Of a stretch of 49,258 bases of DNA, positions 1-49,258 are shown in pieces; positions within the stretch are counted from its first letter, which is position 1, and the number at the start of each line of letters is the position of its first letter. This DNA is from a virus: positions 1 through 49,258 of the IMG/VR virus record IMGVR_UViG_3300045996_001332; one strand, written 5' to 3'. Both the position numbers and the translations under genes were made by a program. Under the pieces are notes generated by a model, which was not told the origin of the DNA, made no database searches, and was given only the letters and a program-made list of their open reading frames with translations.

Positions 1-127
1 AGCAGCAGATGCGGGAGTGGTTCGGCCGCGTCCCGAAGTACCTGATCACCCTGGACGCCAGCTACTGCGCCCAGTGCAGCGACACCGACTTCTGCGCGCT
101 GGTGGAGCACGAGATGTTCCACATCGG
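1..127. repeat. Terminal direct repeat, left copy (assembly overlap of a circular genome)
   Basis: Bases 1-127 are identical to 49132-49258. The metallopeptidase reading frame that starts at 48837 continues in phase into this copy. An odd-length overlap of 127 bases, falling inside a gene, is typical of a de Bruijn assembler with k=127 closing a circular or circularly permuted molecule. It is more likely an assembly overlap than a biological terminal repeat. The non-redundant genome length is 49,131 bp. Confidence 0.93.
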
Positions 128-356
128 CCACAAGCGGGACGCTTTCGGCGCGCCGGCGTTCACCCAGGAGGGTGGCCCGAAGCTGTTCATCCGCGGGCAC
201 GACGTCGAGGAGTTCGTGGGCGTGGTCCAGCGCTACGGCGTGGGCCCGGAAGATGGCGCCGTCGCCGCGCTGGTGCGGGCTGCCAACCAGCCGCCGCAGG
301 TCCACCGGGCCAACATCGCGGGCGCGTGCGGCACCTGCATGCTGAAAGTGGCTTGA
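3..356 (+). CDS. Putative phage metallopeptidase, C-terminal part (gene split by the window ends)
   Basis: This is the C-terminal part of a protein whose start is at 48837 at the other end of the window; the first full codon here is at position 3. It contains the zinc-protease signature HEMFH (HExxH) within LVEHEMFHIGHKRD, about 35 residues into this part. The family resembles the 'putative phage metallopeptidase' domain found next to terminase genes. Two CxxC-like cysteine pairs (CAQC and, near the C-terminus, CGTC) could bind a second metal. It lies just upstream of TerS, so it should be expressed late with packaging genes. Its substrate is unknown; a role in virion maturation or host-protein cleavage is inference. 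Confidence 0.8.
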   Translation, partial: QQMREWFGRVPKYLITLDASYCAQCSDTDFCALVEHEMFHIGHKRDAFGAPAFTQEGGPKLFIRGHDVEEFVGVVQRYGVGPEDGAVAALVRAANQPPQVHRANIAGACGTCMLKVA

Positions 357-371
357 CCCGGAATTGACGCA

Positions 372-839
372 ATGGCAACCCTAAAAGACGAAGTAAAACT
401 GGCCATCGTGCAGGCGCTGGCGTGCTACGACACCCCCTCGCAGGTGGCCGAGCTCGTCAAGCTGGAGTTCGGCATCACGATGCCGCGCCAGCAGGTTGCG
501 CTGTACGACCCCACGAAACCGGCGGGGAAGCGCCTGAGCCTGAAACTGGCCGACCTGTTCCACGAAACGCGCAAGGCCTTCCTGAAGGACACGGCCAGCA
601 TCCCGGTCGCCCAGCAGGCATACCGGCTGCGGGTGATCCAGAAGGAGGTGGAGCGGGCCCAGAGCCGCGGCAACACCGCCATGGTGGCCCAGCTCCTCGA
701 GCAGGCCGCCAAGGAAAGCGGCGGCGCCTTCACCAACCGGCGCGAGCTGACCGGCGCCGGCGGCGGCCCGATCGCGCAGCACAACGTCACGCCCGAAGAA
801 CTCGCCGCGGCGGTGCGCAGTGTCCGCCAGGAGTTTTGA
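372..839 (+). CDS. terS: Terminase small subunit (DUF2280 family)
   Basis: The 155-residue protein is highly charged. Its N-terminal segment (about residues 5-50) resembles a helix-turn-helix (SQVAELVKLEFGITMPRQQV) and is followed by long helices (KEVERAQSRGNTAMVAQLLEQ inside the centre), as in DUF2280 proteins. It would recognise phage DNA and hand it to the large subunit for packaging. The gene starts 15 bases after the metallopeptidase stop, and the terminase large subunit begins inside its 3' end, so the two are translationally coupled. The assignment rests on sequence style and strict position before TerL. Confidence 0.85.
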   Translation: MATLKDEVKLAIVQALACYDTPSQVAELVKLEFGITMPRQQVALYDPTKPAGKRLSLKLADLFHETRKAFLKDTASIPVAQQAYRLRVIQKEVERAQSRGNTAMVAQLLEQAAKESGGAFTNRRELTGAGGGPIAQHNVTPEELAAAVRSVRQEF

Positions 840-2238
840 CCCGGCGCAGCGACTGGCTGCCATCGGCTGGGCCCGCGAGGACCTCTACGAGTTCTCCCGG
901 TGGATGTTCCTGCAGCGCAAGGGCTTCCGCTGGCAGCGCGCGCGGCACCATGCCATCGTCTGCGAAGCCCTCATGCGGGTCTACCGCGGCGACTGCAAGC
1001 GCCTGATCATCAACATCCCGCCCCGGTATTCGAAGACTGAGCTGGCGGTGGTGAACTTCATCGCCTGGTGCTTCGGCAAGGTGCCGGACGCCGAATTCAT
1101 CCACGCCAGCTATTCCGGGGCGCTGGCCGTGAACAACAGCACCCAGGTGCGCGGGCTGGTCCAGCACGAGGCCTACACCGAGATCTTCCCGGCGCTGCAG
1201 CTGGCCAGCGACGCGCAGCACCACTGGAAGACCACTGTCGGCGGCGTGATGTACGCCACCGGTACCGGCGGCACGATCACCGGCTTCGGCGCCGGCAAGC
1301 ACCGGGACGGGTTCGGCGGCGCCATCATCATCGATGACCCGCACAAGGCCGACGAGGCGCGCTCCGACGTCATCCGCCAGAGCGTGATCGACTGGTTCCA
1401 GAATACGCTGGAGAGCCGGAAGAACAGCCCGGACACGCCCATCATTGTGATCATGCAGCGCCTGCACGAGGCCGACTTGGCCGGCTGGCTGCTGGGCGAC
1501 CGCGGCAAGGACGGCACCGGGCCCGCGGTGGCGGGCGGCAACGGCGAGGTGTGGGAGAACGTCTGCCTGCCGGTGTGGAACGAGGATGGCACTCCCCTGT
1601 GGCCGGAGAAGCACGACGCCGACACCCTGCGGAGGATGGAGAAGGCGGCCCCCTACGTGTTCGCCGGCCAGTACCGGCAGCGGCCGGCGCCGCCGGAGGG
1701 CGGGGTGATCAAGCCGGACATGCTGCAGGAGGTGGACGCGATTCCGGCCAACGTGGTGGAGTGGTGCCGCGGCTGGGACCTGGGCGCGTCAGCCTCTGGC
1801 GACTTCACCGCCGGCGGGAGGGTTGGGCGCCTGGCCGACGGCCGCTACATCATCGCGGGCATGGTGCGCGAGCAGTTCGAGACCAACCAGCGCGACGCGC
1901 TGATCCTGACCACCGCGAAGAACGACGGGCGCATGCTGAAGCAGTCGCTGCCGCAGGATCCGGGTCAGGCCGGGAAGTCTCAGGTGCTCGCGTTCGCCAA
2001 GCTGCTGGCCGGGCACAACGTGCACTTCAGCCCGGAATCGGGAGACAAGGTCACCCGCGCGACGCCGCTGGCCAGCCAGATCAACGCGGGGAACGTGCTG
2101 ATCCTGAAGGGTGGGTGGAACGAAGCGTTCAAAGAGGAGTGCCGGATGTTCCCGAACGGTACCTATGACGATCAGGTCGACGCGGCGTCCCGCGCCTTCA
2201 ACGGGCTGCTGCACCCGGCGGCGGGCATCTTCACCTGA
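820..2238 (+). CDS. terL: Terminase large subunit, ATPase and nuclease
   Basis: The packaging motor protein has 472 residues, normal for the family. The start is GTG at 820, overlapping terS by 20 bases. The ATPase domain shows a Walker A-like IPPRYSKTE near residues 66-74 and a Walker B AIIIDDP near 168-174. The RNase H-like nuclease domain shows GWDLGAS with Asp320 and a C-terminal YDDQVDA with acidic residues at about 450-454. It cuts concatemers and drives DNA into the prohead through the portal. Packaging mode (cos or headful) cannot be read from the motifs. The portal gene follows, but a reverse-strand gene (2250-3044) is inserted between them. Confidence 0.95.
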   Translation: MSARSFDPAQRLAAIGWAREDLYEFSRWMFLQRKGFRWQRARHHAIVCEALMRVYRGDCKRLIINIPPRYSKTELAVVNFIAWCFGKVPDAEFIHASYSGALAVNNSTQVRGLVQHEAYTEIFPALQLASDAQHHWKTTVGGVMYATGTGGTITGFGAGKHRDGFGGAIIIDDPHKADEARSDVIRQSVIDWFQNTLESRKNSPDTPIIVIMQRLHEADLAGWLLGDRGKDGTGPAVAGGNGEVWENVCLPVWNEDGTPLWPEKHDADTLRRMEKAAPYVFAGQYRQRPAPPEGGVIKPDMLQEVDAIPANVVEWCRGWDLGASASGDFTAGGRVGRLADGRYIIAGMVREQFETNQRDALILTTAKNDGRMLKQSLPQDPGQAGKSQVLAFAKLLAGHNVHFSPESGDKVTRATPLASQINAGNVLILKGGWNEAFKEECRMFPNGTYDDQVDAASRAFNGLLHPAAGIFT

Positions 2239-2249
2239 CCCACACCACC

Positions 2250-3044
2250 TCAGGGCGGGAACTTGCGTTGGCCAGGCACGAAGATCCGCCTCAACTCCCC
2301 GCCCACCCGTGGGTATCGGGAGTTCATGAATGCGAGGAGCGACGGGTCGATTCGCGGCGAGTCGAACCTGACGTAAACGGAGCTGATCCCCTTGGACTCC
2401 TCGGAATAGACCGTGTGGAACAGCAGCAGTGCACCGAAGCTCGTGGCATTCATCGCGTCCGATAGGTAAGCGGACAAGTCGCTTTTGTCTTCGACCCGCC
2501 CGTGGCTCACCATGGCTGCCATGACGCTGGTGATTTCCATGGCAAGGATGGTGGTAGGCGTTGCGTAACGAAGGGCGCTTTTCTCGCGGACTTTGGCCTC
2601 GATCCGGGCCCGGTAGTCACGCTCGGCGCGATTGGTGTTCGGCCACACGCTACCGCACTCGGCGAAGAGAGTTCCTTGTTCGATTGAAAAATCCGGCCGC
2701 TCCTGCAGCTCGAAGGGTACGCTCGCGCGAGCGAAGGACGATGCGAGCCGCGCTTCCATTCTCAGGCCGAAGTAATTGTCGGCCTGGCCGCATTGGTACA
2801 TCCGAGATTTAAGGCCCGCGAACACTTCCGGGCGTCTAGCACGCACGTCCGCCAAGTGCTTTACGAAGAACCCGAACTGCATCAGCTCGCCCATTGCGAG
2901 GGGGGCGTCGCGGTTTCGTGCGTGGTCGCGCACGATCTCGGCGGGGTCAATGGCTTCTCCCGCCGGCGGGACCATCTGACGGTATTGCGCATTGACCTCT
3001 AAAAAGAACTCGGCGCCTGGATCCGGTGTGCTCACGGGAAGCAT
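2250..3044 (-). CDS. Hypothetical protein, reverse-strand moron between terL and portal
   Basis: This 264-residue protein lies on the opposite strand between two late genes, the usual place for a moron with its own promoter. The DNA is visibly less GC-rich than both flanks. The centre (about residues 85-155) has a helix with RMEARLASSFARA, then PFELQERPDFSIEQ, then TLFAECGS. This layout recalls PD-(D/E)XK nuclease-like proteins, where a PD and an ExK follow a basic helix. Here the position of the expected Lys is Gly, so catalysis is doubtful. There is no signal peptide or membrane segment. A role in lysogenic conversion or exclusion is inference; the family is not recognised. Confidence 0.75.
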   Translation of the reverse strand: MLPVSTPDPGAEFFLEVNAQYRQMVPPAGEAIDPAEIVRDHARNRDAPLAMGELMQFGFFVKHLADVRARRPEVFAGLKSRMYQCGQADNYFGLRMEARLASSFARASVPFELQERPDFSIEQGTLFAECGSVWPNTNRAERDYRARIEAKVREKSALRYATPTTILAMEITSVMAAMVSHGRVEDKSDLSAYLSDAMNATSFGALLLFHTVYSEESKGISSVYVRFDSPRIDPSLLAFMNSRYPRVGGELRRIFVPGQRKFPP

Positions 3045-3079
3045 CCTAAACCCACGAGGTGACCTTGCTTTCCTGCGCG

Positions 3080-3090
3080 CTCCCTAGCAT
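3080..3090 (+). promoter_or_regulatory. Late motif CTCCCTAGCAT, copy 1 (before portal)
   Basis: Exact copy of the 11-bp motif. TAGCAT (3085-3090) fits a -10 hexamer. The portal ATG begins 6 nt later at 3097, which would make the mRNA leaderless. No Shine-Dalgarno sequence lies before this ATG and no convincing -35 box is visible. Confidence 0.65.
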
Positions 3091-3096
3091 GGGTCC

Positions 3097-4497
3097 ATGA
3101 CCGTCCTCGTCAACACGACCGACTACGAGATCCGCCGGGCCCGTGAGGAGCTGGCCGGCTCGATGGGCTCTCTGGATGCCAAGCGCCCCACGGCCTGGTG
3201 CCAGTACGGCTACCCGACCGAGGTCACCTTCCAGCATCTGCTCACCGCGTACGAGCGTGGCGGGCCTGGCCACGGCGCTGTGCACCGGATCCTGGACAAG
3301 TGCTGGCAGGCGCTGCCCCGCATCAAGCAGCCGGAGAAGGACGACGAGACGCCGTGGGAGAAGAAGGTCTCCACGCTGATGAAGGCCATCGGCGCGTGGG
3401 CCAAGCTGCGCGACTTCGACCGCCGCAACATGGTCGGCCGGTATGCGGGCCTCATCTACCGCGTGGGCGACGGCAAGACGCTGGACCAGCCTCTGGATCG
3501 CGCCCAGCGCCTGGTGGACATCGTCCCGGTCTACGAAGACCAGCTGAAGGTGACAGCCTGGAACGGCGACATCAACAGCGAGGGCTATGGCCAGCCCACC
3601 ATGTTCCAGTACCGCCGGCGCCGCCCAGGCGCGACGGACACGCAGGGCCAGCCCGACGAGTGGGCGAACGTCCATCCCTCCCGCGTGCAGATCCTGGCCG
3701 AGGGCAGCGTCGGCGACTTCTTCGACGGCGTGCCGCTGCTGAAGGCGGGCTTCAACCAGCTGGTGGACCTGGAGAAGATCAGCGGCGGCTCGGCGGAGAG
3801 CTACCTGAAGAACAGCGCACGCACGGTGGTGTTCGAATACGACCCTCAGGCGTCGGTGCAGACCATCGGCGAGCAGAACAGCGACGGCACGACCAAGACT
3901 GTCCGCGAAGTGCACGAGGAGCAGACCCGCGCCCTCAACCGGAATCAGGATTCCAGCATCGTCATGCAGGGCGGCAAGGCCAACACCCTGCAGACCCAGC
4001 AGAGCGACCCGGGCCCGGCCTTCGAGGTGGCGGCGAACCTGTTCGCGGCCAGCGTGCAGATCCCGTTCACCATCCTCTTCGGGCAGCAGACCGGCCGGCT
4101 GGCCAGCGATGAAGACAAGGCCGACATGGTCGCGCGCTGCGTCTCGCGCCAGGCCAACGACCTGACGCCGATGCTGGCCCAGTTCATCACCCGCATGCAG
4201 GCGGCCGGGATCATCGAAGAGGGCGAGTTCGAGATCGAGTGGCCGCCGCTGGATGCACCGAGCGACGAGCAGAAGTACGGCCTGCTGGACAAGCTGACCT
4301 CTGCAATGGAGCGCACCTTCCGCGCCGGCCTCACCGAGCCGCTGTTCGACGCGAACGAGCTGCGCGCCGTCGCGGGATTCGAGCCGCGCGCGGACGATGG
4401 CATGCCGCAGGAGGGCGACGATCCGGAAGACGAGGATCCGGGGGCGGACCCCAACGACCCGAAGAAGAAGCCGAAGCCGGGCCGTGCCAAGCCGTAA
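3097..4497 (+). CDS. Portal protein (DUF1073-like)
   Basis: The 466-residue protein matches the DUF1073-type portal family in length and style: a central NVHPSRVQILAEG strand, a QQTGRLASDEDKADM segment in the stem or crown region and an acidic, Pro-rich C-terminus (DDPEDEDPGADPNDPKKK). Twelve copies would form the ring at the unique capsid vertex through which DNA passes. The ATG at 3097 lacks a ribosome-binding site and follows the late motif by 6 nt. The 3' end overlaps the Mu F-like gene. In Pfam, DUF1073 is linked to Acb1-like anti-CBASS proteins, but position between TerL and the F-like protein argues for a portal. Confidence 0.9.
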   Translation: MTVLVNTTDYEIRRAREELAGSMGSLDAKRPTAWCQYGYPTEVTFQHLLTAYERGGPGHGAVHRILDKCWQALPRIKQPEKDDETPWEKKVSTLMKAIGAWAKLRDFDRRNMVGRYAGLIYRVGDGKTLDQPLDRAQRLVDIVPVYEDQLKVTAWNGDINSEGYGQPTMFQYRRRRPGATDTQGQPDEWANVHPSRVQILAEGSVGDFFDGVPLLKAGFNQLVDLEKISGGSAESYLKNSARTVVFEYDPQASVQTIGEQNSDGTTKTVREVHEEQTRALNRNQDSSIVMQGGKANTLQTQQSDPGPAFEVAANLFAASVQIPFTILFGQQTGRLASDEDKADMVARCVSRQANDLTPMLAQFITRMQAAGIIEEGEFEIEWPPLDAPSDEQKYGLLDKLTSAMERTFRAGLTEPLFDANELRAVAGFEPRADDGMPQEGDDPEDEDPGADPNDPKKKPKPGRAKP

Positions 4498-5398
4498 CCC
4501 GATCGTCTCGGGGAACATCAAGGACCGCACCGGAGCCGCGGGCATCCTGCGTCGCGCCGGCGCCGAGATCCGCAAGCGCTGGGCGGGCCTGCAGCTGGAG
4601 GTGCTCGCCGCCTTCGACCGCATCCCCACCTACGCCCTGAATGAAGCCGAGGTCCTGTACGGCCTGACCCCTCAGCAGATGGAAGCCCTGTCGCTCGAGC
4701 TGCGCGCTGCGCTTGAGCGCTGGATCGCGAACGAACGAGATCCGGCGCACGTTGCCTGGTGGGGCGGCTACGTGAAGGAAGCCAGCCAGCTCGGCGCCGC
4801 GCAGTCCGTTGCGAATCTGACACAGCTCTCCGAGGTCTATGCGGCCAGCCGCGCGCTGGAGCAGGTGATCTACAGCACGCCTTACAAGAACCGGCTGGCG
4901 ATGGCTCAGATCAAGTCCATGGACCACTGGACGGGCCTGTCCGCCACGCTGCGCGGCGAGCTGTCGCAGATCATCGGCCGGGCCGTGGTCGACGGGAAGA
5001 ACCCCAAGGCTGTGCGCACGGAGATCGCGGAACGGCTCGGGGTGAGCAAAGCGAAAGCGCTGCAGTACGCCCAGACGGACATCACCGACACCCTGCGCCA
5101 GGCGCGCATCGCGGAGTCGGAATACGCGATGGAGGAACTGGGCATCGGCATCGGGCTGCTGTGGACCTCGGCGCTGATCCCCACCACCCGCTCCTGGCAC
5201 GCCAGCCGCAACGGCAAGGTCTACACGCAGGACGAGGTGCGCTCCTTCTACGCAAGCGGGGGCAACCGGTACAACTGCCGCTGCGCCGTCACCGAGGCTC
5301 TCCTGGACGACGAGGGGAAGCCGATCCTGACGAAGCGCCTGCAGTCGGCCATGGCCAATGAGCGCAAGGCTTGGCAGAGCGTGCACGACCAGAGCTAG
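4484..5398 (+). CDS. Phage head morphogenesis protein (Mu F / SPP1 gp7-like)
   Basis: The protein has 304 residues from GTG 4484, which overlaps the portal stop at 4497. An upstream ATG at 4397 gives a 29-residue Arg-rich extension that is read out of frame from the portal tail and is unlikely. The C-terminal part carries the family hallmark: SWHASRNGKVYTQDEV, then SFYASGGNRYNCRC, with the NCRC motif near the end. The N-terminal half is helical (SVANLTQLSEVYAASRALEQ). Such minor head proteins bind the portal and are injected or help capsid assembly. No ADP-ribosyltransferase or toxin domain is seen after the F domain. Confidence 0.88.
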   Translation: MPSRNPIVSGNIKDRTGAAGILRRAGAEIRKRWAGLQLEVLAAFDRIPTYALNEAEVLYGLTPQQMEALSLELRAALERWIANERDPAHVAWWGGYVKEASQLGAAQSVANLTQLSEVYAASRALEQVIYSTPYKNRLAMAQIKSMDHWTGLSATLRGELSQIIGRAVVDGKNPKAVRTEIAERLGVSKAKALQYAQTDITDTLRQARIAESEYAMEELGIGIGLLWTSALIPTTRSWHASRNGKVYTQDEVRSFYASGGNRYNCRCAVTEALLDDEGKPILTKRLQSAMANERKAWQSVHDQS

Positions 5399-5574
5399 AG
5401 ATTCTCCGGCGCGTCGCCGGCCTGCCGCTTCGCTTCTGCGAGAAGCCGCTCCATCTCCTGTTTCGCCTTGAACTCGGCTTCCTTGCGCAGGTAGAGCCCC
5501 ATGGTCTTCACCGTCGGATCGTTGTGGTCGATCCGCTTCGGGTCGAGCGGCGGCTCGGGAGGGATGTCCGGCAT
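5395..5574 (-). CDS. Small hypothetical protein, reverse strand
   Basis: A 59-residue frame from ATG 5574 fills the gap between the Mu F-like gene and the protease gene on the opposite strand. The sequence is hydrophilic: a Pro-rich N-terminus (MPDIPPEPPLDPKR) and a helical C-terminus (LRKEAEFKAKQEMERLLAEA). A longer frame starts at 5673, but that part antisenses the protease start. The ribosome-binding site is weak. The gene would sit antisense to late transcription, so it is either a small moron or a chance frame. No family is recognised. Confidence 0.45.
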   Translation of the reverse strand: MPDIPPEPPLDPKRIDHNDPTVKTMGLYLRKEAEFKAKQEMERLLAEAKRQAGDAPENL

Positions 5575-5599
5575 GGGGTGGGATGGTACTCCGGAGCCT

Positions 5600-5610
5600 C
5601 TCCCTAGCAT
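5600..5610 (+). promoter_or_regulatory. Late motif CTCCCTAGCAT, copy 2 (before protease)
   Basis: Exact copy of the 11-bp motif. TAGCAT (5605-5610) is followed after 7 nt by ATG 5618 of the prohead protease. There is no Shine-Dalgarno sequence between motif and start, so a leaderless transcript is expected. Confidence 0.65.
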
Positions 5611-5617
5611 TTGCCGC

Positions 5618-6913
5618 ATGAGCACCAAACGCGTCAACATCGTCACGGCGGTCAACGCCGCGAACGTGTCCAAAGCCGACGGCCGCTACACCGTGAAGGA
5701 CGTGGTGCACGCGATCGACGGCATCGTGCTGAACAGCCGGCTCTACACCGGCGAAGAGCTGGTGAAGTCGGTGGCGGGGCTCGAGGGCCGCCCGGCGCCG
5801 GCGGGCCACCCCAAGGATTCGAAGGGCCGCCACATCAGCGCCAGCAACGGCGAGGCGCTGTCCGCCGCCTGGATCGGCGCCTACTGCGTCAACTCCCGCT
5901 ACGAAGGCGGCCGGGCCCTGTGCGACATCGTGATCAACGAGGCGCAGGCCAAGGCGATGCCCGCAGGCGCCAAGGTGCTGGAGCGGCTGGATGCGGCTAT
6001 CGAGGGCACGAACACCGATCCCATCGGCGTGAGCTCCGGCCTGATGCTGCAGGAGGTCGCGGCCAACGGCGAGAGCCGCGGCAAGAAGTACAGCTGCATC
6101 GCCACGAACATGCAGTTCGACCACTTGGCCATCCTGCTGAATGAAGCCCCCGCCGGCACGCCGGAAGAGGGCATCGGCATGTTCGTGAACGCCGCTGGCG
6201 ACGAGGCTCCCGTCGAGCGCGCCGTCCTGACGCAGCAGCCCGAGGACAAGCGCTACGCCGGCCTCACCGGCTGGATTCGCAAGCTCCTGGGCAATGGCTC
6301 CGAGCTGTCCTTCGACCAGATCACCGATGGCCTGCGCGCCCTGATCCCCGATGACGCATGGCCGCGCGAGGTGTTCGAACGCTACTTCGTGTGGGCCGAC
6401 TACAAGGCCGACAAGCTGTTTCGGCAGGACTACTCCATCGCTTCGGACGGCTCCCTAGCATTGACGAGTCAGCCCGTCGAAGTGCGTCGGGAAGTCACCT
6501 ACGAACCGGTTTCCACCACCAACGAAAGGGCAGATGCCGTGAAAGACAAGATCCTCGCCGCGCTCAACGCCGCCGGCATCAAGACGGAGGGACTGGACGA
6601 AGCCCAGCTCCTGACCGCCTACAACGCGCTGGTGGTCAAGCCGGTGCAGGACCAGCTGGTCGCCGCGAACTCCAAGATCGCGGGCTTCGAAGCCGACCGC
6701 ACCGCCGCGCAGAACGCCGAGCGCGACGCGCTGGCGACTGAACTGGCCGTGAACAGCACCCTGACGGTCGAAGACCTGAAGCTGTTCCCCATCGAGCGCC
6801 TCAAGGAGCTCAAGGCCAACGCCAAGGCCGCCCCCGTCGTGGTGGGCAAGCCGGGCGAGCAGAAGTCGGAATTCGCCGGCTACTCGATCAACGCAACCCT
6901 GGAGGCCAAGTAA
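5618..6913 (+). CDS. Prohead maturation protease with C-terminal scaffold (DUF2213-like)
   Basis: The protein has 431 residues from ATG 5618, chosen because it follows the late motif by 7 nt; a longer frame from 5501 overlaps the reverse-strand gene. The N-terminal 200 residues resemble DUF2213 / U35-type prohead proteases, with a GHP motif at residues 63-65 (PAPAGHPKDS) and a strand-rich core ending KYSCIATNMQFDHLAIL. The last 125 residues are helical and charged, like a scaffold (QLVAANSKIAGFEADRTAAQ). Processing of the scaffold and capsid during maturation is inferred from family and position. An internal late motif (6451-6461) and GTG 6539 point to separate production of the scaffold part. 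Confidence 0.85.
   Translation: MSTKRVNIVTAVNAANVSKADGRYTVKDVVHAIDGIVLNSRLYTGEELVKSVAGLEGRPAPAGHPKDSKGRHISASNGEALSAAWIGAYCVNSRYEGGRALCDIVINEAQAKAMPAGAKVLERLDAAIEGTNTDPIGVSSGLMLQEVAANGESRGKKYSCIATNMQFDHLAILLNEAPAGTPEEGIGMFVNAAGDEAPVERAVLTQQPEDKRYAGLTGWIRKLLGNGSELSFDQITDGLRALIPDDAWPREVFERYFVWADYKADKLFRQDYSIASDGSLALTSQPVEVRREVTYEPVSTTNERADAVKDKILAALNAAGIKTEGLDEAQLLTAYNALVVKPVQDQLVAANSKIAGFEADRTAAQNAERDALATELAVNSTLTVEDLKLFPIERLKELKANAKAAPVVVGKPGEQKSEFAGYSINATLEAK
6451..6461 (+). promoter_or_regulatory. Late motif CTCCCTAGCAT, copy 3 (inside the protease gene)
   Basis: Exact copy lying in frame inside the protease coding sequence, where it encodes Ser-Leu-Ala. No start codon lies 6-7 nt downstream. 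The next plausible start is GTG 6539, preceded by AAAGGG at 6525-6530. A copy without an adjacent ATG suggests that the motif is a promoter and not a translation signal. It would boost scaffold, decoration and capsid transcripts. Confidence 0.55.
6539..6913 (+). CDS. Nested scaffold protein (internal start in protease gene)
   Basis: GTG 6539 is in phase with the protease frame and is preceded by GAAAGGG 8 nt upstream. It would give a 124-residue protein starting MKDKILAALNAAG, helical and charged throughout, with a C-terminal NATLEAK. This copies the lambda C/Nu3 arrangement, in which the scaffold is the C-terminal part of the protease read from an inner start. The upstream copy of the late motif at 6451 supports separate expression. 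No direct proof of the inner start is possible from sequence alone. Confidence 0.55.
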   Translation: MKDKILAALNAAGIKTEGLDEAQLLTAYNALVVKPVQDQLVAANSKIAGFEADRTAAQNAERDALATELAVNSTLTVEDLKLFPIERLKELKANAKAAPVVVGKPGEQKSEFAGYSINATLEAK

Positions 6914-6916
6914 ATC

Positions 6917-7366
6917 ATGGCGAAGCGTGTCTACCTCGGCCCTTCCGGCCGCCAACCGGTCACCGTCTCCGACAAGACGGTGGCCGGCGCCTACCTGCCC
7001 GCGACCTTCGTCACCGAAGGCGCGTCCACGCTGACCCAAGCCACGGCACCCACGGGCCTGCTGCGCCTGCTGGCCAACCGTGACTTCTACAGCGAAGGCC
7101 ACTTCACCACCACGGATCCGCTGCTGACCGCGTACGCCTCCGGCGACACGGGCGTGGCCTACGTGCTGGAGACCGGCCAGGAATACCAGGCGGCTGCCGC
7201 GGCTGCCACCTACACCTACGCGCAGGAGCTGACCGTCGGCGCCGCCGGCCGCCTCGTCGCTGCCGCCAGCACCAACGTGGTCGTCGGGTTCGCGAAGGAA
7301 GCCGGTGCCAAGTCCGCGGGCGACATGCTCGCGTTCGAAGTCGCCCGCCCGTACGTCAAGGATTAA
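6917..7366 (+). CDS. Head decoration (capsid cement) protein candidate
   Basis: The 149-residue protein is rich in Ala, Thr, Gly and Val and strand-forming, with FTTTDPLLTAYASGDTGVAY in its first half and AGDMLAFEVARPYVKD at the end. Its place between scaffold and major capsid is where lambda-like phages encode the decoration protein that binds the outer capsid surface. A GGAGG lies 11 nt before the ATG, inside the end of the protease gene, so it is translationally linked to it. The assignment is by position and composition. Confidence 0.7.
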   Translation: MAKRVYLGPSGRQPVTVSDKTVAGAYLPATFVTEGASTLTQATAPTGLLRLLANRDFYSEGHFTTTDPLLTAYASGDTGVAYVLETGQEYQAAAAAATYTYAQELTVGAAGRLVAAASTNVVVGFAKEAGAKSAGDMLAFEVARPYVKD

Positions 7367-7375
7367 GGAGGCCAC

Positions 7376-8365
7376 ATGCTGAAATTCACTCCCGAGCAAG
7401 AGCTGGCCGTCAATGCGGCCCGCGACGGCTTCAACAAGACCCAGGTGGCCATGGCCGTCAACACCGACCTCGTCGGCAACGCGGCCCCCATCCCGCTGGA
7501 CGCCTGGCGCCGTGTCGACGCGCGCGGCGCGATGATCCAGCGCGACGTGCTGGCGGTGTTCAACCGGCTGGCCGCCGCCAACCAGACGCCGGTGGGCGTG
7601 GGCGACCTGGTCAACTTCTACCCGCAGGTCAGCGACTCGGGTGAAGTGGTGGTGACCATGGACGGCCGCCAGTCCGGCCGCGGTGACCAGGCCAACGTCA
7701 AGTACGTGGGCACCCCGGTGCCGGTGTTCGGCTCCGACGCCCGCTTCGGCTGGCGCCAGATGGAGACCATCCGCAAGGGCGGCTCCCTCGACACCGACAC
7801 GATCGCCAACCACCAGCGCAAGGTGGCCGAGCAGCTCGAGGACATGGTCCTGAACGGCAAGTCCAGCATCGTGGTCGGTGGCAACACCATCTACGGCCTG
7901 CGCAACTTCCCGGACCGTTCCACCAACACGCACGGCTTCGACCTGAACGGCGCCACCGGTGCGAACTGGCTGGCCGCCTTCCAGAAGCTGGTCAACGCGC
8001 TGGTGGGCGACAACGCCTTCGGCCGCGTGACGGTGTTCCTGAACTACGGAGACTGGGTCTACGCCCAGATGAACGAGTTCACCGCCGGCTACCCGAAGAC
8101 CATCCTGGCCCGCATGCAGGAGATCGCGCAGATCGCCGAGATCGTCCCCGCTTCCAAGGTGCCGGTGAACGACATCCTGGGCGTTGCCGGGCTGCCCACG
8201 GGCGACTGGGGCTCGATCCTGCAGGCCATGCCGCTGGTGACCCGCCCGAAGGCGCGCCTGAACACCGAAGACGACTACGTCTTCAACGTGATGGCCATCG
8301 CCGCCCCGCAGTTCAAGGCGGACTACGACGGCCGCAGCCAGATCGCGCACATCTCCAAGGCCTGA
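7376..8365 (+). CDS. Major capsid protein
   Basis: The 329-residue protein is the size of an HK97-fold capsid subunit. It has an N-terminal helix (FTPEQELAVNAARDGFNKTQ), an E-loop or P-domain-like segment with GRQSGRGDQANVKYVG, a helix with NHQRKVAEQLEDMVLNGKSS, and a late A-domain NTEDDYVFNVMAIAAPQFKA. A strong Shine-Dalgarno (TAAGGAGG) stands 6 nt before the ATG, the best in the head module, as expected for the most abundant protein. It likely belongs to the DUF6260-type capsid group. It forms the icosahedral shell around the genome. Confidence 0.9.
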   Translation: MLKFTPEQELAVNAARDGFNKTQVAMAVNTDLVGNAAPIPLDAWRRVDARGAMIQRDVLAVFNRLAAANQTPVGVGDLVNFYPQVSDSGEVVVTMDGRQSGRGDQANVKYVGTPVPVFGSDARFGWRQMETIRKGGSLDTDTIANHQRKVAEQLEDMVLNGKSSIVVGGNTIYGLRNFPDRSTNTHGFDLNGATGANWLAAFQKLVNALVGDNAFGRVTVFLNYGDWVYAQMNEFTAGYPKTILARMQEIAQIAEIVPASKVPVNDILGVAGLPTGDWGSILQAMPLVTRPKARLNTEDDYVFNVMAIAAPQFKADYDGRSQIAHISKA

Positions 8366-8367
8366 GC

Positions 8368-8748
8368 ATGAAGCTGACCATCACGAAACTGAAGGCGGCC
8401 TGGCCCTCCGGGGCCAAGGTCGGCGACGTGGTCGAACTGCCGGAGGTCCCGGCCTGGGCAGTCGGCAAGTGCGAACCGGCGCCGGACGATGCCGAGGTGA
8501 CCGCCGTCTTCCCGAAGGTGGAAGAGATTTCCGGCGGCGGCCTGCCCTCCGTGGAGGCGGTGGAGATCCGCATCGAGCAGGCGAACCGCGCGGCGGCCGA
8601 AGCCCTGCAGCTGGCTGACGAAGCCCGCACCGCTCTGGCCGACGCCGAGACTGCGCTGACGGCTTCCAAGGCCGAAGGCGACGAGCTGCGGAAGAAGCTC
8701 GCCGACGCCGAGGCTGCGCTGACGGCCGCGCAGTCGAAGAAGAAGTGA
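8368..8748 (+). CDS. Hypothetical coiled-coil head protein
   Basis: The 126-residue protein starts 2 nt after the capsid gene stop. The first 60 residues form a compact strand-rich part (KLKAAWPSGAKVGDVVELPE). Residues 65-126 are an Ala/Glu/Lys coiled coil with two related blocks, ALADAETALTASK and KLADAEAALTAAQ, which look like a tandem duplication, ending in KKK. It could be a minor capsid or head-fiber component or a connector accessory. No family is recognised. Confidence 0.75.
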   Translation: MKLTITKLKAAWPSGAKVGDVVELPEVPAWAVGKCEPAPDDAEVTAVFPKVEEISGGGLPSVEAVEIRIEQANRAAAEALQLADEARTALADAETALTASKAEGDELRKKLADAEAALTAAQSKKK

Positions 8749-9110
8749 TCACGAGCGCGCAGGCGACCCAGTACCTGGACCAGGTGCTGGGCGTCGGCGT
8801 GCCCTCGTTCATCGTGGACGCTGCGGTCACCAAGGTGGCCACCGCAGAAGCGGCGATGGTGGAAGCGGGCTACAGTGAGTCCGACCAGATCCTGATCCAG
8901 TCCATGGCGGTGGCCATCATCGCCGCGCCGGGTGATCCCCGCCGCATCAGCTCCCAGGGTGCGCCCTCCGGTGCCTCTCGCAGCTTCAAGAACAGCGAGG
9001 GCGCGCTGTCCGCGCTGCGCCGCTCGCTCGCCGCCCTGGACACCGCCGGCACGGTCACCGATCTGATCGGCCCCGATCCGAACGCCGCCACCCTGTTCAT
9101 GGTGGTGTGA
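8745..9110 (+). CDS. Head-tail connector protein (DUF7370-like)
   Basis: The 121-residue protein starts with GTG 8745, overlapping the previous stop by 4 bases. Its pattern, an N-terminal QATQYLDQVLGVGVPSFIVD helix pair, the central YSESDQILIQSMAVAIIA helix and RRISSQGAPSGASRSF followed by LRRSLAALDTAGTVTDLIG, is a recognisable phage head-completion family, similar in layout to gp6-like adaptors. It would dock below the portal. Assigned from pattern and position after the capsid gene. Confidence 0.75.
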   Translation: MITSAQATQYLDQVLGVGVPSFIVDAAVTKVATAEAAMVEAGYSESDQILIQSMAVAIIAAPGDPRRISSQGAPSGASRSFKNSEGALSALRRSLAALDTAGTVTDLIGPDPNAATLFMVV

Positions 9111-9111
9111 C

Positions 9112-9480
9112 GTGAGCGCCGCGTCGCGCTGGAGCTACACCAGCAAGGCCACCTACTGGCCGAAAATCGGCTTCGATGACTGGACTCGCCAAGTGACCTA
9201 CGGTGCGCCGGTGGTGATCGACTGCGACTACTCCGAAGAGTCTCTGCGCCTCACCGATGCCGATGGCGTGGAGTTCACGACCCGCCAGATCATTTTCACC
9301 GAGGCCTCCGCAATCAAGCAGGGCGACATGCTCGCCATCGGTGTCAGCGAGCTGGCCAGCCCGGCCGCCGCCGGCGCTTCAGAGGTGCGCGCGATCATGC
9401 GCAACGCCGACACGTTCGACCAGCTGGCCGACGATTACAAGGTGATGACCGGATCCTCCGCGTCGACGTCGCGGTCCTGA
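9112..9480 (+). CDS. Neck / head-tail joining protein, hypothetical
   Basis: The 122-residue protein starts with GTG 9112, one base after the previous stop. It has a strand-rich centre (VTYGAPVVIDCDYSEESLRL, FTTRQIIFTEASAIKQGDML) typical of head-closure or stopper proteins. It ends in a Ser-rich tail. Its position between the gp6-like connector and the HK97 gp10-like protein supports a head-completion or stopper role. The family itself is not recognised with certainty. Confidence 0.75.
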   Translation: MSAASRWSYTSKATYWPKIGFDDWTRQVTYGAPVVIDCDYSEESLRLTDADGVEFTTRQIIFTEASAIKQGDMLAIGVSELASPAAAGASEVRAIMRNADTFDQLADDYKVMTGSSASTSRS

Positions 9481-9486
9481 GCGACC

Positions 9487-9837
9487 ATGGCTTCGAAGCG
9501 AATCACGAACCATCTGCCGAAGTTCACCGCCTCCATGCAGGCGAAGGCGGCTTCCAGCATGACGAAGGCGCTGATTCTGGGCGCCAGCGAGGCGAGCGTC
9601 CTGACGCCGATCGACACCTCCACTCTGCTCAATTCGCAGTTCCGGCACGTGTCAAAGGAAGGCAGCAGGATCCGCGGCACCGTGGGCTACACCGCGGACT
9701 ATGCGGTGCCCGTGCACGACCCGGCCAACAAGCAGAGATTCCGCCGCGCCACCGCGGAGAAGGAGTTCCTGAAGAAGGGCATCGAGCGGGCCGAGCCGAA
9801 CATCCGCGCAGTGCTGAAGGGCAGCATCAAGACCTGA
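9487..9837 (+). CDS. HK97 gp10-like head-tail protein
   Basis: The 116-residue protein shows the gp10-type pattern: an N-terminal helix, then TPIDTSTLLNSQFRHV, then a strand pair RGTVGYTADYAVPVHD, and a C-terminal helix with EKEFLKKGIERAEPNIR. Such proteins finish the neck between capsid and tail. It lies immediately before the tail-terminator gene, in the standard gene order. Fairly confident on family type. Confidence 0.8.
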   Translation: MASKRITNHLPKFTASMQAKAASSMTKALILGASEASVLTPIDTSTLLNSQFRHVSKEGSRIRGTVGYTADYAVPVHDPANKQRFRRATAEKEFLKKGIERAEPNIRAVLKGSIKT

Positions 9838-9843
9838 GGCGCT

Positions 9844-9854
9844 CTCCCTAGCAT
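9844..9854 (+). promoter_or_regulatory. Late motif CTCCCTAGCAT, copy 4 (before tail genes)
   Basis: Exact copy, preceded by another CT so that the run reads CTCTCCC. TAGCAT (9849-9854) is followed after 6 nt by ATG 9861 of the tail-terminator gene. No Shine-Dalgarno sequence is present. It separates the head module from the tail module. Confidence 0.65.
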
Positions 9855-9860
9855 GAGCGC

Positions 9861-10208
9861 ATGACCGCCTCGGACGCTCTGCGCCTCTTTCTGGAACCGC
9901 TGCTGCCTGGCTGGCGCCTCCAGTTCGGCAAGTGGACCGACGGCAAGAAATCCGACCGCTATGCCGTGATCCGCCCCGTCGGCGGACTGCCCGCCGAGCT
10001 CGTGCGCCGGCCCGAATTCACGCTGATCCTGATCGGGGCCGAGGGTGATGCCACCACGGTGCCGCAGAGCGCAGCGGACACCGTCATCGAAGCCATGCGC
10101 CTGGACTCCGGCGAGGTGGTTTCGCTGCAGCCGGGTGAGCCGGTGTTCATGGCCACCGATGACGGTCGGCCGGTCTTTGAAATCGCCATCTCGGCAATTA
10201 CCAACTGA
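9861..10208 (+). CDS. Tail terminator protein
   Basis: The 115-residue protein has an N-terminal helix (SDALRLFLEPLLPG), then YAVIRPVGGLPAELVRRPEFTLILIG (split here as strand pair), then a helix with SAADTVIEAM, and a C-terminal strand FEIAISAITN. This alpha/beta layout is that of gpU-like tail-completion proteins that cap the tail tube. The ATG follows the late motif by 6 nt and has no Shine-Dalgarno. It is the first gene of the tail operon. Confidence 0.8.
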   Translation: MTASDALRLFLEPLLPGWRLQFGKWTDGKKSDRYAVIRPVGGLPAELVRRPEFTLILIGAEGDATTVPQSAADTVIEAMRLDSGEVVSLQPGEPVFMATDDGRPVFEIAISAITN

Positions 10209-10219
10209 AGGAGAGAGCT

Positions 10220-10675
10220 ATGGGCGCTCATGTGGGTCGTGACGTACAGGTCGAATTCGCCATCGCCGCGGAAGATGCCACCGAAGGGTCGCTGACCTGG
10301 AAGACGCTGGGCATGATGCGCGGCAAGTCCATCAACACCAGCTGGGACACCGCGGACTCCACGGCCGACGATTCTCCGGACTTCACGAAGACGTCGCTGG
10401 TGACTTTCAAGAACGTCGAGTTCTCCGGCGACGGCGTGAGCTACGACGATGCGGTCTACAACCAGGAGGAGCTCGAGGCGCACGTGGTAAGCCCCGGCGC
10501 CGGCACGGACAACCAGCCGAAGGCGTGGTTCCGCCTGACCTATCCGAGCGGCAAGAAGTACACGGGCCCGTTCCTGATCACCGAGTGGAGCAACGACAGC
10601 CCCTACTCGGACACCGCGACCTGGAGCATCACCGCCACGTCCAACGGCGAAGTCACCTTCACCCCGGCCCCGTAA
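10220..10675 (+). CDS. Major tail tube protein
   Basis: The 151-residue protein is strand-rich and of tube-protein size. Segments such as TWKTLGMMRGKSINTSWDTA, YPSGKKYTGPFLITEWSNDS and DTATWSITATSNGEVTFTPA match the TP901-1/lambda V-like tube fold. A clear GAAGGAGAG Shine-Dalgarno precedes the ATG. Hexameric rings of this protein stack to make the siphovirus tail tube, so it should be among the most abundant virion proteins. Confidence 0.87.
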   Translation: MGAHVGRDVQVEFAIAAEDATEGSLTWKTLGMMRGKSINTSWDTADSTADDSPDFTKTSLVTFKNVEFSGDGVSYDDAVYNQEELEAHVVSPGAGTDNQPKAWFRLTYPSGKKYTGPFLITEWSNDSPYSDTATWSITATSNGEVTFTPAP

Positions 10676-10684
10676 GGAGACGCC

Positions 10685-11029
10685 ATGGCAGCGATCGCAT
10701 CCATCGAGGGCGCCGTCCAAGGCCCTTTCACCGCCACCGGCACCGTGCTGGGTGCGGACGACACCATCACGTTCGATCCCAAGCGCCGGCAGCTGCTGGT
10801 GCTGACAAACACCACGGGCGGGTTGCTGACGGCCACACTGGACGGCGCGGACGGGACCACCGTGGACGTGGGCGGCATCGGCGCCGTGTCCGTGGCGGCC
10901 GGCTTGGCCATCGCGGTGGCTGCCGGCGTCAGCAAGGCGGTGGTGCTGTCCACCGTCTCGCACTACTGTCAGGGTGTGGTGCACCTGACTGGCGGGGCGG
11001 GGCTGACGGCGCAGCTGATCAACCTCTGA
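10685..11029 (+). CDS. Minor tail / virion surface protein, hypothetical
   Basis: The 114-residue protein is strand-forming and low in charge (KRRQLLVLTNTTGGLLTATL, GGIGAVSVAAGLAIAV), like a small beta-sandwich. It follows the tube gene with a GGAGA ribosome-binding site. Such small sandwich proteins near tube genes often decorate tails. There is no signal peptide. The function is not known; a tail-decorating role is inference. Confidence 0.7.
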   Translation: MAAIASIEGAVQGPFTATGTVLGADDTITFDPKRRQLLVLTNTTGGLLTATLDGADGTTVDVGGIGAVSVAAGLAIAVAAGVSKAVVLSTVSHYCQGVVHLTGGAGLTAQLINL

Positions 11030-11035
11030 GCCCTG

Positions 11036-11581
11036 ATGCTGGTCGAATGCGGGTTTGTCCGGGCCACGGCGAGCGACGGCAGCGAATGGACCTTCGCTCC
11101 GTCGTTCGGTCGCATCGCGACCTTGGGCACCCCGCAGGAGATCGTCAAGGTCTTCGCTGACCTGCACGGCGCGCAGGCGGCGGAGACCGCGGCCTATGTC
11201 CTGGCCAGCCTGTGCGAGCAGGAAGACCCGCTCGCGCTGGTGGGATGGCGAGACGAGGAACTGCAGTACCACCCGGGGCTGATGCCGCCCACGGAGCAGG
11301 TTCTGATCGCGCGGCACTTGATGCAGCACGGGATCATCGGCAAGGCCAAGCCGAGCAAGGGCGACGGGAAGTACACCGACCGCTTCGACGCCAGCGAGTA
11401 CGTCAGCGCGGCCCGCGTTCACCTGGGCCTTTCCAGCCAGGATGCCGAGGCGCTCAGCATGACCGAGTTCCAGACCATGCTGGAGATGAAGTTTCCGGAG
11501 GCCAACGGCCGCCGCGACGTGCCCAGCCGCGAGGAATACATGGCCTCCATGAAGGCGATCAAGGAGCGCAGCCGTGGCTGA
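11036..11581 (+). CDS. Tail assembly chaperone (DUF6246-like)
   Basis: The 181-residue, helical, mostly acidic protein lies between tube and tape-measure genes, where siphoviruses encode chaperones that coat the tape measure. The start MLVECGFVRATASDGSEWTF and the GTPQEIVKVFADLHG helix match the DUF6246-type pattern as I recall it. Unlike lambda G/GT, I see no separate second frame or slippery heptamer; the tape-measure gene starts inside its last 8 bases. A single-frame chaperone is therefore the simplest reading. Confidence 0.75.
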   Translation: MLVECGFVRATASDGSEWTFAPSFGRIATLGTPQEIVKVFADLHGAQAAETAAYVLASLCEQEDPLALVGWRDEELQYHPGLMPPTEQVLIARHLMQHGIIGKAKPSKGDGKYTDRFDASEYVSAARVHLGLSSQDAEALSMTEFQTMLEMKFPEANGRRDVPSREEYMASMKAIKERSRG

Positions 11582-13889
11582 GAAAGTAGGCGAGCTCTAC
11601 TACGACGTCACCCTGGAAACGGGGAAGATGATCGACGGCCAGCGCGCCGTCGACAAGGAGCTGGGCAAGACGACCGCCTCCCTGGACAAGTTCCAGTTCA
11701 AGGTGACAGCCGTGGCCGCCGGCATTGCGATCCTCGCCGCGGCGATGGCCGCCGTGAAGTCCGCGGGCATGGCCGACGAGATGCGGCTGCTCGAGGCGCG
11801 GGTGAACGTGGCGGCTGGCAGCATCGAGCGCGGCGCCGAGGCCATGAAGGCGCTGTATGGAATCAGCCAGCGCACCCAGACCAGCATCGAGGCCAACGCC
11901 GACGTCTTCACGCGCCTGAACCAGTCGATTCTGCAGATGGGCGGGACTCAGAAGGACACCCTGCGGCTTACCGAGCTGCTCGGCATGGCGATCAAGGTGT
12001 CCGGTGCCAACGCTGGCGAAGCGAAGACCGCCATGCTGCAGTTCGGACAGGCGCTCGGGTCTGGCAAGCTGGCCGGCGACGAGCTGCGCTCGCTGCTGGA
12101 GACCGCACCCTACCTCATGCGGCAGCTCGCAGACGGCCTCGGTGTGCCCGTGGGTGCCCTGAAGAAGCTGGGCGAGGAAGGCAAGCTGACGGCGGATGTG
12201 ATCGTCGCGGCCATGGGGAAGGCATCCAGCAAGATTCAGGCGGACTTCGCCACCTTTCCGACCACAGTCGGCGGCGCGATGGACGTGGTCCACGACCAGG
12301 TGGAGCGGGCGAACCTCGCATTCGACAACATGACCGGCACCAGCGCGAAGCTGGCCGGCATGGCGCAGGGCCTGGGCACCGTCATCGGCAAGCTGGCAGA
12401 TCTATTCGGCGAGGCAACCACCGAGTCGGACAAGCTCGGGCGCAGCAAGCAGGTCCAGAACTGGGCGGAGACCACCGCCAGCATCCTCACCTATGTGGTG
12501 GATGCAGGCGATGGAGTGGTCCGGGTGTTTCAGCATGCAGGGACCGCTATCGGTGCGATGGCGGCGGCAGCCACAGCCCTCGCCAGCGGCGAGCTCACGC
12601 AGGCGAAGAACATCATCAAGGAGCTGGACGCTGACCTGGAATCCCTGTGGGCGAAGCAGCTGGCAGGCGCCACGATCCGGGATCGCATTGCCGCGGGCGG
12701 CCTGGCCTCTGTCGGAGGGTCGTCCTCCCCATTGAAGCCACCGGCTGGTGATGGGAAGCCTCCCAAGAAGACGGCCGACGAGAAGTTCGATGATGAGACC
12801 TACCTGGCCGAACTGCGCAAGCGATCGGCTTCCGAGATCGAGATCATCAACCAGACCGAGGCCGAGAAGCTGCGCATCGCGAAGAAGACCTTGGACGAAA
12901 AGAAGATCAGCGAGGCGACCTATTCGGAAGCCGTGATGCTGATCATCACAGCGGCGGAGCAGGACCGCCAAGAGCTGATGATCAAGACGCAGAAGGACAT
13001 TGACCGCGAGCGTCTGGAAATGGAGAAGAAGGCCGCCGACGAGCGCAAGCAGCTCGAGGAAAACCGCCTTGCCGCCCGCAAGGACATCGCCTTCGCGGAT
13101 CCGGTAGAACTGATTCGCATCGAGGAGGAGCAGAAGCTGGCCGTGGTGGCGGCCGCGCAGGCGCTGGACCTGCAGAACGCCCAGCTCTACGAAGACCAGA
13201 AACTCGCGATCACGCGGTGGGCGGCCGACGAACGTCAGAAGATCCGCCAGGCGGAAATCGACAAGGAACACCAGATCAACCAGATGGGCCTCTCGGCGAT
13301 GGCCGACTTCGCGGGGACCATGTACCAGATGCTGGAGAAGGCGGGGAAAGAGCGCACCGCCCTGGGCAAAGCGGCGTTCCTGGCCAGCAAGGCCATCGCC
13401 GTCGCCGAGATCATCATGAACACCGAGATCGCTGCGGCGAAGGCTGTGGGTCAGCTGGGCATCTACGGCATCCCGATGTCCACGATCATTAGGGCCGCGG
13501 GCTACGCGAGCGCCGGCATGGTGGCTGGCATGGCCATCGGCGAGGTGGCTGGCGGGCGGCAATATGGCGGCCCCGTGTCCTCCGGCAGCCTCTACCGCAT
13601 CAACGAAACCGGGGCACCAGAGATGTTCACCGGCTCCAACGGCAGCCAATACATGCTGCCCACGAAGTCCGGCAACGTGACGCCGGCCGACCAGGTGGGT
13701 GGCAGCGGCGTCGAGTGGAAGATCGTCGTGCAGAACAACATGCCTGGCGCCGCGGTGACGCCTTCCGTTGACCAGCAGTCCCGCACGGTGAACATTGCCG
13801 TGGCGGAGGTGGCCAACCAGATCAACACCAACAGCGGGCCAGTCTGGGCTGCGATGCGCGGCTCCACGAACGTCAAAGGCAGGCTGTAG
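11574..13889 (+). CDS. Tail tape measure protein
   Basis: The 771-residue protein sets tail length. It starts with GTG 11574, overlapping the chaperone. Residues 43-62 are hydrophobic (VAAGIAILAAAMAAV), followed by the tape-measure domain with QTSIEANADVFTRLNQSI and LGSGKLAGDELRSLLETAPY. A long charged coiled coil (about residues 400-570) comes next. Near residues 600-660 is a second hydrophobic stretch (TIIRAAGYASAGMVAGMAIG) that could insert in the inner membrane during DNA injection. No lysozyme or peptidase domain is seen. At 771 residues the tail should be of moderate length. Confidence 0.93.
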   Translation: MAEKVGELYYDVTLETGKMIDGQRAVDKELGKTTASLDKFQFKVTAVAAGIAILAAAMAAVKSAGMADEMRLLEARVNVAAGSIERGAEAMKALYGISQRTQTSIEANADVFTRLNQSILQMGGTQKDTLRLTELLGMAIKVSGANAGEAKTAMLQFGQALGSGKLAGDELRSLLETAPYLMRQLADGLGVPVGALKKLGEEGKLTADVIVAAMGKASSKIQADFATFPTTVGGAMDVVHDQVERANLAFDNMTGTSAKLAGMAQGLGTVIGKLADLFGEATTESDKLGRSKQVQNWAETTASILTYVVDAGDGVVRVFQHAGTAIGAMAAAATALASGELTQAKNIIKELDADLESLWAKQLAGATIRDRIAAGGLASVGGSSSPLKPPAGDGKPPKKTADEKFDDETYLAELRKRSASEIEIINQTEAEKLRIAKKTLDEKKISEATYSEAVMLIITAAEQDRQELMIKTQKDIDRERLEMEKKAADERKQLEENRLAARKDIAFADPVELIRIEEEQKLAVVAAAQALDLQNAQLYEDQKLAITRWAADERQKIRQAEIDKEHQINQMGLSAMADFAGTMYQMLEKAGKERTALGKAAFLASKAIAVAEIIMNTEIAAAKAVGQLGIYGIPMSTIIRAAGYASAGMVAGMAIGEVAGGRQYGGPVSSGSLYRINETGAPEMFTGSNGSQYMLPTKSGNVTPADQVGGSGVEWKIVVQNNMPGAAVTPSVDQQSRTVNIAVAEVANQINTNSGPVWAAMRGSTNVKGRL

Positions 13890-13891
13890 CC

Positions 13892-13902
13892 CTCCCTAGC
13901 AT
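13892..13902 (+). promoter_or_regulatory. Late motif CTCCCTAGCAT, copy 5 (before distal tail genes)
   Basis: Exact copy starting 3 bases after the tape-measure stop. TAGCAT (13897-13902) is followed after 6 nt by ATG 13909. No Shine-Dalgarno sequence is present. Confidence 0.65.
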
Positions 13903-13908
13903 GGGCCG

Positions 13909-14376
13909 ATGCCCGAGGCTTACCCGCTGTCGCTGCGCACGATCGTCCGCGCCTCCAAAAGTCGAACCCAGCCCGCTGCGTTCCGCATGGCAGAACCGCG
14001 CCGCGGCTATGGGTACGCGCAGGCCACCGGCACCGACACGCCCGTCTTCTGGGACCTGCAGTTCCGCTTCACGCGCCATGAGGCCGTGCGCTTCAAGCTG
14101 TGGTTCGAGACCCTGCTGAATCGGGGCCTCGAAGAGTTCACGCTGCCGATCCGCACGGAGTTCGGCTTGCTGACACACACCTGCCGGTTCCTGCCCGATC
14201 GCCTCCTGGACACCAGCGAGGAGGGCGAAACCTTTACCTATTCCGCAACGATCATGACGCGCGCCGAGCTCATCCCCTCGGAGTACTTGGACGCCGCCGA
14301 CCTGATCCTCAGCCTTCCGCATTGGGAAGGCTGGGCCGAGCTGCTGGATTCCGCCATCGACACGCTGCCGGAGTAA
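13909..14376 (+). CDS. Distal tail / tail tip protein
   Basis: The 155-residue protein has aromatic strand segments such as GTDTPVFWDLQFRFTRHEAV and TFTYSATIMTRAELIP. These resemble the minor tail proteins that follow the tape measure in lambda-like phages (the gpM position). The start is ATG 13909, 6 nt after the late motif. It would join tape measure, tube end and tip. The exact family is not named. Confidence 0.75.
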   Translation: MPEAYPLSLRTIVRASKSRTQPAAFRMAEPRRGYGYAQATGTDTPVFWDLQFRFTRHEAVRFKLWFETLLNRGLEEFTLPIRTEFGLLTHTCRFLPDRLLDTSEEGETFTYSATIMTRAELIPSEYLDAADLILSLPHWEGWAELLDSAIDTLPE

Positions 14377-14385
14377 GGAAGCAGC

Positions 14386-14874
14386 ATGCCCACGGCCCGT
14401 GAGTTCTGGACCACGAAGTCTCCGCTGCCGGAGTACCACGCGATCACCTTCGACCATCCAGAGTTCGATGCTCCCTTTCGGCTTGTGGCGAATCAGTTTG
14501 CCGAGGTGACCTTGGGCGGCGACGTCTACACGCCGGCGCCGATGACGATTTCCCCGCCGGACCAGAAGAGCGACGCCCAGCCGAAGCTCAACCTGGTGTT
14601 TCCGCGCCAAGTGGTGGGGCGGCAGTTCAAGCAGCAGTTGAAGCTGATCGCCGTGTCAGGCTCCCGCGCGCCGATCACGGTGACCTACGACGTGTACCTT
14701 GGGGTCACGGGTGCGCCCAAGCTGTCATGGATCCTGTATGCCTCGGAGCAGGGCGGTATCCAGTTCTCCACCGACGCGGTGCAGGTGACGGCAACCGACG
14801 ACAACCCGATGCGCCGCCAGGTCGGTGTGATCTACGACCCTGCCACCTTTACCGGGCTGGAGATCATGCAATGA
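14386..14874 (+). CDS. Tail protein (DUF1833-like)
   Basis: The 162-residue, strand-rich protein contains ITFDHPEFDAPFRLVANQFA and ITVTYDVYLGV, which fit the DUF1833 family of distal tail proteins (gpL position). A weak GGAAG site precedes the ATG. The stop overlaps the start of the peptidase gene by 4 bases (ATGA), so the two proteins should be made together. It likely helps assemble the tail tip hub. Confidence 0.78.
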   Translation: MPTAREFWTTKSPLPEYHAITFDHPEFDAPFRLVANQFAEVTLGGDVYTPAPMTISPPDQKSDAQPKLNLVFPRQVVGRQFKQQLKLIAVSGSRAPITVTYDVYLGVTGAPKLSWILYASEQGGIQFSTDAVQVTATDDNPMRRQVGVIYDPATFTGLEIMQ

Positions 14875-15287
14875 CGCTGGCCAAATTGATGACGCTGGCT
14901 GAATTCGCTGCGCGCGCCATGGGCTTCCCCGTCATCCGGTGGCGAAAGTGGTATTCCGACTGGAAGGAGTGCGACTGCTACGGCCTCATCGTGCTCGGGT
15001 TCCGTGAGATGCGCGGCATCGACCTGGGCCCGGTCCCCCAGACGGACATCGCGGAGGGGTTCTCTCGCGCGCGCGGCTGGGTCGAGTGTGGCCCGGAAGC
15101 CGGCGCCACCTGCTGGATGTCATGGCGCGACGGCAAGCCGACGCACTGCGGCTGGATGCTCGACGCGCAGCGCGTGCTGCATTGCGAGGGATCAGAGGAC
15201 CGGCCGGGCGGCGTGCGCATCTCTCGCCTGTCCGCGATCGAGCTCATCTACGGCGAGATCAAGTTCTACAGGTACGAGCCATGCTGA
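14871..15287 (+). CDS. NlpC/P60-type tail tip peptidase
   Basis: The 138-residue protein starts at ATG 14871 (ATGA overlap). The catalytic Cys lies in ECDCYGLIVLGF (Cys36), and candidate His residues follow in THCGWML (His92) and VLHC (His104). This is the gpK-like peptidase that would cut peptidoglycan peptide stems during DNA entry. A longer frame from 14727 reads out of phase through the previous gene and is rejected. The next gene starts inside its 3' end. Confidence 0.85.
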   Translation: MTLAKLMTLAEFAARAMGFPVIRWRKWYSDWKECDCYGLIVLGFREMRGIDLGPVPQTDIAEGFSRARGWVECGPEAGATCWMSWRDGKPTHCGWMLDAQRVLHCEGSEDRPGGVRISRLSAIELIYGEIKFYRYEPC

Positions 15288-17716
15288 CCATCCTCTATGA
15301 CCCGGCAGGCATCGCAGGTAGCGAATCGCACGAGCTGGATTACACGATCAGCCTGCAGGCGAACATCGAGCGGCACATGGAAGGCGGTGCTGGCTGCGAG
15401 CTGCGCATCAACGGCCTGGTTGTAGACCCGCTGACGGATCCGCGCATGGACGCATGCCCGAGCATTCTGGATCGGGTGGTAGTAATTCGGCGGCCAGAGG
15501 GCCTGGACCCGGTTACTTGGATCGCGATCATCTCCTTCGTGCTCTCCGTTGCCGCCGTTGCGATGATGCCGGGCGTGCCGGACCCCTCGGCCGGGCAGAA
15601 CGAGAGCCCGAACAACAAGCTGACGGGCCAGTCGAACATCGCGCGCACCTATCAGGCCATTCCGGACGTCTATGGGTACCGCCGTGTCTGGCCCGACCTG
15701 ATCCAACCGTCGACGGTCGAATATATCGACCACCTGAAGTATGTGACCGAGTGGCTTTGCATCAGCCGCGGCAAAGGGACGCTCACCGACGTGCAGTACG
15801 CGGAGACGCCGATCGGCGACATCGAAGGCTCCAGCTATGAGGCCTTCGAGCCGGTGCCTGTGGATGGTTATCCGGAATTCGGCACCACCACGCTGGACGA
15901 TGTCTACGAGGCTTTCGACAGTCCAGAGGTCAACGGGCAGGAGATTCCTTACCCTACCCCCATGACGACGGTCATCGAGACCGGGGATCTCGAGGCCGTC
16001 GTGTTCGAGTACACCTTCACGGCGACGTTCGTTGACGGGCCCGAATTCGCGGAACTGAAAGCCCGCGCCCCTGAGGGCTACGCCCGCATTCAATTCACCC
16101 TCGACGGGTTTCCATACCTGGAAGACGTCGAGGTCCTGGGTTACGTGGTGGTCGGCGCCGACGTGACCTTCACCTTCGGCCGCGCAACGCCCTGGATTTC
16201 CGGCTACAGCGAGCCGTCCATCGGGTACACGATCACTCCCTACGAGCCAGTGACGCTCGGGCCCTTCACGCTCCCGGTGGATTGCACGCGCCTGTGGTGG
16301 AACGTCATCTTCCTTCGCGGCCTGGATGCTTCGGTCGACATCAAGACGGAGTGGTGGCAGGTCGACAGCGGCGGCGTCGAGGTGCCGGGAACGCGGCAGG
16401 ACCAGACCGACACCTACACGGAAGATACGCTGGACCAGCGCTTCTTCACCGAGAAGGTGACGCCGACGGCCGGGTCCGGACGGTACCGGATGCAGTTCAC
16501 CAGGTTGACGCCACAGCAGGGCAGCCAGGGCACGGACGTCGCGAAGCTGGAGGAGGTCTACGCCGTCCGGTACCACGCCACCAAGGAGCTCCCGGGCGTC
16601 ACGGTGCTGCGGGTCACCACGAAGGCGACGCTGTCGGCCACTGGATTCAGCGACCGGAAGTTCAACCTGCGTTGGCAGCGGCATGTGCGGACCCTTGCTG
16701 ACGACACGCTCACGGCGTCCCGCAACTTCGCGCGCGCTATTGCGCACATCTGGACCATTGCCGGAAACGACATCTCCGGCCTGGACATCACCGCGCTGGC
16801 AGGGATCAATACGGAGTTCGGGTCGACTTCGGAGCTCCTGCGGTTCGACGGCAGCTTGGACGACGTGGACATGAGCCTGGGCGAGCGGATGCAGTACGTC
16901 GCGAACACGGCCCGCTGCGTGATCTGGCGGGACGGCACGAAGTGGACCGCCACGCGCGACCAGGCGCGAGACATCCCGGAGTTGCAGCTCGATTACCGCA
17001 ACCTCGCATCCGACGGGGAATCTGGCATCGTCTACGCGGCCCACCTGCCGGCGTCGTTCGACGGCATCGAGCTGGAGTATGTGGACGAGACCACACAGGC
17101 GAAAAAGAGCTACATCCGGCTGGACATCAATAGCGGCGCGCCGGTGGTGGGCGCGAGCAGCAACCCCAAGAAGATCAAGCTGCTCGGCTGCACGACCACC
17201 TCGCAAGCGGAGAACCGGGCCTACCTCGAAGCAAACCGCCTGCTGTACCAGCGCGTGAGCGTCAAGGACACAGCGCTGGCGGAGGCCAACACCCTGGGCA
17301 TCGGCTCGCTGGTGCGCTGGATCGACCCCAACGACTTCGCCGGCGACGACGGGTTGCAGGCGGGCGAGGTGATGGCCATCGACGGCCTGACGATCACCAC
17401 GAGCGAGGAGCTGGACTTCAAGGGCGAAGCCAGTGGGCGGATCCTGTTCACGGGGGAAGACGGGGCTCATCTCGGCACGCCCATCGTCTGCACGCCCGCC
17501 GCGGGCGGTTGCACGCTGGCCAGCCTGCCCGCTGGCCTCTACGTTGCCGACACCGATCGCCAGCTGGGGAGCCGGTACGCCTTTGCCGTGGGGCTTACGG
17601 TGGCAGAAGTAGAGGCGTCCGGTTTGTACACCGTCGCGGAGGTCCGGCCCGCATCGGTCGGAAAAGTGACCCTTTCCATGGCCAATTACGACGAGCGCAT
17701 TTACGGCGACGACTGA
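15281..17716 (+). CDS. Tail tip host-specificity protein (TipJ / gpJ-like)
   Basis: The protein has 811 residues from ATG 15281, which overlaps the peptidase gene; the longer frame from 15086 is out of phase with nothing useful upstream. The N-terminal 75 residues are gpI-like (SILDRVVVIRRPEG) and are followed by a hydrophobic segment (TWIAIISFVLSVAAVAMM, about residues 79-96), as in TipJ-type proteins. Then come the NIARTYQAIPDVYG hub segment and strand-rich hub domains including WRDGTKWTATRDQARDIPEL. It should form the tail tip that contacts the receptor. It likely combines gpI- and gpJ-like functions in one chain. Confidence 0.85.
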   Translation: MLTILYDPAGIAGSESHELDYTISLQANIERHMEGGAGCELRINGLVVDPLTDPRMDACPSILDRVVVIRRPEGLDPVTWIAIISFVLSVAAVAMMPGVPDPSAGQNESPNNKLTGQSNIARTYQAIPDVYGYRRVWPDLIQPSTVEYIDHLKYVTEWLCISRGKGTLTDVQYAETPIGDIEGSSYEAFEPVPVDGYPEFGTTTLDDVYEAFDSPEVNGQEIPYPTPMTTVIETGDLEAVVFEYTFTATFVDGPEFAELKARAPEGYARIQFTLDGFPYLEDVEVLGYVVVGADVTFTFGRATPWISGYSEPSIGYTITPYEPVTLGPFTLPVDCTRLWWNVIFLRGLDASVDIKTEWWQVDSGGVEVPGTRQDQTDTYTEDTLDQRFFTEKVTPTAGSGRYRMQFTRLTPQQGSQGTDVAKLEEVYAVRYHATKELPGVTVLRVTTKATLSATGFSDRKFNLRWQRHVRTLADDTLTASRNFARAIAHIWTIAGNDISGLDITALAGINTEFGSTSELLRFDGSLDDVDMSLGERMQYVANTARCVIWRDGTKWTATRDQARDIPELQLDYRNLASDGESGIVYAAHLPASFDGIELEYVDETTQAKKSYIRLDINSGAPVVGASSNPKKIKLLGCTTTSQAENRAYLEANRLLYQRVSVKDTALAEANTLGIGSLVRWIDPNDFAGDDGLQAGEVMAIDGLTITTSEELDFKGEASGRILFTGEDGAHLGTPIVCTPAAGGCTLASLPAGLYVADTDRQLGSRYAFAVGLTVAEVEASGLYTVAEVRPASVGKVTLSMANYDERIYGDD

Positions 17717-17745
17717 CGCCCGGCGCAGCGGGCTCGCGATCAGGT

Positions 17746-17756
17746 CTCCCTAGCAT
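17746..17756 (+). promoter_or_regulatory. Late motif CTCCCTAGCAT, copy 6 (before tail fiber)
   Basis: Exact copy in the gap before the fiber gene. TAGCAT (17751-17756) is followed after 6 nt by ATG 17763, which opens a six-codon frame. The fiber ATG itself lies at 17783. Confidence 0.65.
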
Positions 17757-17762
17757 GACCGG

Positions 17763-17783
17763 ATGACCTACGGAGCCGACTGA
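17763..17783 (+). CDS. Six-codon leader peptide coupled to the fiber gene
   Basis: ATG 17763 sits 6 nt after the motif's TAGCAT, exactly as the starts of four other late genes do. It encodes MTYGAD and stops at TGA 17781-17783, whose last base is the A of the fiber ATG (TGATG). Its codons carry a CGGAG Shine-Dalgarno core (17771-17775) for the fiber start. This suggests leaderless initiation on the mini-frame followed by termination-reinitiation at the fiber gene. The call rests on spacing only. Confidence 0.4.
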   Translation: MTYGAD

Positions 17784-20476
17784 TGCCGACCAGCAACCCC
17801 GTTCCGAGCTCCGATCCGAGCGACCTGCTGCACAACGCCGGTTTGCTCGACCGGGCCATGAACGCGCCCGGGCTCAGCTTCACGGACCGGCTGGGCAACT
17901 CCCGGAAGACGTATTCCGGGTTCGAAAACGAGATGGAAGACCACGTGGCGGACGTGGACGCGTCTCGAGTCGCGGCCCTCGCCAGCATCGCTGCTGACGA
18001 GGCGGCCGTGGATGCCTCGCGCGTTTCCGCGCAGGCCGCCATCGCGGCGGATGAAGCCGCAGTAGATGCGGCCCAGGTGGCCGCCGCCGCGTCCATCGCG
18101 TTCGATGTGGCCACGGTCGACAACGCGGCAGCGGACGCGATCGCCAACGACATCCCGGCCGCTGTCGCGTCCGTGGGGGCGATCAACAACCGCGGCGCAT
18201 GGGCGGCGCTCACGCTTTACACCTACATCGACATCGTGCTGGTGTCCGGGACTTGGTACATCTGCGTTGTCCCGCACACCAGCGCCGCGGTGTTCGCGAC
18301 CGACGAGCCGACGAAGTGGCGGGTGTACCAGGGCGTGACGACGGGCGACTTGTCCGAAGCAGCCGATCCGACGAAGGGCTCCGCGCTGGTGGGATTCCGC
18401 CGTACGACCATCCAGAGGGCCGTCGACCAAATCAAGCAGGAGGGCTACAAGGGCGGCGCGATGCTGCGGTTCTGGCGTGCCATGAACACTCTGCTGGCCG
18501 GCACGATCACGCAGATCCCGGTCCTGAGCTTCGGCGACTCGGTGGCCGGTTTCCCCTGGTCCGGCCTTGCCACGCAACTGATTAACACCGTAGGCCAGGC
18601 TGGCTGCGCTCTCGGTTTCGCCAGCACTGCCGCCAGCAACCCTACCCAGATCCTCACCGGCGGGGCCGCGCAGAACAACGGCTCCACTGTCCCCTACGAC
18701 TACACCTACTGGCCGACCGGCATCCACACCAGCATTCCGGCGGCGGGCACGGCCACCTTCCTGGTGGGCGGCGCCGTCTTCACCGGCACGAAGTTCGCCA
18801 TCTACTACGCCAAGCGCCCCGGTGGGGGCACGATGACGATCGACCTGCTGGATGCTTCGAACGTCGTGCAGGCGACGTCCGGTGTCATCGACACGAGCAA
18901 CGCGACCACCGACTACGGGAAGTACGAGTTCACGGTCACGGCGGCGGCGCGAAAGATGAAGGTGACCTGCAACAGCGGCACCGTCATCGTGGTGGGCAGC
19001 AAGTTCCTGCACGATGGCCGCTCCGGCATCGTGTTCGCGGGTATCAACCGCGGCGGCCTCGGCTTGTCCGACGCCAACAGCGCTGCGGCGGCCATCTGGA
19101 AGGGTTGTATCGCCGACCTGCAGCCGGTCTTTGCCACGTACATGGCGCGGGAATCGGAGTCGACGGTGTACGGCGACCTGACCACCTTCCTCACCGCCTA
19201 CAACGCGGCCTACGCGAGCACCGACTGGCTGCTCTTCGGCTGCTATGCGTTCGGCAGCGGAAGCGCTGACGATGGCTTGGCGCAGAACGATCAGCCCTCC
19301 TTCAAGGAAAGCATGGAGGTCAAGCGGGTGGCCGAGGCGTTCCGCTACCCGTTCTTCGACCTCTACAGCCTCTTCCGAGGGCCAGCCATCACAAAGGGCG
19401 ACCCGTCCAACGTGCACCTGGATACCCTGGACGCGCAGTTTCTCAGCGACACGTTCATCCAGGAGTACGGCTTCAACGAGCTGGTGGCGGGGAAGAAGTT
19501 CACGAAGGAGGGCTGGGCGCAGTCGTTCTACCGCACGCCGAAGTACGTCGTCAGCGGCGGCAATCCTTACGACACGCCCAACCTCGACATCACGGCTTCC
19601 GGCACGCGCGACGTGCTGGTGAATCTGGACCGAACGCTGACCCTCTACGGGAACGCGTACACCGGTCCGGCGGTCCAGATGTGGAAGGTCGAGGGCGCCG
19701 CCACCGTGCCCGGGATGATGTACCACGGGTACTACAGCGCCAACTCGAAGCGGAATGTCTCCGACTACGCGAGCAACGGGGACTGGGCCCTGGTCGTGGA
19801 TAGCAGCGGAAACCTGTACCTGCGAGCCATGATCGCCGGCGCACTCCGTCAGGTGCACCTTTTCATGGGCGACCCTGGCGTCGACGGCAGCGGCAACATC
19901 GACAACAGCAAGGGCTCCGGCCTGCGCGCCAAGCTGTTCGGGTCCGCGGACACGGGCTTCACCAGCTCCGCCGAGTACCGCTCGGAGGAGATCCACCTCG
20001 CGCGCCATGCGAACACGAACGAGCTGCTGATCAACTTCCTGGCCACGGGTGGTTCGTTCCGCAGCGCCAGGCCGATCCCCACGAACGGGTCGGCTCAGAA
20101 GTCGTTCGCGACGGTTGCATCGGGCGCCGTCACCGGAGCGACCAACTTCGACGCAGGCACCTCCGCCGACCTGTATCGCACCACGAATGCGTCCGCCGAC
20201 TGGACGCTGAACTTCCGCTGGTCCAGCACCGTCAGCCTGGACACCGCGATGGCGGACGGCGATCAGCTGCGGTTGATCCATCGGGTCACCCAAGGCGCAA
20301 CCGCGCGGCGACCGACCGCCTGGTCCATCGATGGCGTCGCCGTCACGCCGAAGTGGGAAGGCGGATCGGCCCCGGCGGCTGGAAACGCGAACAGCGTCGA
20401 CGTCTACGAATACGTGATCACCAAGACGGGCGCGGCCACTTTCGTGGTCTTCGCCTCGCAAAAACGCTTCGCCTAA
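17783..20476 (+). CDS. Tail fiber with SGNH-hydrolase domain
   Basis: The 897-residue protein starts with a fiber attachment segment (DRLGNSRKTYSGFENEM). Residues 55-120 are an Ala-rich coiled coil with near-repeats (IAADEAAVDASRVSAQA and IAADEAAVDAAQVAAA), probably a trimeric stalk. An SGNH-type hydrolase follows, with nucleophile motif SFGDSVAG (Ser253) and a late DPSNVHLD (Asp540, His545) suited to the Asp/His pair. Such domains remove O-acetyl groups from surface polysaccharide. The C-terminal third is a beta-rich receptor-binding part. Binding and deacetylation of host O-antigen or capsule is inference. It is a large single-gene fiber with no separate chaperone gene seen. Confidence 0.85.
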   Translation: MPTSNPVPSSDPSDLLHNAGLLDRAMNAPGLSFTDRLGNSRKTYSGFENEMEDHVADVDASRVAALASIAADEAAVDASRVSAQAAIAADEAAVDAAQVAAAASIAFDVATVDNAAADAIANDIPAAVASVGAINNRGAWAALTLYTYIDIVLVSGTWYICVVPHTSAAVFATDEPTKWRVYQGVTTGDLSEAADPTKGSALVGFRRTTIQRAVDQIKQEGYKGGAMLRFWRAMNTLLAGTITQIPVLSFGDSVAGFPWSGLATQLINTVGQAGCALGFASTAASNPTQILTGGAAQNNGSTVPYDYTYWPTGIHTSIPAAGTATFLVGGAVFTGTKFAIYYAKRPGGGTMTIDLLDASNVVQATSGVIDTSNATTDYGKYEFTVTAAARKMKVTCNSGTVIVVGSKFLHDGRSGIVFAGINRGGLGLSDANSAAAAIWKGCIADLQPVFATYMARESESTVYGDLTTFLTAYNAAYASTDWLLFGCYAFGSGSADDGLAQNDQPSFKESMEVKRVAEAFRYPFFDLYSLFRGPAITKGDPSNVHLDTLDAQFLSDTFIQEYGFNELVAGKKFTKEGWAQSFYRTPKYVVSGGNPYDTPNLDITASGTRDVLVNLDRTLTLYGNAYTGPAVQMWKVEGAATVPGMMYHGYYSANSKRNVSDYASNGDWALVVDSSGNLYLRAMIAGALRQVHLFMGDPGVDGSGNIDNSKGSGLRAKLFGSADTGFTSSAEYRSEEIHLARHANTNELLINFLATGGSFRSARPIPTNGSAQKSFATVASGAVTGATNFDAGTSADLYRTTNASADWTLNFRWSSTVSLDTAMADGDQLRLIHRVTQGATARRPTAWSIDGVAVTPKWEGGSAPAAGNANSVDVYEYVITKTGAATFVVFASQKRFA

Positions 20477-20506
20477 AGCTGGCTGTCGGACGAAAGGACC
20501 TCGCCC

Positions 20507-20899
20507 ATGCCCGAACCCACTACCACCAGCGGCTTCGCCGGAGCCTGGCTCATCGCCGTCGGCGTCAGCCTCGTCGGCAGCCAGTGGGGTCCCATGGCCA
20601 CCATCGGCGTGGCTGCCCTTGTCGGTGCGTACATCGGTCTCGGTGAGGTGGAGACCGCTGGCGGCCGCCTCGACGGGGCGCGGTACCTGTTCAAGTACAC
20701 GCTACTGGCCGCCTTCAGTGCCGGGACGATCAGCTTCTTGATCGAGCGCTACACCACCGTGCCGGCGCGGGAGATCCTGATCCTCGTCGCCCTCGCAATC
20801 GGCTGGATCGGAGGTCGCTGGAAGCACCTGATCAACGCCGCAGTGGCCGCTGGCGCAGCGCTGTTTGGCTGGCTCGGCCGGCGCGGAGGAGGCCAATGA
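20507..20899 (+). CDS. Small membrane protein, holin or antiholin candidate
   Basis: The 130-residue protein has four or five hydrophobic stretches (AWLIAVGVSLVG, ATIGVAALVGAYIGLG, LLAAFSAGTISFLI, ILILVALAIGWIGG, AAVAAGAALFGWLG) and a short basic C-terminus. It lies directly after the fiber gene and overlaps the next membrane-protein gene by 4 bases, at the front of the lysis cassette. It may be a holin or its partner. There is a GAAAGGA ribosome-binding site. Confidence 0.7.
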   Translation: MPEPTTTSGFAGAWLIAVGVSLVGSQWGPMATIGVAALVGAYIGLGEVETAGGRLDGARYLFKYTLLAAFSAGTISFLIERYTTVPAREILILVALAIGWIGGRWKHLINAAVAAGAALFGWLGRRGGGQ

Positions 20900-21177
20900 T
20901 GGTCGACCTGATCATCTGGGAGGGACTACTGGCAGCGTTGGGGTACTCCTTGTTCTGCCGGTCCACCTACACCAGCAAGCGCAACACCCGGCGCGACATC
21001 CGATGGTCTTTCGCCTTCCTGGGCGCGATCACCATCGTCGCCGCCGTCGCGCCGCTGTTCGGGTATGACCCGGACGCCTTGACCATCCTGCTGGTGGCCG
21101 CCATGACCATCGTGCAGCTGGTGACCGCGTTCCATTGGCGCCGCGGCGTGCCGCAGGCCTTCTGGAGCGAGCGGTGA
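20896..21177 (+). CDS. Holin candidate (three membrane segments)
   Basis: The 93-residue protein has three hydrophobic segments (LIIWEGLLAALGYSLFC, FAFLGAITIVAAVAPLFGY, LTILLVAAMTIVQLVTAF) and a charged tail (HWRRGVPQAFWSER), the size and topology of a class I holin. A second ATG follows immediately (ATGATG), recalling the dual starts of holin genes. It lies directly before the endolysin gene, whose GTG overlaps its stop. It would open the inner membrane to release the endolysin. Confidence 0.75.
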   Translation: MMVDLIIWEGLLAALGYSLFCRSTYTSKRNTRRDIRWSFAFLGAITIVAAVAPLFGYDPDALTILLVAAMTIVQLVTAFHWRRGVPQAFWSER

Positions 21178-21785
21178 TCTCCGAAGCCGACTGGCTGCGG
21201 ATCCTGCAGGCCATGGGCGTGCGCCCGGCCACGGCCGTGAAGTGGAACGCCACCTTCGCCGACGAGGTGCAGCCCGGCAAGTTCAGCGCCGGGGAGGCCG
21301 ACCTGGTCGACTGGCTGCCCCAGATCCTGCACGAGAGCGCGATGCTCGAAAGGCTCGAGGAGGGGCTGTCGTACAACCCGGAGCGCATCTGCGCCGTGTG
21401 GCCCTCGCGCTTTCCCACGCTGGCCAGCGCGGTTCCATATTCGCACTCGCCTCAGAAGCTGGCCAACAAGGTCTACGGCGGCCGCATGGGCAACCGCGAG
21501 CCGGACGACGGCTGGAAGTACCGCGGCCGCTGTCCGATCATGGCCACCGGCTTGGACGCCTACCTGCTGCTGTCCCGCATCTGCGGCCAAGACTTCGACG
21601 TCCTACCCGAGCTGCTGCTGCAGCCCCACTTCGGCATCCAGGCCGCGCTCATGTGGTGGGAAGACCGAGTGCCGGACTCGATGCTGTCGGACCAGGTGAA
21701 GCTGCGCCGGCGCGTCAACGGCGGCTCCGTTGGGCTCGCGCACTGCCAGTCCCTCGCGACACGCTGCCGGGAGGCCTTCGCTTGA
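21174..21785 (+). CDS. Endolysin, glycoside hydrolase 19 type
   Basis: The protein has 203 residues from GTG 21174, which overlaps the holin stop; an upstream ATG at 21135 lies inside the holin gene. The GH19/chitinase-like pattern is clear: WLPQILHESAMLERLEEGLS with catalytic Glu54 and second acid at 62/63, YNPERICAVWPSRFP, LANKVYGGRMGN and DDGWKYRGRCPIMATG. It would cut the glycan strands of peptidoglycan. GRCPIM has Cys where Gly is usual. There is no signal sequence, so it depends on the holin. Confidence 0.9.
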   Translation: MISEADWLRILQAMGVRPATAVKWNATFADEVQPGKFSAGEADLVDWLPQILHESAMLERLEEGLSYNPERICAVWPSRFPTLASAVPYSHSPQKLANKVYGGRMGNREPDDGWKYRGRCPIMATGLDAYLLLSRICGQDFDVLPELLLQPHFGIQAALMWWEDRVPDSMLSDQVKLRRRVNGGSVGLAHCQSLATRCREAFA

Positions 21786-21943
21786 ACGAATCGGCGCCGA
21801 TGTGCGGCACGTGCCAGCACAAGCCATCCGAATTCTGGCAGTGCAGCCACCCTGACTGCCCGAATCGCCGGCCCGTCACCGCCGACGCGCCAGCACAGCT
21901 CGAGGATGGCCGCGTGCCTCCTCGGATCAACGACAACCACTGA
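21782..21943 (+). CDS. Small Cys-rich protein in lysis cassette (TTG start)
   Basis: A 53-residue frame opens with TTG 21782, overlapping the endolysin stop. A strong GGGAGG lies 7 nt upstream, which decides the start over ATG 21800. Four cysteines lie in MCGTCQHK and QCSHPDCPNRR, a CxxC plus CxxxxC pattern that could bind zinc. It would be made with the lysis proteins. The function is unknown. Confidence 0.65.
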   Translation: MNESAPMCGTCQHKPSEFWQCSHPDCPNRRPVTADAPAQLEDGRVPPRINDNH

Positions 21944-21953
21944 AGGACGAGAG

Positions 21954-22268
21954 ATGACCGAACGAACGATGCGCGCCAAGATGGCTGTGGGAATGGTGCA
22001 GCAGCACCGTTCCACCTACGACCAGGCGACCGGGAAGAACGACGGCCCCGAGCGCGTCGCCGGCGAGACTCTGACCATGCACGCCGTCGCGGCGGCGAAA
22101 TACGACGCCAGCGGGCTGGACGAGGACAACACCTTCGCCAAGATGAGCCCCGGCGCATCGCTGTCCATCAACATCGCCAACCCAGCCCTGTTCGGCAAGT
22201 TCCACGTGGGCCAGCGTTTCTACGTGGACTTCACCGAAGCGCCGGACAGCCCGGTGAAGGTGACGTGA
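21954..22268 (+). CDS. Hypothetical protein in lysis cassette
   Basis: The 104-residue protein starts at ATG 21954 with GAAGGA upstream; a longer frame from 21906 overlaps the previous gene. The sequence ends in a strand-rich part (SLSINIANPALFGKFHVGQR followed by FYVDFTEAPD). It has no signal or membrane segment. Similar small proteins occur in lysis cassettes of related phages, but I do not recognise a function. It overlaps the Rz start. Confidence 0.7.
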   Translation: MTERTMRAKMAVGMVQQHRSTYDQATGKNDGPERVAGETLTMHAVAAAKYDASGLDEDNTFAKMSPGASLSINIANPALFGKFHVGQRFYVDFTEAPDSPVKVT

Positions 22269-22813
22269 GCCTCACCGCGCGCATCCTGATCTGGCTGGCC
22301 ATCGCGGCCGCGGCCGTCGGCCTGGTCGCCGGAACCATGTGGGCCTACGAGCAGTGGCGCGGCAGCGTACTGGCTGAAGGCGATGCCCGCGGAGCCGCCC
22401 GCGTGCAGGCCGGTTGGGATGAGGAGCGCGCGCTGCTGCAGCTGCAGGCCAACGAAGACGCGCGGCGCAATGCCGCGGAGACCGAACGGCGCCTGAAGGC
22501 GCAGGAAAGGAACCAACGTGCCCAAGACGTCCAACTGGCCAAGGCGCGCGACGATGCTGCTCGCGCTGCCGCAGCTGCTGACCGCCTGCAGCTCCGCGCC
22601 GCCGCGTACCTCGATGCCGCCGGTTGCGGCGCCCTTGCCGGCGATCCCGCCCTTGAGTGCGTCCGCAAGGCAGCCGCCGCGATCGGAGACGCACTCGCTC
22701 GAAGTGGGGCGATCGCTCGACGAGCTGCTGCCGACGCCGACGAAGCCCGCAGCCGCGGCCTCAAGTGCGAGGCCGATTACGACGCGCTCACCCTGAAGGC
22801 GACGCCACCCTGA
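22265..22813 (+). CDS. Rz: i-spanin (Rz-like)
   Basis: The 182-residue protein starts with GTG 22265. Residues 5-25 form an inner-membrane anchor (ILIWLAIAAAAVGLVAG), followed by a long charged coiled coil (QLQANEDARRNAAETERRLK) in the periplasm. This is the Rz layout. The Rz1-like frame is nested within it in another phase. The spanin pair fuses inner and outer membranes in the last step of lysis. Confidence 0.85.
   Translation: MSLTARILIWLAIAAAAVGLVAGTMWAYEQWRGSVLAEGDARGAARVQAGWDEERALLQLQANEDARRNAAETERRLKAQERNQRAQDVQLAKARDDAARAAAAADRLQLRAAAYLDAAGCGALAGDPALECVRKAAAAIGDALARSGAIARRAAADADEARSRGLKCEADYDALTLKATPP
22518..22796 (+). CDS. Rz1: o-spanin (Rz1-like lipoprotein), nested in Rz
   Basis: The 92-residue frame starts with GTG 22518, preceded by GGAAAGGA, and lies wholly inside Rz in a different phase. 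It has a lipoprotein signal: basic WPRR, hydrophobic MLLALPQLL and lipobox LTAC with lipidated Cys24. The mature part is Pro-rich (SMPPVAAPLPAIPPL), as in Rz1. This is longer than lambda Rz1 but fits the embedded Rz/Rz1 class. Confidence 0.82.
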   Translation: MPKTSNWPRRATMLLALPQLLTACSSAPPRTSMPPVAAPLPAIPPLSASARQPPRSETHSLEVGRSLDELLPTPTKPAAAASSARPITTRSP

Positions 22814-22854
22814 TTCCGCAGCCTAACGGCGCGGTTGCCCGGTCGGGCGGTCTT

Positions 22855-23874
22855 TCAAGTTTCCCGCCCGACTGTTGAAGCCCCCGCGACGGGAAGGCCG
22901 CGGGGGTTTTTTTGTTCCCGCCCGCGCACGAAGGCGGAGCGCGCGCGATTTGTTGGCCGGTCCACCAGGAGCGTGATCAGTATCGAGCCGCCGTAGGCCA
23001 CCGCAAGGGCCGCGGCGACGTAGGGCAGGCGCTCCGCGGCGGGCAGCTTCGGAATCCAGGGGAAGGCCTTCGCCATGGCCACCAGCGGTATGACGTGGAA
23101 CAGGTACAGCGAGAAGGACCAGTCCGAGAGCAGGGCGTCGCGGCGGTCTGCCGGCACAGTCACCGTGTGCAGCGCGAAGGGAACAGCGGCTAGCGCCAGG
23201 GCTACATTCAGATGCTCATTGAAGGCGAAGGCCGCGGCGCGCGCAGTGCCGCCGAACAGCACCGGCCGCAGGGCGGGCACCAGCGCGAACACGCCCAGGA
23301 GCAGGACCGCAGCCGTCGCCGACGCGATGGCCAGCCGTCGACCGGGCAGGGCGCGCCACCGGGCCGCCACCATGCCGATCACGAAGAACGGCAGCAGGGT
23401 CAGCATCGAGCGCATGCCGAAGGTGATGGCCGCGGTCAGGCTCACCACACCGACCGCCCCGATCGTCGCCGCCGGCGCGCGCCGCAGCCCGATGCACAGC
23501 AACGGCGCCAGCAGGTAGAACTGCATCTCGAAGTCGAGCGACCAGGCCGGGTACAGCGGCTGGTATGTTGCGGTCGCATAGCCGACCAAGAAGATGCTCG
23601 GGGTCAGGTCGGCCAGCGACGCCGGCAGCGGCCGCCACACCAGCATGCCCAGGGAGCAGACGATGAAGACGGGCCACAGCCTCCAGTACCTGGAGGCCAC
23701 GAAAGTGACGTAGGGCGAGGCCGTCTTGCTGTACTTCGCCTCCCACATTTGGGTGATCCAATACCCGCTGAGGATGAAGAACAGGTAGACGGCCGCGTGG
23801 CCGATGGCGAAGCTGCTGAAGTGGTGCACGACCACCGCGCTCGCCAACAGGAACCGGAACGCACCGGGCTTCAT
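22855..23874 (-). CDS. Acyltransferase 3 family membrane protein (O-antigen acetylase type)
   Basis: The protein has 339 residues from ATG 23874, chosen because it forms an ATGA overlap with the upstream zinc-ribbon gene; a GTG at 23961 is in frame but overlaps that gene. It has about ten hydrophobic segments and the OafA/acyltransferase 3 pattern: FLLASAVVVHHFSSF with the family His near residue 15, YLFFILSGYWITQMW, YWRLWPVFIVCSLG and LYPAWSLDFEMQFYLLAP. It would transfer acetyl to lipopolysaccharide or another glycan from within the membrane. Its position next to attP fits lysogenic conversion that changes serotype and blocks superinfection. Substrate is inference. Confidence 0.85.
   Translation of the reverse strand: MKPGAFRFLLASAVVVHHFSSFAIGHAAVYLFFILSGYWITQMWEAKYSKTASPYVTFVASRYWRLWPVFIVCSLGMLVWRPLPASLADLTPSIFLVGYATATYQPLYPAWSLDFEMQFYLLAPLLCIGLRRAPAATIGAVGVVSLTAAITFGMRSMLTLLPFFVIGMVAARWRALPGRRLAIASATAAVLLLGVFALVPALRPVLFGGTARAAAFAFNEHLNVALALAAVPFALHTVTVPADRRDALLSDWSFSLYLFHVIPLVAMAKAFPWIPKLPAAERLPYVAAALAVAYGGSILITLLVDRPTNRARSAFVRGREQKNPRGLPVAGASTVGRET
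22881..22913 (+). terminator. Rho-independent terminator of the late operon
   Basis: A perfect 8-bp stem, CCCCCGCG (22881-22888) with CGCGGGGG (22899-22906), 10-base loop, followed by seven T. It lies 68 bases after the Rz stop, on the plus strand, inside the 3' end of the converging acyltransferase gene. It should end late transcription after the lysis genes. Confidence 0.9.
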
Positions 23875-24020
23875 CCCGGCAGCCAGTCGTATCGCACCAG
23901 CATGCGCGCGCCGCACGCGGTGCAGCGGAAGAGGCGGCGGTTGCGAAAAAACCGCATCCACCAGGATCGATGTATCCGCTCAAGGTGGCGCGCGCCACAC
24001 TTGCAGTGTGTGAACCTCAT
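23871..24020 (-). CDS. Tiny zinc-ribbon protein coupled to acyltransferase
   Basis: A 49-residue frame from ATG 24020 has the pattern HCKCGARHLERI near the start and LFRCTACGARMLV near the end, so CxC and CxxC could bind one zinc ion. The middle is strongly basic (WWMRFFRNRRLFR). GGAGAGG lies about 6 nt upstream. The stop overlaps the acyltransferase ATG (ATGA), so it is the first gene of a two-gene operon. Function unknown; it may be a regulator or an assembly factor. Confidence 0.6.
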   Translation of the reverse strand: MRFTHCKCGARHLERIHRSWWMRFFRNRRLFRCTACGARMLVRYDWLPG

Positions 24021-24044
24021 ACTGCCTCTCCGTCCCTTAGCGGG

Positions 24045-24053
24045 ATCGTAGCA
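24045..24053 (-). promoter_or_regulatory. Candidate extended -10 promoter of the acyltransferase operon
   Basis: On the minus strand the bases read TGCTACGAT, an extended -10 box (TGn + TACGAT, 4 of 6 to TATAAT). It lies 24 bases before the zinc-ribbon ATG. No clear -35 box is present, as is usual for extended -10 promoters. The 24021-24216 gap otherwise holds only an Arg-rich open frame that I do not support. Confidence 0.4.
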
Positions 24054-24216
24054 GGCTCAGCGGTGGCGGACGATCTGCGCCTGCCGGCGGCGCCAGCGCA
24101 GCGCGCGCTCGCGCAGCTTCATCCGGCAGCATTGAAGGCCAGCCCAGGCGAGGGGTTCACGGTGCATGGCAGTATCGTGCACACAAGCACCGCAACCTGC
24201 TGTGACGCCAGTCACT

Positions 24217-24444
24217 TCAATTTGCCTTATCCTTTGCGGCCCGAAGGTCGGCCAAGGCTTGGGCTTGCTGCTCCTCGGTTCCACCAATCGCGACGTCTTC
24301 CCAGGTGCCGTCTGGCTTATACAAGCGCAGCGCGGCGCAAAAATCTTCGCCGCGCTCGGCCCGGGCCAGCAGCTCCTCGAGCTTGTCGACCATGTCTTCC
24401 TTGCCCCACGCGGCTTCGTATTTCGGCATTGGCGCGTTATACAT
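24217..24444 (-). CDS. Small hypothetical protein
   Basis: The 75-residue, soluble, acidic protein starts at ATG 24444, overlapping the HNH gene stop by 8 bases. It is helical (MVDKLEELLARAERGEDF, TEEQQAQALADLRAAKDK) with a short strand segment ALRLYKPDGTWEDVAIG. It is the last gene of a three-gene reverse operon. No family is recognised. Confidence 0.6.
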   Translation of the reverse strand: MYNAPMPKYEAAWGKEDMVDKLEELLARAERGEDFCAALRLYKPDGTWEDVAIGGTEEQQAQALADLRAAKDKAN

Positions 24445-25291
24445 TGCGAGCCTGATCGTCCGCTTGTTGTTGAGTGATGATCTCCATCGGGAGCGGCGGC
24501 ATGCCGAACATGCCCTCAGCTTGTCGGCTAAGAGGCTCGAGCATGGCTGGAGCTAATGGCGGCAAGGGCCAGCGGCTGCTCAACGCGTTCGGCCACAGGC
24601 GCAGGGTGGGGAGTGCGTCGAGGCGCGCGACAGTTTCTGGCAACTCGACACTGGAATCTCCTTCCGAGACGCCGACGACGAAGATGGCCAAGTGCCCGTA
24701 ATAGAAAGTCGTGACGTGCGCCAGGACGGTCCGCAACGGCAGCGCCAACCGCACGTGTCGAGATACGCAGCTGAGCACCATCGGCAAGCTCGCTGCCCAT
24801 GCGAACGTGCCCGGCGGAGGCTGCAGCCGATCCCGTATGTGATGGTAGTGATCCTCGGGAATGAACCTCATTCCCGGGTCCATCAGGGCACGCATCGCGG
24901 CGGTTTTCGCCGCCCAAAGACCAAGGGCCTCCGAATCCGATTTAGAGATGAGCGCTGGCGTACCGGTGAGCATCGCGCCTAGCAGTTGTTCCACCGGCCT
25001 CTCGACGGAGCGCACCAACCATCCCTCGTTGCACGGCTTGCACACGTGCCGCACGACCATGTTGAAGGCGGCGTTCGGCGATCGGTCCACGTGCTCCCTG
25101 GTCCGAAACTTTCCGTCGCTCGGGTCTAGGAACTGTTGTTGGGTTTGGTGGGGCTTTTCGATGTGGGGCAGGTGCTTGCGAAGCGCGCTCCGGACCACGT
25201 GCTCCTTGCTCATCTTCACCTCGGGCGGCTTCCTGCCGCAGAACGCGCACGCGCGGCCGCTCGATGCTTCACCGGCTTGCGCCCGGGTCAA
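24437..25291 (-). CDS. HNH-type endonuclease-like protein (moron)
   Basis: The 284-residue protein starts at TTG 25291, supported by GGAGGAGG 5 nt upstream and by overlap with the upstream gene's stop. The N-terminal 95 residues have the zinc-bearing HNH layout: CAFCGRKPPEV, then KEHVVRSALRKHL with the first His, and VCKPCNEGWLVRSVE with CxxCN. The remaining 190 residues (LGLWAAKTAAMRALMD, LRLWPNALSSRW) look like a substrate or partner domain. Such proteins occur in accessory regions and in defence islands. Whether it cuts DNA of competitors is inference. Confidence 0.75.
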   Translation of the reverse strand: MTRAQAGEASSGRACAFCGRKPPEVKMSKEHVVRSALRKHLPHIEKPHQTQQQFLDPSDGKFRTREHVDRSPNAAFNMVVRHVCKPCNEGWLVRSVERPVEQLLGAMLTGTPALISKSDSEALGLWAAKTAAMRALMDPGMRFIPEDHYHHIRDRLQPPPGTFAWAASLPMVLSCVSRHVRLALPLRTVLAHVTTFYYGHLAIFVVGVSEGDSSVELPETVARLDALPTLRLWPNALSSRWPLPPLAPAMLEPLSRQAEGMFGMPPLPMEIITQQQADDQARNV

Positions 25292-25776
25292 AAACCTCCT
25301 CCCTCACGCTGAAGCATTTCCAGCACGATCTCGCGCGCGCGCGCCGGCGTCGGAGCGCACAGCCACGCTTGCCGGAAGTCCGGCTGACCGCGCTCGCCGG
25401 GCTCGATGCCCCCATACAGCCGCACACCGTCGTTCTCTCTCTCCAGCCGGGCGTGCAGCAGCCTGGGAAGGAGCTCGCGGTCCATGGTTGAAGTGAAGAG
25501 GCAGCAGTGCCACGCCGGCGCGGTGTAGCGGTCCATGGCCAGGAGAAGGCCGGGGGGCGGCTCCGTCTTCAATAGCTGGGCTGCTGGGATGCGCATGCCG
25601 CGCCGGCGGAGCACTACGACCGTGGACTGCAGGGCGGCTTCGCACATGGCCTCACGGTCGCGCAGCGATCCGGGAGTCATCTGGCCGGGCTGATACCACC
25701 CGGTGGCGATGCCGAACGACGGTGCCAGGGGGCTCACCGCGCCGGTTGCAGCGGCGGGAAGGTGGAGGCGTTCCAT
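25288..25776 (-). CDS. Hypothetical protein upstream of the HNH gene
   Basis: The protein has 162 residues from ATG 25776; an in-frame GTG at 25794 adds six residues, and neither start has a strong ribosome-binding site. Segments include TGWYQPGQMTPGSLRDREAM, LLLAMDRYTAPAWHCCLFTS and DFRQAWLCAPTPARAREIVL. It is soluble with no clear motif. It overlaps the HNH gene (TTGA), so the two are co-translated and may act together. It lies next to attP. Not recognised. Confidence 0.65.
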   Translation of the reverse strand: MERLHLPAAATGAVSPLAPSFGIATGWYQPGQMTPGSLRDREAMCEAALQSTVVVLRRRGMRIPAAQLLKTEPPPGLLLAMDRYTAPAWHCCLFTSTMDRELLPRLLHARLERENDGVRLYGGIEPGERGQPDFRQAWLCAPTPARAREIVLEMLQREGGGF

Positions 25777-25853
25777 GTGGAACTGAATTCCCACGATGGG
25801 AATTTCGTGCTGTACGGGCTACCAGCCAACCGGTCTGGAACCCGCATGGATAC

Positions 25854-25916
25854 TGGGGTGGCTGATGGGACTCGAACCCACGACAACAGGAATCACAATC
25901 CTGTTGACCGACTCTA
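25854..25916 (-). other. attP: attP: 3' part of tRNA-His(GTG)
   Basis: The minus strand reads the 3' end of a tRNA-His: an anticodon stem-loop ACAGG-ATTGTGATT-CCTGT (anticodon GTG), the variable region, a T arm GTGGG-TTCGAGT-CCCAT, and AGCCACCCCA with the CCA at 25856-25854. The 5' half does not match: the sequence upstream cannot pair with AGCCACC. The fragment is therefore an attachment core that restores the host tRNA after integration, not a functional gene. It lies 92 bases beyond the integrase stop. Confidence 0.85.
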
Positions 25917-25960
25917 GCGCTGGTGCGGGCTGGCGGCGAGTTCGTGGGAACGAATGCCCG

Positions 25961-25986
25961 AAAAAGAAGCACGCATTTGCGTGCTT
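25961..25986 (-). terminator. Terminator of the integrase operon
   Basis: An 8-bp perfect stem AAGCACGC / GCGTGCTT (25967-25974, 25979-25986) with a 4-base ATTT loop. On the minus strand it is followed by CTTTTT (complement of 25961-25966). It lies 21 bases after the integrase stop, before attP. Confidence 0.75.
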
Positions 25987-26007
25987 TGCCGAGGATCGTT
26001 CCCGCGG

Positions 26008-27039
26008 CTAGAGGCTCTTCCGGCGCACCTCGCGGCTGCGTTCGTACACACGGGCGGTGGTCGCCGGATCCGCGTGCATCTCCGGCAGCTGGCCGAACTT
26101 CAGCTTGTAGTAGGTCGTGTAGTGGGCGCGCAGGTCGTGGAAGGTGAACCGCTCGGTGATCACGCCCGCCTTGACGCCGCCCTTCACCAGGCGGTTCCAC
26201 ATGCCCTTGAAGCCGGAGTCGGTGTAGACGTTGCCGGTGCGCGGCGCACGAAACACCGGCCCCATCGCGTTGTATCCGGCGGCCGCCTTCATGCGGTCCA
26301 GCACCACCTGCAGGGCCTCGCTGACGCCCACCAGCTCGCGCTTCGCCTGCCCGCGGCGGCCCTTGGCGCGTTGGAGCCGGACCACCTCCTCGTCCACCTG
26401 CGGCCAGTGGAGGGTGCGGAACTCGGCACGCCGGTTGCCCGTCAGGGCGGCGAACTCGGCCATGGAGACCAGCACGACGGCACTTTTACCCTGTTGCAGC
26501 GCCCAGTCGATGAACGGCTGAAGCTCGGTTATTTCCACCAGCCTGGTGCGCGGCTGTTCCGGGTTTCGCCGAACCTCCCGGCAGGGATTGCGCTCGATGT
26601 CGCCCCGCTCCACGGCCAGGTTGAACAGGTTGGAGAGCAGCGCCACTTCGCGGTTCGCGCGCACCGGCGCGTCGGCGCGGTACACGCGCAGGTAGCGGGC
26701 CACGTCCGCGGGCTTGATCGTTGTGACAATGCCGCCCTCCCAGACCTCGGCCAGCTTCGTCCAGGCCTGCTGGTAGGAGGTCTTCGTTTCCTTGGCCAGG
26801 CGCTTCCACCCGGGGCTTTCCTGATACAGGCGCCACAGCTGGCCGACCGTGCCCTGGTCGCCGCTGCGCCCGTTCATGTCCAGCACGGCGCGGATGGCGG
26901 CGATCTTATCGGTGCCCAAGCTGACCGGCTTCGCGCCCACAGGGTGGTACCGGTAGGTGGTCAGCCCGTCCTTGCGCGGCCGGGCCTCCATGCGGGGGAG
27001 CAAGCCGGTGGCGCTGGCGCGGTCGCGGGGGCGGATCAT
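26008..27039 (-). CDS. int: Tyrosine recombinase (integrase)
   Basis: The protein has 343 residues from ATG 27039, which overlaps the DUF4224 stop (ATGA); the longer frame from 27324 is out of phase upstream. The catalytic set is visible: Arg in LTGNRRAEFRTLHW (about 203), HDLRAHY with His301 and Arg304, and ATTARVYERS with nucleophile Tyr332. The N-terminal part holds an arm-binding-like region (YRYHPVGAKPVSLGTDKIAA) and a core-binding domain. It would integrate the phage at the host tRNA-His gene. The attP core lies just downstream of its stop. Confidence 0.93.
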   Translation of the reverse strand: MIRPRDRASATGLLPRMEARPRKDGLTTYRYHPVGAKPVSLGTDKIAAIRAVLDMNGRSGDQGTVGQLWRLYQESPGWKRLAKETKTSYQQAWTKLAEVWEGGIVTTIKPADVARYLRVYRADAPVRANREVALLSNLFNLAVERGDIERNPCREVRRNPEQPRTRLVEITELQPFIDWALQQGKSAVVLVSMAEFAALTGNRRAEFRTLHWPQVDEEVVRLQRAKGRRGQAKRELVGVSEALQVVLDRMKAAAGYNAMGPVFRAPRTGNVYTDSGFKGMWNRLVKGGVKAGVITERFTFHDLRAHYTTYYKLKFGQLPEMHADPATTARVYERSREVRRKSL

Positions 27040-27254
27040 GCTTGCTTGTTCCAGGTGAGGCCGTTCGCGGCCGGCTTGCCATTCATCGTAGACCCGGACA
27101 GGGCGGCCTCCATCGCCGCCCGGCCGACCTGCAGGGTGCCGTCCGGCCGGCGTTGGTAGGGCACCTTCCAGCCGTCCAGCACGCGCGCCTGCGCCGCCGG
27201 GTACTTCCTGCGGGTGGCGTCGGCCACCTCCGCGTCGCTCAGCCACAGGTTCAT
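27036..27254 (-). CDS. DUF4224 protein, excisionase-like partner of integrase
   Basis: The 72-residue protein starts at ATG 27254 with GGGGAG upstream. The sequence MNLWLSDAEVADATRR, followed by QARVLDGWKVPYQRRPDG and VGRAAMEAALSG, fits DUF4224, a small domain usually encoded next to phage integrases. It overlaps the integrase start. A role as recombination directionality factor is inferred from context. Confidence 0.75.
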   Translation of the reverse strand: MNLWLSDAEVADATRRKYPAAQARVLDGWKVPYQRRPDGTLQVGRAAMEAALSGSTMNGKPAANGLTWNKQA

Positions 27255-28267
27255 GTGCGCTGCTCCCCAGGAAAGCCGTCGTGCTGCGCGCCATCCAGCA
27301 GGCGGCCGGCGGCCTTCTTGCCAACCTTGAAGGTGTGCATAGCGCCGGTGCCCTGCAGGAAGGCCATCGGCTCCGTGACCTGGTGCAGGCTGCCGTCGAC
27401 GTGGATGATCCCCTCGGGCACGGTGCAGGTCCTGCCGTAGCTGTCGTCCAGGGCGGCCTGGTCTTCGTGCAGCTTTGCCTTCACCCTGGAGCGGTACAAC
27501 CGGTCCGTGAACTCGCTGGCATGCTGATTGATCGGTAGCCACTCTCCCCATTGCTTCCACAGGAACGGCACGCCGGCGGCCGCGCACTGGTCGCGCAGGC
27601 TGCGGGCCCAGTCCGGGTGCATCGGGCGGGCGCCGCGGCCGCTCTCGCCGCCGCAGATCACCCAGTCGACGCCATTGCGCCCGCCCGTGCCCCACAGCCA
27701 CCCGTCATCGATGATCGGGCCGAGCATCGGCTCTACGCTCAGGAATCGAACTGCGGCTGGTGTCGCGTCAAGCTTCGGCAGGTCGCGGTCGAACTCCTCC
27801 TGGTTGACCACGGTGGCGCCCAGCCACAGGTTCTCCGGTGGCCGGTATTCGTCGTTCGCGGTGAGCAGCAGCCCGTCGTGCATGGAGGCGTCGGACAGCA
27901 TGCGGCGCGCGTTGCCGATCCTCTTCGTGAGGATCAGCCAGGTGAGGTGAGGCGTGCGCGCGATCAGGCTCAGGAAACGCTGACGCCAGGCGAGCGGCAC
28001 CTCGTTGTCGAACGGATCGCAGACGCTGGGGAAGACCTTCAGCTGGCGTCCGGCCTTGGCGGCCGCCTTGTTCCAGCGCACCGGCTTTTCCCAGTGGTCT
28101 TCGCTGAACTGGCGCCGCGGCGCGCCGGGGCCCCAGTTCTCCGCCTTTCGCAGCCAGCGGTTCATTCCCTCGGCATAGCAGTGGTCGCATCCCGGGCCCA
28201 CCTTCGTGCAGCCTTCCCACGGCGACCAAGTGTGGTCCGTCCATTCGATGGGGGAGTTCTCAGCCAT
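27251..28267 (-). CDS. DUF5131 family protein (phage Gp37/Gp68-like)
   Basis: The 338-residue protein starts at ATG 28267. The N-terminal signature SPIEWTDHTWSPWEGCTKVG continuing with PGCDHCYAEGMNRW gives three Cys in a CxxxxxxxCxxC arrangement, typical of the DUF5131 group with a radical-SAM-like core. Later segments (LTWLILTKRIGNARRM, VRFLSVEPMLGPI, DWVICGGESGRGARPM) are family-typical. The reaction is unknown. These proteins are common in phages near integration or replication genes. It overlaps both neighbours by 4 bases. Confidence 0.85.
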   Translation of the reverse strand: MAENSPIEWTDHTWSPWEGCTKVGPGCDHCYAEGMNRWLRKAENWGPGAPRRQFSEDHWEKPVRWNKAAAKAGRQLKVFPSVCDPFDNEVPLAWRQRFLSLIARTPHLTWLILTKRIGNARRMLSDASMHDGLLLTANDEYRPPENLWLGATVVNQEEFDRDLPKLDATPAAVRFLSVEPMLGPIIDDGWLWGTGGRNGVDWVICGGESGRGARPMHPDWARSLRDQCAAAGVPFLWKQWGEWLPINQHASEFTDRLYRSRVKAKLHEDQAALDDSYGRTCTVPEGIIHVDGSLHQVTEPMAFLQGTGAMHTFKVGKKAAGRLLDGAQHDGFPGEQRT

Positions 28268-28917
28268 CAGCTGAGCTCCTTGAATGCGTCGGCGCGCGCG
28301 GCATTCAGCTCCGCCATCTTGTTGAGGTCGCCGCCGCGGTCGGGGTGGTATGCGCTGGCCAGGCGCCGGTAGACGTCGTTCAGGTCTGCGCGCGTGCGCA
28401 CGCCGGTACCGAAGACGTCGCGCCAGTTCTTCTTCGCTGGTGGCGGCGGCGCGGGAGGGGCGCCGTGCGCGGCGGCCGACGGGAGTGGCAGCGCCGTGAA
28501 GCCGGTGAACGCCGCCTCCAGCATGTCGCCGGTGCCCCAGCGCGCGATGCCGCGCAATGCTTCGACCGTCTTGGCGATCGCCTGCATGTTGTGCTCGATC
28601 TTCTGCCAGCGGTCGCAGGCGAACGACATCGAGCGCTTCTTGTAGACGAAGTAGACGGCGACGCCCGGATCCTCCGGCTGGCGCTGGCCAGCAAGCGGTA
28701 GGCCGTCGCGGCGCAGGGCGATGTTCGTGCTGATGACCAGGTTCACGCCCGACGAAACCCAATGGCGGCTGCCGTTGCCGACCAGCAGCTCGATCTCCCG
28801 CACGATGTTGTCTCGCGCCCGCGCAAAGGTGACATCGAACTTGGCGCCTTCGCGCCTCCAGTAGTCGGTGCGGGGCCGGCCTGGCGGCCAGTGCAGGGGG
28901 TAGGCGTCGGCGCTCAT
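28267..28917 (-). CDS. J-domain protein
   Basis: The protein has 216 residues from ATG 28917 (ATGA overlap with the upstream gene). The C-terminal 45 residues form a J-domain-like helix pair with the HPD motif (YRRLASAYHPDRGGDLNK). The N-terminal part (about 110 residues, with VGNGSRHWVSSGVNLVISTN and DPGVAVYFVYKKRSMSFACD) looks like a separate alpha/beta domain. A Pro/Ala linker joins them (PPAPPPPAKK). It could recruit the host DnaK to a phage target. This function is inference from the HPD motif. Confidence 0.8.
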   Translation of the reverse strand: MSADAYPLHWPPGRPRTDYWRREGAKFDVTFARARDNIVREIELLVGNGSRHWVSSGVNLVISTNIALRRDGLPLAGQRQPEDPGVAVYFVYKKRSMSFACDRWQKIEHNMQAIAKTVEALRGIARWGTGDMLEAAFTGFTALPLPSAAAHGAPPAPPPPAKKNWRDVFGTGVRTRADLNDVYRRLASAYHPDRGGDLNKMAELNAARADAFKELS

Positions 28918-29630
28918 GCGCTCCTCCGAAATTCGATGACCCACACCCACGGATTGGCCGCCCAGCTCGCCGCTCCGTTCAGGCTGGTCCAGATGTGCAT
29001 GTAGTGCTCGCGCGGGGTGGCGCTGTAGACGTAGCCCGGGATGGAGCCGTGCCCGCCGGTGCAGCCCTCGGCCCGGCAGTCAGCCTCGCTGATCTCCTGC
29101 AGCCGCTCGACGCGCAAGCCGGTGACTTCCAGCACCAGGCGACAGGCCTTGCGGGGCATGTGGATGCTGGGGCGGCGCTTGAAGCCCCACGCCTTGAAGT
29201 CGGCGGCCTCCTGCGGAAGGATGCCGTCCGCGTCGTAGTAGTAGGGCGCCCAGGTGTCCGCGCCTTCGCGCATCATCTTCGGCGTGCGCTCCGGGCGCTC
29301 CCAGCCGTTCTCGCGCACCCAGAGGCGGTCCCCGGGAAAGACCCACGGGTACAGCCGCTCCATGATGGTCGGGTCGCAGTCGCCCGGCTTCCAGCCGCGG
29401 TTCCGCTCACGCACCGGCGCGTTGACGTAGGCGTGCAGGTAGTGCCCAGGGTTACCGGCCGGCGACGGGCCCGGATCGGCGTACGTGCGCGGATCGTCCA
29501 GCAGCAGTTCGGACGCCTTCATGTTCCCGCGGCTGTTGTGATCCGTGATCGTGCGGCGGGTCTGCGTCTTCGTGCCTGCGAGCAGCGCGCGCACCATTGG
29601 GCCGGAGAACAGGATCGGACGTTCCGTCAT
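28914..29630 (-). CDS. ASCH/PUA-like domain phage protein
   Basis: The 238-residue protein begins MTERPILFSGPMVRALLAGT and KTQTRRTITDH, the start of a widespread phage ASCH/PUA-like family. Other conserved-looking parts are FPGDRLWVRENGWE, RPSIHMPRKACRLVLEV, LQEISEADCRAEG and WAANPWVWVIEFRR. These domains bind RNA or nucleotides in other proteins; the phage role is unknown. It heads the five-gene integrase operon and starts 26 bases from a divergent gene. GGAG lies upstream. Confidence 0.78.
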   Translation of the reverse strand: MTERPILFSGPMVRALLAGTKTQTRRTITDHNSRGNMKASELLLDDPRTYADPGPSPAGNPGHYLHAYVNAPVRERNRGWKPGDCDPTIMERLYPWVFPGDRLWVRENGWERPERTPKMMREGADTWAPYYYDADGILPQEAADFKAWGFKRRPSIHMPRKACRLVLEVTGLRVERLQEISEADCRAEGCTGGHGSIPGYVYSATPREHYMHIWTSLNGAASWAANPWVWVIEFRRSA

Positions 29631-29656
29631 ACTTGCGCTCCGAGGAGGTGCAGCTC

Positions 29657-29908
29657 ATGGCGCAGCCGGTCTTTGTCGAAGAAGGCGAGTTCTTCATGTG
29701 GTGCTTTGCCGAGCCCGAAGCCGATGGCACATGGAGTGCGTCGGTAACGTTCGAGAGGCGTGCCGATTTCGCGAAGGGGGAAATCCACATCAAGGGCATC
29801 CGCCACCTGCTGGACGACTCCTTCCAGAGCGAGAAGGAAGGGCTCGATGCCGCCAAGAACTACGCGTTCCATATGGCGAACCACGCCGCGGACGACATTG
29901 GGCTTTAG
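29657..29908 (+). CDS. Hypothetical protein, accessory region
   Basis: The 83-residue acidic protein starts at ATG 29657 with a strong GAGGAGGTG upstream. It has AEPEADGTWSASVTFERRAD followed by FQSEKEGLDAAKNYAFHMAN. The gene is divergent from the ASCH-like gene, and the two ribosome-binding sites overlap on opposite strands. First of three plus-strand genes. Not recognised. Confidence 0.7.
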   Translation: MAQPVFVEEGEFFMWCFAEPEADGTWSASVTFERRADFAKGEIHIKGIRHLLDDSFQSEKEGLDAAKNYAFHMANHAADDIGL

Positions 29909-30136
29909 GTGCGCGAACAGCACACCGCAGCCGAGATCCGCGCCGAAGTGAAGCGCCTTTTCAATCCGCATGGGGCGCTCAAGAACCGCGTGCCGCAGCC
30001 TTACTTCGTTGACCAGCCGCCCAGCGACGGCCCGAACTGGGGAATGCCACTGCTGAAAACGCGCGACCGCGGAATTCAGACAGTGTTCGTGATGGCGGTG
30101 CAGGAGGTGCGCAGCCGGTGGGACTTGAAGGAGTAG
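29909..30136 (+). CDS. Hypothetical protein, accessory region
   Basis: The 75-residue protein starts with GTG 29909 directly after the previous stop, so translation is probably coupled. The sequence begins MREQHTAAEIRAEVKRLF and continues NPHGALKNRVPQPYFVDQPP. It is basic and soluble. Not recognised. Confidence 0.6.
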   Translation: MREQHTAAEIRAEVKRLFNPHGALKNRVPQPYFVDQPPSDGPNWGMPLLKTRDRGIQTVFVMAVQEVRSRWDLKE

Positions 30137-30139
30137 CCG

Positions 30140-30694
30140 ATGGCGAACTTGCCCGAGTACTGCTTGTTCTGGGTCCAGGCATGGTGCATGCCCCGATCGG
30201 ACTGGGCGAGCTGGGTTCAGGCGGTCGGATCGATTCTCGCCATCTTGGGGGCGATTGGTATCGCGATGTGGCAGCGACACCGGGACCACGCTGACGCAGC
30301 GCAGCGGGCCCGAGTGCGCGCACAGCTGGCCAGCACGAGCCTCCGACTCAAGCTTCAGCCCACCTTGTCGCTGCTCGCCAACGTGGAAAGGGATGTACGC
30401 GGCCACGTGCTGAACGGCGCAACATTTCACAAGCAGGGCGCCGGCGAGGCCATGCTTAACATGCCCTACCCGGACGACAACGAGCTGCAGGCCATCCTCG
30501 AGTTCGACCCGCAAACGGCGCAGCTTTTGATGCAGGGCCGACTTGCCGCCCTGCACGCCGGAGAGACGCTCAGGGTTTCCTCGATGACGCGCGAGCAATG
30601 GACCCAGCTGATTGACTTGCTCGGTTCGGCGCAACAGGTGCTGAGCGACGCAGTCGCGCGGTTGGTGCGACTCGGGCCCGGTACTGTGACGTAG
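30140..30694 (+). CDS. Membrane-anchored hypothetical protein
   Basis: The 184-residue protein has one membrane segment near the N-terminus (WVQAVGSILAILGAIGIAMW, about residues 25-44) followed by a basic stretch (QRHRDHADAAQRARVRAQ) and a helical soluble domain facing the cytoplasm. The layout recalls phage exclusion or sensor proteins anchored in the inner membrane. The gene is the last of three plus-strand accessory genes. Function unknown. Confidence 0.7.
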   Translation: MANLPEYCLFWVQAWCMPRSDWASWVQAVGSILAILGAIGIAMWQRHRDHADAAQRARVRAQLASTSLRLKLQPTLSLLANVERDVRGHVLNGATFHKQGAGEAMLNMPYPDDNELQAILEFDPQTAQLLMQGRLAALHAGETLRVSSMTREQWTQLIDLLGSAQQVLSDAVARLVRLGPGTVT

Positions 30695-30699
30695 CAGTA

Positions 30700-30924
30700 T
30701 CACGCCGCGCCGCCTTTCGGCATTTCGGCCCAATGCGTGACGATGCCCGGCTCGAGCTCGAAGGCCGTCACGTCGCGCCAGATGGGCGAGCCGTCCCCGC
30801 GCTGGCCGTCCAGGAAGCCTTCGCAGGTTCCCGGCTCGTCGCCCGCCACGGTGAGCAGCACGTTCAGCTCGGCGTCGGGTAGGCCATCGGCCACCGGGCA
30901 CCAGGTGATAGTCTCGGTCAGCAT
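30700..30924 (-). CDS. DUF551-like protein
   Basis: The 74-residue protein has the DUF551 pattern: ITWCPVADGLPDAELNVLLT near the start, a central Gly-rich part and a closing IVTHWAEMPKG. A G-rich stretch precedes the ATG as ribosome-binding site. Function unknown; common in phage early regions. Confidence 0.78.
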   Translation of the reverse strand: MLTETITWCPVADGLPDAELNVLLTVAGDEPGTCEGFLDGQRGDGSPIWRDVTAFELEPGIVTHWAEMPKGGAA

Positions 30925-31034
30925 GCGGCCCCCCTAATCGGGCTAACCCATTTGGGGGAGACGAGGGGTTTCACCGGGAGCACGCCGCCTTCGCGCTGCA
31001 CACGATCGCAGGTCCTAACAAGGGGAGACAACCC

Positions 31035-31241
31035 ATGGACCAGTACCAGCTGTACAAGGGAAACGACAAGCAGTGGTGGTGGCGTTTCATCACCGCCAAC
31101 GGTGAAGAGATCTTCCGCAGCACGGACGGATACGTGAACCGAGCCGATGCGGTTCACGCGATCAACATCGCCCGTAAATCCTCTGGCGCGCAGTGCATCG
31201 AGCAGCATGCGGACGGCAAGTGGTACACGTTCACGCCCTGA
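31035..31241 (+). CDS. DUF1508 (YegP-like) protein
   Basis: The 68-residue protein contains one YegP-type repeat: YQLYKGNDKQWWWRFITANG followed by EEIFRSTDGYVNRADAVHAI. GGGGAGA lies upstream of the ATG. Its gene converges on the DndC-like gene. Function unknown in phages. The 110 bases upstream (30925-31034) hold a C-rich/G-rich inverted sequence but no clear promoter. Confidence 0.8.
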   Translation: MDQYQLYKGNDKQWWWRFITANGEEIFRSTDGYVNRADAVHAINIARKSSGAQCIEQHADGKWYTFTP

Positions 31242-31264
31242 CGTGAGGAGGGTTTCGCCGAGCA

Positions 31265-32503
31265 TCACGCGTCCTCCGCGCTGAAAAGCAGCGGCTGCAC
31301 AGCGCCGTTCTGGTAGACCGTCTCCATCACGGTGTTGGCGGTCGGCTCATCGCCCTCCCAGCCGTCCGGCCAGGTCTCCGCCGCGATCAGCTCGCGGATG
31401 CGGGCTTGCTCGGCGGCGCTCAGGAGCGAGATCTCTGGCCGGCCTTGGGACCGCGCCGCGGCGTTTATGTCGTTCTGAATGGTCAGGATCCGGTCCAGGC
31501 CCATGAGCCGGGCCTCGAACGTGAGCGGACCCATGCGCTGCGGGTTCTTCGCGATGGTTCCGTCCTTCAGGCGTTCGGCGCCGGCCTTCTTCAGGCGGTG
31601 TTGCGGCTCGCGTAGCTCGCGCCACAGCGGCTTGATTCCCTTCAGCGGTGCCAGGTAGGCCCACGCCGGCACCTTCAGCACGCCGTCCAGCGCCTTGTCC
31701 TCTGCGGCCAGCGGGCAGCCGATGCAGCCCGTGCGCGCGTTGATCTCCTCGGCCTCGTCGCCGCCATACGCATCGGCGATCATGGCGGTCGACCAGTCGC
31801 CGAACTCCTCCTGCGGCGCCCAGTGCTTCAGCCACTCCCACACGTGGCACACCCGCCAGTGAAGCAGCGGCGCCAAGGTGGCCAGGCGACCGCGTAGCCC
31901 CTTCGCGTTCGGCAGGACCTGCTGGTACCAGCCTTGCCCGCACTCGGCACCATCCTTGCCGCAGGACATCTCGATGCGCTGGTCCCGGATGGCGCTCTCG
32001 CCCTGCCGTACGCCGGTGATCATCAGGAAGTTGCCTTCGAAGTCGCCGAGGCGTGCTTCGATCGCGGCCTGCATCGGGTCGATCTTGATCTGCCGCGTGC
32101 ACCAGCGCAGCGTATTGTTGTTCGGTGGCGGCACGCCGCGGCCGAGGATGTAGACCATGAACCGCTTGTCCATGGGAGCGGTCACCACCTCGATGCGGAT
32201 GCCGCGCTCGCTCAGCTCGTCCATGATCTGTTCGGCGGCGATGGCCAGCGGCGTCAGCTCCTGACGGGTGTCCGCATAGAACACGGTCAGGCTGCGGGGC
32301 GCCTTGATTTTGCCGCTGGTGATCAGCCAGCAGATCAGCGTCAGGGTGGCGCTGGAATCCTTCCCGCCTGACCAGGCGATGCCCCAATCCGGATGATCCG
32401 GGCCGTAGGCCTGCAGTGACTGGATGGTGAGCTCGATGCTCTCCGTCATCTGCAGGCGGCGGCCGCCGTCGAAGAAGGAAGTCTGCGCGCGCAGGTCGGC
32501 CAT
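31265..32503 (-). CDS. DndC-like PP-loop / PAPS reductase family protein
   Basis: The 412-residue protein starts at ATG 32503, overlapping the methyltransferase stop. The PP-loop AWSGGKDSSATLTL (residues 45-50 for SGGKDS) binds ATP for adenylation. LRWCTRQIKIDP (Cys135) and TGCIGCPLAAEDKAL (Cys260, Cys263) match the cysteine pattern of DndC-type sulfur-transfer proteins, which carry a 4Fe-4S cluster; Cys181 and Cys188 are further candidates. DndC adds sulfur to the DNA backbone with DndA, D and E, none of which is present here. A role in modifying phage DNA or nucleotides is inference. Confidence 0.8.
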   Translation of the reverse strand: MADLRAQTSFFDGGRRLQMTESIELTIQSLQAYGPDHPDWGIAWSGGKDSSATLTLICWLITSGKIKAPRSLTVFYADTRQELTPLAIAAEQIMDELSERGIRIEVVTAPMDKRFMVYILGRGVPPPNNNTLRWCTRQIKIDPMQAAIEARLGDFEGNFLMITGVRQGESAIRDQRIEMSCGKDGAECGQGWYQQVLPNAKGLRGRLATLAPLLHWRVCHVWEWLKHWAPQEEFGDWSTAMIADAYGGDEAEEINARTGCIGCPLAAEDKALDGVLKVPAWAYLAPLKGIKPLWRELREPQHRLKKAGAERLKDGTIAKNPQRMGPLTFEARLMGLDRILTIQNDINAAARSQGRPEISLLSAAEQARIRELIAAETWPDGWEGDEPTANTVMETVYQNGAVQPLLFSAEDA

Positions 32504-33411
32504 CAGGCAGCCTCCTGGATCGAGTTGATCACGTCGCGGGCCACCGGGGGCACCACGGCATTGCCCAGCATGTGCATGGCGTCCTTCTGCCGCTCCGGCA
32601 GCTGGTAGTTGTCCGGGAAGCCCATGGCGCGCCGGCACTCGGCCACGCTCAGCATGCGCATGCGATCGCCATCGATGACAGCCCAGCGGTCCCGGGTGGT
32701 GATCGTCCCGACCGGCCGATGCAGCCCGCGGCCGCCGCGCTCGTTGCCGTAGTAGGCGGTGAGGAAGCGGTGACCGCACTGGCGGCGGCCCTCGGCGATG
32801 CGGGCGAGCGTTGCGAGGCTCCGGCCGGGCCGGTCGACGTCGGCCCAGCGGCCCGCGCCGAAGTCCACGAAGGCGCCAGCTCCGACGTGTTCGCGTTGCG
32901 GCAGCTGCAGTTCGATGGGGTGCTTCGAACGCGTGCCGACGATGAACAGGCGGCGCCGATGCTGCGGCACGCCATGATCGGCGGCGTCCAGCACCATCGG
33001 CGCCAGTGCGTAGCCGAGGGCGTGCATCGCGGCGCACCAGGCGGGGAAAAGCACCCAGCGGCTGTACTCCGGCAGGTTCTCCACCAGCACCACCGGCGGG
33101 CGATGGCATTCCGCGGCGCTGACCACGGCCCACGCGGTGGACCGCTGGGCGTCATGGTGCGGCCGCTCCTTGCCGCGGGCCCGGCTGTGGCCTTGGCAGG
33201 CCGGCGAGGCCATCAGCAGGTCGTGCGCCGGCACCGCGGTCCAATCCGCCTGCTGCAGGTCCTGGCAGACGTGCAGGGTGTCCGGGTGGTTGTTCGCGTG
33301 CACCTGCACGGCGGCGGGCCAGTGGTTCGCGGCCCAGACCACCTGGCAGCCAGCCATGGCGGCGCCCGTGCTGAAACCACCGGCGCCGGCGAAGAGGTCG
33401 ATCGCGCGCAT
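32503..33411 (-). CDS. dcm: C5 cytosine DNA methyltransferase
   Basis: The 302-residue protein has the standard motif order: DLFAGAGGFS (residues 5-14, SAM binding), ASPACQGHSRA with catalytic Cys72, VENLPEY (Glu111), QHRRRLFIVG, a target recognition region and GNAVVPPVA at the end. It would methylate cytosines in phage DNA and protect it from host restriction; there is no matching restriction enzyme. Both ends overlap neighbours (ATGA). Confidence 0.93.
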   Translation of the reverse strand: MRAIDLFAGAGGFSTGAAMAGCQVVWAANHWPAAVQVHANNHPDTLHVCQDLQQADWTAVPAHDLLMASPACQGHSRARGKERPHHDAQRSTAWAVVSAAECHRPPVVLVENLPEYSRWVLFPAWCAAMHALGYALAPMVLDAADHGVPQHRRRLFIVGTRSKHPIELQLPQREHVGAGAFVDFGAGRWADVDRPGRSLATLARIAEGRRQCGHRFLTAYYGNERGGRGLHRPVGTITTRDRWAVIDGDRMRMLSVAECRRAMGFPDNYQLPERQKDAMHMLGNAVVPPVARDVINSIQEAA

Positions 33412-34151
33412 CAGGCGGCCACCTCCGCGGACAGGATCTTCCGCGCGCCTTTTGAGTCCATCGGGCTGACGACACCGCGCTTCTCCATCGTCTCGAGGAG
33501 GGAAGCGGCACGGTTGTAGCCGATCTGCAGGTGCCGCTGCACCAGCGAGATGCTCGCCTTCTTGTTCGTGCGAACCACCTCCACGGCTTTTGCGTACAGG
33601 TCATCCGGCTCCCCGCCTGCCTGGCCGCCGTCGAACTGCATCACGGTGGTGCCGCCCTTCGCCGGCGCGGGCTGGTCGGCGAACAGGTCCGGCGGGCCCT
33701 CGATCGTGACGTGAGCGTCGTCCTGGACGATCTTGGCCAGCTCCGAAATGTCCGAACTGGTCGGGTAGATCGACACGCTGCAGGCCAGCGTCACGACGCC
33801 GCCATCGCGCGGCTCCACCGCGAACTTCTTGACGTCGCAGCCGACGAACGATTGGTTGGCGATGCGCACGGTGGCGCTGCTGATCTCGTTCCCGTACGTG
33901 ACGGGCGCGAGGTACATATTCCGGGCAATCAGGGCGTCCGAATCGCCGCGCCAGAGGAACGCCTCCAGGGCATCATCGAAGTAGGCGCACAGCCGCCGGT
34001 CGACGTTCTTGATCTCCAGCTTCACGTCGACGGCGAGGATCTTCTCGTCCTCCGGCCCTTCCTTCCGGACGTTCAGGTGCTTGATGGTGGCCGCGCCGGA
34101 CACCTTGAAGGGCGGGCGCGCCGGCGGCGTCTGGATGGTCTCGTCGGTCAT
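33411..34151 (-). CDS. Protein with C-terminal FtsK gamma domain
   Basis: The 246-residue protein has two parts. Residues 1-150 are strand-rich (KILAVDVKLEIKNVDRRLCA, SSATVRIANQSFVGCDVKKF). The last 60 residues (DDLYAKAVEVVRTNKKASIS followed by LVQRHLQIGYNRAASLLETM) closely resemble the FtsK gamma winged helix that reads KOPS in bacterial chromosomes. There is no ATPase motor. It lies in the recombination operon between the KTSC and methyltransferase genes. It may bind polarised host sequences to influence recombination or segregation; that is inference. Confidence 0.8.
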   Translation of the reverse strand: MTDETIQTPPARPPFKVSGAATIKHLNVRKEGPEDEKILAVDVKLEIKNVDRRLCAYFDDALEAFLWRGDSDALIARNMYLAPVTYGNEISSATVRIANQSFVGCDVKKFAVEPRDGGVVTLACSVSIYPTSSDISELAKIVQDDAHVTIEGPPDLFADQPAPAKGGTTVMQFDGGQAGGEPDDLYAKAVEVVRTNKKASISLVQRHLQIGYNRAASLLETMEKRGVVSPMDSKGARKILSAEVAA

Positions 34152-34153
34152 CG

Positions 34154-34459
34154 TCAGACCGCCTTCTCAGCGGCCGCGGGCTCCGCCTCCGCCGCGTACT
34201 TCGTGAACGGCAGCTGCTTGATGTGCTGGCCGAAGAAGCTGCCGATGGACTCGGCGGCGCGGAAGGCCTCGAAGATCTCGGGCGCGACGTCCGGGTAGTG
34301 GTAGATCGCTCCGGTGCCGCGCGTGAAGGACACCGCCAGCGTCTTGGTGGCCGGGTCGTAGCCGATGGCCTTGACCTGGCTGGAGTTGACGGCGTTGAGC
34401 TCGATGGGCGGCCGCGGCTCGGTGGAGAAGGGCTGCGGGGGGGTGTAGGTCTTGGGCAT
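34154..34459 (-). CDS. KTSC domain protein
   Basis: The 101-residue protein contains the KTSC pattern: VNSSQVKAIGYDPATKTLAV, then FTRGTGAIYHYPDVAPEIFE and AAESIGSFFGQHIKQLPF. KTSC domains are found alone or fused to nucleases and translation proteins and may bind RNA or protein. It lies between the exonuclease and FtsK-gamma genes. Confidence 0.82.
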   Translation of the reverse strand: MPKTYTPPQPFSTEPRPPIELNAVNSSQVKAIGYDPATKTLAVSFTRGTGAIYHYPDVAPEIFEAFRAAESIGSFFGQHIKQLPFTKYAAEAEPAAAEKAV

Positions 34460-34476
34460 GGTGGCTCCGGGTGAGG

Positions 34477-36279
34477 TCAGGCGGCCTGGCGCTGGTCGCG
34501 CGCGGCGGTGAGGTGGGTGATCAGCGCGTCGCAGATCGCGGGGAACTGGTGCTCGTGCCAGAGCTTTGCGGCGCCTTCGGACTTCACGACCGGGAAGCCC
34601 AGGCCAGCCAGACCGGCCGCGTCGACGGACAGGGGAGCGATGCGGCGCTGGATCTCGCCCAGGCGCAAGGTGGGTTGCGCGGCCGGCGCGGCGGCGCGGC
34701 GGATCGGTACCACGTCGGCGGGTGCGGGAGCAGTCGGCACCAGGGTGGGCTGGACGGTCTGCAGGGCCGGTGCCGGCGCCGCGGACTGCTGGCGCTGTTG
34801 CTCTTCGCGGTGCAGGCGCTCCTGCTCCTGCCGGCGCGCGGCGGCCTCGGTCTCCTCGCGCTGGCGTCGCTCCGCCGCTTCGCGCTCCTGCTGCTGGCGC
34901 TGCGCGCGAGCTTCTTCCTCCGCCCGGATCCGGGTGCGCTCGGCTTCCAAGCGACGCTCCTCGGCCGCCTTGTGCTCGCTGATCCTGCTGGTGATCACCA
35001 CCCGGCAGTCGTCCGGCGCCTTCTGGACCAGCGTCGCCGTGTCGGCGAACAGGAAGGCGTGCTCGCTGGCCAGCTCGCGCAGCGCGTCGAGGTTCTCCTG
35101 GATGCGGTCCGCGATCTCGTTGGCGGCGATTTTTGCGCGCGCCAGCTCGGTGGACACCTTGTCCTCCATGCTGGCCAGCGACTTCAGGCCACGGATGCAG
35201 CCTCCGAAGTCGGCTGGCACCGCGGGCATGTACGGCTTGCCCAGGCGCTTGTTCAAGGCCGCGAGATGATCGGCCAGGGCCTTCCCGCCTGCGGCGACGA
35301 TGTCACCGCGCCGGCGCTCCTTCTCGTCTTTCAGGAGGCGCTCGGCCAGGCTCAGGTTCTGCTGGAGCAGCTTGTCCAGCATGTCCTTCGTCTTCTTCGC
35401 CTGGTCGACGGGCTGGACCTGCGCCAGCATCTGGGCTTCGGCGCTGGCCAGCGCTTCGCGGGCCCGCTTCATTTCCTTGATCTGGCCGTCCAGGTCGGCG
35501 AAGTCCTGATCGCTCTTCGGCTCGCGGATCAGCTTGTGCTCCAGGAAGTGGTGCAGCCGTTGCTCGAACACCTTGAAGTTGTCGGTCAGGGTCAGCTGGC
35601 CGGACACCCGCACCACGGGCGCGGGCAGGGCTTCCACCGGCTCGGCGACGATCCGCTCCACGGAGCTGGCCGCCGGCGGCACGTACGCGACTAGGTCGGC
35701 ATCGAACTGCTTCCACGCCCCCACGATCTCGGTGCGCAGCGCGAGGTCGGGGTAGTACCAGCAGCGGCGGACCTCGGACCCGTCCCGGTTGGCGGCCACG
35801 AACAGCACGCGGCCAGCGCCGGAGACAGCCAGCTGTTGCTCCATCTGGACGCGGTACATCTTCGGCAGGTCCCGGCCGGCGGTTTCGCTGCAGCCTTCGG
35901 CGGGCATCGCTTCGCGCAGGTTCGCGTTGAGCGACTTGCACTCGTAGACGGTGTCCTCCAGCATGGTCAGCCCGTCGAAGGAGGCGGACAGCTCGATGCC
36001 GTCCACCACCGCGGAGCCCACCACCGGGAACAGGTCGTCCCCGATCACCTCCTCGGCGCCGGGCCGCTGGGCGGCCTCGATCGCGTGCCCGTCATCGAAC
36101 CGGCGCTGCAGGTCGGCCGACACCTCCGGCTGGATGCCGGTGTGCTTCGCGTGCAGCAGTTGCTGCCGCGTGGTGTAGCTGGAGCATCCCAGCACCGCCG
36201 GCGCGTCGGAAGCGTTGCGGCTCTGGGCCCGGTGGGCGTGCCATTGCGGGCTGCCCTGCGGATAGTCGTGGCGTTGCAT
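34477..36279 (-). CDS. YqaJ-type exonuclease with long C-terminal coiled coil
   Basis: The protein has 600 residues from ATG 36279, with AGGAG 6 nt upstream. The N-terminal 210 residues are a lambda-exonuclease/YqaJ domain: GSPQWHAHRAQSRNASDAPA, GHAIEAAQRP (Glu68), LSASFDGL (Asp102) and TVYECKS (Glu113, Lys115). The rest (about 390 residues) is a charged coiled coil with Gln/Glu/Arg runs (EEARAQRQQQEREAAERRQR), a Pro/Ala linker and a C-terminal helix pair. The exonuclease would resect DNA ends for the RecT protein encoded just upstream. The extension is much longer than lambda Exo. Confidence 0.88.
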   Translation of the reverse strand: MQRHDYPQGSPQWHAHRAQSRNASDAPAVLGCSSYTTRQQLLHAKHTGIQPEVSADLQRRFDDGHAIEAAQRPGAEEVIGDDLFPVVGSAVVDGIELSASFDGLTMLEDTVYECKSLNANLREAMPAEGCSETAGRDLPKMYRVQMEQQLAVSGAGRVLFVAANRDGSEVRRCWYYPDLALRTEIVGAWKQFDADLVAYVPPAASSVERIVAEPVEALPAPVVRVSGQLTLTDNFKVFEQRLHHFLEHKLIREPKSDQDFADLDGQIKEMKRAREALASAEAQMLAQVQPVDQAKKTKDMLDKLLQQNLSLAERLLKDEKERRRGDIVAAGGKALADHLAALNKRLGKPYMPAVPADFGGCIRGLKSLASMEDKVSTELARAKIAANEIADRIQENLDALRELASEHAFLFADTATLVQKAPDDCRVVITSRISEHKAAEERRLEAERTRIRAEEEARAQRQQQEREAAERRQREETEAAARRQEQERLHREEQQRQQSAAPAPALQTVQPTLVPTAPAPADVVPIRRAAAPAAQPTLRLGEIQRRIAPLSVDAAGLAGLGFPVVKSEGAAKLWHEHQFPAICDALITHLTAARDQRQAA

Positions 36280-36289
36280 GGTGGCTCCT

Positions 36290-37411
36290 TCAGAAGGCGA
36301 GTTCGTCGCCGCGGGCGTTGGCGAGGGTGACGAGTTCGGCACGCTGACCGGCGTCGGCGACTTCTCCGATCAGGTCCTTGGCGAGGTCCAGCTGTTCGTG
36401 GTCCTTCGCCTTCGCGATTCGGTCAGCGACGGCGGCGTAGGTGACCTTCGGCGTCACGTCCTGCGCTTGCTGTTCGGCAGGAGCGGCGGCCGCGGCGGGT
36501 GCGGGCTTCGCGCCGAGTTCGGTGATGCGCTTCTTCTGCGCATCCGACAGCGTGGCCTTGGTGCTGTAGAAGGCGATGATGTCGTCCGCGGTCTTGCCCT
36601 TGCCGTAGAACTCGGCGATCTTGGGCTCGCGCTTCAGGATCTCCGCGTCCGTCCACTCGGGCAGGGCGTTGCCGGTGGTGGCGGCAGCCGCGGTATCGGC
36701 GGCTGCGCCAGTCACTTCCTCGGCCGGCCCCATGAACCTCTCGGTCGGCTCCGCCATCTCGTCGGGCGTGTAGACACCGAGGATCACGTCGGGGGCGTAC
36801 AGGCGGGACCAGCGCTTCTGCGCAAGGTAGGCCAGCTGCTGCTTCGGGTCTTCGGTCCACAGCGTGCTGTTGCGGGTGCGGGCCTGCGTCATCAGCAGTT
36901 CCAGCACGCGGGGCTCCTTCTCGCCCTTGAGCGTGGCCCACACGCGCACGCCCAGGCCCTGCTCGTCCTTCTGCTCCCAGGCCGGAACGATGTACTTCTT
37001 GGGATAGCCGTTGTCGTCCTTCTTCGTCTTGGACTCCACCTCCTTGAAGCGCCCGACGATCTTCGCCCAGTCGCCGAACCATTCGAAGTGGAAGCGGTCC
37101 TGCACGGCGCCGCTGCTGTTGATCACCGCGGCCACGAGCTGGGCCTCGTATCCGAGGGTGCCGTTGACCAGGTGCGTCTTCTGCGCGACCGAGAAGGGGT
37201 TCATGCCCCACTGCATCGACTGCAAGACGATGGCGAAGCAGTCGCCTTTGCTGCCGCGCAGGTGTTGCGGTACGGTGGTCTTCCCGCTCGACATGAGGTC
37301 GGCGATGCGCTCGAGTCGCTCCATGCTGGCCTCGTGCAGCAGCAGGGCGCCGGCGGAGGCGCTGGTGGCGACGGCCAGGGCCGTGCTCTCGGGTTGCGAA
37401 GGTGCGTTCAT
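36290..37411 (-). CDS. recT: RecT-family single-strand annealing protein
   Basis: The 373-residue protein shows RecT segments: GDCFAIVLQSMQWGMNPFSV, KTHLVNGTLGYEAQLVAAVI, and WTEDPKQQLAYLAQKRWSRL. The last 140 residues (Ala/Pro-rich plus helical) are an extension beyond the core. Together with the exonuclease downstream it forms a Red-like recombination pair for end repair and concatemer formation. It lies in the PL operon. Confidence 0.9.
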   Translation of the reverse strand: MNAPSQPESTALAVATSASAGALLLHEASMERLERIADLMSSGKTTVPQHLRGSKGDCFAIVLQSMQWGMNPFSVAQKTHLVNGTLGYEAQLVAAVINSSGAVQDRFHFEWFGDWAKIVGRFKEVESKTKKDDNGYPKKYIVPAWEQKDEQGLGVRVWATLKGEKEPRVLELLMTQARTRNSTLWTEDPKQQLAYLAQKRWSRLYAPDVILGVYTPDEMAEPTERFMGPAEEVTGAAADTAAAATTGNALPEWTDAEILKREPKIAEFYGKGKTADDIIAFYSTKATLSDAQKKRITELGAKPAPAAAAAPAEQQAQDVTPKVTYAAVADRIAKAKDHEQLDLAKDLIGEVADAGQRAELVTLANARGDELAF

Positions 37412-37439
37412 GATTCCTCGGGGTCGGAAGGGAAGGGGG

Positions 37440-37706
37440 TCAGGCGCGGCAGCGCTCTTGGACTTCGGCGATCTCGTGCACGACGGTCGGCATGCCCGGG
37501 TGGTCCGGCTTCATGCACTCGCGCAGCCATTCGAGCCACACGAGCAGCAGGGGAGGGGGCAGAAAGCCGGTCAGCATGAGAAAAGAGACCAGCACGCGCA
37601 GCAGCCAGGTACGAGCGCGGAGCAGGACATCCCGAAGGTCGCGAGCGCGGCGTGCGGGGCAGTCGCGGCTCTCGCGGCACGCATGGGTGCAGGGCGGGCA
37701 GTTCAA
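37440..37706 (-). CDS. Small membrane protein with Cys-rich N-terminus (TTG start)
   Basis: An 88-residue frame opens with TTG 37706, overlapping the upstream stop (TTGA) and preceded by GGGAGG 5 nt upstream. The N-terminus is Cys-rich (NCPPCTHACRESRDCPARR), followed by a hydrophobic hairpin (TWLLRVLVSFLMLTGF and PPPLLLVWLEWL). It could be an inner-membrane inhibitor or exclusion protein of the early operon. Not recognised. Confidence 0.6.
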   Translation of the reverse strand: MNCPPCTHACRESRDCPARRARDLRDVLLRARTWLLRVLVSFLMLTGFLPPPLLLVWLEWLRECMKPDHPGMPTVVHEIAEVQERCRA

Positions 37707-37978
37707 AGCGCCCTCCCGATGTGGCGGCCGACGATCTCGAACAGCAGCTCACGGGCGTGCTGTTGCTGCCCGCAGAGGGCCAGCGTGTTGATGCGGCTCA
37801 CGTCATCGGAACTGATCACCAGCTCGCCGTCGGCGGTCGCATGTGTTCCACCTTCCCCGTCGACGTGGGCGAGGTAGGCGCGGATGTCTTCCGTGGAGAA
37901 CTCGCTCAGCGACACAGAGGCTTCTGCGTACGCTTCCGGAACGCGGTAGCGCGGCTTGATGGCAGCGACCGCGCTCAC
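37703..37978 (-). CDS. Hypothetical early protein
   Basis: The 91-residue, soluble protein starts with GTG 37978, overlapping the previous stop. Segments are VSLSEFSTEDIRAYLAHVDG and QQQHARELLFEIVGRHIGRA. Second gene of the PL operon. Not recognised. Confidence 0.68.
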   Translation of the reverse strand: MSAVAAIKPRYRVPEAYAEASVSLSEFSTEDIRAYLAHVDGEGGTHATADGELVISSDDVSRINTLALCGQQQHARELLFEIVGRHIGRAL

Positions 37979-38286
37979 GCCGGCAGCCCTCCGATGTAGC
38001 CCTGGAACTGCAGCTGCAGGTCCAGCGCGTGGGCGTCGTTGGCGCGCGCGAGACGCTCGCCCTTGCCGTTGTCACGCGCCAGATCGGCGGCGATCCAGTC
38101 GGCCTCTGCGAGCTCCGCCGGCTGCGTCAGCGGGCCACGGTCGATCGCCTCCGGCTCGGCTTCATCGTTCTGCGCGGCAAGGTGGTTGCCGCGCGCCTGG
38201 ATCGGCGTGGTCGACGTCAGCGGGTGCGCTGCTGCGATTCCGGCGGCGAGTTGCCGGTGCCATTCGGTGATTTGCTGCTGTGCCAT
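37975..38286 (-). CDS. Hypothetical early protein, first gene of the PL operon
   Basis: The 103-residue acidic, helical protein (EWHRQLAAGIAAAHPLTS, EADWIAADLARDNGKGERLA) starts at ATG 38286 with GGAGG 5 nt upstream. It follows the PL promoter by a short leader. In lambda the corresponding place holds the antiterminator N, but this protein lacks an Arg-rich N-terminus and shows no RNA-binding motif. Function unknown. Confidence 0.72.
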   Translation of the reverse strand: MAQQQITEWHRQLAAGIAAAHPLTSTTPIQARGNHLAAQNDEAEPEAIDRGPLTQPAELAEADWIAADLARDNGKGERLARANDAHALDLQLQFQGYIGGLPA

Positions 38287-38323
38287 CGTTCCTCCGGTGC
38301 CCTGTTGATGGGCGACGGATTGA

Positions 38324-38352
38324 ACTGTAGCGACTCGCTAGAACATCGTCAA
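38324..38352 (-). promoter_or_regulatory. pL: PL early promoter
   Basis: On the minus strand: TTGACG (38352-38347), a 17-base spacer and TACAGT (38329-38324), a good sigma70 promoter. It drives the leftward operon from 38286 to 31265. Both operator palindromes overlap it, one at the -35 and one at the spacer/-10, so the repressor should block it directly. Confidence 0.82.
38328..38340. promoter_or_regulatory. Left operator OL1, TAGCGA-C-TCGCTA
   Basis: A perfect 13-base palindrome overlapping the -10 and spacer of PL. The same arms recur at 39698-39710. Its centre lies 23 bp from that of OL2. Confidence 0.8.
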
Positions 38353-38363
38353 GCGATTCGCTA
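38351..38363. promoter_or_regulatory. Left operator OL2, AAGCGATTCGCTA
   Basis: The same operator with one arm changed at its first base. It overlaps the -35 of PL. The centre-to-centre distance to OL1 is 23 bp, about two helical turns, so two dimers could bind side by side. Confidence 0.78.
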
Positions 38364-38558
38364 TAAATGGCGACTACTTACGGCACTACGTAGGCCTGCG
38401 CGTCTCCGCGAAGTTTGCTAATGTCGAGGTGGACGCAACTGCTTTTACACGGTCGGATTCCCCTATGTCGACCAGGCGCAGGCAGAGTATCGTCCTAGCC
38501 CCTGGAGCGATTCCCTGGCCGTGTCACCGGCGCCGCTCACTGGGCACAGGGTGTAGTA

Positions 38559-38942
38559 ATGGACCACGAAGAAAAATTGCGATTCGCAGGCCGGTTGCGT
38601 GATTGCCGGGTGTGGGCTGGGTGCAGCGAGGAAGAGTCGGCCGCCGCGGCCGGCGTGCCGCGTTCAGCGTACCGAGCATGGGAACGGGGCACCACCATGC
38701 CCAGCCTGTTCCAGTTCCGGGACCTCATGTCGCGCTTCGGCACGAACGGGTACCAGGTCCTGCACGGCTCCTATCCGTTCCAGTTCACGAAGGCCGAGGC
38801 GCGCGAGCTGCAGCTGGCCGCCAAGAGCTTCAGCCCGGGGCTGCGCTCTCGCGTGGACATCCTGATGGCGCTGCTGGCGGAGCCCGGCCAGGATCCGCAG
38901 GGAAGGCGCGCGGACGCCGCGGCTACGCCTGGTCCGACTTAA
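38559..38942 (+). CDS. XRE-family helix-turn-helix regulator
   Basis: The 127-residue protein has an XRE HTH at residues 6-60 (EKLRFAGRLRDCRVWAGCSE, then AAAAGVPRSAYRAWERGTTM) and a helical tail (AEARELQLAAKSFSPGLRSR). There is no peptidase domain. It lies alone on the plus strand between PL and the repressor operon, 200 bases from the PL operators, and converges on the 54-residue membrane gene. It could be a second repressor or a lysogeny regulator. The region 38364-38558 shows no clear promoter for it. Confidence 0.8.
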   Translation: MDHEEKLRFAGRLRDCRVWAGCSEEESAAAAGVPRSAYRAWERGTTMPSLFQFRDLMSRFGTNGYQVLHGSYPFQFTKAEARELQLAAKSFSPGLRSRVDILMALLAEPGQDPQGRRADAAATPGPT

Positions 38943-39087
38943 GCCAGGCCGCCACGCGGCCCGTGGCGTACAGCAGCACGCCGAGGATGGCGAGGGCCAT
39001 CCCGTAGATCTCGCCCCCAACGCGGATGATCACGCCGAGGAGCAGCAGCAACACGCCCACCAGCTGCACGATCTTCCAGGCCTTCAT
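38923..39087 (-). CDS. 54-residue membrane protein downstream of the repressor
   Basis: ATG 39087 with GAGG 9 nt upstream opens a 54-residue frame that starts MKAWKIVQLVGVLLLLLGVI and has a second hydrophobic segment GMALAILGVLLYATGRVA, so two membrane helices in a hairpin. It lies 9 bases after the repressor stop, in the same direction, so it would be transcribed in the lysogen. Its end overlaps the XRE gene by 20 bases, tail to tail. A superinfection-exclusion role is inference. Confidence 0.65.
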   Translation of the reverse strand: MKAWKIVQLVGVLLLLLGVIIRVGGEIYGMALAILGVLLYATGRVAAWLKSDQA

Positions 39088-39096
39088 GGCGGGTCC

Positions 39097-39627
39097 TCAG
39101 TCTTCGTTGTGATCGAGCGGCAGCTCGCGTTCGCGCTCGTCCTTCGGTGGTCGCACGCGCGCTGACGTCGTGGCCTTGCGCATGGCTGCCTCAGCCGCGC
39201 CAGAGGGCAGGGGCTTGAAGTGCTTCTCCACCTTCTTGTCCGACACCGCAGTCTTCTTCAGCTGGTCCAGGACCTTCGGCTTCTTCTTCTGCAGCACTTC
39301 GCGGATCGCGGCGTCGAGGCGGCCCTGCACCGCCGCGCGCTGGATCTCATCGAGCGATTCCCACATCTTGAAGTCAACGTGCTCGAACGGCCAGTCGAAC
39401 CAGCCGCGGCCGAGATCGAATACCTCTTCCAGATCGCGCGCCGCGTCGTCGCCGAGTGTCCGAGGGTTGCGAGTCCCATCAGCCTTTTGGGGTAGTAGGA
39501 CTTTCTTAAGGATCTGGTCCAGGGACTGCCAATTCATCTTGGCCTTGTCAGCGACCACTCGCACGCCACCCTCCTGAGCGCATAGCTCGGCGAGTCGGCG
39601 ACGGCGAATTTCCGCGTTCGTGTCCAT
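39097..39627 (-). CDS. CI-like repressor without peptidase domain
   Basis: The 176-residue protein has a DNA-binding N-terminus (NAEIRRRRLAELCAQEGGVR, KAKMNWQSLDQILKKVLLPQ, TLGDDAARDLEEVFDLGRGW). The C-terminus is Lys-rich and helical (LQKKKPKVLDQLKKTAVSDK) and lacks a LexA/S24 Ser-Lys protease. RecA-driven self-cleavage is therefore not expected; induction must work otherwise. It faces the Cro-like gene across the operator region. The start ATG lies about 8 nt after its -10 box. Confidence 0.83.
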   Translation of the reverse strand: MDTNAEIRRRRLAELCAQEGGVRVVADKAKMNWQSLDQILKKVLLPQKADGTRNPRTLGDDAARDLEEVFDLGRGWFDWPFEHVDFKMWESLDEIQRAAVQGRLDAAIREVLQKKKPKVLDQLKKTAVSDKKVEKHFKPLPSGAAEAAMRKATTSARVRPPKDERERELPLDHNED

Positions 39628-39635
39628 ACGGTCGG

Positions 39636-39664
39636 GTTGTAGCAGGTCGCTATAGCGTTGCTAA
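39636..39664 (-). promoter_or_regulatory. pRM: PRM, repressor promoter
   Basis: On the minus strand: TTAGCA (39664-39659), 17 bases, TACAAC (39641-39636). The repressor ATG at 39627 begins 8 nt after the -10 box, so the mRNA would have no or a one-base leader, as lambda cI has from PRM. No Shine-Dalgarno sequence is present. The leftmost operator overlaps it. Confidence 0.62.
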
Positions 39665-39710
39665 ATTACGCCTGTAGCGAATCGCTTGATTTAGTCCTAG
39701 CGAGTCGCTA
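39640..39710. promoter_or_regulatory. Right operator cluster (four sites)
   Basis: Four related palindromes: TAGCAGGTCGCTA (39640-39652), TAGCGTTGCTA (39653-39663), TAGCGAATCGCTT (39675-39687) and TAGCGAGTCGCTA (39698-39710). Centres of the last three are 23 bp apart, the same as OL1-OL2. The two right-hand sites cover PR and the left ones cover PRM. This is a lambda OR-like switch. Confidence 0.8.
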
Positions 39711-39714
39711 CACT
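39686..39714 (+). promoter_or_regulatory. pR: PR early promoter
   Basis: TTGATT (39686-39691), a 17-base spacer and TACACT (39709-39714). ATG 39722 of the Cro-like gene starts 7 nt after the -10, so the cro mRNA should be leaderless. Operators 39675-39687 and 39698-39710 overlap -35 and -10. Confidence 0.8.
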
Positions 39715-39721
39715 TCGGCGC

Positions 39722-39973
39722 ATGCCCAAGTCCCTGACCCCCGATGAGCGCCGCCACCTGGCTGAAAAGGTGGGGGTACACCCCGCCACCCTCTACCAAG
39801 CCATGACCGGGAAGGGCGCCGGCTTCTCGCCGGCCGAGTGCGTGCGCATCGAGCGCGACAGCGAGCTCGAGCTCCGCCGCTGGGACCTGCGGCCGAACGA
39901 CTGGCACTTGATCTGGCCGGAGCTGATCGACACGGCCGGCGCGCCCGCCGTCGAGGAACGCAAGGCCGCCTGA
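39722..39973 (+). CDS. cro: Cro-like regulator (YdaS type)
   Basis: The 83-residue protein has a compact HTH (TPDERRHLAEKVGVHPATLY, GFSPAECVRIERDSELEL) of the Cro/YdaS type used by many phages, followed by LRPNDWHLIWPELI. It is the first gene of the rightward operon, directly under PR, with no ribosome-binding site. It should bind the same operators as the repressor and favour lytic growth. Confidence 0.82.
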   Translation: MPKSLTPDERRHLAEKVGVHPATLYQAMTGKGAGFSPAECVRIERDSELELRRWDLRPNDWHLIWPELIDTAGAPAVEERKAA

Positions 39974-40023
39974 CGTGACGACGCCACAAGTTGTCTCCCT
40001 GGTGCCTCGCGCACCGGTTCAAG

Positions 40024-40055
40024 CCACCGGCCTTCGGGCTGGTGGTCTTTCTCTC
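40024..40055 (+). terminator. tR1-like hairpin between cro and cII
   Basis: A 9-bp stem with one G-U pair, CCACCGGCC / GGCTGGTGG (40024-40032, 40037-40045), closed by a TTCG tetraloop and followed by TCTTTCTCTC. The T tract is imperfect. It lies in the 163-base gap between the Cro-like and CII-like genes, like lambda tR1. The rest of the gap shows no gene. Confidence 0.55.
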
Positions 40056-40136
40056 GGTGGCTCTGCGGTTCATGCCAGCAGTGTCGTTTCCGAAGTTCCC
40101 GCCCGCCATAACCAAATCTCAGGAGACCGGTTACCC

Positions 40137-40595
40137 ATGAACCCGATCGACGCGATCCGCTTGATGGTGAAACATTACCCCGGTGGGGCTGACACGCTCG
40201 CCGTGCTGTGCGGCAAGTCCGGCGAGACGCTGCGCAAGGAGATCGCCAGCGCGGCTGGCTACAAGCTCGGTGTTGCAGACGCCTGCATCATCAGCGAGGC
40301 CTGCATCAAGGCCGGCTCTCCCCACTGCCACGCCTACGCCAATGCCGTGGCCGCGAACTGCGGCGGGTTCGTGCAACTGGAAGTGCGCGACACCATGCCC
40401 CGCCGCAACATCCACGGCGATGCGGCTGGCCTGGTGAAGGAAACCGCCGATGTGGTGGGCGCGATCGCCGAGGCCATGCGGGACGGCACGGTCTCTGACA
40501 ACGACCGCCGCACCATCGAGAAGGAGCTTCGCGAGCTGCTGGAGCAGATCCAGTGCGTGGCCGCGGGGGTGAATTCCGAAGCGAGGGCGGCCTGA
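40137..40595 (+). CDS. CII-like phage regulator (Phage_CP76 type)
   Basis: The protein has 152 residues from ATG 40137; AGGAG lies 11 nt upstream. An upstream in-frame start at 39975 would add 54 low-complexity residues and is rejected. The pattern MNPIDAIRLMVKHYPGGADT, then AVLCGKSGETLRKEI and HAYANAVAANCGGFVQLEV, fits the 'regulatory CII family'. It would act in the lysis-lysogeny choice or early transcription. The gene overlaps the next by TGATG. Confidence 0.82.
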   Translation: MNPIDAIRLMVKHYPGGADTLAVLCGKSGETLRKEIASAAGYKLGVADACIISEACIKAGSPHCHAYANAVAANCGGFVQLEVRDTMPRRNIHGDAAGLVKETADVVGAIAEAMRDGTVSDNDRRTIEKELRELLEQIQCVAAGVNSEARAA

Positions 40596-40780
40596 TGTCG
40601 GAGCCGATCATCTGCCGCCAAGCCATTGCACAGCAGGCTGACGACGCCGCGCGCCGTGCCGTGCAGACCGAGGCGGATCAGACCAACCCGTACCCCGTGG
40701 GCAGCGATGCTGCCGCGGAGTGGGCGCGCCGGTACCACATTGCACTGCTGAAGCACTCGGCCACGGAGGTGTCCGCGTGA
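40595..40780 (+). CDS. Small hypothetical early protein
   Basis: The 61-residue protein starts at ATG 40595 (TGATG overlap), with MSEPIICRQAIAQQADDAAR and AAAEWARRYHIALLKHSA. It links the CII-like gene and the helicase gene by overlaps at both ends. Not recognised. Confidence 0.68.
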   Translation: MSEPIICRQAIAQQADDAARRAVQTEADQTNPYPVGSDAAAEWARRYHIALLKHSATEVSA

Positions 40781-43293
40781 GCGATGCCTACCTCCAGTTC
40801 CTGCGCGAGAAGATCAACCTCGCGCGCTTCGGCGGCTTCGACGTGCCGCTCGAGCAGATCAACCCGGCGCTGAAGCCGCACACGCGCGACATCGTGCGGT
40901 GGATGGTGAAGGGGGGCAACCGCGCCGTCTTCGCCAGCTTCGGCCTGCACAAGACGGCGACGCAGCTGGAGGCCCTGCGCCTGATCGGGGAGCACCGCCC
41001 AGGCCTGCGCCTGCAGGTGCTGCCGCTCGGCGTGCGCCAGGAGTTCTTTCGCGAGGTCGAGCACCGCTTCCAGGGCGACTTCGCGGTGGACCTGCGCTTC
41101 ATCCGCTCGGACGCGGAGATCGATGACGAGCGCACGATCTACCTGACGAACTACGAGAGCGTGCGCGAGGGCAAGGTCGACCCGCGCAAGTTCCGCGCGA
41201 CCAGTCTGGACGAGGCCAGCATCTTGCGCAGCTACGGCAGCAAGACGTACCAGGAGTTCCTGCCCGCATTCGCGCCCGTGGAGTTCAAGTTCGTGGCCAC
41301 GGCCACGCCGGATCCGAACCGGTACAAGGAGCTGATCCACTATGCCGGGTATCTCGGCGTGATGGACACCGGCCAGGCCCTGACGCGCTTCTTCCAGCGT
41401 GACAGCGAGAAGGCCGGGAACTTGACCCTGTACCCGCACAAGGAGCAGGAATTCTGGCTGTGGGTGGCGAGCTGGGCGGTCTTCATCACGAAGCCGAGCG
41501 ACCTCGGGCACAGCGACGAGGGCTACGTCATGCCCCCGCTGGACGTGCGCTGGCACGAGATCCCGAGCGACTACGCCACGGCCGGCGCTGAGAAGAACGG
41601 GCAGGGCCTGCTGGTGCCGGACCTGGCCATGGGCCTGTCGGCGGCCGCGCGCGAGAAGCGCGACAGCATGCCCGCCCGCATCGAGAAGGTGCAGGAGCTG
41701 GTCACCGCAGACCCGCAGGACCACTTCATCGTCTGGCACGACCTCGAGGATGAGCGCCACGCGCTGCAGCAAGCCATCCCCGAGGCGGTGAGCGTCTGGG
41801 GTTCGCAGGACCTGGACGAGCGCGAGGAGCGGATCATCGCCTTCAGCGATGGGCAGCACCGGATCCTGTCCACCAAGCCGGTGATCGCCGGCAGCGGCTG
41901 CAACTTCCAGCGCCACTGCCACCGTGAGGTCTTCGCTGGCATCGGCTTCAAGTTCAACGACTTCATCCAGGCGGTCCACCGGACGCTGCGCTTCGGGCAG
42001 GAGCATCAGGTGCGCATCGACATCGTGCACACCGAGTCCGAGCGGGCGGTGAAGGACGAGCTCCTGGCGAAGTGGCGTCGGCACACCGAACAGCAGGAGC
42101 GCATGGCGCAGCTGGTGCGCCAGTACGGCCTGGACCAGCTCGCCATGCAGGACACGCTGGCCCGCACGATCGGCATCGAGCGCAGGGTGGAGCAGGGCGA
42201 CCGATTCCAGGTGGCGAACAACGACTGCGTGCTCGAGGCGGAGCTGCAGCCGGAGAACTCGGTCGACCTGATCGTCACGTCGATCCCGTTCGCGAACCAC
42301 TACGAATACACGCCCTCGTACAACGACTTCGGCCACACCGAGGGCAACGACCACTTCTGGCGGCAGATGGACTTCCTGACGCCGCAGCTGCTGCGGATCC
42401 TGAAGCCCGGCCGCCTGTACTGCTGCCACGTGAAGGACCGGATCAACTTCGGCAACGTCACCGGTGCCGGCATCCCGACCGTCAGCCCGTTCCACGCGGA
42501 AGCGATCTTCCACGCGCGGCAGCACGGCTTCGACTACATGGGGATGATCACGATCGTCACCGACGTGGTCCGGGAGAACAACCAGACCTACCGCCTCGGC
42601 TACACCGAGATGTGCAAGGACGGAACGAAGATGGGCGTCGGCTCGCCGGAATACGTCCTGCTGTTCCACAAGCCCCAGAGCGACCGCAGCCGCGGCTACG
42701 CCGACACGCCGGTGGTGAAGTCGAAGGCGGAATACAGCCTCGCGCGCTGGCAGGTCGACGCGCACGCCTTCTGGCGCTCCAGCGGGAATCGGCTGCTGGC
42801 GGCCGAGGAGATGGCGGCCCTGGGCCCGGCGAAGCTGGCCAAGTTTTTCACCGACGACAGCCTGCGCCGCGTGTACGACTATGAGCAGCACGTCTCCATC
42901 GGCGAGCAGCTTCAGGCGCGCAACGCGCTTCCGTCCACCTTCATGAGCCTGGCGCCCGGGAGCCACGATCCCGAGGTCTGGCACGACGTCAACCGCATGC
43001 TGACCCTGAACGGGGATCAAGCGCGCAGGGCGGTGGAGCAGCACGTGTGCCCGCTGCAGTTCGACATCGTGGACCGGCTGATCGAGCGGTACAGCAATGC
43101 CGGCGAGGTGGTCTACGACCCGTTCCACGGGCTGGGCACCGTCGGTGTCCGCGCCATCAAGAAGGGCCGGCACGCGGGCGGCAGTGAGCTCAGTTCCGCC
43201 TACTTCGCCGACCAGGTGCACTACCTGCGCGCCGCGGAGCAGGAGGCCAGCATGCCCACGCTGTTCGACGCGCTCGAAACGGAAACCGCGTAG
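40777..43293 (+). CDS. SF2 helicase fused to an amino-DNA methyltransferase
   Basis: The protein has 838 residues from GTG 40777. The N-terminal 450 residues are an SF2/SNF2-like motor: FASFGLHKTATQLE (Walker A Lys59), SLDEASIL (Asp145, Glu146), VATATPDPNR, and QAVHRTLRFGQEHQV (residues 398-412, motif VI). The C-terminal 380 residues are a methyltransferase with catalytic DLIVTSIPFANHYEY (residues 498-512) before the SAM site VVYDPFHGLGTVG (781 on), a beta-class order. TSIPF suggests N4-cytosine or N6-adenine. It lacks a nuclease. It may protect phage DNA during replication, like P1 DarB; that is inference. Confidence 0.88.
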   Translation: MSDAYLQFLREKINLARFGGFDVPLEQINPALKPHTRDIVRWMVKGGNRAVFASFGLHKTATQLEALRLIGEHRPGLRLQVLPLGVRQEFFREVEHRFQGDFAVDLRFIRSDAEIDDERTIYLTNYESVREGKVDPRKFRATSLDEASILRSYGSKTYQEFLPAFAPVEFKFVATATPDPNRYKELIHYAGYLGVMDTGQALTRFFQRDSEKAGNLTLYPHKEQEFWLWVASWAVFITKPSDLGHSDEGYVMPPLDVRWHEIPSDYATAGAEKNGQGLLVPDLAMGLSAAAREKRDSMPARIEKVQELVTADPQDHFIVWHDLEDERHALQQAIPEAVSVWGSQDLDEREERIIAFSDGQHRILSTKPVIAGSGCNFQRHCHREVFAGIGFKFNDFIQAVHRTLRFGQEHQVRIDIVHTESERAVKDELLAKWRRHTEQQERMAQLVRQYGLDQLAMQDTLARTIGIERRVEQGDRFQVANNDCVLEAELQPENSVDLIVTSIPFANHYEYTPSYNDFGHTEGNDHFWRQMDFLTPQLLRILKPGRLYCCHVKDRINFGNVTGAGIPTVSPFHAEAIFHARQHGFDYMGMITIVTDVVRENNQTYRLGYTEMCKDGTKMGVGSPEYVLLFHKPQSDRSRGYADTPVVKSKAEYSLARWQVDAHAFWRSSGNRLLAAEEMAALGPAKLAKFFTDDSLRRVYDYEQHVSIGEQLQARNALPSTFMSLAPGSHDPEVWHDVNRMLTLNGDQARRAVEQHVCPLQFDIVDRLIERYSNAGEVVYDPFHGLGTVGVRAIKKGRHAGGSELSSAYFADQVHYLRAAEQEASMPTLFDALETETA

Positions 43294-43305
43294 GAGGCCG
43301 GACGA

Positions 43306-43746
43306 ATGCAGTACCCCAGCCCCACCTCGATCCCGGAAGCAGCTTTGCCGCTGCATTCGCGAGCGCCTCAGGCTACCAGCCGGGAGGCTCAGCAGGCCGT
43401 CGGCGATTTGCGCGACAACCTGTCGGCCGATGCCGACACAGCCGTGCGCCGCGGCGTTGCCGAAACCAGCATCGAGGCCTTCCACAGCCTGTCGCCCATC
43501 GCGTTCCTCGCCCCGAAGGAGGCCGCGATCCTGCGGTTGTTCAAGCCGGGCGTGAAGCTGTCGCGCCAGCAAGTCAGCGCCATGGTCCCGATGCCGATCA
43601 ACGGGGTCTGCGGCCGCGTGGATTCGCTGCTGGCGGCCAAGCACCTCGAGGAGTGCGGCGACCGCATCGACCCCCAGACCCGCAAGCGCCAGAAGCTCCT
43701 GCAGCTGCCGGAGCCTGCGCAGCAGTCCCTGGAGGGCTTGGCTTGA
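43306..43746 (+). CDS. Winged-helix-like hypothetical protein
   Basis: The 146-residue protein has a helical N-terminus (REAQQAVGDLRDNLSADADT) and a wHTH-like C-terminus (FKPGVKLSRQQVSAMVPMPI, then GVCGRVDSLLAAKHLEECGD). It should bind DNA. It lies just before the replication genes. It may regulate the rightward operon. Family not recognised. Confidence 0.68.
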   Translation: MQYPSPTSIPEAALPLHSRAPQATSREAQQAVGDLRDNLSADADTAVRRGVAETSIEAFHSLSPIAFLAPKEAAILRLFKPGVKLSRQQVSAMVPMPINGVCGRVDSLLAAKHLEECGDRIDPQTRKRQKLLQLPEPAQQSLEGLA

Positions 43747-44663
43747 GCGACCTTCCTGTTCCGCTGACGCCCGCGGACTGCGACCTCCGGGACTTCCCGC
43801 ACACGCCGCTGTTTCGGTCGCGGCTGTTCGGCTCCTCTTTCCACGCTCGGGCCACGGACTCCGAGTGGCGCGCCGGCGTGACCCTGTGGCTGAAGTCCTG
43901 GGACCAGGTTCCGGCGGGCAGCCTGCCGAACGATGACATCGAGCTGTGCCGCCTGGGCGAGCTGGCGCGCGACCTGAAGACTTGGAAAAAGGTTAAGCCC
44001 GGAGCGCTGCGCGGCTGGGTGTTGTGCAGCGACGGCCGCCTGTATCACCCGGTGGTCGCCGAGGGCGTGAACAACGCCATCGAGAAGAAGGCGGCGCAGC
44101 GTCTGAAGACGGCCAAGGCTCGCATCGCCGCGCTGGAAAAGCGGCTGAAAGAGGCTGCCACGGACGCTGAGCGGCTGCATATCACAGAGGAAATCGCGAA
44201 GGTCAAACAGACCCTGTCACAGACCGTTGGAGTGTCTGTCACAGACCCTGTCTCTGAATCCAAGGGAAGGAGAAGGGAAGGAGAAGGAGAAGGGAATAGT
44301 GATTCCGCTCCTATCGGAGCGGGCGGCGCCGCCGCCGGCCTGAAGCCGAAGACGCCGGAGCAGCTGCGCAAGTCCGAGCTCTGGCGAGCCATCAAGACCC
44401 TGCTGGTCGAGCAGCAGGAGGCGAAAGACCTGAAGGCCGCGGGCGCGATCGTCACGCAGGCCATCAACCGCTACGACGAGCCGACGGCGCTGGCCGCCAT
44501 CGAAGCGACGCTGCAGAAGCGGCCCGCCGGAATCGTCGCCTACCTCGAGGCCGCCTGCCAGCAGGCGACAGGCCTCCGACCGAACAAGCAGGAAGCGCTG
44601 GAGGCGGGAAACCTCGCCGCCGCTGAGCGCTTCGCAAGCGAGGAAGACCATGCAGCAAGCTGA
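43743..44663 (+). CDS. DUF1376 replication protein (O-like), contains candidate origin
   Basis: The protein has 306 residues from TTG 43743, which overlaps the previous stop and has GGAGGG 6 nt upstream. The N-terminal 110 residues fit DUF1376: CDLRDFPHTPLFRSRLFGSS, QVPAGSLPNDDIELCRLGEL and GWVLCSDGRLYHPVVAEGV. A coiled coil follows, then a low-complexity linker (KGRRREGEGEGNSDS) and a C-terminal helical domain. The linker DNA holds repeats and a purine tract that look like a replication origin. This resembles lambda O, with the helicase-loader gene directly downstream. Confidence 0.82.
   Translation: MSDLPVPLTPADCDLRDFPHTPLFRSRLFGSSFHARATDSEWRAGVTLWLKSWDQVPAGSLPNDDIELCRLGELARDLKTWKKVKPGALRGWVLCSDGRLYHPVVAEGVNNAIEKKAAQRLKTAKARIAALEKRLKEAATDAERLHITEEIAKVKQTLSQTVGVSVTDPVSESKGRRREGEGEGNSDSAPIGAGGAAAGLKPKTPEQLRKSELWRAIKTLLVEQQEAKDLKAAGAIVTQAINRYDEPTALAAIEATLQKRPAGIVAYLEAACQQATGLRPNKQEALEAGNLAAAERFASEEDHAAS
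44207..44322. other. ori: Candidate replication origin inside the DUF1376 gene
   Basis: Two direct repeats CTGTCACAGACC (44214-44225 and 44236-44247) are exactly 22 bp apart. A second pair CAGACCCTGTC lies at 44208-44218 and 44242-44252. The second copy is part of a palindrome GTCTGT-C-ACAGAC (44234-44246). A purine tract of AAGGGAAGGAGAAGGG type follows (44261-44296), then a 7-bp hairpin CCGCTCC/GGAGCGG (44305-44322). Iterons plus an unwinding-prone tract within the initiator gene match the lambda O/ori plan. Confidence 0.6.
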
Positions 44664-45294
44664 CAAAAAGGCGTTCGCGCTGTTGATCGCGGGCGTCTAC
44701 GCTTACCACCGACAGCCGTGCTCGGACGCGCTGATCACGATGTACTGGCGCGGGTGCCAGCGCTGGACTTTGGAGCAGGTCACCAAGGCGGTGGACCAGC
44801 TCACCTACGACCCGGAAGCCGGCAAGTTTCCGCCGAAGATCGGCGACCTGGCCCGTGTGCTGGAGGGCACTGCCACCGACCGCGCCGCGCTTGCCTGGGG
44901 CAAGGTGCACGAGGCCATGAGCGCCGTCGGCGCCTACACCGACGTGGTCTTCGATGACCCGGCGGTCCACGCCGTGATCGAGGACCTGGGCGGCTGGCCG
45001 AAGGTGTGCCGCACGGAGCTCAAGGAGCTGGGCTACCTGCAGCACAAGTTCTGCGAGGGGCACCGCGCCTATGTCGGCCGCGGCACCTTCGACTACCCGC
45101 GCCGGCTGATGGGCGACCGCAGCCCGGACCACGAGTGGGAGAAGAAGGGCCTCAAGCCGCCGGCGCCCGCGCTGATCGGCGACGTCGCCCGCGCGAAGGC
45201 GGTGTTCGAGCGCGGCGGGCTGGCCGGCAAGACCGCCATCACCTTCAACGGCTTGGTGGCAGCTGCGCTGCCGGCGCCGGGAGTCCCGGCATGA
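44650..45294 (+). CDS. DUF6475-like replication protein (P-like loader candidate)
   Basis: The 214-residue protein overlaps the DUF1376 gene. Its start MQQADKKAFALLIAGVYAYH and the segment LEQVTKAVDQLTYDPEAGKF followed by PPKIGDLARVLEG fit the lambda P / DUF6475-type partner of initiator proteins. It lacks Walker motifs, so it is a loader adaptor and not a helicase. It would deliver the host DnaB to the origin. Confidence 0.75.
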   Translation: MQQADKKAFALLIAGVYAYHRQPCSDALITMYWRGCQRWTLEQVTKAVDQLTYDPEAGKFPPKIGDLARVLEGTATDRAALAWGKVHEAMSAVGAYTDVVFDDPAVHAVIEDLGGWPKVCRTELKELGYLQHKFCEGHRAYVGRGTFDYPRRLMGDRSPDHEWEKKGLKPPAPALIGDVARAKAVFERGGLAGKTAITFNGLVAAALPAPGVPA

Positions 45295-45467
45295 CCGAGC
45301 CCAACATCGAGGAGAAGCTGGTGGCGGCCGCCTTCAACATCCTTACGGACGAATATCGGCACACCCGCGACGCGCAGCGCTGGGCCGTGCGCTTCATCCG
45401 TCGCGCGGCCCGCGGCCGGTCGACGGCTTTCCAGCGCCGCGTCGCGCGTAGGCAGGTGGTGCAATGA
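45291..45467 (+). CDS. Small basic hypothetical protein
   Basis: The 58-residue protein starts at ATG 45291 (ATGA overlap), with NIEEKLVAAAFNILTDEYRH and a very basic C-terminus (FIRRAARGRSTAFQRRVARR). It may bind nucleic acid. It is linked by overlaps with both neighbours. Not recognised. Confidence 0.65.
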   Translation: MTEPNIEEKLVAAAFNILTDEYRHTRDAQRWAVRFIRRAARGRSTAFQRRVARRQVVQ

Positions 45468-46021
45468 ATGACGCCCGCCGAGTTCAAGCCGTTCATTCTG
45501 GCGCACTGCCTGCGGATCGCGAAGGTGGATCCGGAGTACGCGAACTGGGCCGCGGCCTGGTACGAGCGAAACCAGCCGGAGCTGCTGAAGAACCTGCACG
45601 CGAAGGTGGAGCAGGAGATCAAGCGGTCCTCCGCGTCGCCATCCCCGTCCGAACCGGCAACGGCCTCAACGCGCGCGAGCACTGGAAAGCGCGGACGCGG
45701 CGCGTGAAGAACGAGCGTTCCATCACCGCCTGGACCATGGCGCCGGTGAAGGCGCCATCGCTGCCGGTGACCATCACGCTGACGCGTTTAGGCCCGAGCA
45801 ATGGTCTGGACGATGACAACCTGGCCGGCGCCTGTAAGGGCGTGCGCGACGAGCTCGCCCGCTGGCTGAAGGTCGATGACCGCGATCCGCGCGTCACGTG
45901 GCTGTACGGCCAGCAGCGAACCAAGGAATGGGCCGTCCAGGTGGAGGTCGAGCCGACCCAGCGCTCCGTCGACCGGTGCGAGCACTGCGGAGGGCTGGGG
46001 TTCACCCAGCGCGCGGCATGA
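45464..46021 (+). CDS. rusA: RusA-like Holliday junction resolvase, 5' end unclear
   Basis: The family-like part begins about 45626 (VLRVAIPVRTGNGLNAREHW) and continues GPSNGLDDDNLAGACKGVRD and ELARWLKVDDRDPRVTWLYG, with the RusA Asp residues (DDDN, DDRD). It would cut Holliday junctions made during recombination and packaging. Upstream in this frame the only ATG/GTG/TTG is ATG 45464, and the 54 residues from there look like out-of-phase translation of the 79-residue gene. AGGAG (45613-45617) lies 8 nt before a GTC at 45626, where a start would be ideal. The true start may be non-canonical or made by frameshift. C-terminus ends CEHCGGLGF. Confidence 0.72.
   Translation: MNDARRVQAVHSGALPADREGGSGVRELGRGLVRAKPAGAAEEPAREGGAGDQAVLRVAIPVRTGNGLNAREHWKARTRRVKNERSITAWTMAPVKAPSLPVTITLTRLGPSNGLDDDNLAGACKGVRDELARWLKVDDRDPRVTWLYGQQRTKEWAVQVEVEPTQRSVDRCEHCGGLGFTQRAA
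45468..45707 (+). CDS. Small hypothetical protein overlapping RusA out of phase
   Basis: The 79-residue frame starts at ATG 45468 directly after the previous stop. Its first 52 residues look like a real protein (EFKPFILAHCLRIAKVDPEY, ANWAAAWYERNQPELLKNLH). The last 25 residues are Ser/Arg-rich and low-complexity, where the RusA frame becomes the coding one. So the coding phase appears to switch by -1 near 45620. Either the two genes overlap by design, or a frameshift has fused their ends. Confidence 0.65.
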   Translation: MTPAEFKPFILAHCLRIAKVDPEYANWAAAWYERNQPELLKNLHAKVEQEIKRSSASPSPSEPATASTRASTGKRGRGA

Positions 46022-46542
46022 CGGACATCACCCTGGTCCGCCAGCAGCCGGTGGAGATCACCGACGCCGAGAAGGATGCCGCTCGGCGGGTCCTGTTCGG
46101 CATCGTCGACGGCCTGGGCGAGCGCGGCCGCAAGCAGTGGCGCCGCTTCGTGAACGGCCTGATGCGCCTCGAGCCGGGCGAGATGGTCGAGATCAAGACG
46201 CGCAAGCCCCGGAGCGGCCCATTCCACCGCCGGCACATGGTGCTGGAGCAGACGCTCTTCGAGCAGCAGGAGCGCTTCGCGATCTTCGATCCGGTGTTCC
46301 GCGACTGGCTGAAGGTCGGCGCCGGGCACGTGATCTGGTGCCCGGGCCCGAAGGGCGGGGTGTTCCCGGTGCCGCAGTCCATCGCGTACGACCAGCTGGA
46401 AGACGACGAGATGCGCGAGTTCCACGACAAGGTCGTGGCGTTCGTGCGCACCGAGCACGCGGCCAAGACGCTGTGGCCGCACCTCAGCCCAGCCGCCCGG
46501 ATCGACATGGTCGAAGGGCTGCTGGCGCAATTCAACGAGTGA
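46018..46542 (+). CDS. DUF1367-like hypothetical protein
   Basis: The 174-residue protein starts at ATG 46018 (ATGA overlap). Segments RKPRSGPFHRRHMVLEQTLF, VFPVPQSIAYDQLEDDEMRE and FHDKVVAFVRTEHAAKTLWP recall the DUF1367 family found in nin-type regions of lambdoid phages. Function unknown. Upstream frame from 45898 overlaps RusA and is not used. Confidence 0.7.
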   Translation: MTDITLVRQQPVEITDAEKDAARRVLFGIVDGLGERGRKQWRRFVNGLMRLEPGEMVEIKTRKPRSGPFHRRHMVLEQTLFEQQERFAIFDPVFRDWLKVGAGHVIWCPGPKGGVFPVPQSIAYDQLEDDEMREFHDKVVAFVRTEHAAKTLWPHLSPAARIDMVEGLLAQFNE

Positions 46543-46556
46543 ACGAGGAGAAAAGC

Positions 46557-46865
46557 ATGAGGGGAAGACTTCTTGCATCGGCGGCCATGGCAGTGATGGC
46601 CGCGGGTATGGCGGCCGTGGCCGCGCCCGGCGCGCCGTCCATGCAGCAGGAGCTGCGGAACGCGGGCACCAGTGCCAGCAGCCAGCCCGCGAAGGCGGAC
46701 CGGGGGGGCCTGAGCTCGCGGACGATCCAGGCGGCATTCGGTGGTTACGGCTTTGGCAGCCGCGGCAGCGCGCGCCGCCGCGGGCCGGGCTGGACGCAGG
46801 CGCACGTGAAGCGCATGGCCAGGAAGGCGCGGAACGTCGCCCGCAACCGTAAGGCGCACCGCTGA
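46557..46865 (+). CDS. Small exported basic protein
   Basis: The 102-residue protein has a clear signal peptide: MRGRLLASAAMAVMAAGMAA followed by VAAPGAPS with a likely cut after an Ala-x-Ala. The mature part is Gly/Arg-rich (GYGFGSRGSARRRGPGW) and ends with a strongly basic helix (RMARKARNVARNRKAHR). GAGGAG stands 6 nt before the ATG. An exported protein is unusual in a replication/nin-like region. Function unknown; periplasmic action is inferred from the signal. Confidence 0.7.
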   Translation: MRGRLLASAAMAVMAAGMAAVAAPGAPSMQQELRNAGTSASSQPAKADRGGLSSRTIQAAFGGYGFGSRGSARRRGPGWTQAHVKRMARKARNVARNRKAHR

Positions 46866-47317
46866 TGAAGCGAACGGCCATCCGCCGCCGCGTGCGCGCC
46901 GATGGGCCCACGGCTCCCCGCGAGGTGAAACCCTGGGCCCGGCCGACCGTGCGGCCGGTTTCCCGTGGAACGTACGCGGGCAGCACGAGCGGCACGCCGG
47001 TGGCGAAGGAGAACGCGCTGCAGCACGCCGGCTACATGGACGCGGTCCGGTCGCTGGCGCGGTGCATGCGATGCGGCCGCGGGCTGCTGCGTGCCGTCTT
47101 CTGCCACCGCGACTGCGGTAAGGGCACCGGCCTGAAGACGGATTGTCGGGAGGGCTGGGCCGGCTGCGACGAGTGTCACCACTTGGTGGGCACCAGCGGG
47201 CAGCTGCCGAAGCCGGTTCGCCGCGCCGTGGAGCTGATGCTCGGCGCGCTAACCCGGCACGAAGTGGGCGCCGCTGGCGCATGGCCGGCAGGGTTGCCGG
47301 CATGGGAGGTTCGATGA
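46865..47317 (+). CDS. HNH/YbcO-like nuclease candidate
   Basis: The 150-residue protein has a basic N-terminus (RTAIRRRVRADGPTAPRE) and a zinc-type nuclease core: CMRCGRGLLRAVFCHRDCGK, then GLKTDCREGWAGCDECHHLV with CxxC, CxxxC and CxxCHH. The H-x-(D/n)-GKG-xGLK pattern recalls the YbcO/DUF1364 and Ref-like HNH nucleases of nin regions. It would act on recombination intermediates. Overlaps neighbours at both ends. Confidence 0.7.
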   Translation: MKRTAIRRRVRADGPTAPREVKPWARPTVRPVSRGTYAGSTSGTPVAKENALQHAGYMDAVRSLARCMRCGRGLLRAVFCHRDCGKGTGLKTDCREGWAGCDECHHLVGTSGQLPKPVRRAVELMLGALTRHEVGAAGAWPAGLPAWEVR

Positions 47318-47826
47318 GCAGGGCGCTGGTGGAGAAGATCAAGGCGCGGTGCATCGAGGATGGAGGCTGCCTGATCTGGCAGGGACCCACCACGCCCGCG
47401 GGGATGCCGTGGATGAAGCACGAAGGCAATTCGAAGGCCATGGTCCGCCGGGTCCTGTACGAGGCGCAGCACGGTTCGATTGCCCCCGGCCTGCTGGTTT
47501 CACCGACCTGCGGCCACAAGCAATGCCTGGCGTGCCTGGAGGCGATGACGCCGGCGGCCAGCAAGGCAATCGCGGCGGCGCGCGGCGCGTACAGGAGCCA
47601 AGCGCGGGTTCGGCGGCGGGTCGCGACGATGCGCGCCCGCTCCAAGTACACGGAGGACGTGATCGCCAGCATCCGGCTCGCCGCCAGCGCCAAGGAAGCG
47701 CAAGAGCAAACCGGGGCCAGCCTCCCTTACGTCTATGCGATCCGCGCTGGCGCGGCGCGCGCGGACCTCACGACTCCCTTTGCCGGGCTGGGCGCCAGAG
47801 CCAGCACCGAAAGGCGGGCAGCATGA
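47314..47826 (+). CDS. HNH-like endonuclease with C-terminal HTH
   Basis: The protein has 170 residues from ATG 47314 (GGGAGGT upstream); an ATG at 47302 adds four residues. The N-terminal part (GGCLIWQGPTTPAGMPWMKH, VRRVLYEAQHGSIAPGLLV, then SPTCGHKQCLACLEAM) matches the free-standing HNH proteins of phages. The C-terminus (KYTEDVIASIRLAASAKEAQ, TGASLPYVYAIRAG) is an HTH. This is a homing-type layout, but the gene is integrated in the operon by overlaps. Confidence 0.7.
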   Translation: MSRALVEKIKARCIEDGGCLIWQGPTTPAGMPWMKHEGNSKAMVRRVLYEAQHGSIAPGLLVSPTCGHKQCLACLEAMTPAASKAIAAARGAYRSQARVRRRVATMRARSKYTEDVIASIRLAASAKEAQEQTGASLPYVYAIRAGAARADLTTPFAGLGARASTERRAA

Positions 47827-48110
47827 CCAAACGCACCGGCTTCTGCCAGGAAGCGTGGCTCCTCATCGCCGAAGGCGGCGGGTGGTGGAGAGCCAGCGAC
47901 ATCCTCGAGCAGCTGCCTTCCGGCATTGAAGTGGACGACGCGTCCTGCCAGCTCTGGATCATGGCCAACCGGCACAACTACCTGAAGCGCCGTGGCCGCG
48001 GCATGAAGGCCGAGTACTGCGTGACTCAAGACTGCGTGACGCCGCGCGGCCTTCCCGTCAGACGAGTGAACCAAGCACTTTTCGGTGCGCAACAGGGCTC
48101 CGTAGCATGA
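47823..48110 (+). CDS. Small winged-helix-like protein
   Basis: The 95-residue protein starts at ATG 47823 (ATGA overlap). It has a wHTH-like layout: CQEAWLLIAEGGGWWRASDI, LEQLPSGIEVDDASCQLWIM, then RHNYLKRRGRGMKAEYCV. It is probably DNA-binding. It is the last gene before the late motif copy at 48098, so it is a candidate late regulator. That role is inference. Confidence 0.68.
   Translation: MTKRTGFCQEAWLLIAEGGGWWRASDILEQLPSGIEVDDASCQLWIMANRHNYLKRRGRGMKAEYCVTQDCVTPRGLPVRRVNQALFGAQQGSVA
48098..48108 (+). promoter_or_regulatory. Late motif, copy 7 with one mismatch (CTCCGTAGCAT)
   Basis: Ten of eleven bases match the late motif, with TAGCAT at 48103-48108. It lies at the 3' end of the wHTH gene. 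There is no ATG 6-7 nt downstream. The first gene after it (48182) has a strong ribosome-binding site instead. It would drive the unknown gene, metallopeptidase, terS and terL. Confidence 0.45.
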
Positions 48111-48181
48111 CCTCACTCGCACCAGTCACCCAATCTGGAAACCGCGGATGGAATCCGCATGCCCGACGCGAGGAGGGGACG

Positions 48182-48847
48182 ATGGACGAACAGCTCAACG
48201 ACCTGTTGGTGAGGTGGCATCGCTGGGGCCAAGCCCCGGCGCACTCCGCCGACGTCGCAATGGGCGACTTCGATGCCATCGTCACTTCCTTGGGGGCAAC
48301 GCGGCGCATCGCGCTGGCATTCCGGGCTCGCAACCTGGCCGCGGGCGTGACCGTCTGGTCGACGCTTCGCGTGCGGCCGGAGGCGATGCAGGAAGCGCTG
48401 GAGGCCTTGGGCGTGGTGATCAGCGAGGAGGGGGCCGAGGCCTTCCCGGCTCCCGAGCCGGTGGCGGATGATGAAGAAGAGGAGGGCGCTCCCCGGGTGC
48501 GCCCCCTGCCGCCGCCCGCGCAGGTGATCGTGGCCGCTGCCGATCGCCCGTTGCCCGCCACGAAGGCGCCGCGGTCGATCTGGGCCCTGGCCGCCAGCTT
48601 CATCGGCGGGCCCGAGGTGGACCACAAGGCCGAGGCCCCGGGCCCGGCCGCGTTGCTGGTGCAGCGCCTGGAGGGCGTGACCCGCTGCGTGGGGCAGGCC
48701 TACCCCATTCGGGAGATCGTGACCGAGGAGGCGGAAGAGCGCGAGCGCCAGCGCCGCGCCCGCCAGACGCCGCCCCGGCCCACCGCCGGCTACAAGACGA
48801 AGAGCCGGAAGCTCCGGCGCCTGATCGGGGAGGACGATGAAGCGTAG
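48182..48847 (+). CDS. Hypothetical protein at the head of the late operon
   Basis: The protein has 221 residues from ATG 48182, chosen for the strong AGGAGGGG just upstream; ATG 48107 is in frame but lies on the late motif and lacks a site. A small inverted repeat GCGGAT/ATCCGC (48144-48158) lies in the presumed leader. The N-terminal 75 residues are helical (LNDLLVRWHRWGQAPAHSAD, ATRRIALAFRARNLAAGVTV); a long acidic then Pro-rich linker follows, and the C-terminus is basic (GYKTKSRKLRRLIGEDDEA). It occupies the place of lambda Q but shows no Q motif. Not recognised. Confidence 0.75.
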   Translation: MDEQLNDLLVRWHRWGQAPAHSADVAMGDFDAIVTSLGATRRIALAFRARNLAAGVTVWSTLRVRPEAMQEALEALGVVISEEGAEAFPAPEPVADDEEEEGAPRVRPLPPPAQVIVAAADRPLPATKAPRSIWALAASFIGGPEVDHKAEAPGPAALLVQRLEGVTRCVGQAYPIREIVTEEAEERERQRRARQTPPRPTAGYKTKSRKLRRLIGEDDEA

Positions 48848-49258
48848 GCAGCCACCGGAGCGCCAGCGGCCCATGCCGCCCGCCTCCCTGGGCAACTTCG
48901 CCGAGACGGGCTGGACCGACTTCCTGCCGGCACCGGAGGTGCTCGCATGGGTGCAGCGCCAGATCCTCGCTGACGACGGCCTGCTCCACAACCCGGACCA
49001 CCGGCACTTGATCGACGCTGACCTGGTGTTCCTGTGGGCGGCCGGCGGATTCGTGCGGCAGGGCCGCTCGATCATCGGGCAAGCCGAGGAGGTCGCCTTC
49101 CGCTGCGGCGCGTGGCAGAAGATGCGCCAGGAGCAGCAGATGCGGGAGTGGTTCGGCCGCGTCCCGAAGTACCTGATCACCCTGGACGCCAGCTACTGCG
49201 CCCAGTGCAGCGACACCGACTTCTGCGCGCTGGTGGAGCACGAGATGTTCCACATCGG
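48837..49258 (+). CDS. Putative phage metallopeptidase, N-terminal part (continues at window start)
   Basis: The gene starts at ATG 48837, overlapping the previous stop by 11 bases, and runs off the window. Its frame joins the one at positions 3-356, so the full protein would have 216 residues. The N-terminus reads MKRRQPPERQRPMPPASLGN and continues with helices. The HEMFH zinc motif lies in the repeated bases near 49240-49254. It overlaps a gene upstream and lies before TerS. Confidence 0.8.
   Translation, partial: MKRRQPPERQRPMPPASLGNFAETGWTDFLPAPEVLAWVQRQILADDGLLHNPDHRHLIDADLVFLWAAGGFVRQGRSIIGQAEEVAFRCGAWQKMRQEQQMREWFGRVPKYLITLDASYCAQCSDTDFCALVEHEMFHI
49132..49258. repeat. Terminal direct repeat, right copy
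   Basis: Identical to bases 1-127. See the left copy. The duplicated bases should be counted once, which makes the metallopeptidase gene whole. Confidence 0.93.

Follow-up and report, generated by a model that had tools for sequence, protein, structure and literature searches.

The window analysed here is the whole of a 49,258-bp viral sequence (IMG/VR virus record IMGVR_UViG_3300045996_001332, positions 1 to 49,258). An exact direct terminal repeat of 127 bp (window 1-127 and 49132-49258) argues that the record is probably complete, and circular or circularly permuted, which backs the initial annotation in speaking of a circle. The genes of its early region (Table 1) stand in the order repressor, cro, cII, initiator, partner, ninB, which is the order of lambda, where cro, cII, the initiator, its partner and ninB likewise follow one another. 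The partner position, that of lambda P, is taken by a DUF6475 gene, with the NinB-like gene downstream of it. Phage relatives of the DUF6475 gene overlap or adjoin genes annotated as "replication protein O", "primosomal protein" or "replication initiation protein". A P-family match was not found for the DUF6475 protein, which we presume to be the helicase-loading partner of the initiator. (The window also holds, at 40720-43293, a gene for an 857-aa protein whose N-terminal part is helicase-like and whose C-terminal part is an N4/N6 DNA methylase (phrog_16, E 1.6e-117; PF01555); parts of this gene are 76-78% identical in DNA to Mycobacterium and Arthrobacter phage genes, a wide horizontal distribution.)

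Table 1. Early-region genes of the window and elements of the candidate origin
Feature	Position	Strand	Remarks
Repressor gene	39097-39627	-	early region, upstream of initiator gene
Cro/YdaS-like gene	39722-39973	+	early region, upstream of initiator gene
CII-like gene	39975-40595	+	early region, upstream of initiator gene
DUF1376-type replication initiator gene	43743-44663	+	contains candidate origin; TTG start, 306 aa, overlaps preceding gene
Initiator N-terminal domain	43743-44102	+	presumed DNA-binding winged helix; model pLDDT 92
Box 1, CTGTCACAG	44214-44222	+	read as L-S-Q
Box 2, CTGTCACAG	44236-44244	+	gives S-V-T-D in a different frame; box-to-box distance 22 bp
Degenerate third box, CTGTCTCTG	44248-44256	+	12 bp after box 2, a spacing common in relatives
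Polypurine tract, AAGGGAAGGAGAAGGGAAGGAGAAGGAGAAGGGAA	44262-44296	+	35 nt; local variant of (GGGAVA)n
AT-rich patch, ATAGTGATT	44296-44304	+	presumed opening site; short, about 9 bp
Hairpin 1, CCGCTCC-TATC-GGAGCGG	44305-44322	+	covariation, covariance-model search
Hairpin 2, GCGGC-GCC-GCCGC	44323-44335	+	abuts hairpin 1; missing from the initial annotation
DUF6475 gene	44650-45294	+	overlaps initiator gene; lambda P position; PF20081, E 1.3e-27

Proteins of the DUF1376 type occur widely among the temperate phages and prophages of Proteobacteria, where annotation lists them under unknown function or as "primosomal protein"; one paper that mentions DUF1376 alongside replication and phage names it just within a list of proteins. 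The protein of the window matches PHROG 22470 ("replication protein", E 1.6e-30) and phrog_3992 ("primosomal protein", E 1.5e-9). Its match to PF07120 (DUF1376; E 3.3e-5) scores 24.6 bits against a gathering cut-off of 30.1, which its close relatives L287 and L288 pass. An AlphaFold model (33 relatives, mean pLDDT 86) predicts an N-terminal domain, long helices, a disordered stretch and a helical C-terminal domain. The pLDDT falls below 50 solely at residues 164-197, and this stretch coincides with the DNA element described below, confirming that the element lies in the linker of the DUF1376 protein, where the initial annotation had placed it. When the predicted N-terminal domain alone was used in a fold search, the top neighbours were the winged helices of RepA_N initiators (4pql, 5kbj and 4pta) and of ORC2; the scores are weak (Z 4.5-3.6), and these modelled resemblances, while thematically consistent with an initiator role, are not conclusive. 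(A search with the full-length model was set aside, as it matched mostly long helices.)

The linker contains two copies of CTGTCACAGACC (44214-44225 and 44236-44247, 22 bp apart), a second repeat pair, ACAGACCCTGTC (44207 and 44241, 34 bp apart), and the palindrome TCTGT-C-ACAGA (TCTGTCACAGA, 44235-44245). Both repeat pairs and the palindrome had been reported in the initial annotation together with the purine tract and hairpin 1, and all of them are present where it located them. Across the whole 49 kb there are seven exact 12-mer direct repeats within 60 bp, five of which fall inside the 90-bp stretch of the element, compared with a mean of 0.66 per genome and at most 6 in Markov-2 simulations. 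The exact decamer CTGTCACAGA occurs genome-wide at just the two box sites. Note that with one mismatch allowed it has four sites, a count reached in 29 of 100 shuffles; because that number is not unusual, the box is meaningful by its clustering and conservation rather than by its rarity.

Conservation was assessed in an iteron set of 14 genes, the gene of the window and those of 13 relatives with 43-62% full-length identity. Their coding strands carry 41 boxes of the form CTGTNACAG ([CT]TGTNAC[AT]G), whereas permuting synonymous codons within each gene gave a mean of 4 and a maximum of 12; the repeats on whose conservation the initial annotation had let its reading depend are thus clearly conserved in relatives. 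On both strands together, 80 boxes lie within the genes versus 3 in 119.7 kb outside. The spacings between boxes are solely 12, 22, 34 (22+12) and 69 bp in 13 of the 14 genes, with L111 having 169 bp in addition. Since most relatives use 12 bp, helical phasing at 22 bp is no general rule, and the argument of the initial annotation that two helical turns would place initiator copies on the same DNA face is a weak one. Moreover, inside one gene two different frames turn the identical box into L-S-Q and S-V-T-D, and therefore what is conserved cannot be the protein. More distant clades have other boxes at the same place, TGTCCC/GGGACA palindromes in L105-L107 and phage Magia and CCTGTCAC/GTGACAGG in phage phi297.

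We entertained the idea that the boxes are operators, serving autoregulation of the initiator operon or another regulator, and that the linker is not an origin. In favour of this, the CTGTCACAG boxes are palindromes, a frequent trait of operators, and the initiator gene is located within a repressor-controlled early region. The boxes, however, lie about 470 nt inside the gene and not at a promoter, and the neighbouring tract stays while the box sequence changes between clades. Nor would operator function explain why, in many families whose boxes are different, a tract, an AT patch and a hairpin come next in a constant order. We consider the operator explanation very unlikely.

The purine tract that follows the boxes is the sole homopurine or homopyrimidine run of at least 16 nt in the genome on either strand; in 300 Markov-1 simulated genomes the longest purine run was at most 22. 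The tract of the window is a divergent form, common to L098 and L082, in which AAGGGA and AGGAGA are mixed and which does not match AGGGANAGGGA. Of 77 DUF1376 genes, 59 carry the wider form (GGGAVA)n, given by AGGGANAGGGA, in their linker, compared with a maximum of 15 under synonymous permutation. Its unit translates into Gly-Gln/Glu, Gly-Thr/Lys or Asp-Arg, differing from phage to phage, and all three frames occur among DUF1376 genes. The choice of codons is also peculiar. In Gly-x runs defined on the protein, glycine is written GGA 179 times, GGG 8 times, and GGT and GGC twice each; outside the runs GGC leads (GGC 916, GGA 377, GGG 317, GGT 233). Likewise, the tract of the window writes arginine as AGG and AGA, whereas the other genes examined use almost solely CGN (5 AGG, no AGA). 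The relatives show selection at the DNA level and not on the protein alone, and the Gly-Gln, Gly-Glu and Asp-Arg repeats of these linkers would be explained as a by-product of a DNA signal.

Several further observations concern the tract. The boxes upstream of it in the linkers of L105-L107 and L283 are TGTCCC/GGGACA palindromes, so that in these loci the tract unit equals the iteron half-site. Some 10 of 91 loci, L182, L201 and L223 among them, have CTCTTA / AACGCTCTTAAGGGA ahead of the tract, with codons unusual for GC-rich phages. We also considered the G-quadruplex as a general principle; (GGGACA)n fits the four-run G3 motif, but because the tract of the window does not, a G-quadruplex is not the common denominator. 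In a few relatives, e.g. L110 and L112, the linker is without recognisable elements, a point against an origin function.

Other tandem linker units, some of them 7 bp long, occur in DUF1376 genes of the Pfam type from Burkholderiales genomes. Those of L300, L306, L308 and L313 are AACCAAT, AACCATT, CCCATCT and AACCAGT, read through all frames (the reading frame necessarily shifts with a unit of 7 bp), and linkers of this kind possibly serve the same function with another unit. When tandem units were compared with a codon-permutation null, many DUF1376 genes were not above the null, because this null keeps the repetitive protein; the 7-bp and some 6-bp units alone stand out. That other DUF1376 genes have other tandem units, that the region is disordered and that tract length differs between relatives are all features expected of a neutral low-complexity linker, in which tract and repeats would be the product of microsatellite slippage without function. 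Slippage does not account for a GGGAVA unit that appears in three frames and in non-homologous initiators (see below), for rare codons kept in GC-rich phages, for non-tandem palindromic boxes at fixed spacing or for the covariation of the hairpin, and we regard it as extremely improbable.

An AT-rich element adjacent to the repeated sites is a property of embedded iteron origins, and in 74 related loci aligned on the end of the tract there is an AT peak directly after it: the 10 nt that come first are 68% AT and the following 10 are 52% AT, after which the value drops to 31%, against a background of 38%. Beyond the AT patch lie the hairpins. Covariation was measured in a set of 13 sequences picked by iterons and not by hairpin. 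(L103, which has no hairpin, was not counted, and the hairpin-only alignment was made without L104.) Pairing was found in 93.6% of cells, and 26 cells had changed on both sides, compared with 7.7 after shuffling (none of 500 shuffles reached 26) and with at most 7 double-change cells in versions of the hairpin slid out of register. For hairpin 2, 88% of cells are paired and 6 cells show double changes. When a covariance model built from nothing but the hairpins was run against 741 kb, it returned five matches with E<1e-3, each immediately 3' of a tract and on the strand of that tract.

Covariation of the hairpin and a fixed strand would also suit elements that act in the early transcript, through antitermination, R-loop formation or translation control. 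The CTCTTA that precedes the tract at some 10 of 91 loci could be counted in the same direction, as it resembles a boxA antitermination element. G-U pairs, however, make up merely 2 of 156 cells in the hairpin set, few for an RNA helix, which suggests dyad symmetry in DNA rather than RNA. Moreover, an Rfam search gave nothing beyond one sub-threshold chance match, and frame-shifted palindromic boxes together with a local AT peak better suit DNA opening. A role in the transcript is, in our judgement, highly unlikely, although R-loop formation would be compatible with an origin and would not exclude one.

A scan for five GGGAVA units, unbiased and using DNA only, was run over 2.9 million viral contigs and gave 103 loci. 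In 82 of these the tract is in sense within a DUF1376-type gene (DUF1376 N-domain), with no antisense cases, and three more (L197, L222 and L267) are truncated DUF1376-like linkers. Another 11 tracts lie in other, non-DUF1376 initiators, either of the Lin1244_N / phrog_2562 type (L206, L212, L218, L244 and L194, the last a fragment placed by its resemblance to L218) or of the MARIRxIKPEFW type, with phrog_2149/1408/16167 replication initiation proteins (L207, L217, L258, L263, L264 and L266). The others are six loci that are not initiators (L200, L209, L271, L216, L255 and L268) and one without an assignment, L227. Thus, about 96 of the 103 loci are within initiator genes, in sense and in all three frames, and initiator genes of several families can be located in phage DNA simply by searching for the frame-independent tract. 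(L200, L209 and L271 have (GGGAAA)n tracts in GC-rich contigs, outside recognisable initiator genes; L200 and L209 are the same sequence.) We raise, tentatively, the possibility that the GGGAVA polypurine tract and the AT patch form a transferable, strand-specific origin module shared by the non-homologous DUF1376, Lin1244-type and MARIRxIKPEFW-type initiators and recognised by a common factor, be it the helicase-loading machinery or a host factor, with the iterons diverging per initiator clade. Note that the G/purine bias of the tract argues against its being a simple AT-rich unwinding element.

The elements at this locus are real and clustered, their order is maintained, and their conservation at the DNA level does not depend on reading frame; the repeated, conserved sites lie inside the initiator gene, as is characteristic of embedded iteron origins. 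We consider it very probable that window 44207-44335 is a phage replication origin embedded in its own initiator gene, which would give DUF1376 proteins both a role, that of initiator, and a place, an origin within their own gene. Which protein binds which element, where the strands open and that replication starts at 44207-44335 are points that we infer. In lambda, O dimers bind the iterons and open the neighbouring AT-rich region, aided by supercoiling and transcription (PMC5043065; PMC7466680), and it is by analogy with this action of O that we propose a mechanism for the window. The DUF1376 N-terminal domain would bind the palindromic CTGTNACAG boxes as an array, and this binding, together with transcription of the early operon through the site, would open the short AT-rich patch beside the polypurine tract. 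The purine strand and the hairpins may mark or hold the opened strands, or be recognised as such, and the C-terminal half of the initiator and the downstream DUF6475 protein would bring in the DnaB helicase.

The parallel with lambda, drawn in the initial annotation from the location of ori within O, holds feature by feature and in the same order. As in the window, the lambda ori is located inside the initiator gene, between the segments for the N- and C-terminal domains, and runs from palindromic iterons through purine/AT-rich DNA to an inverted repeat; the longest homopurine run of lambda (39138-39155) lies within the purine/AT-rich DNA of its ori. The two differ in detail. The lambda iterons are four slightly different copies of 18-19 bp, of the type TCCCTCAAAACGAGGGA, whereas boxes of the window type are 9-11 bp and stand at 12, 22 or 34 bp, and lambda has 40 bp of AT-rich DNA where the window has a very short AT patch and a G-rich purine tract of the hexamer type. 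A Pfam scan of the DUF1376 initiator at E 0.1 returned DUF1376 and two sub-threshold matches, with no O-type family and no sequence homology to lambda O, and the origin would therefore work like that of lambda while standing outside the lambda O family. The GC skew, proposed in the initial annotation as a check, lends the origin no support: its detrended minimum, at 32.0 kb, misses the site by 12 kb; in lambda, by contrast, this measure lands 0.8 kb from ori.

Initiators of several families have embedded origins. SPP1 oriL in gene 38 and other origins of Gram-positive replisome organisers are embedded too, with another initiator family and other repeats, and no polypurine tract of the GGGAVA kind is described for them. 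In RepA_N plasmids such as pSK41, the Rep boxes are central in the rep gene and are bound by the N-terminal winged helix (PMC5703833). In the fold search the DUF1376 N-domain came closest to RepA_N structures, although weakly (Z 3.8-4.5); these plasmids are theta replicons of Firmicutes, and we found no sequence homology between their initiators and the DUF1376 initiator. A published lambda-like precedent is MD8, for which repeats are noted in the O-like gene in the accessible passages of the paper (PMC8508860); the tract and its frame independence are mentioned neither there nor in the record of phi297. No description of a GGGAVA tract or of a DUF1376 origin was found in the literature searched, a search whose coverage takes in few subscription journals. 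While the embedded origin itself is of a known kind, its DUF1376 form with a GGGAVA tract is new and widespread.

Pseudomonas phage phi297 has the same order of elements, with boxes, (GGGACA)n, AT-rich DNA and a hairpin (TCCTAC-TGAC-GTAGGA), and its gene for a DUF1376-like initiator is followed by a gene for a DnaB-like helicase. This neighbour and the fusion described next support a link between initiator and helicase. With the tract as a search pattern, what loads the helicase at such origins becomes a testable question. In L114 (2741-4843), one gene of 701 aa fuses a DUF1376 domain, a (GGGACA)n linker and a full DnaB helicase (PF03796, E 3e-70), an arrangement that suggests that initiator and helicase may act together.
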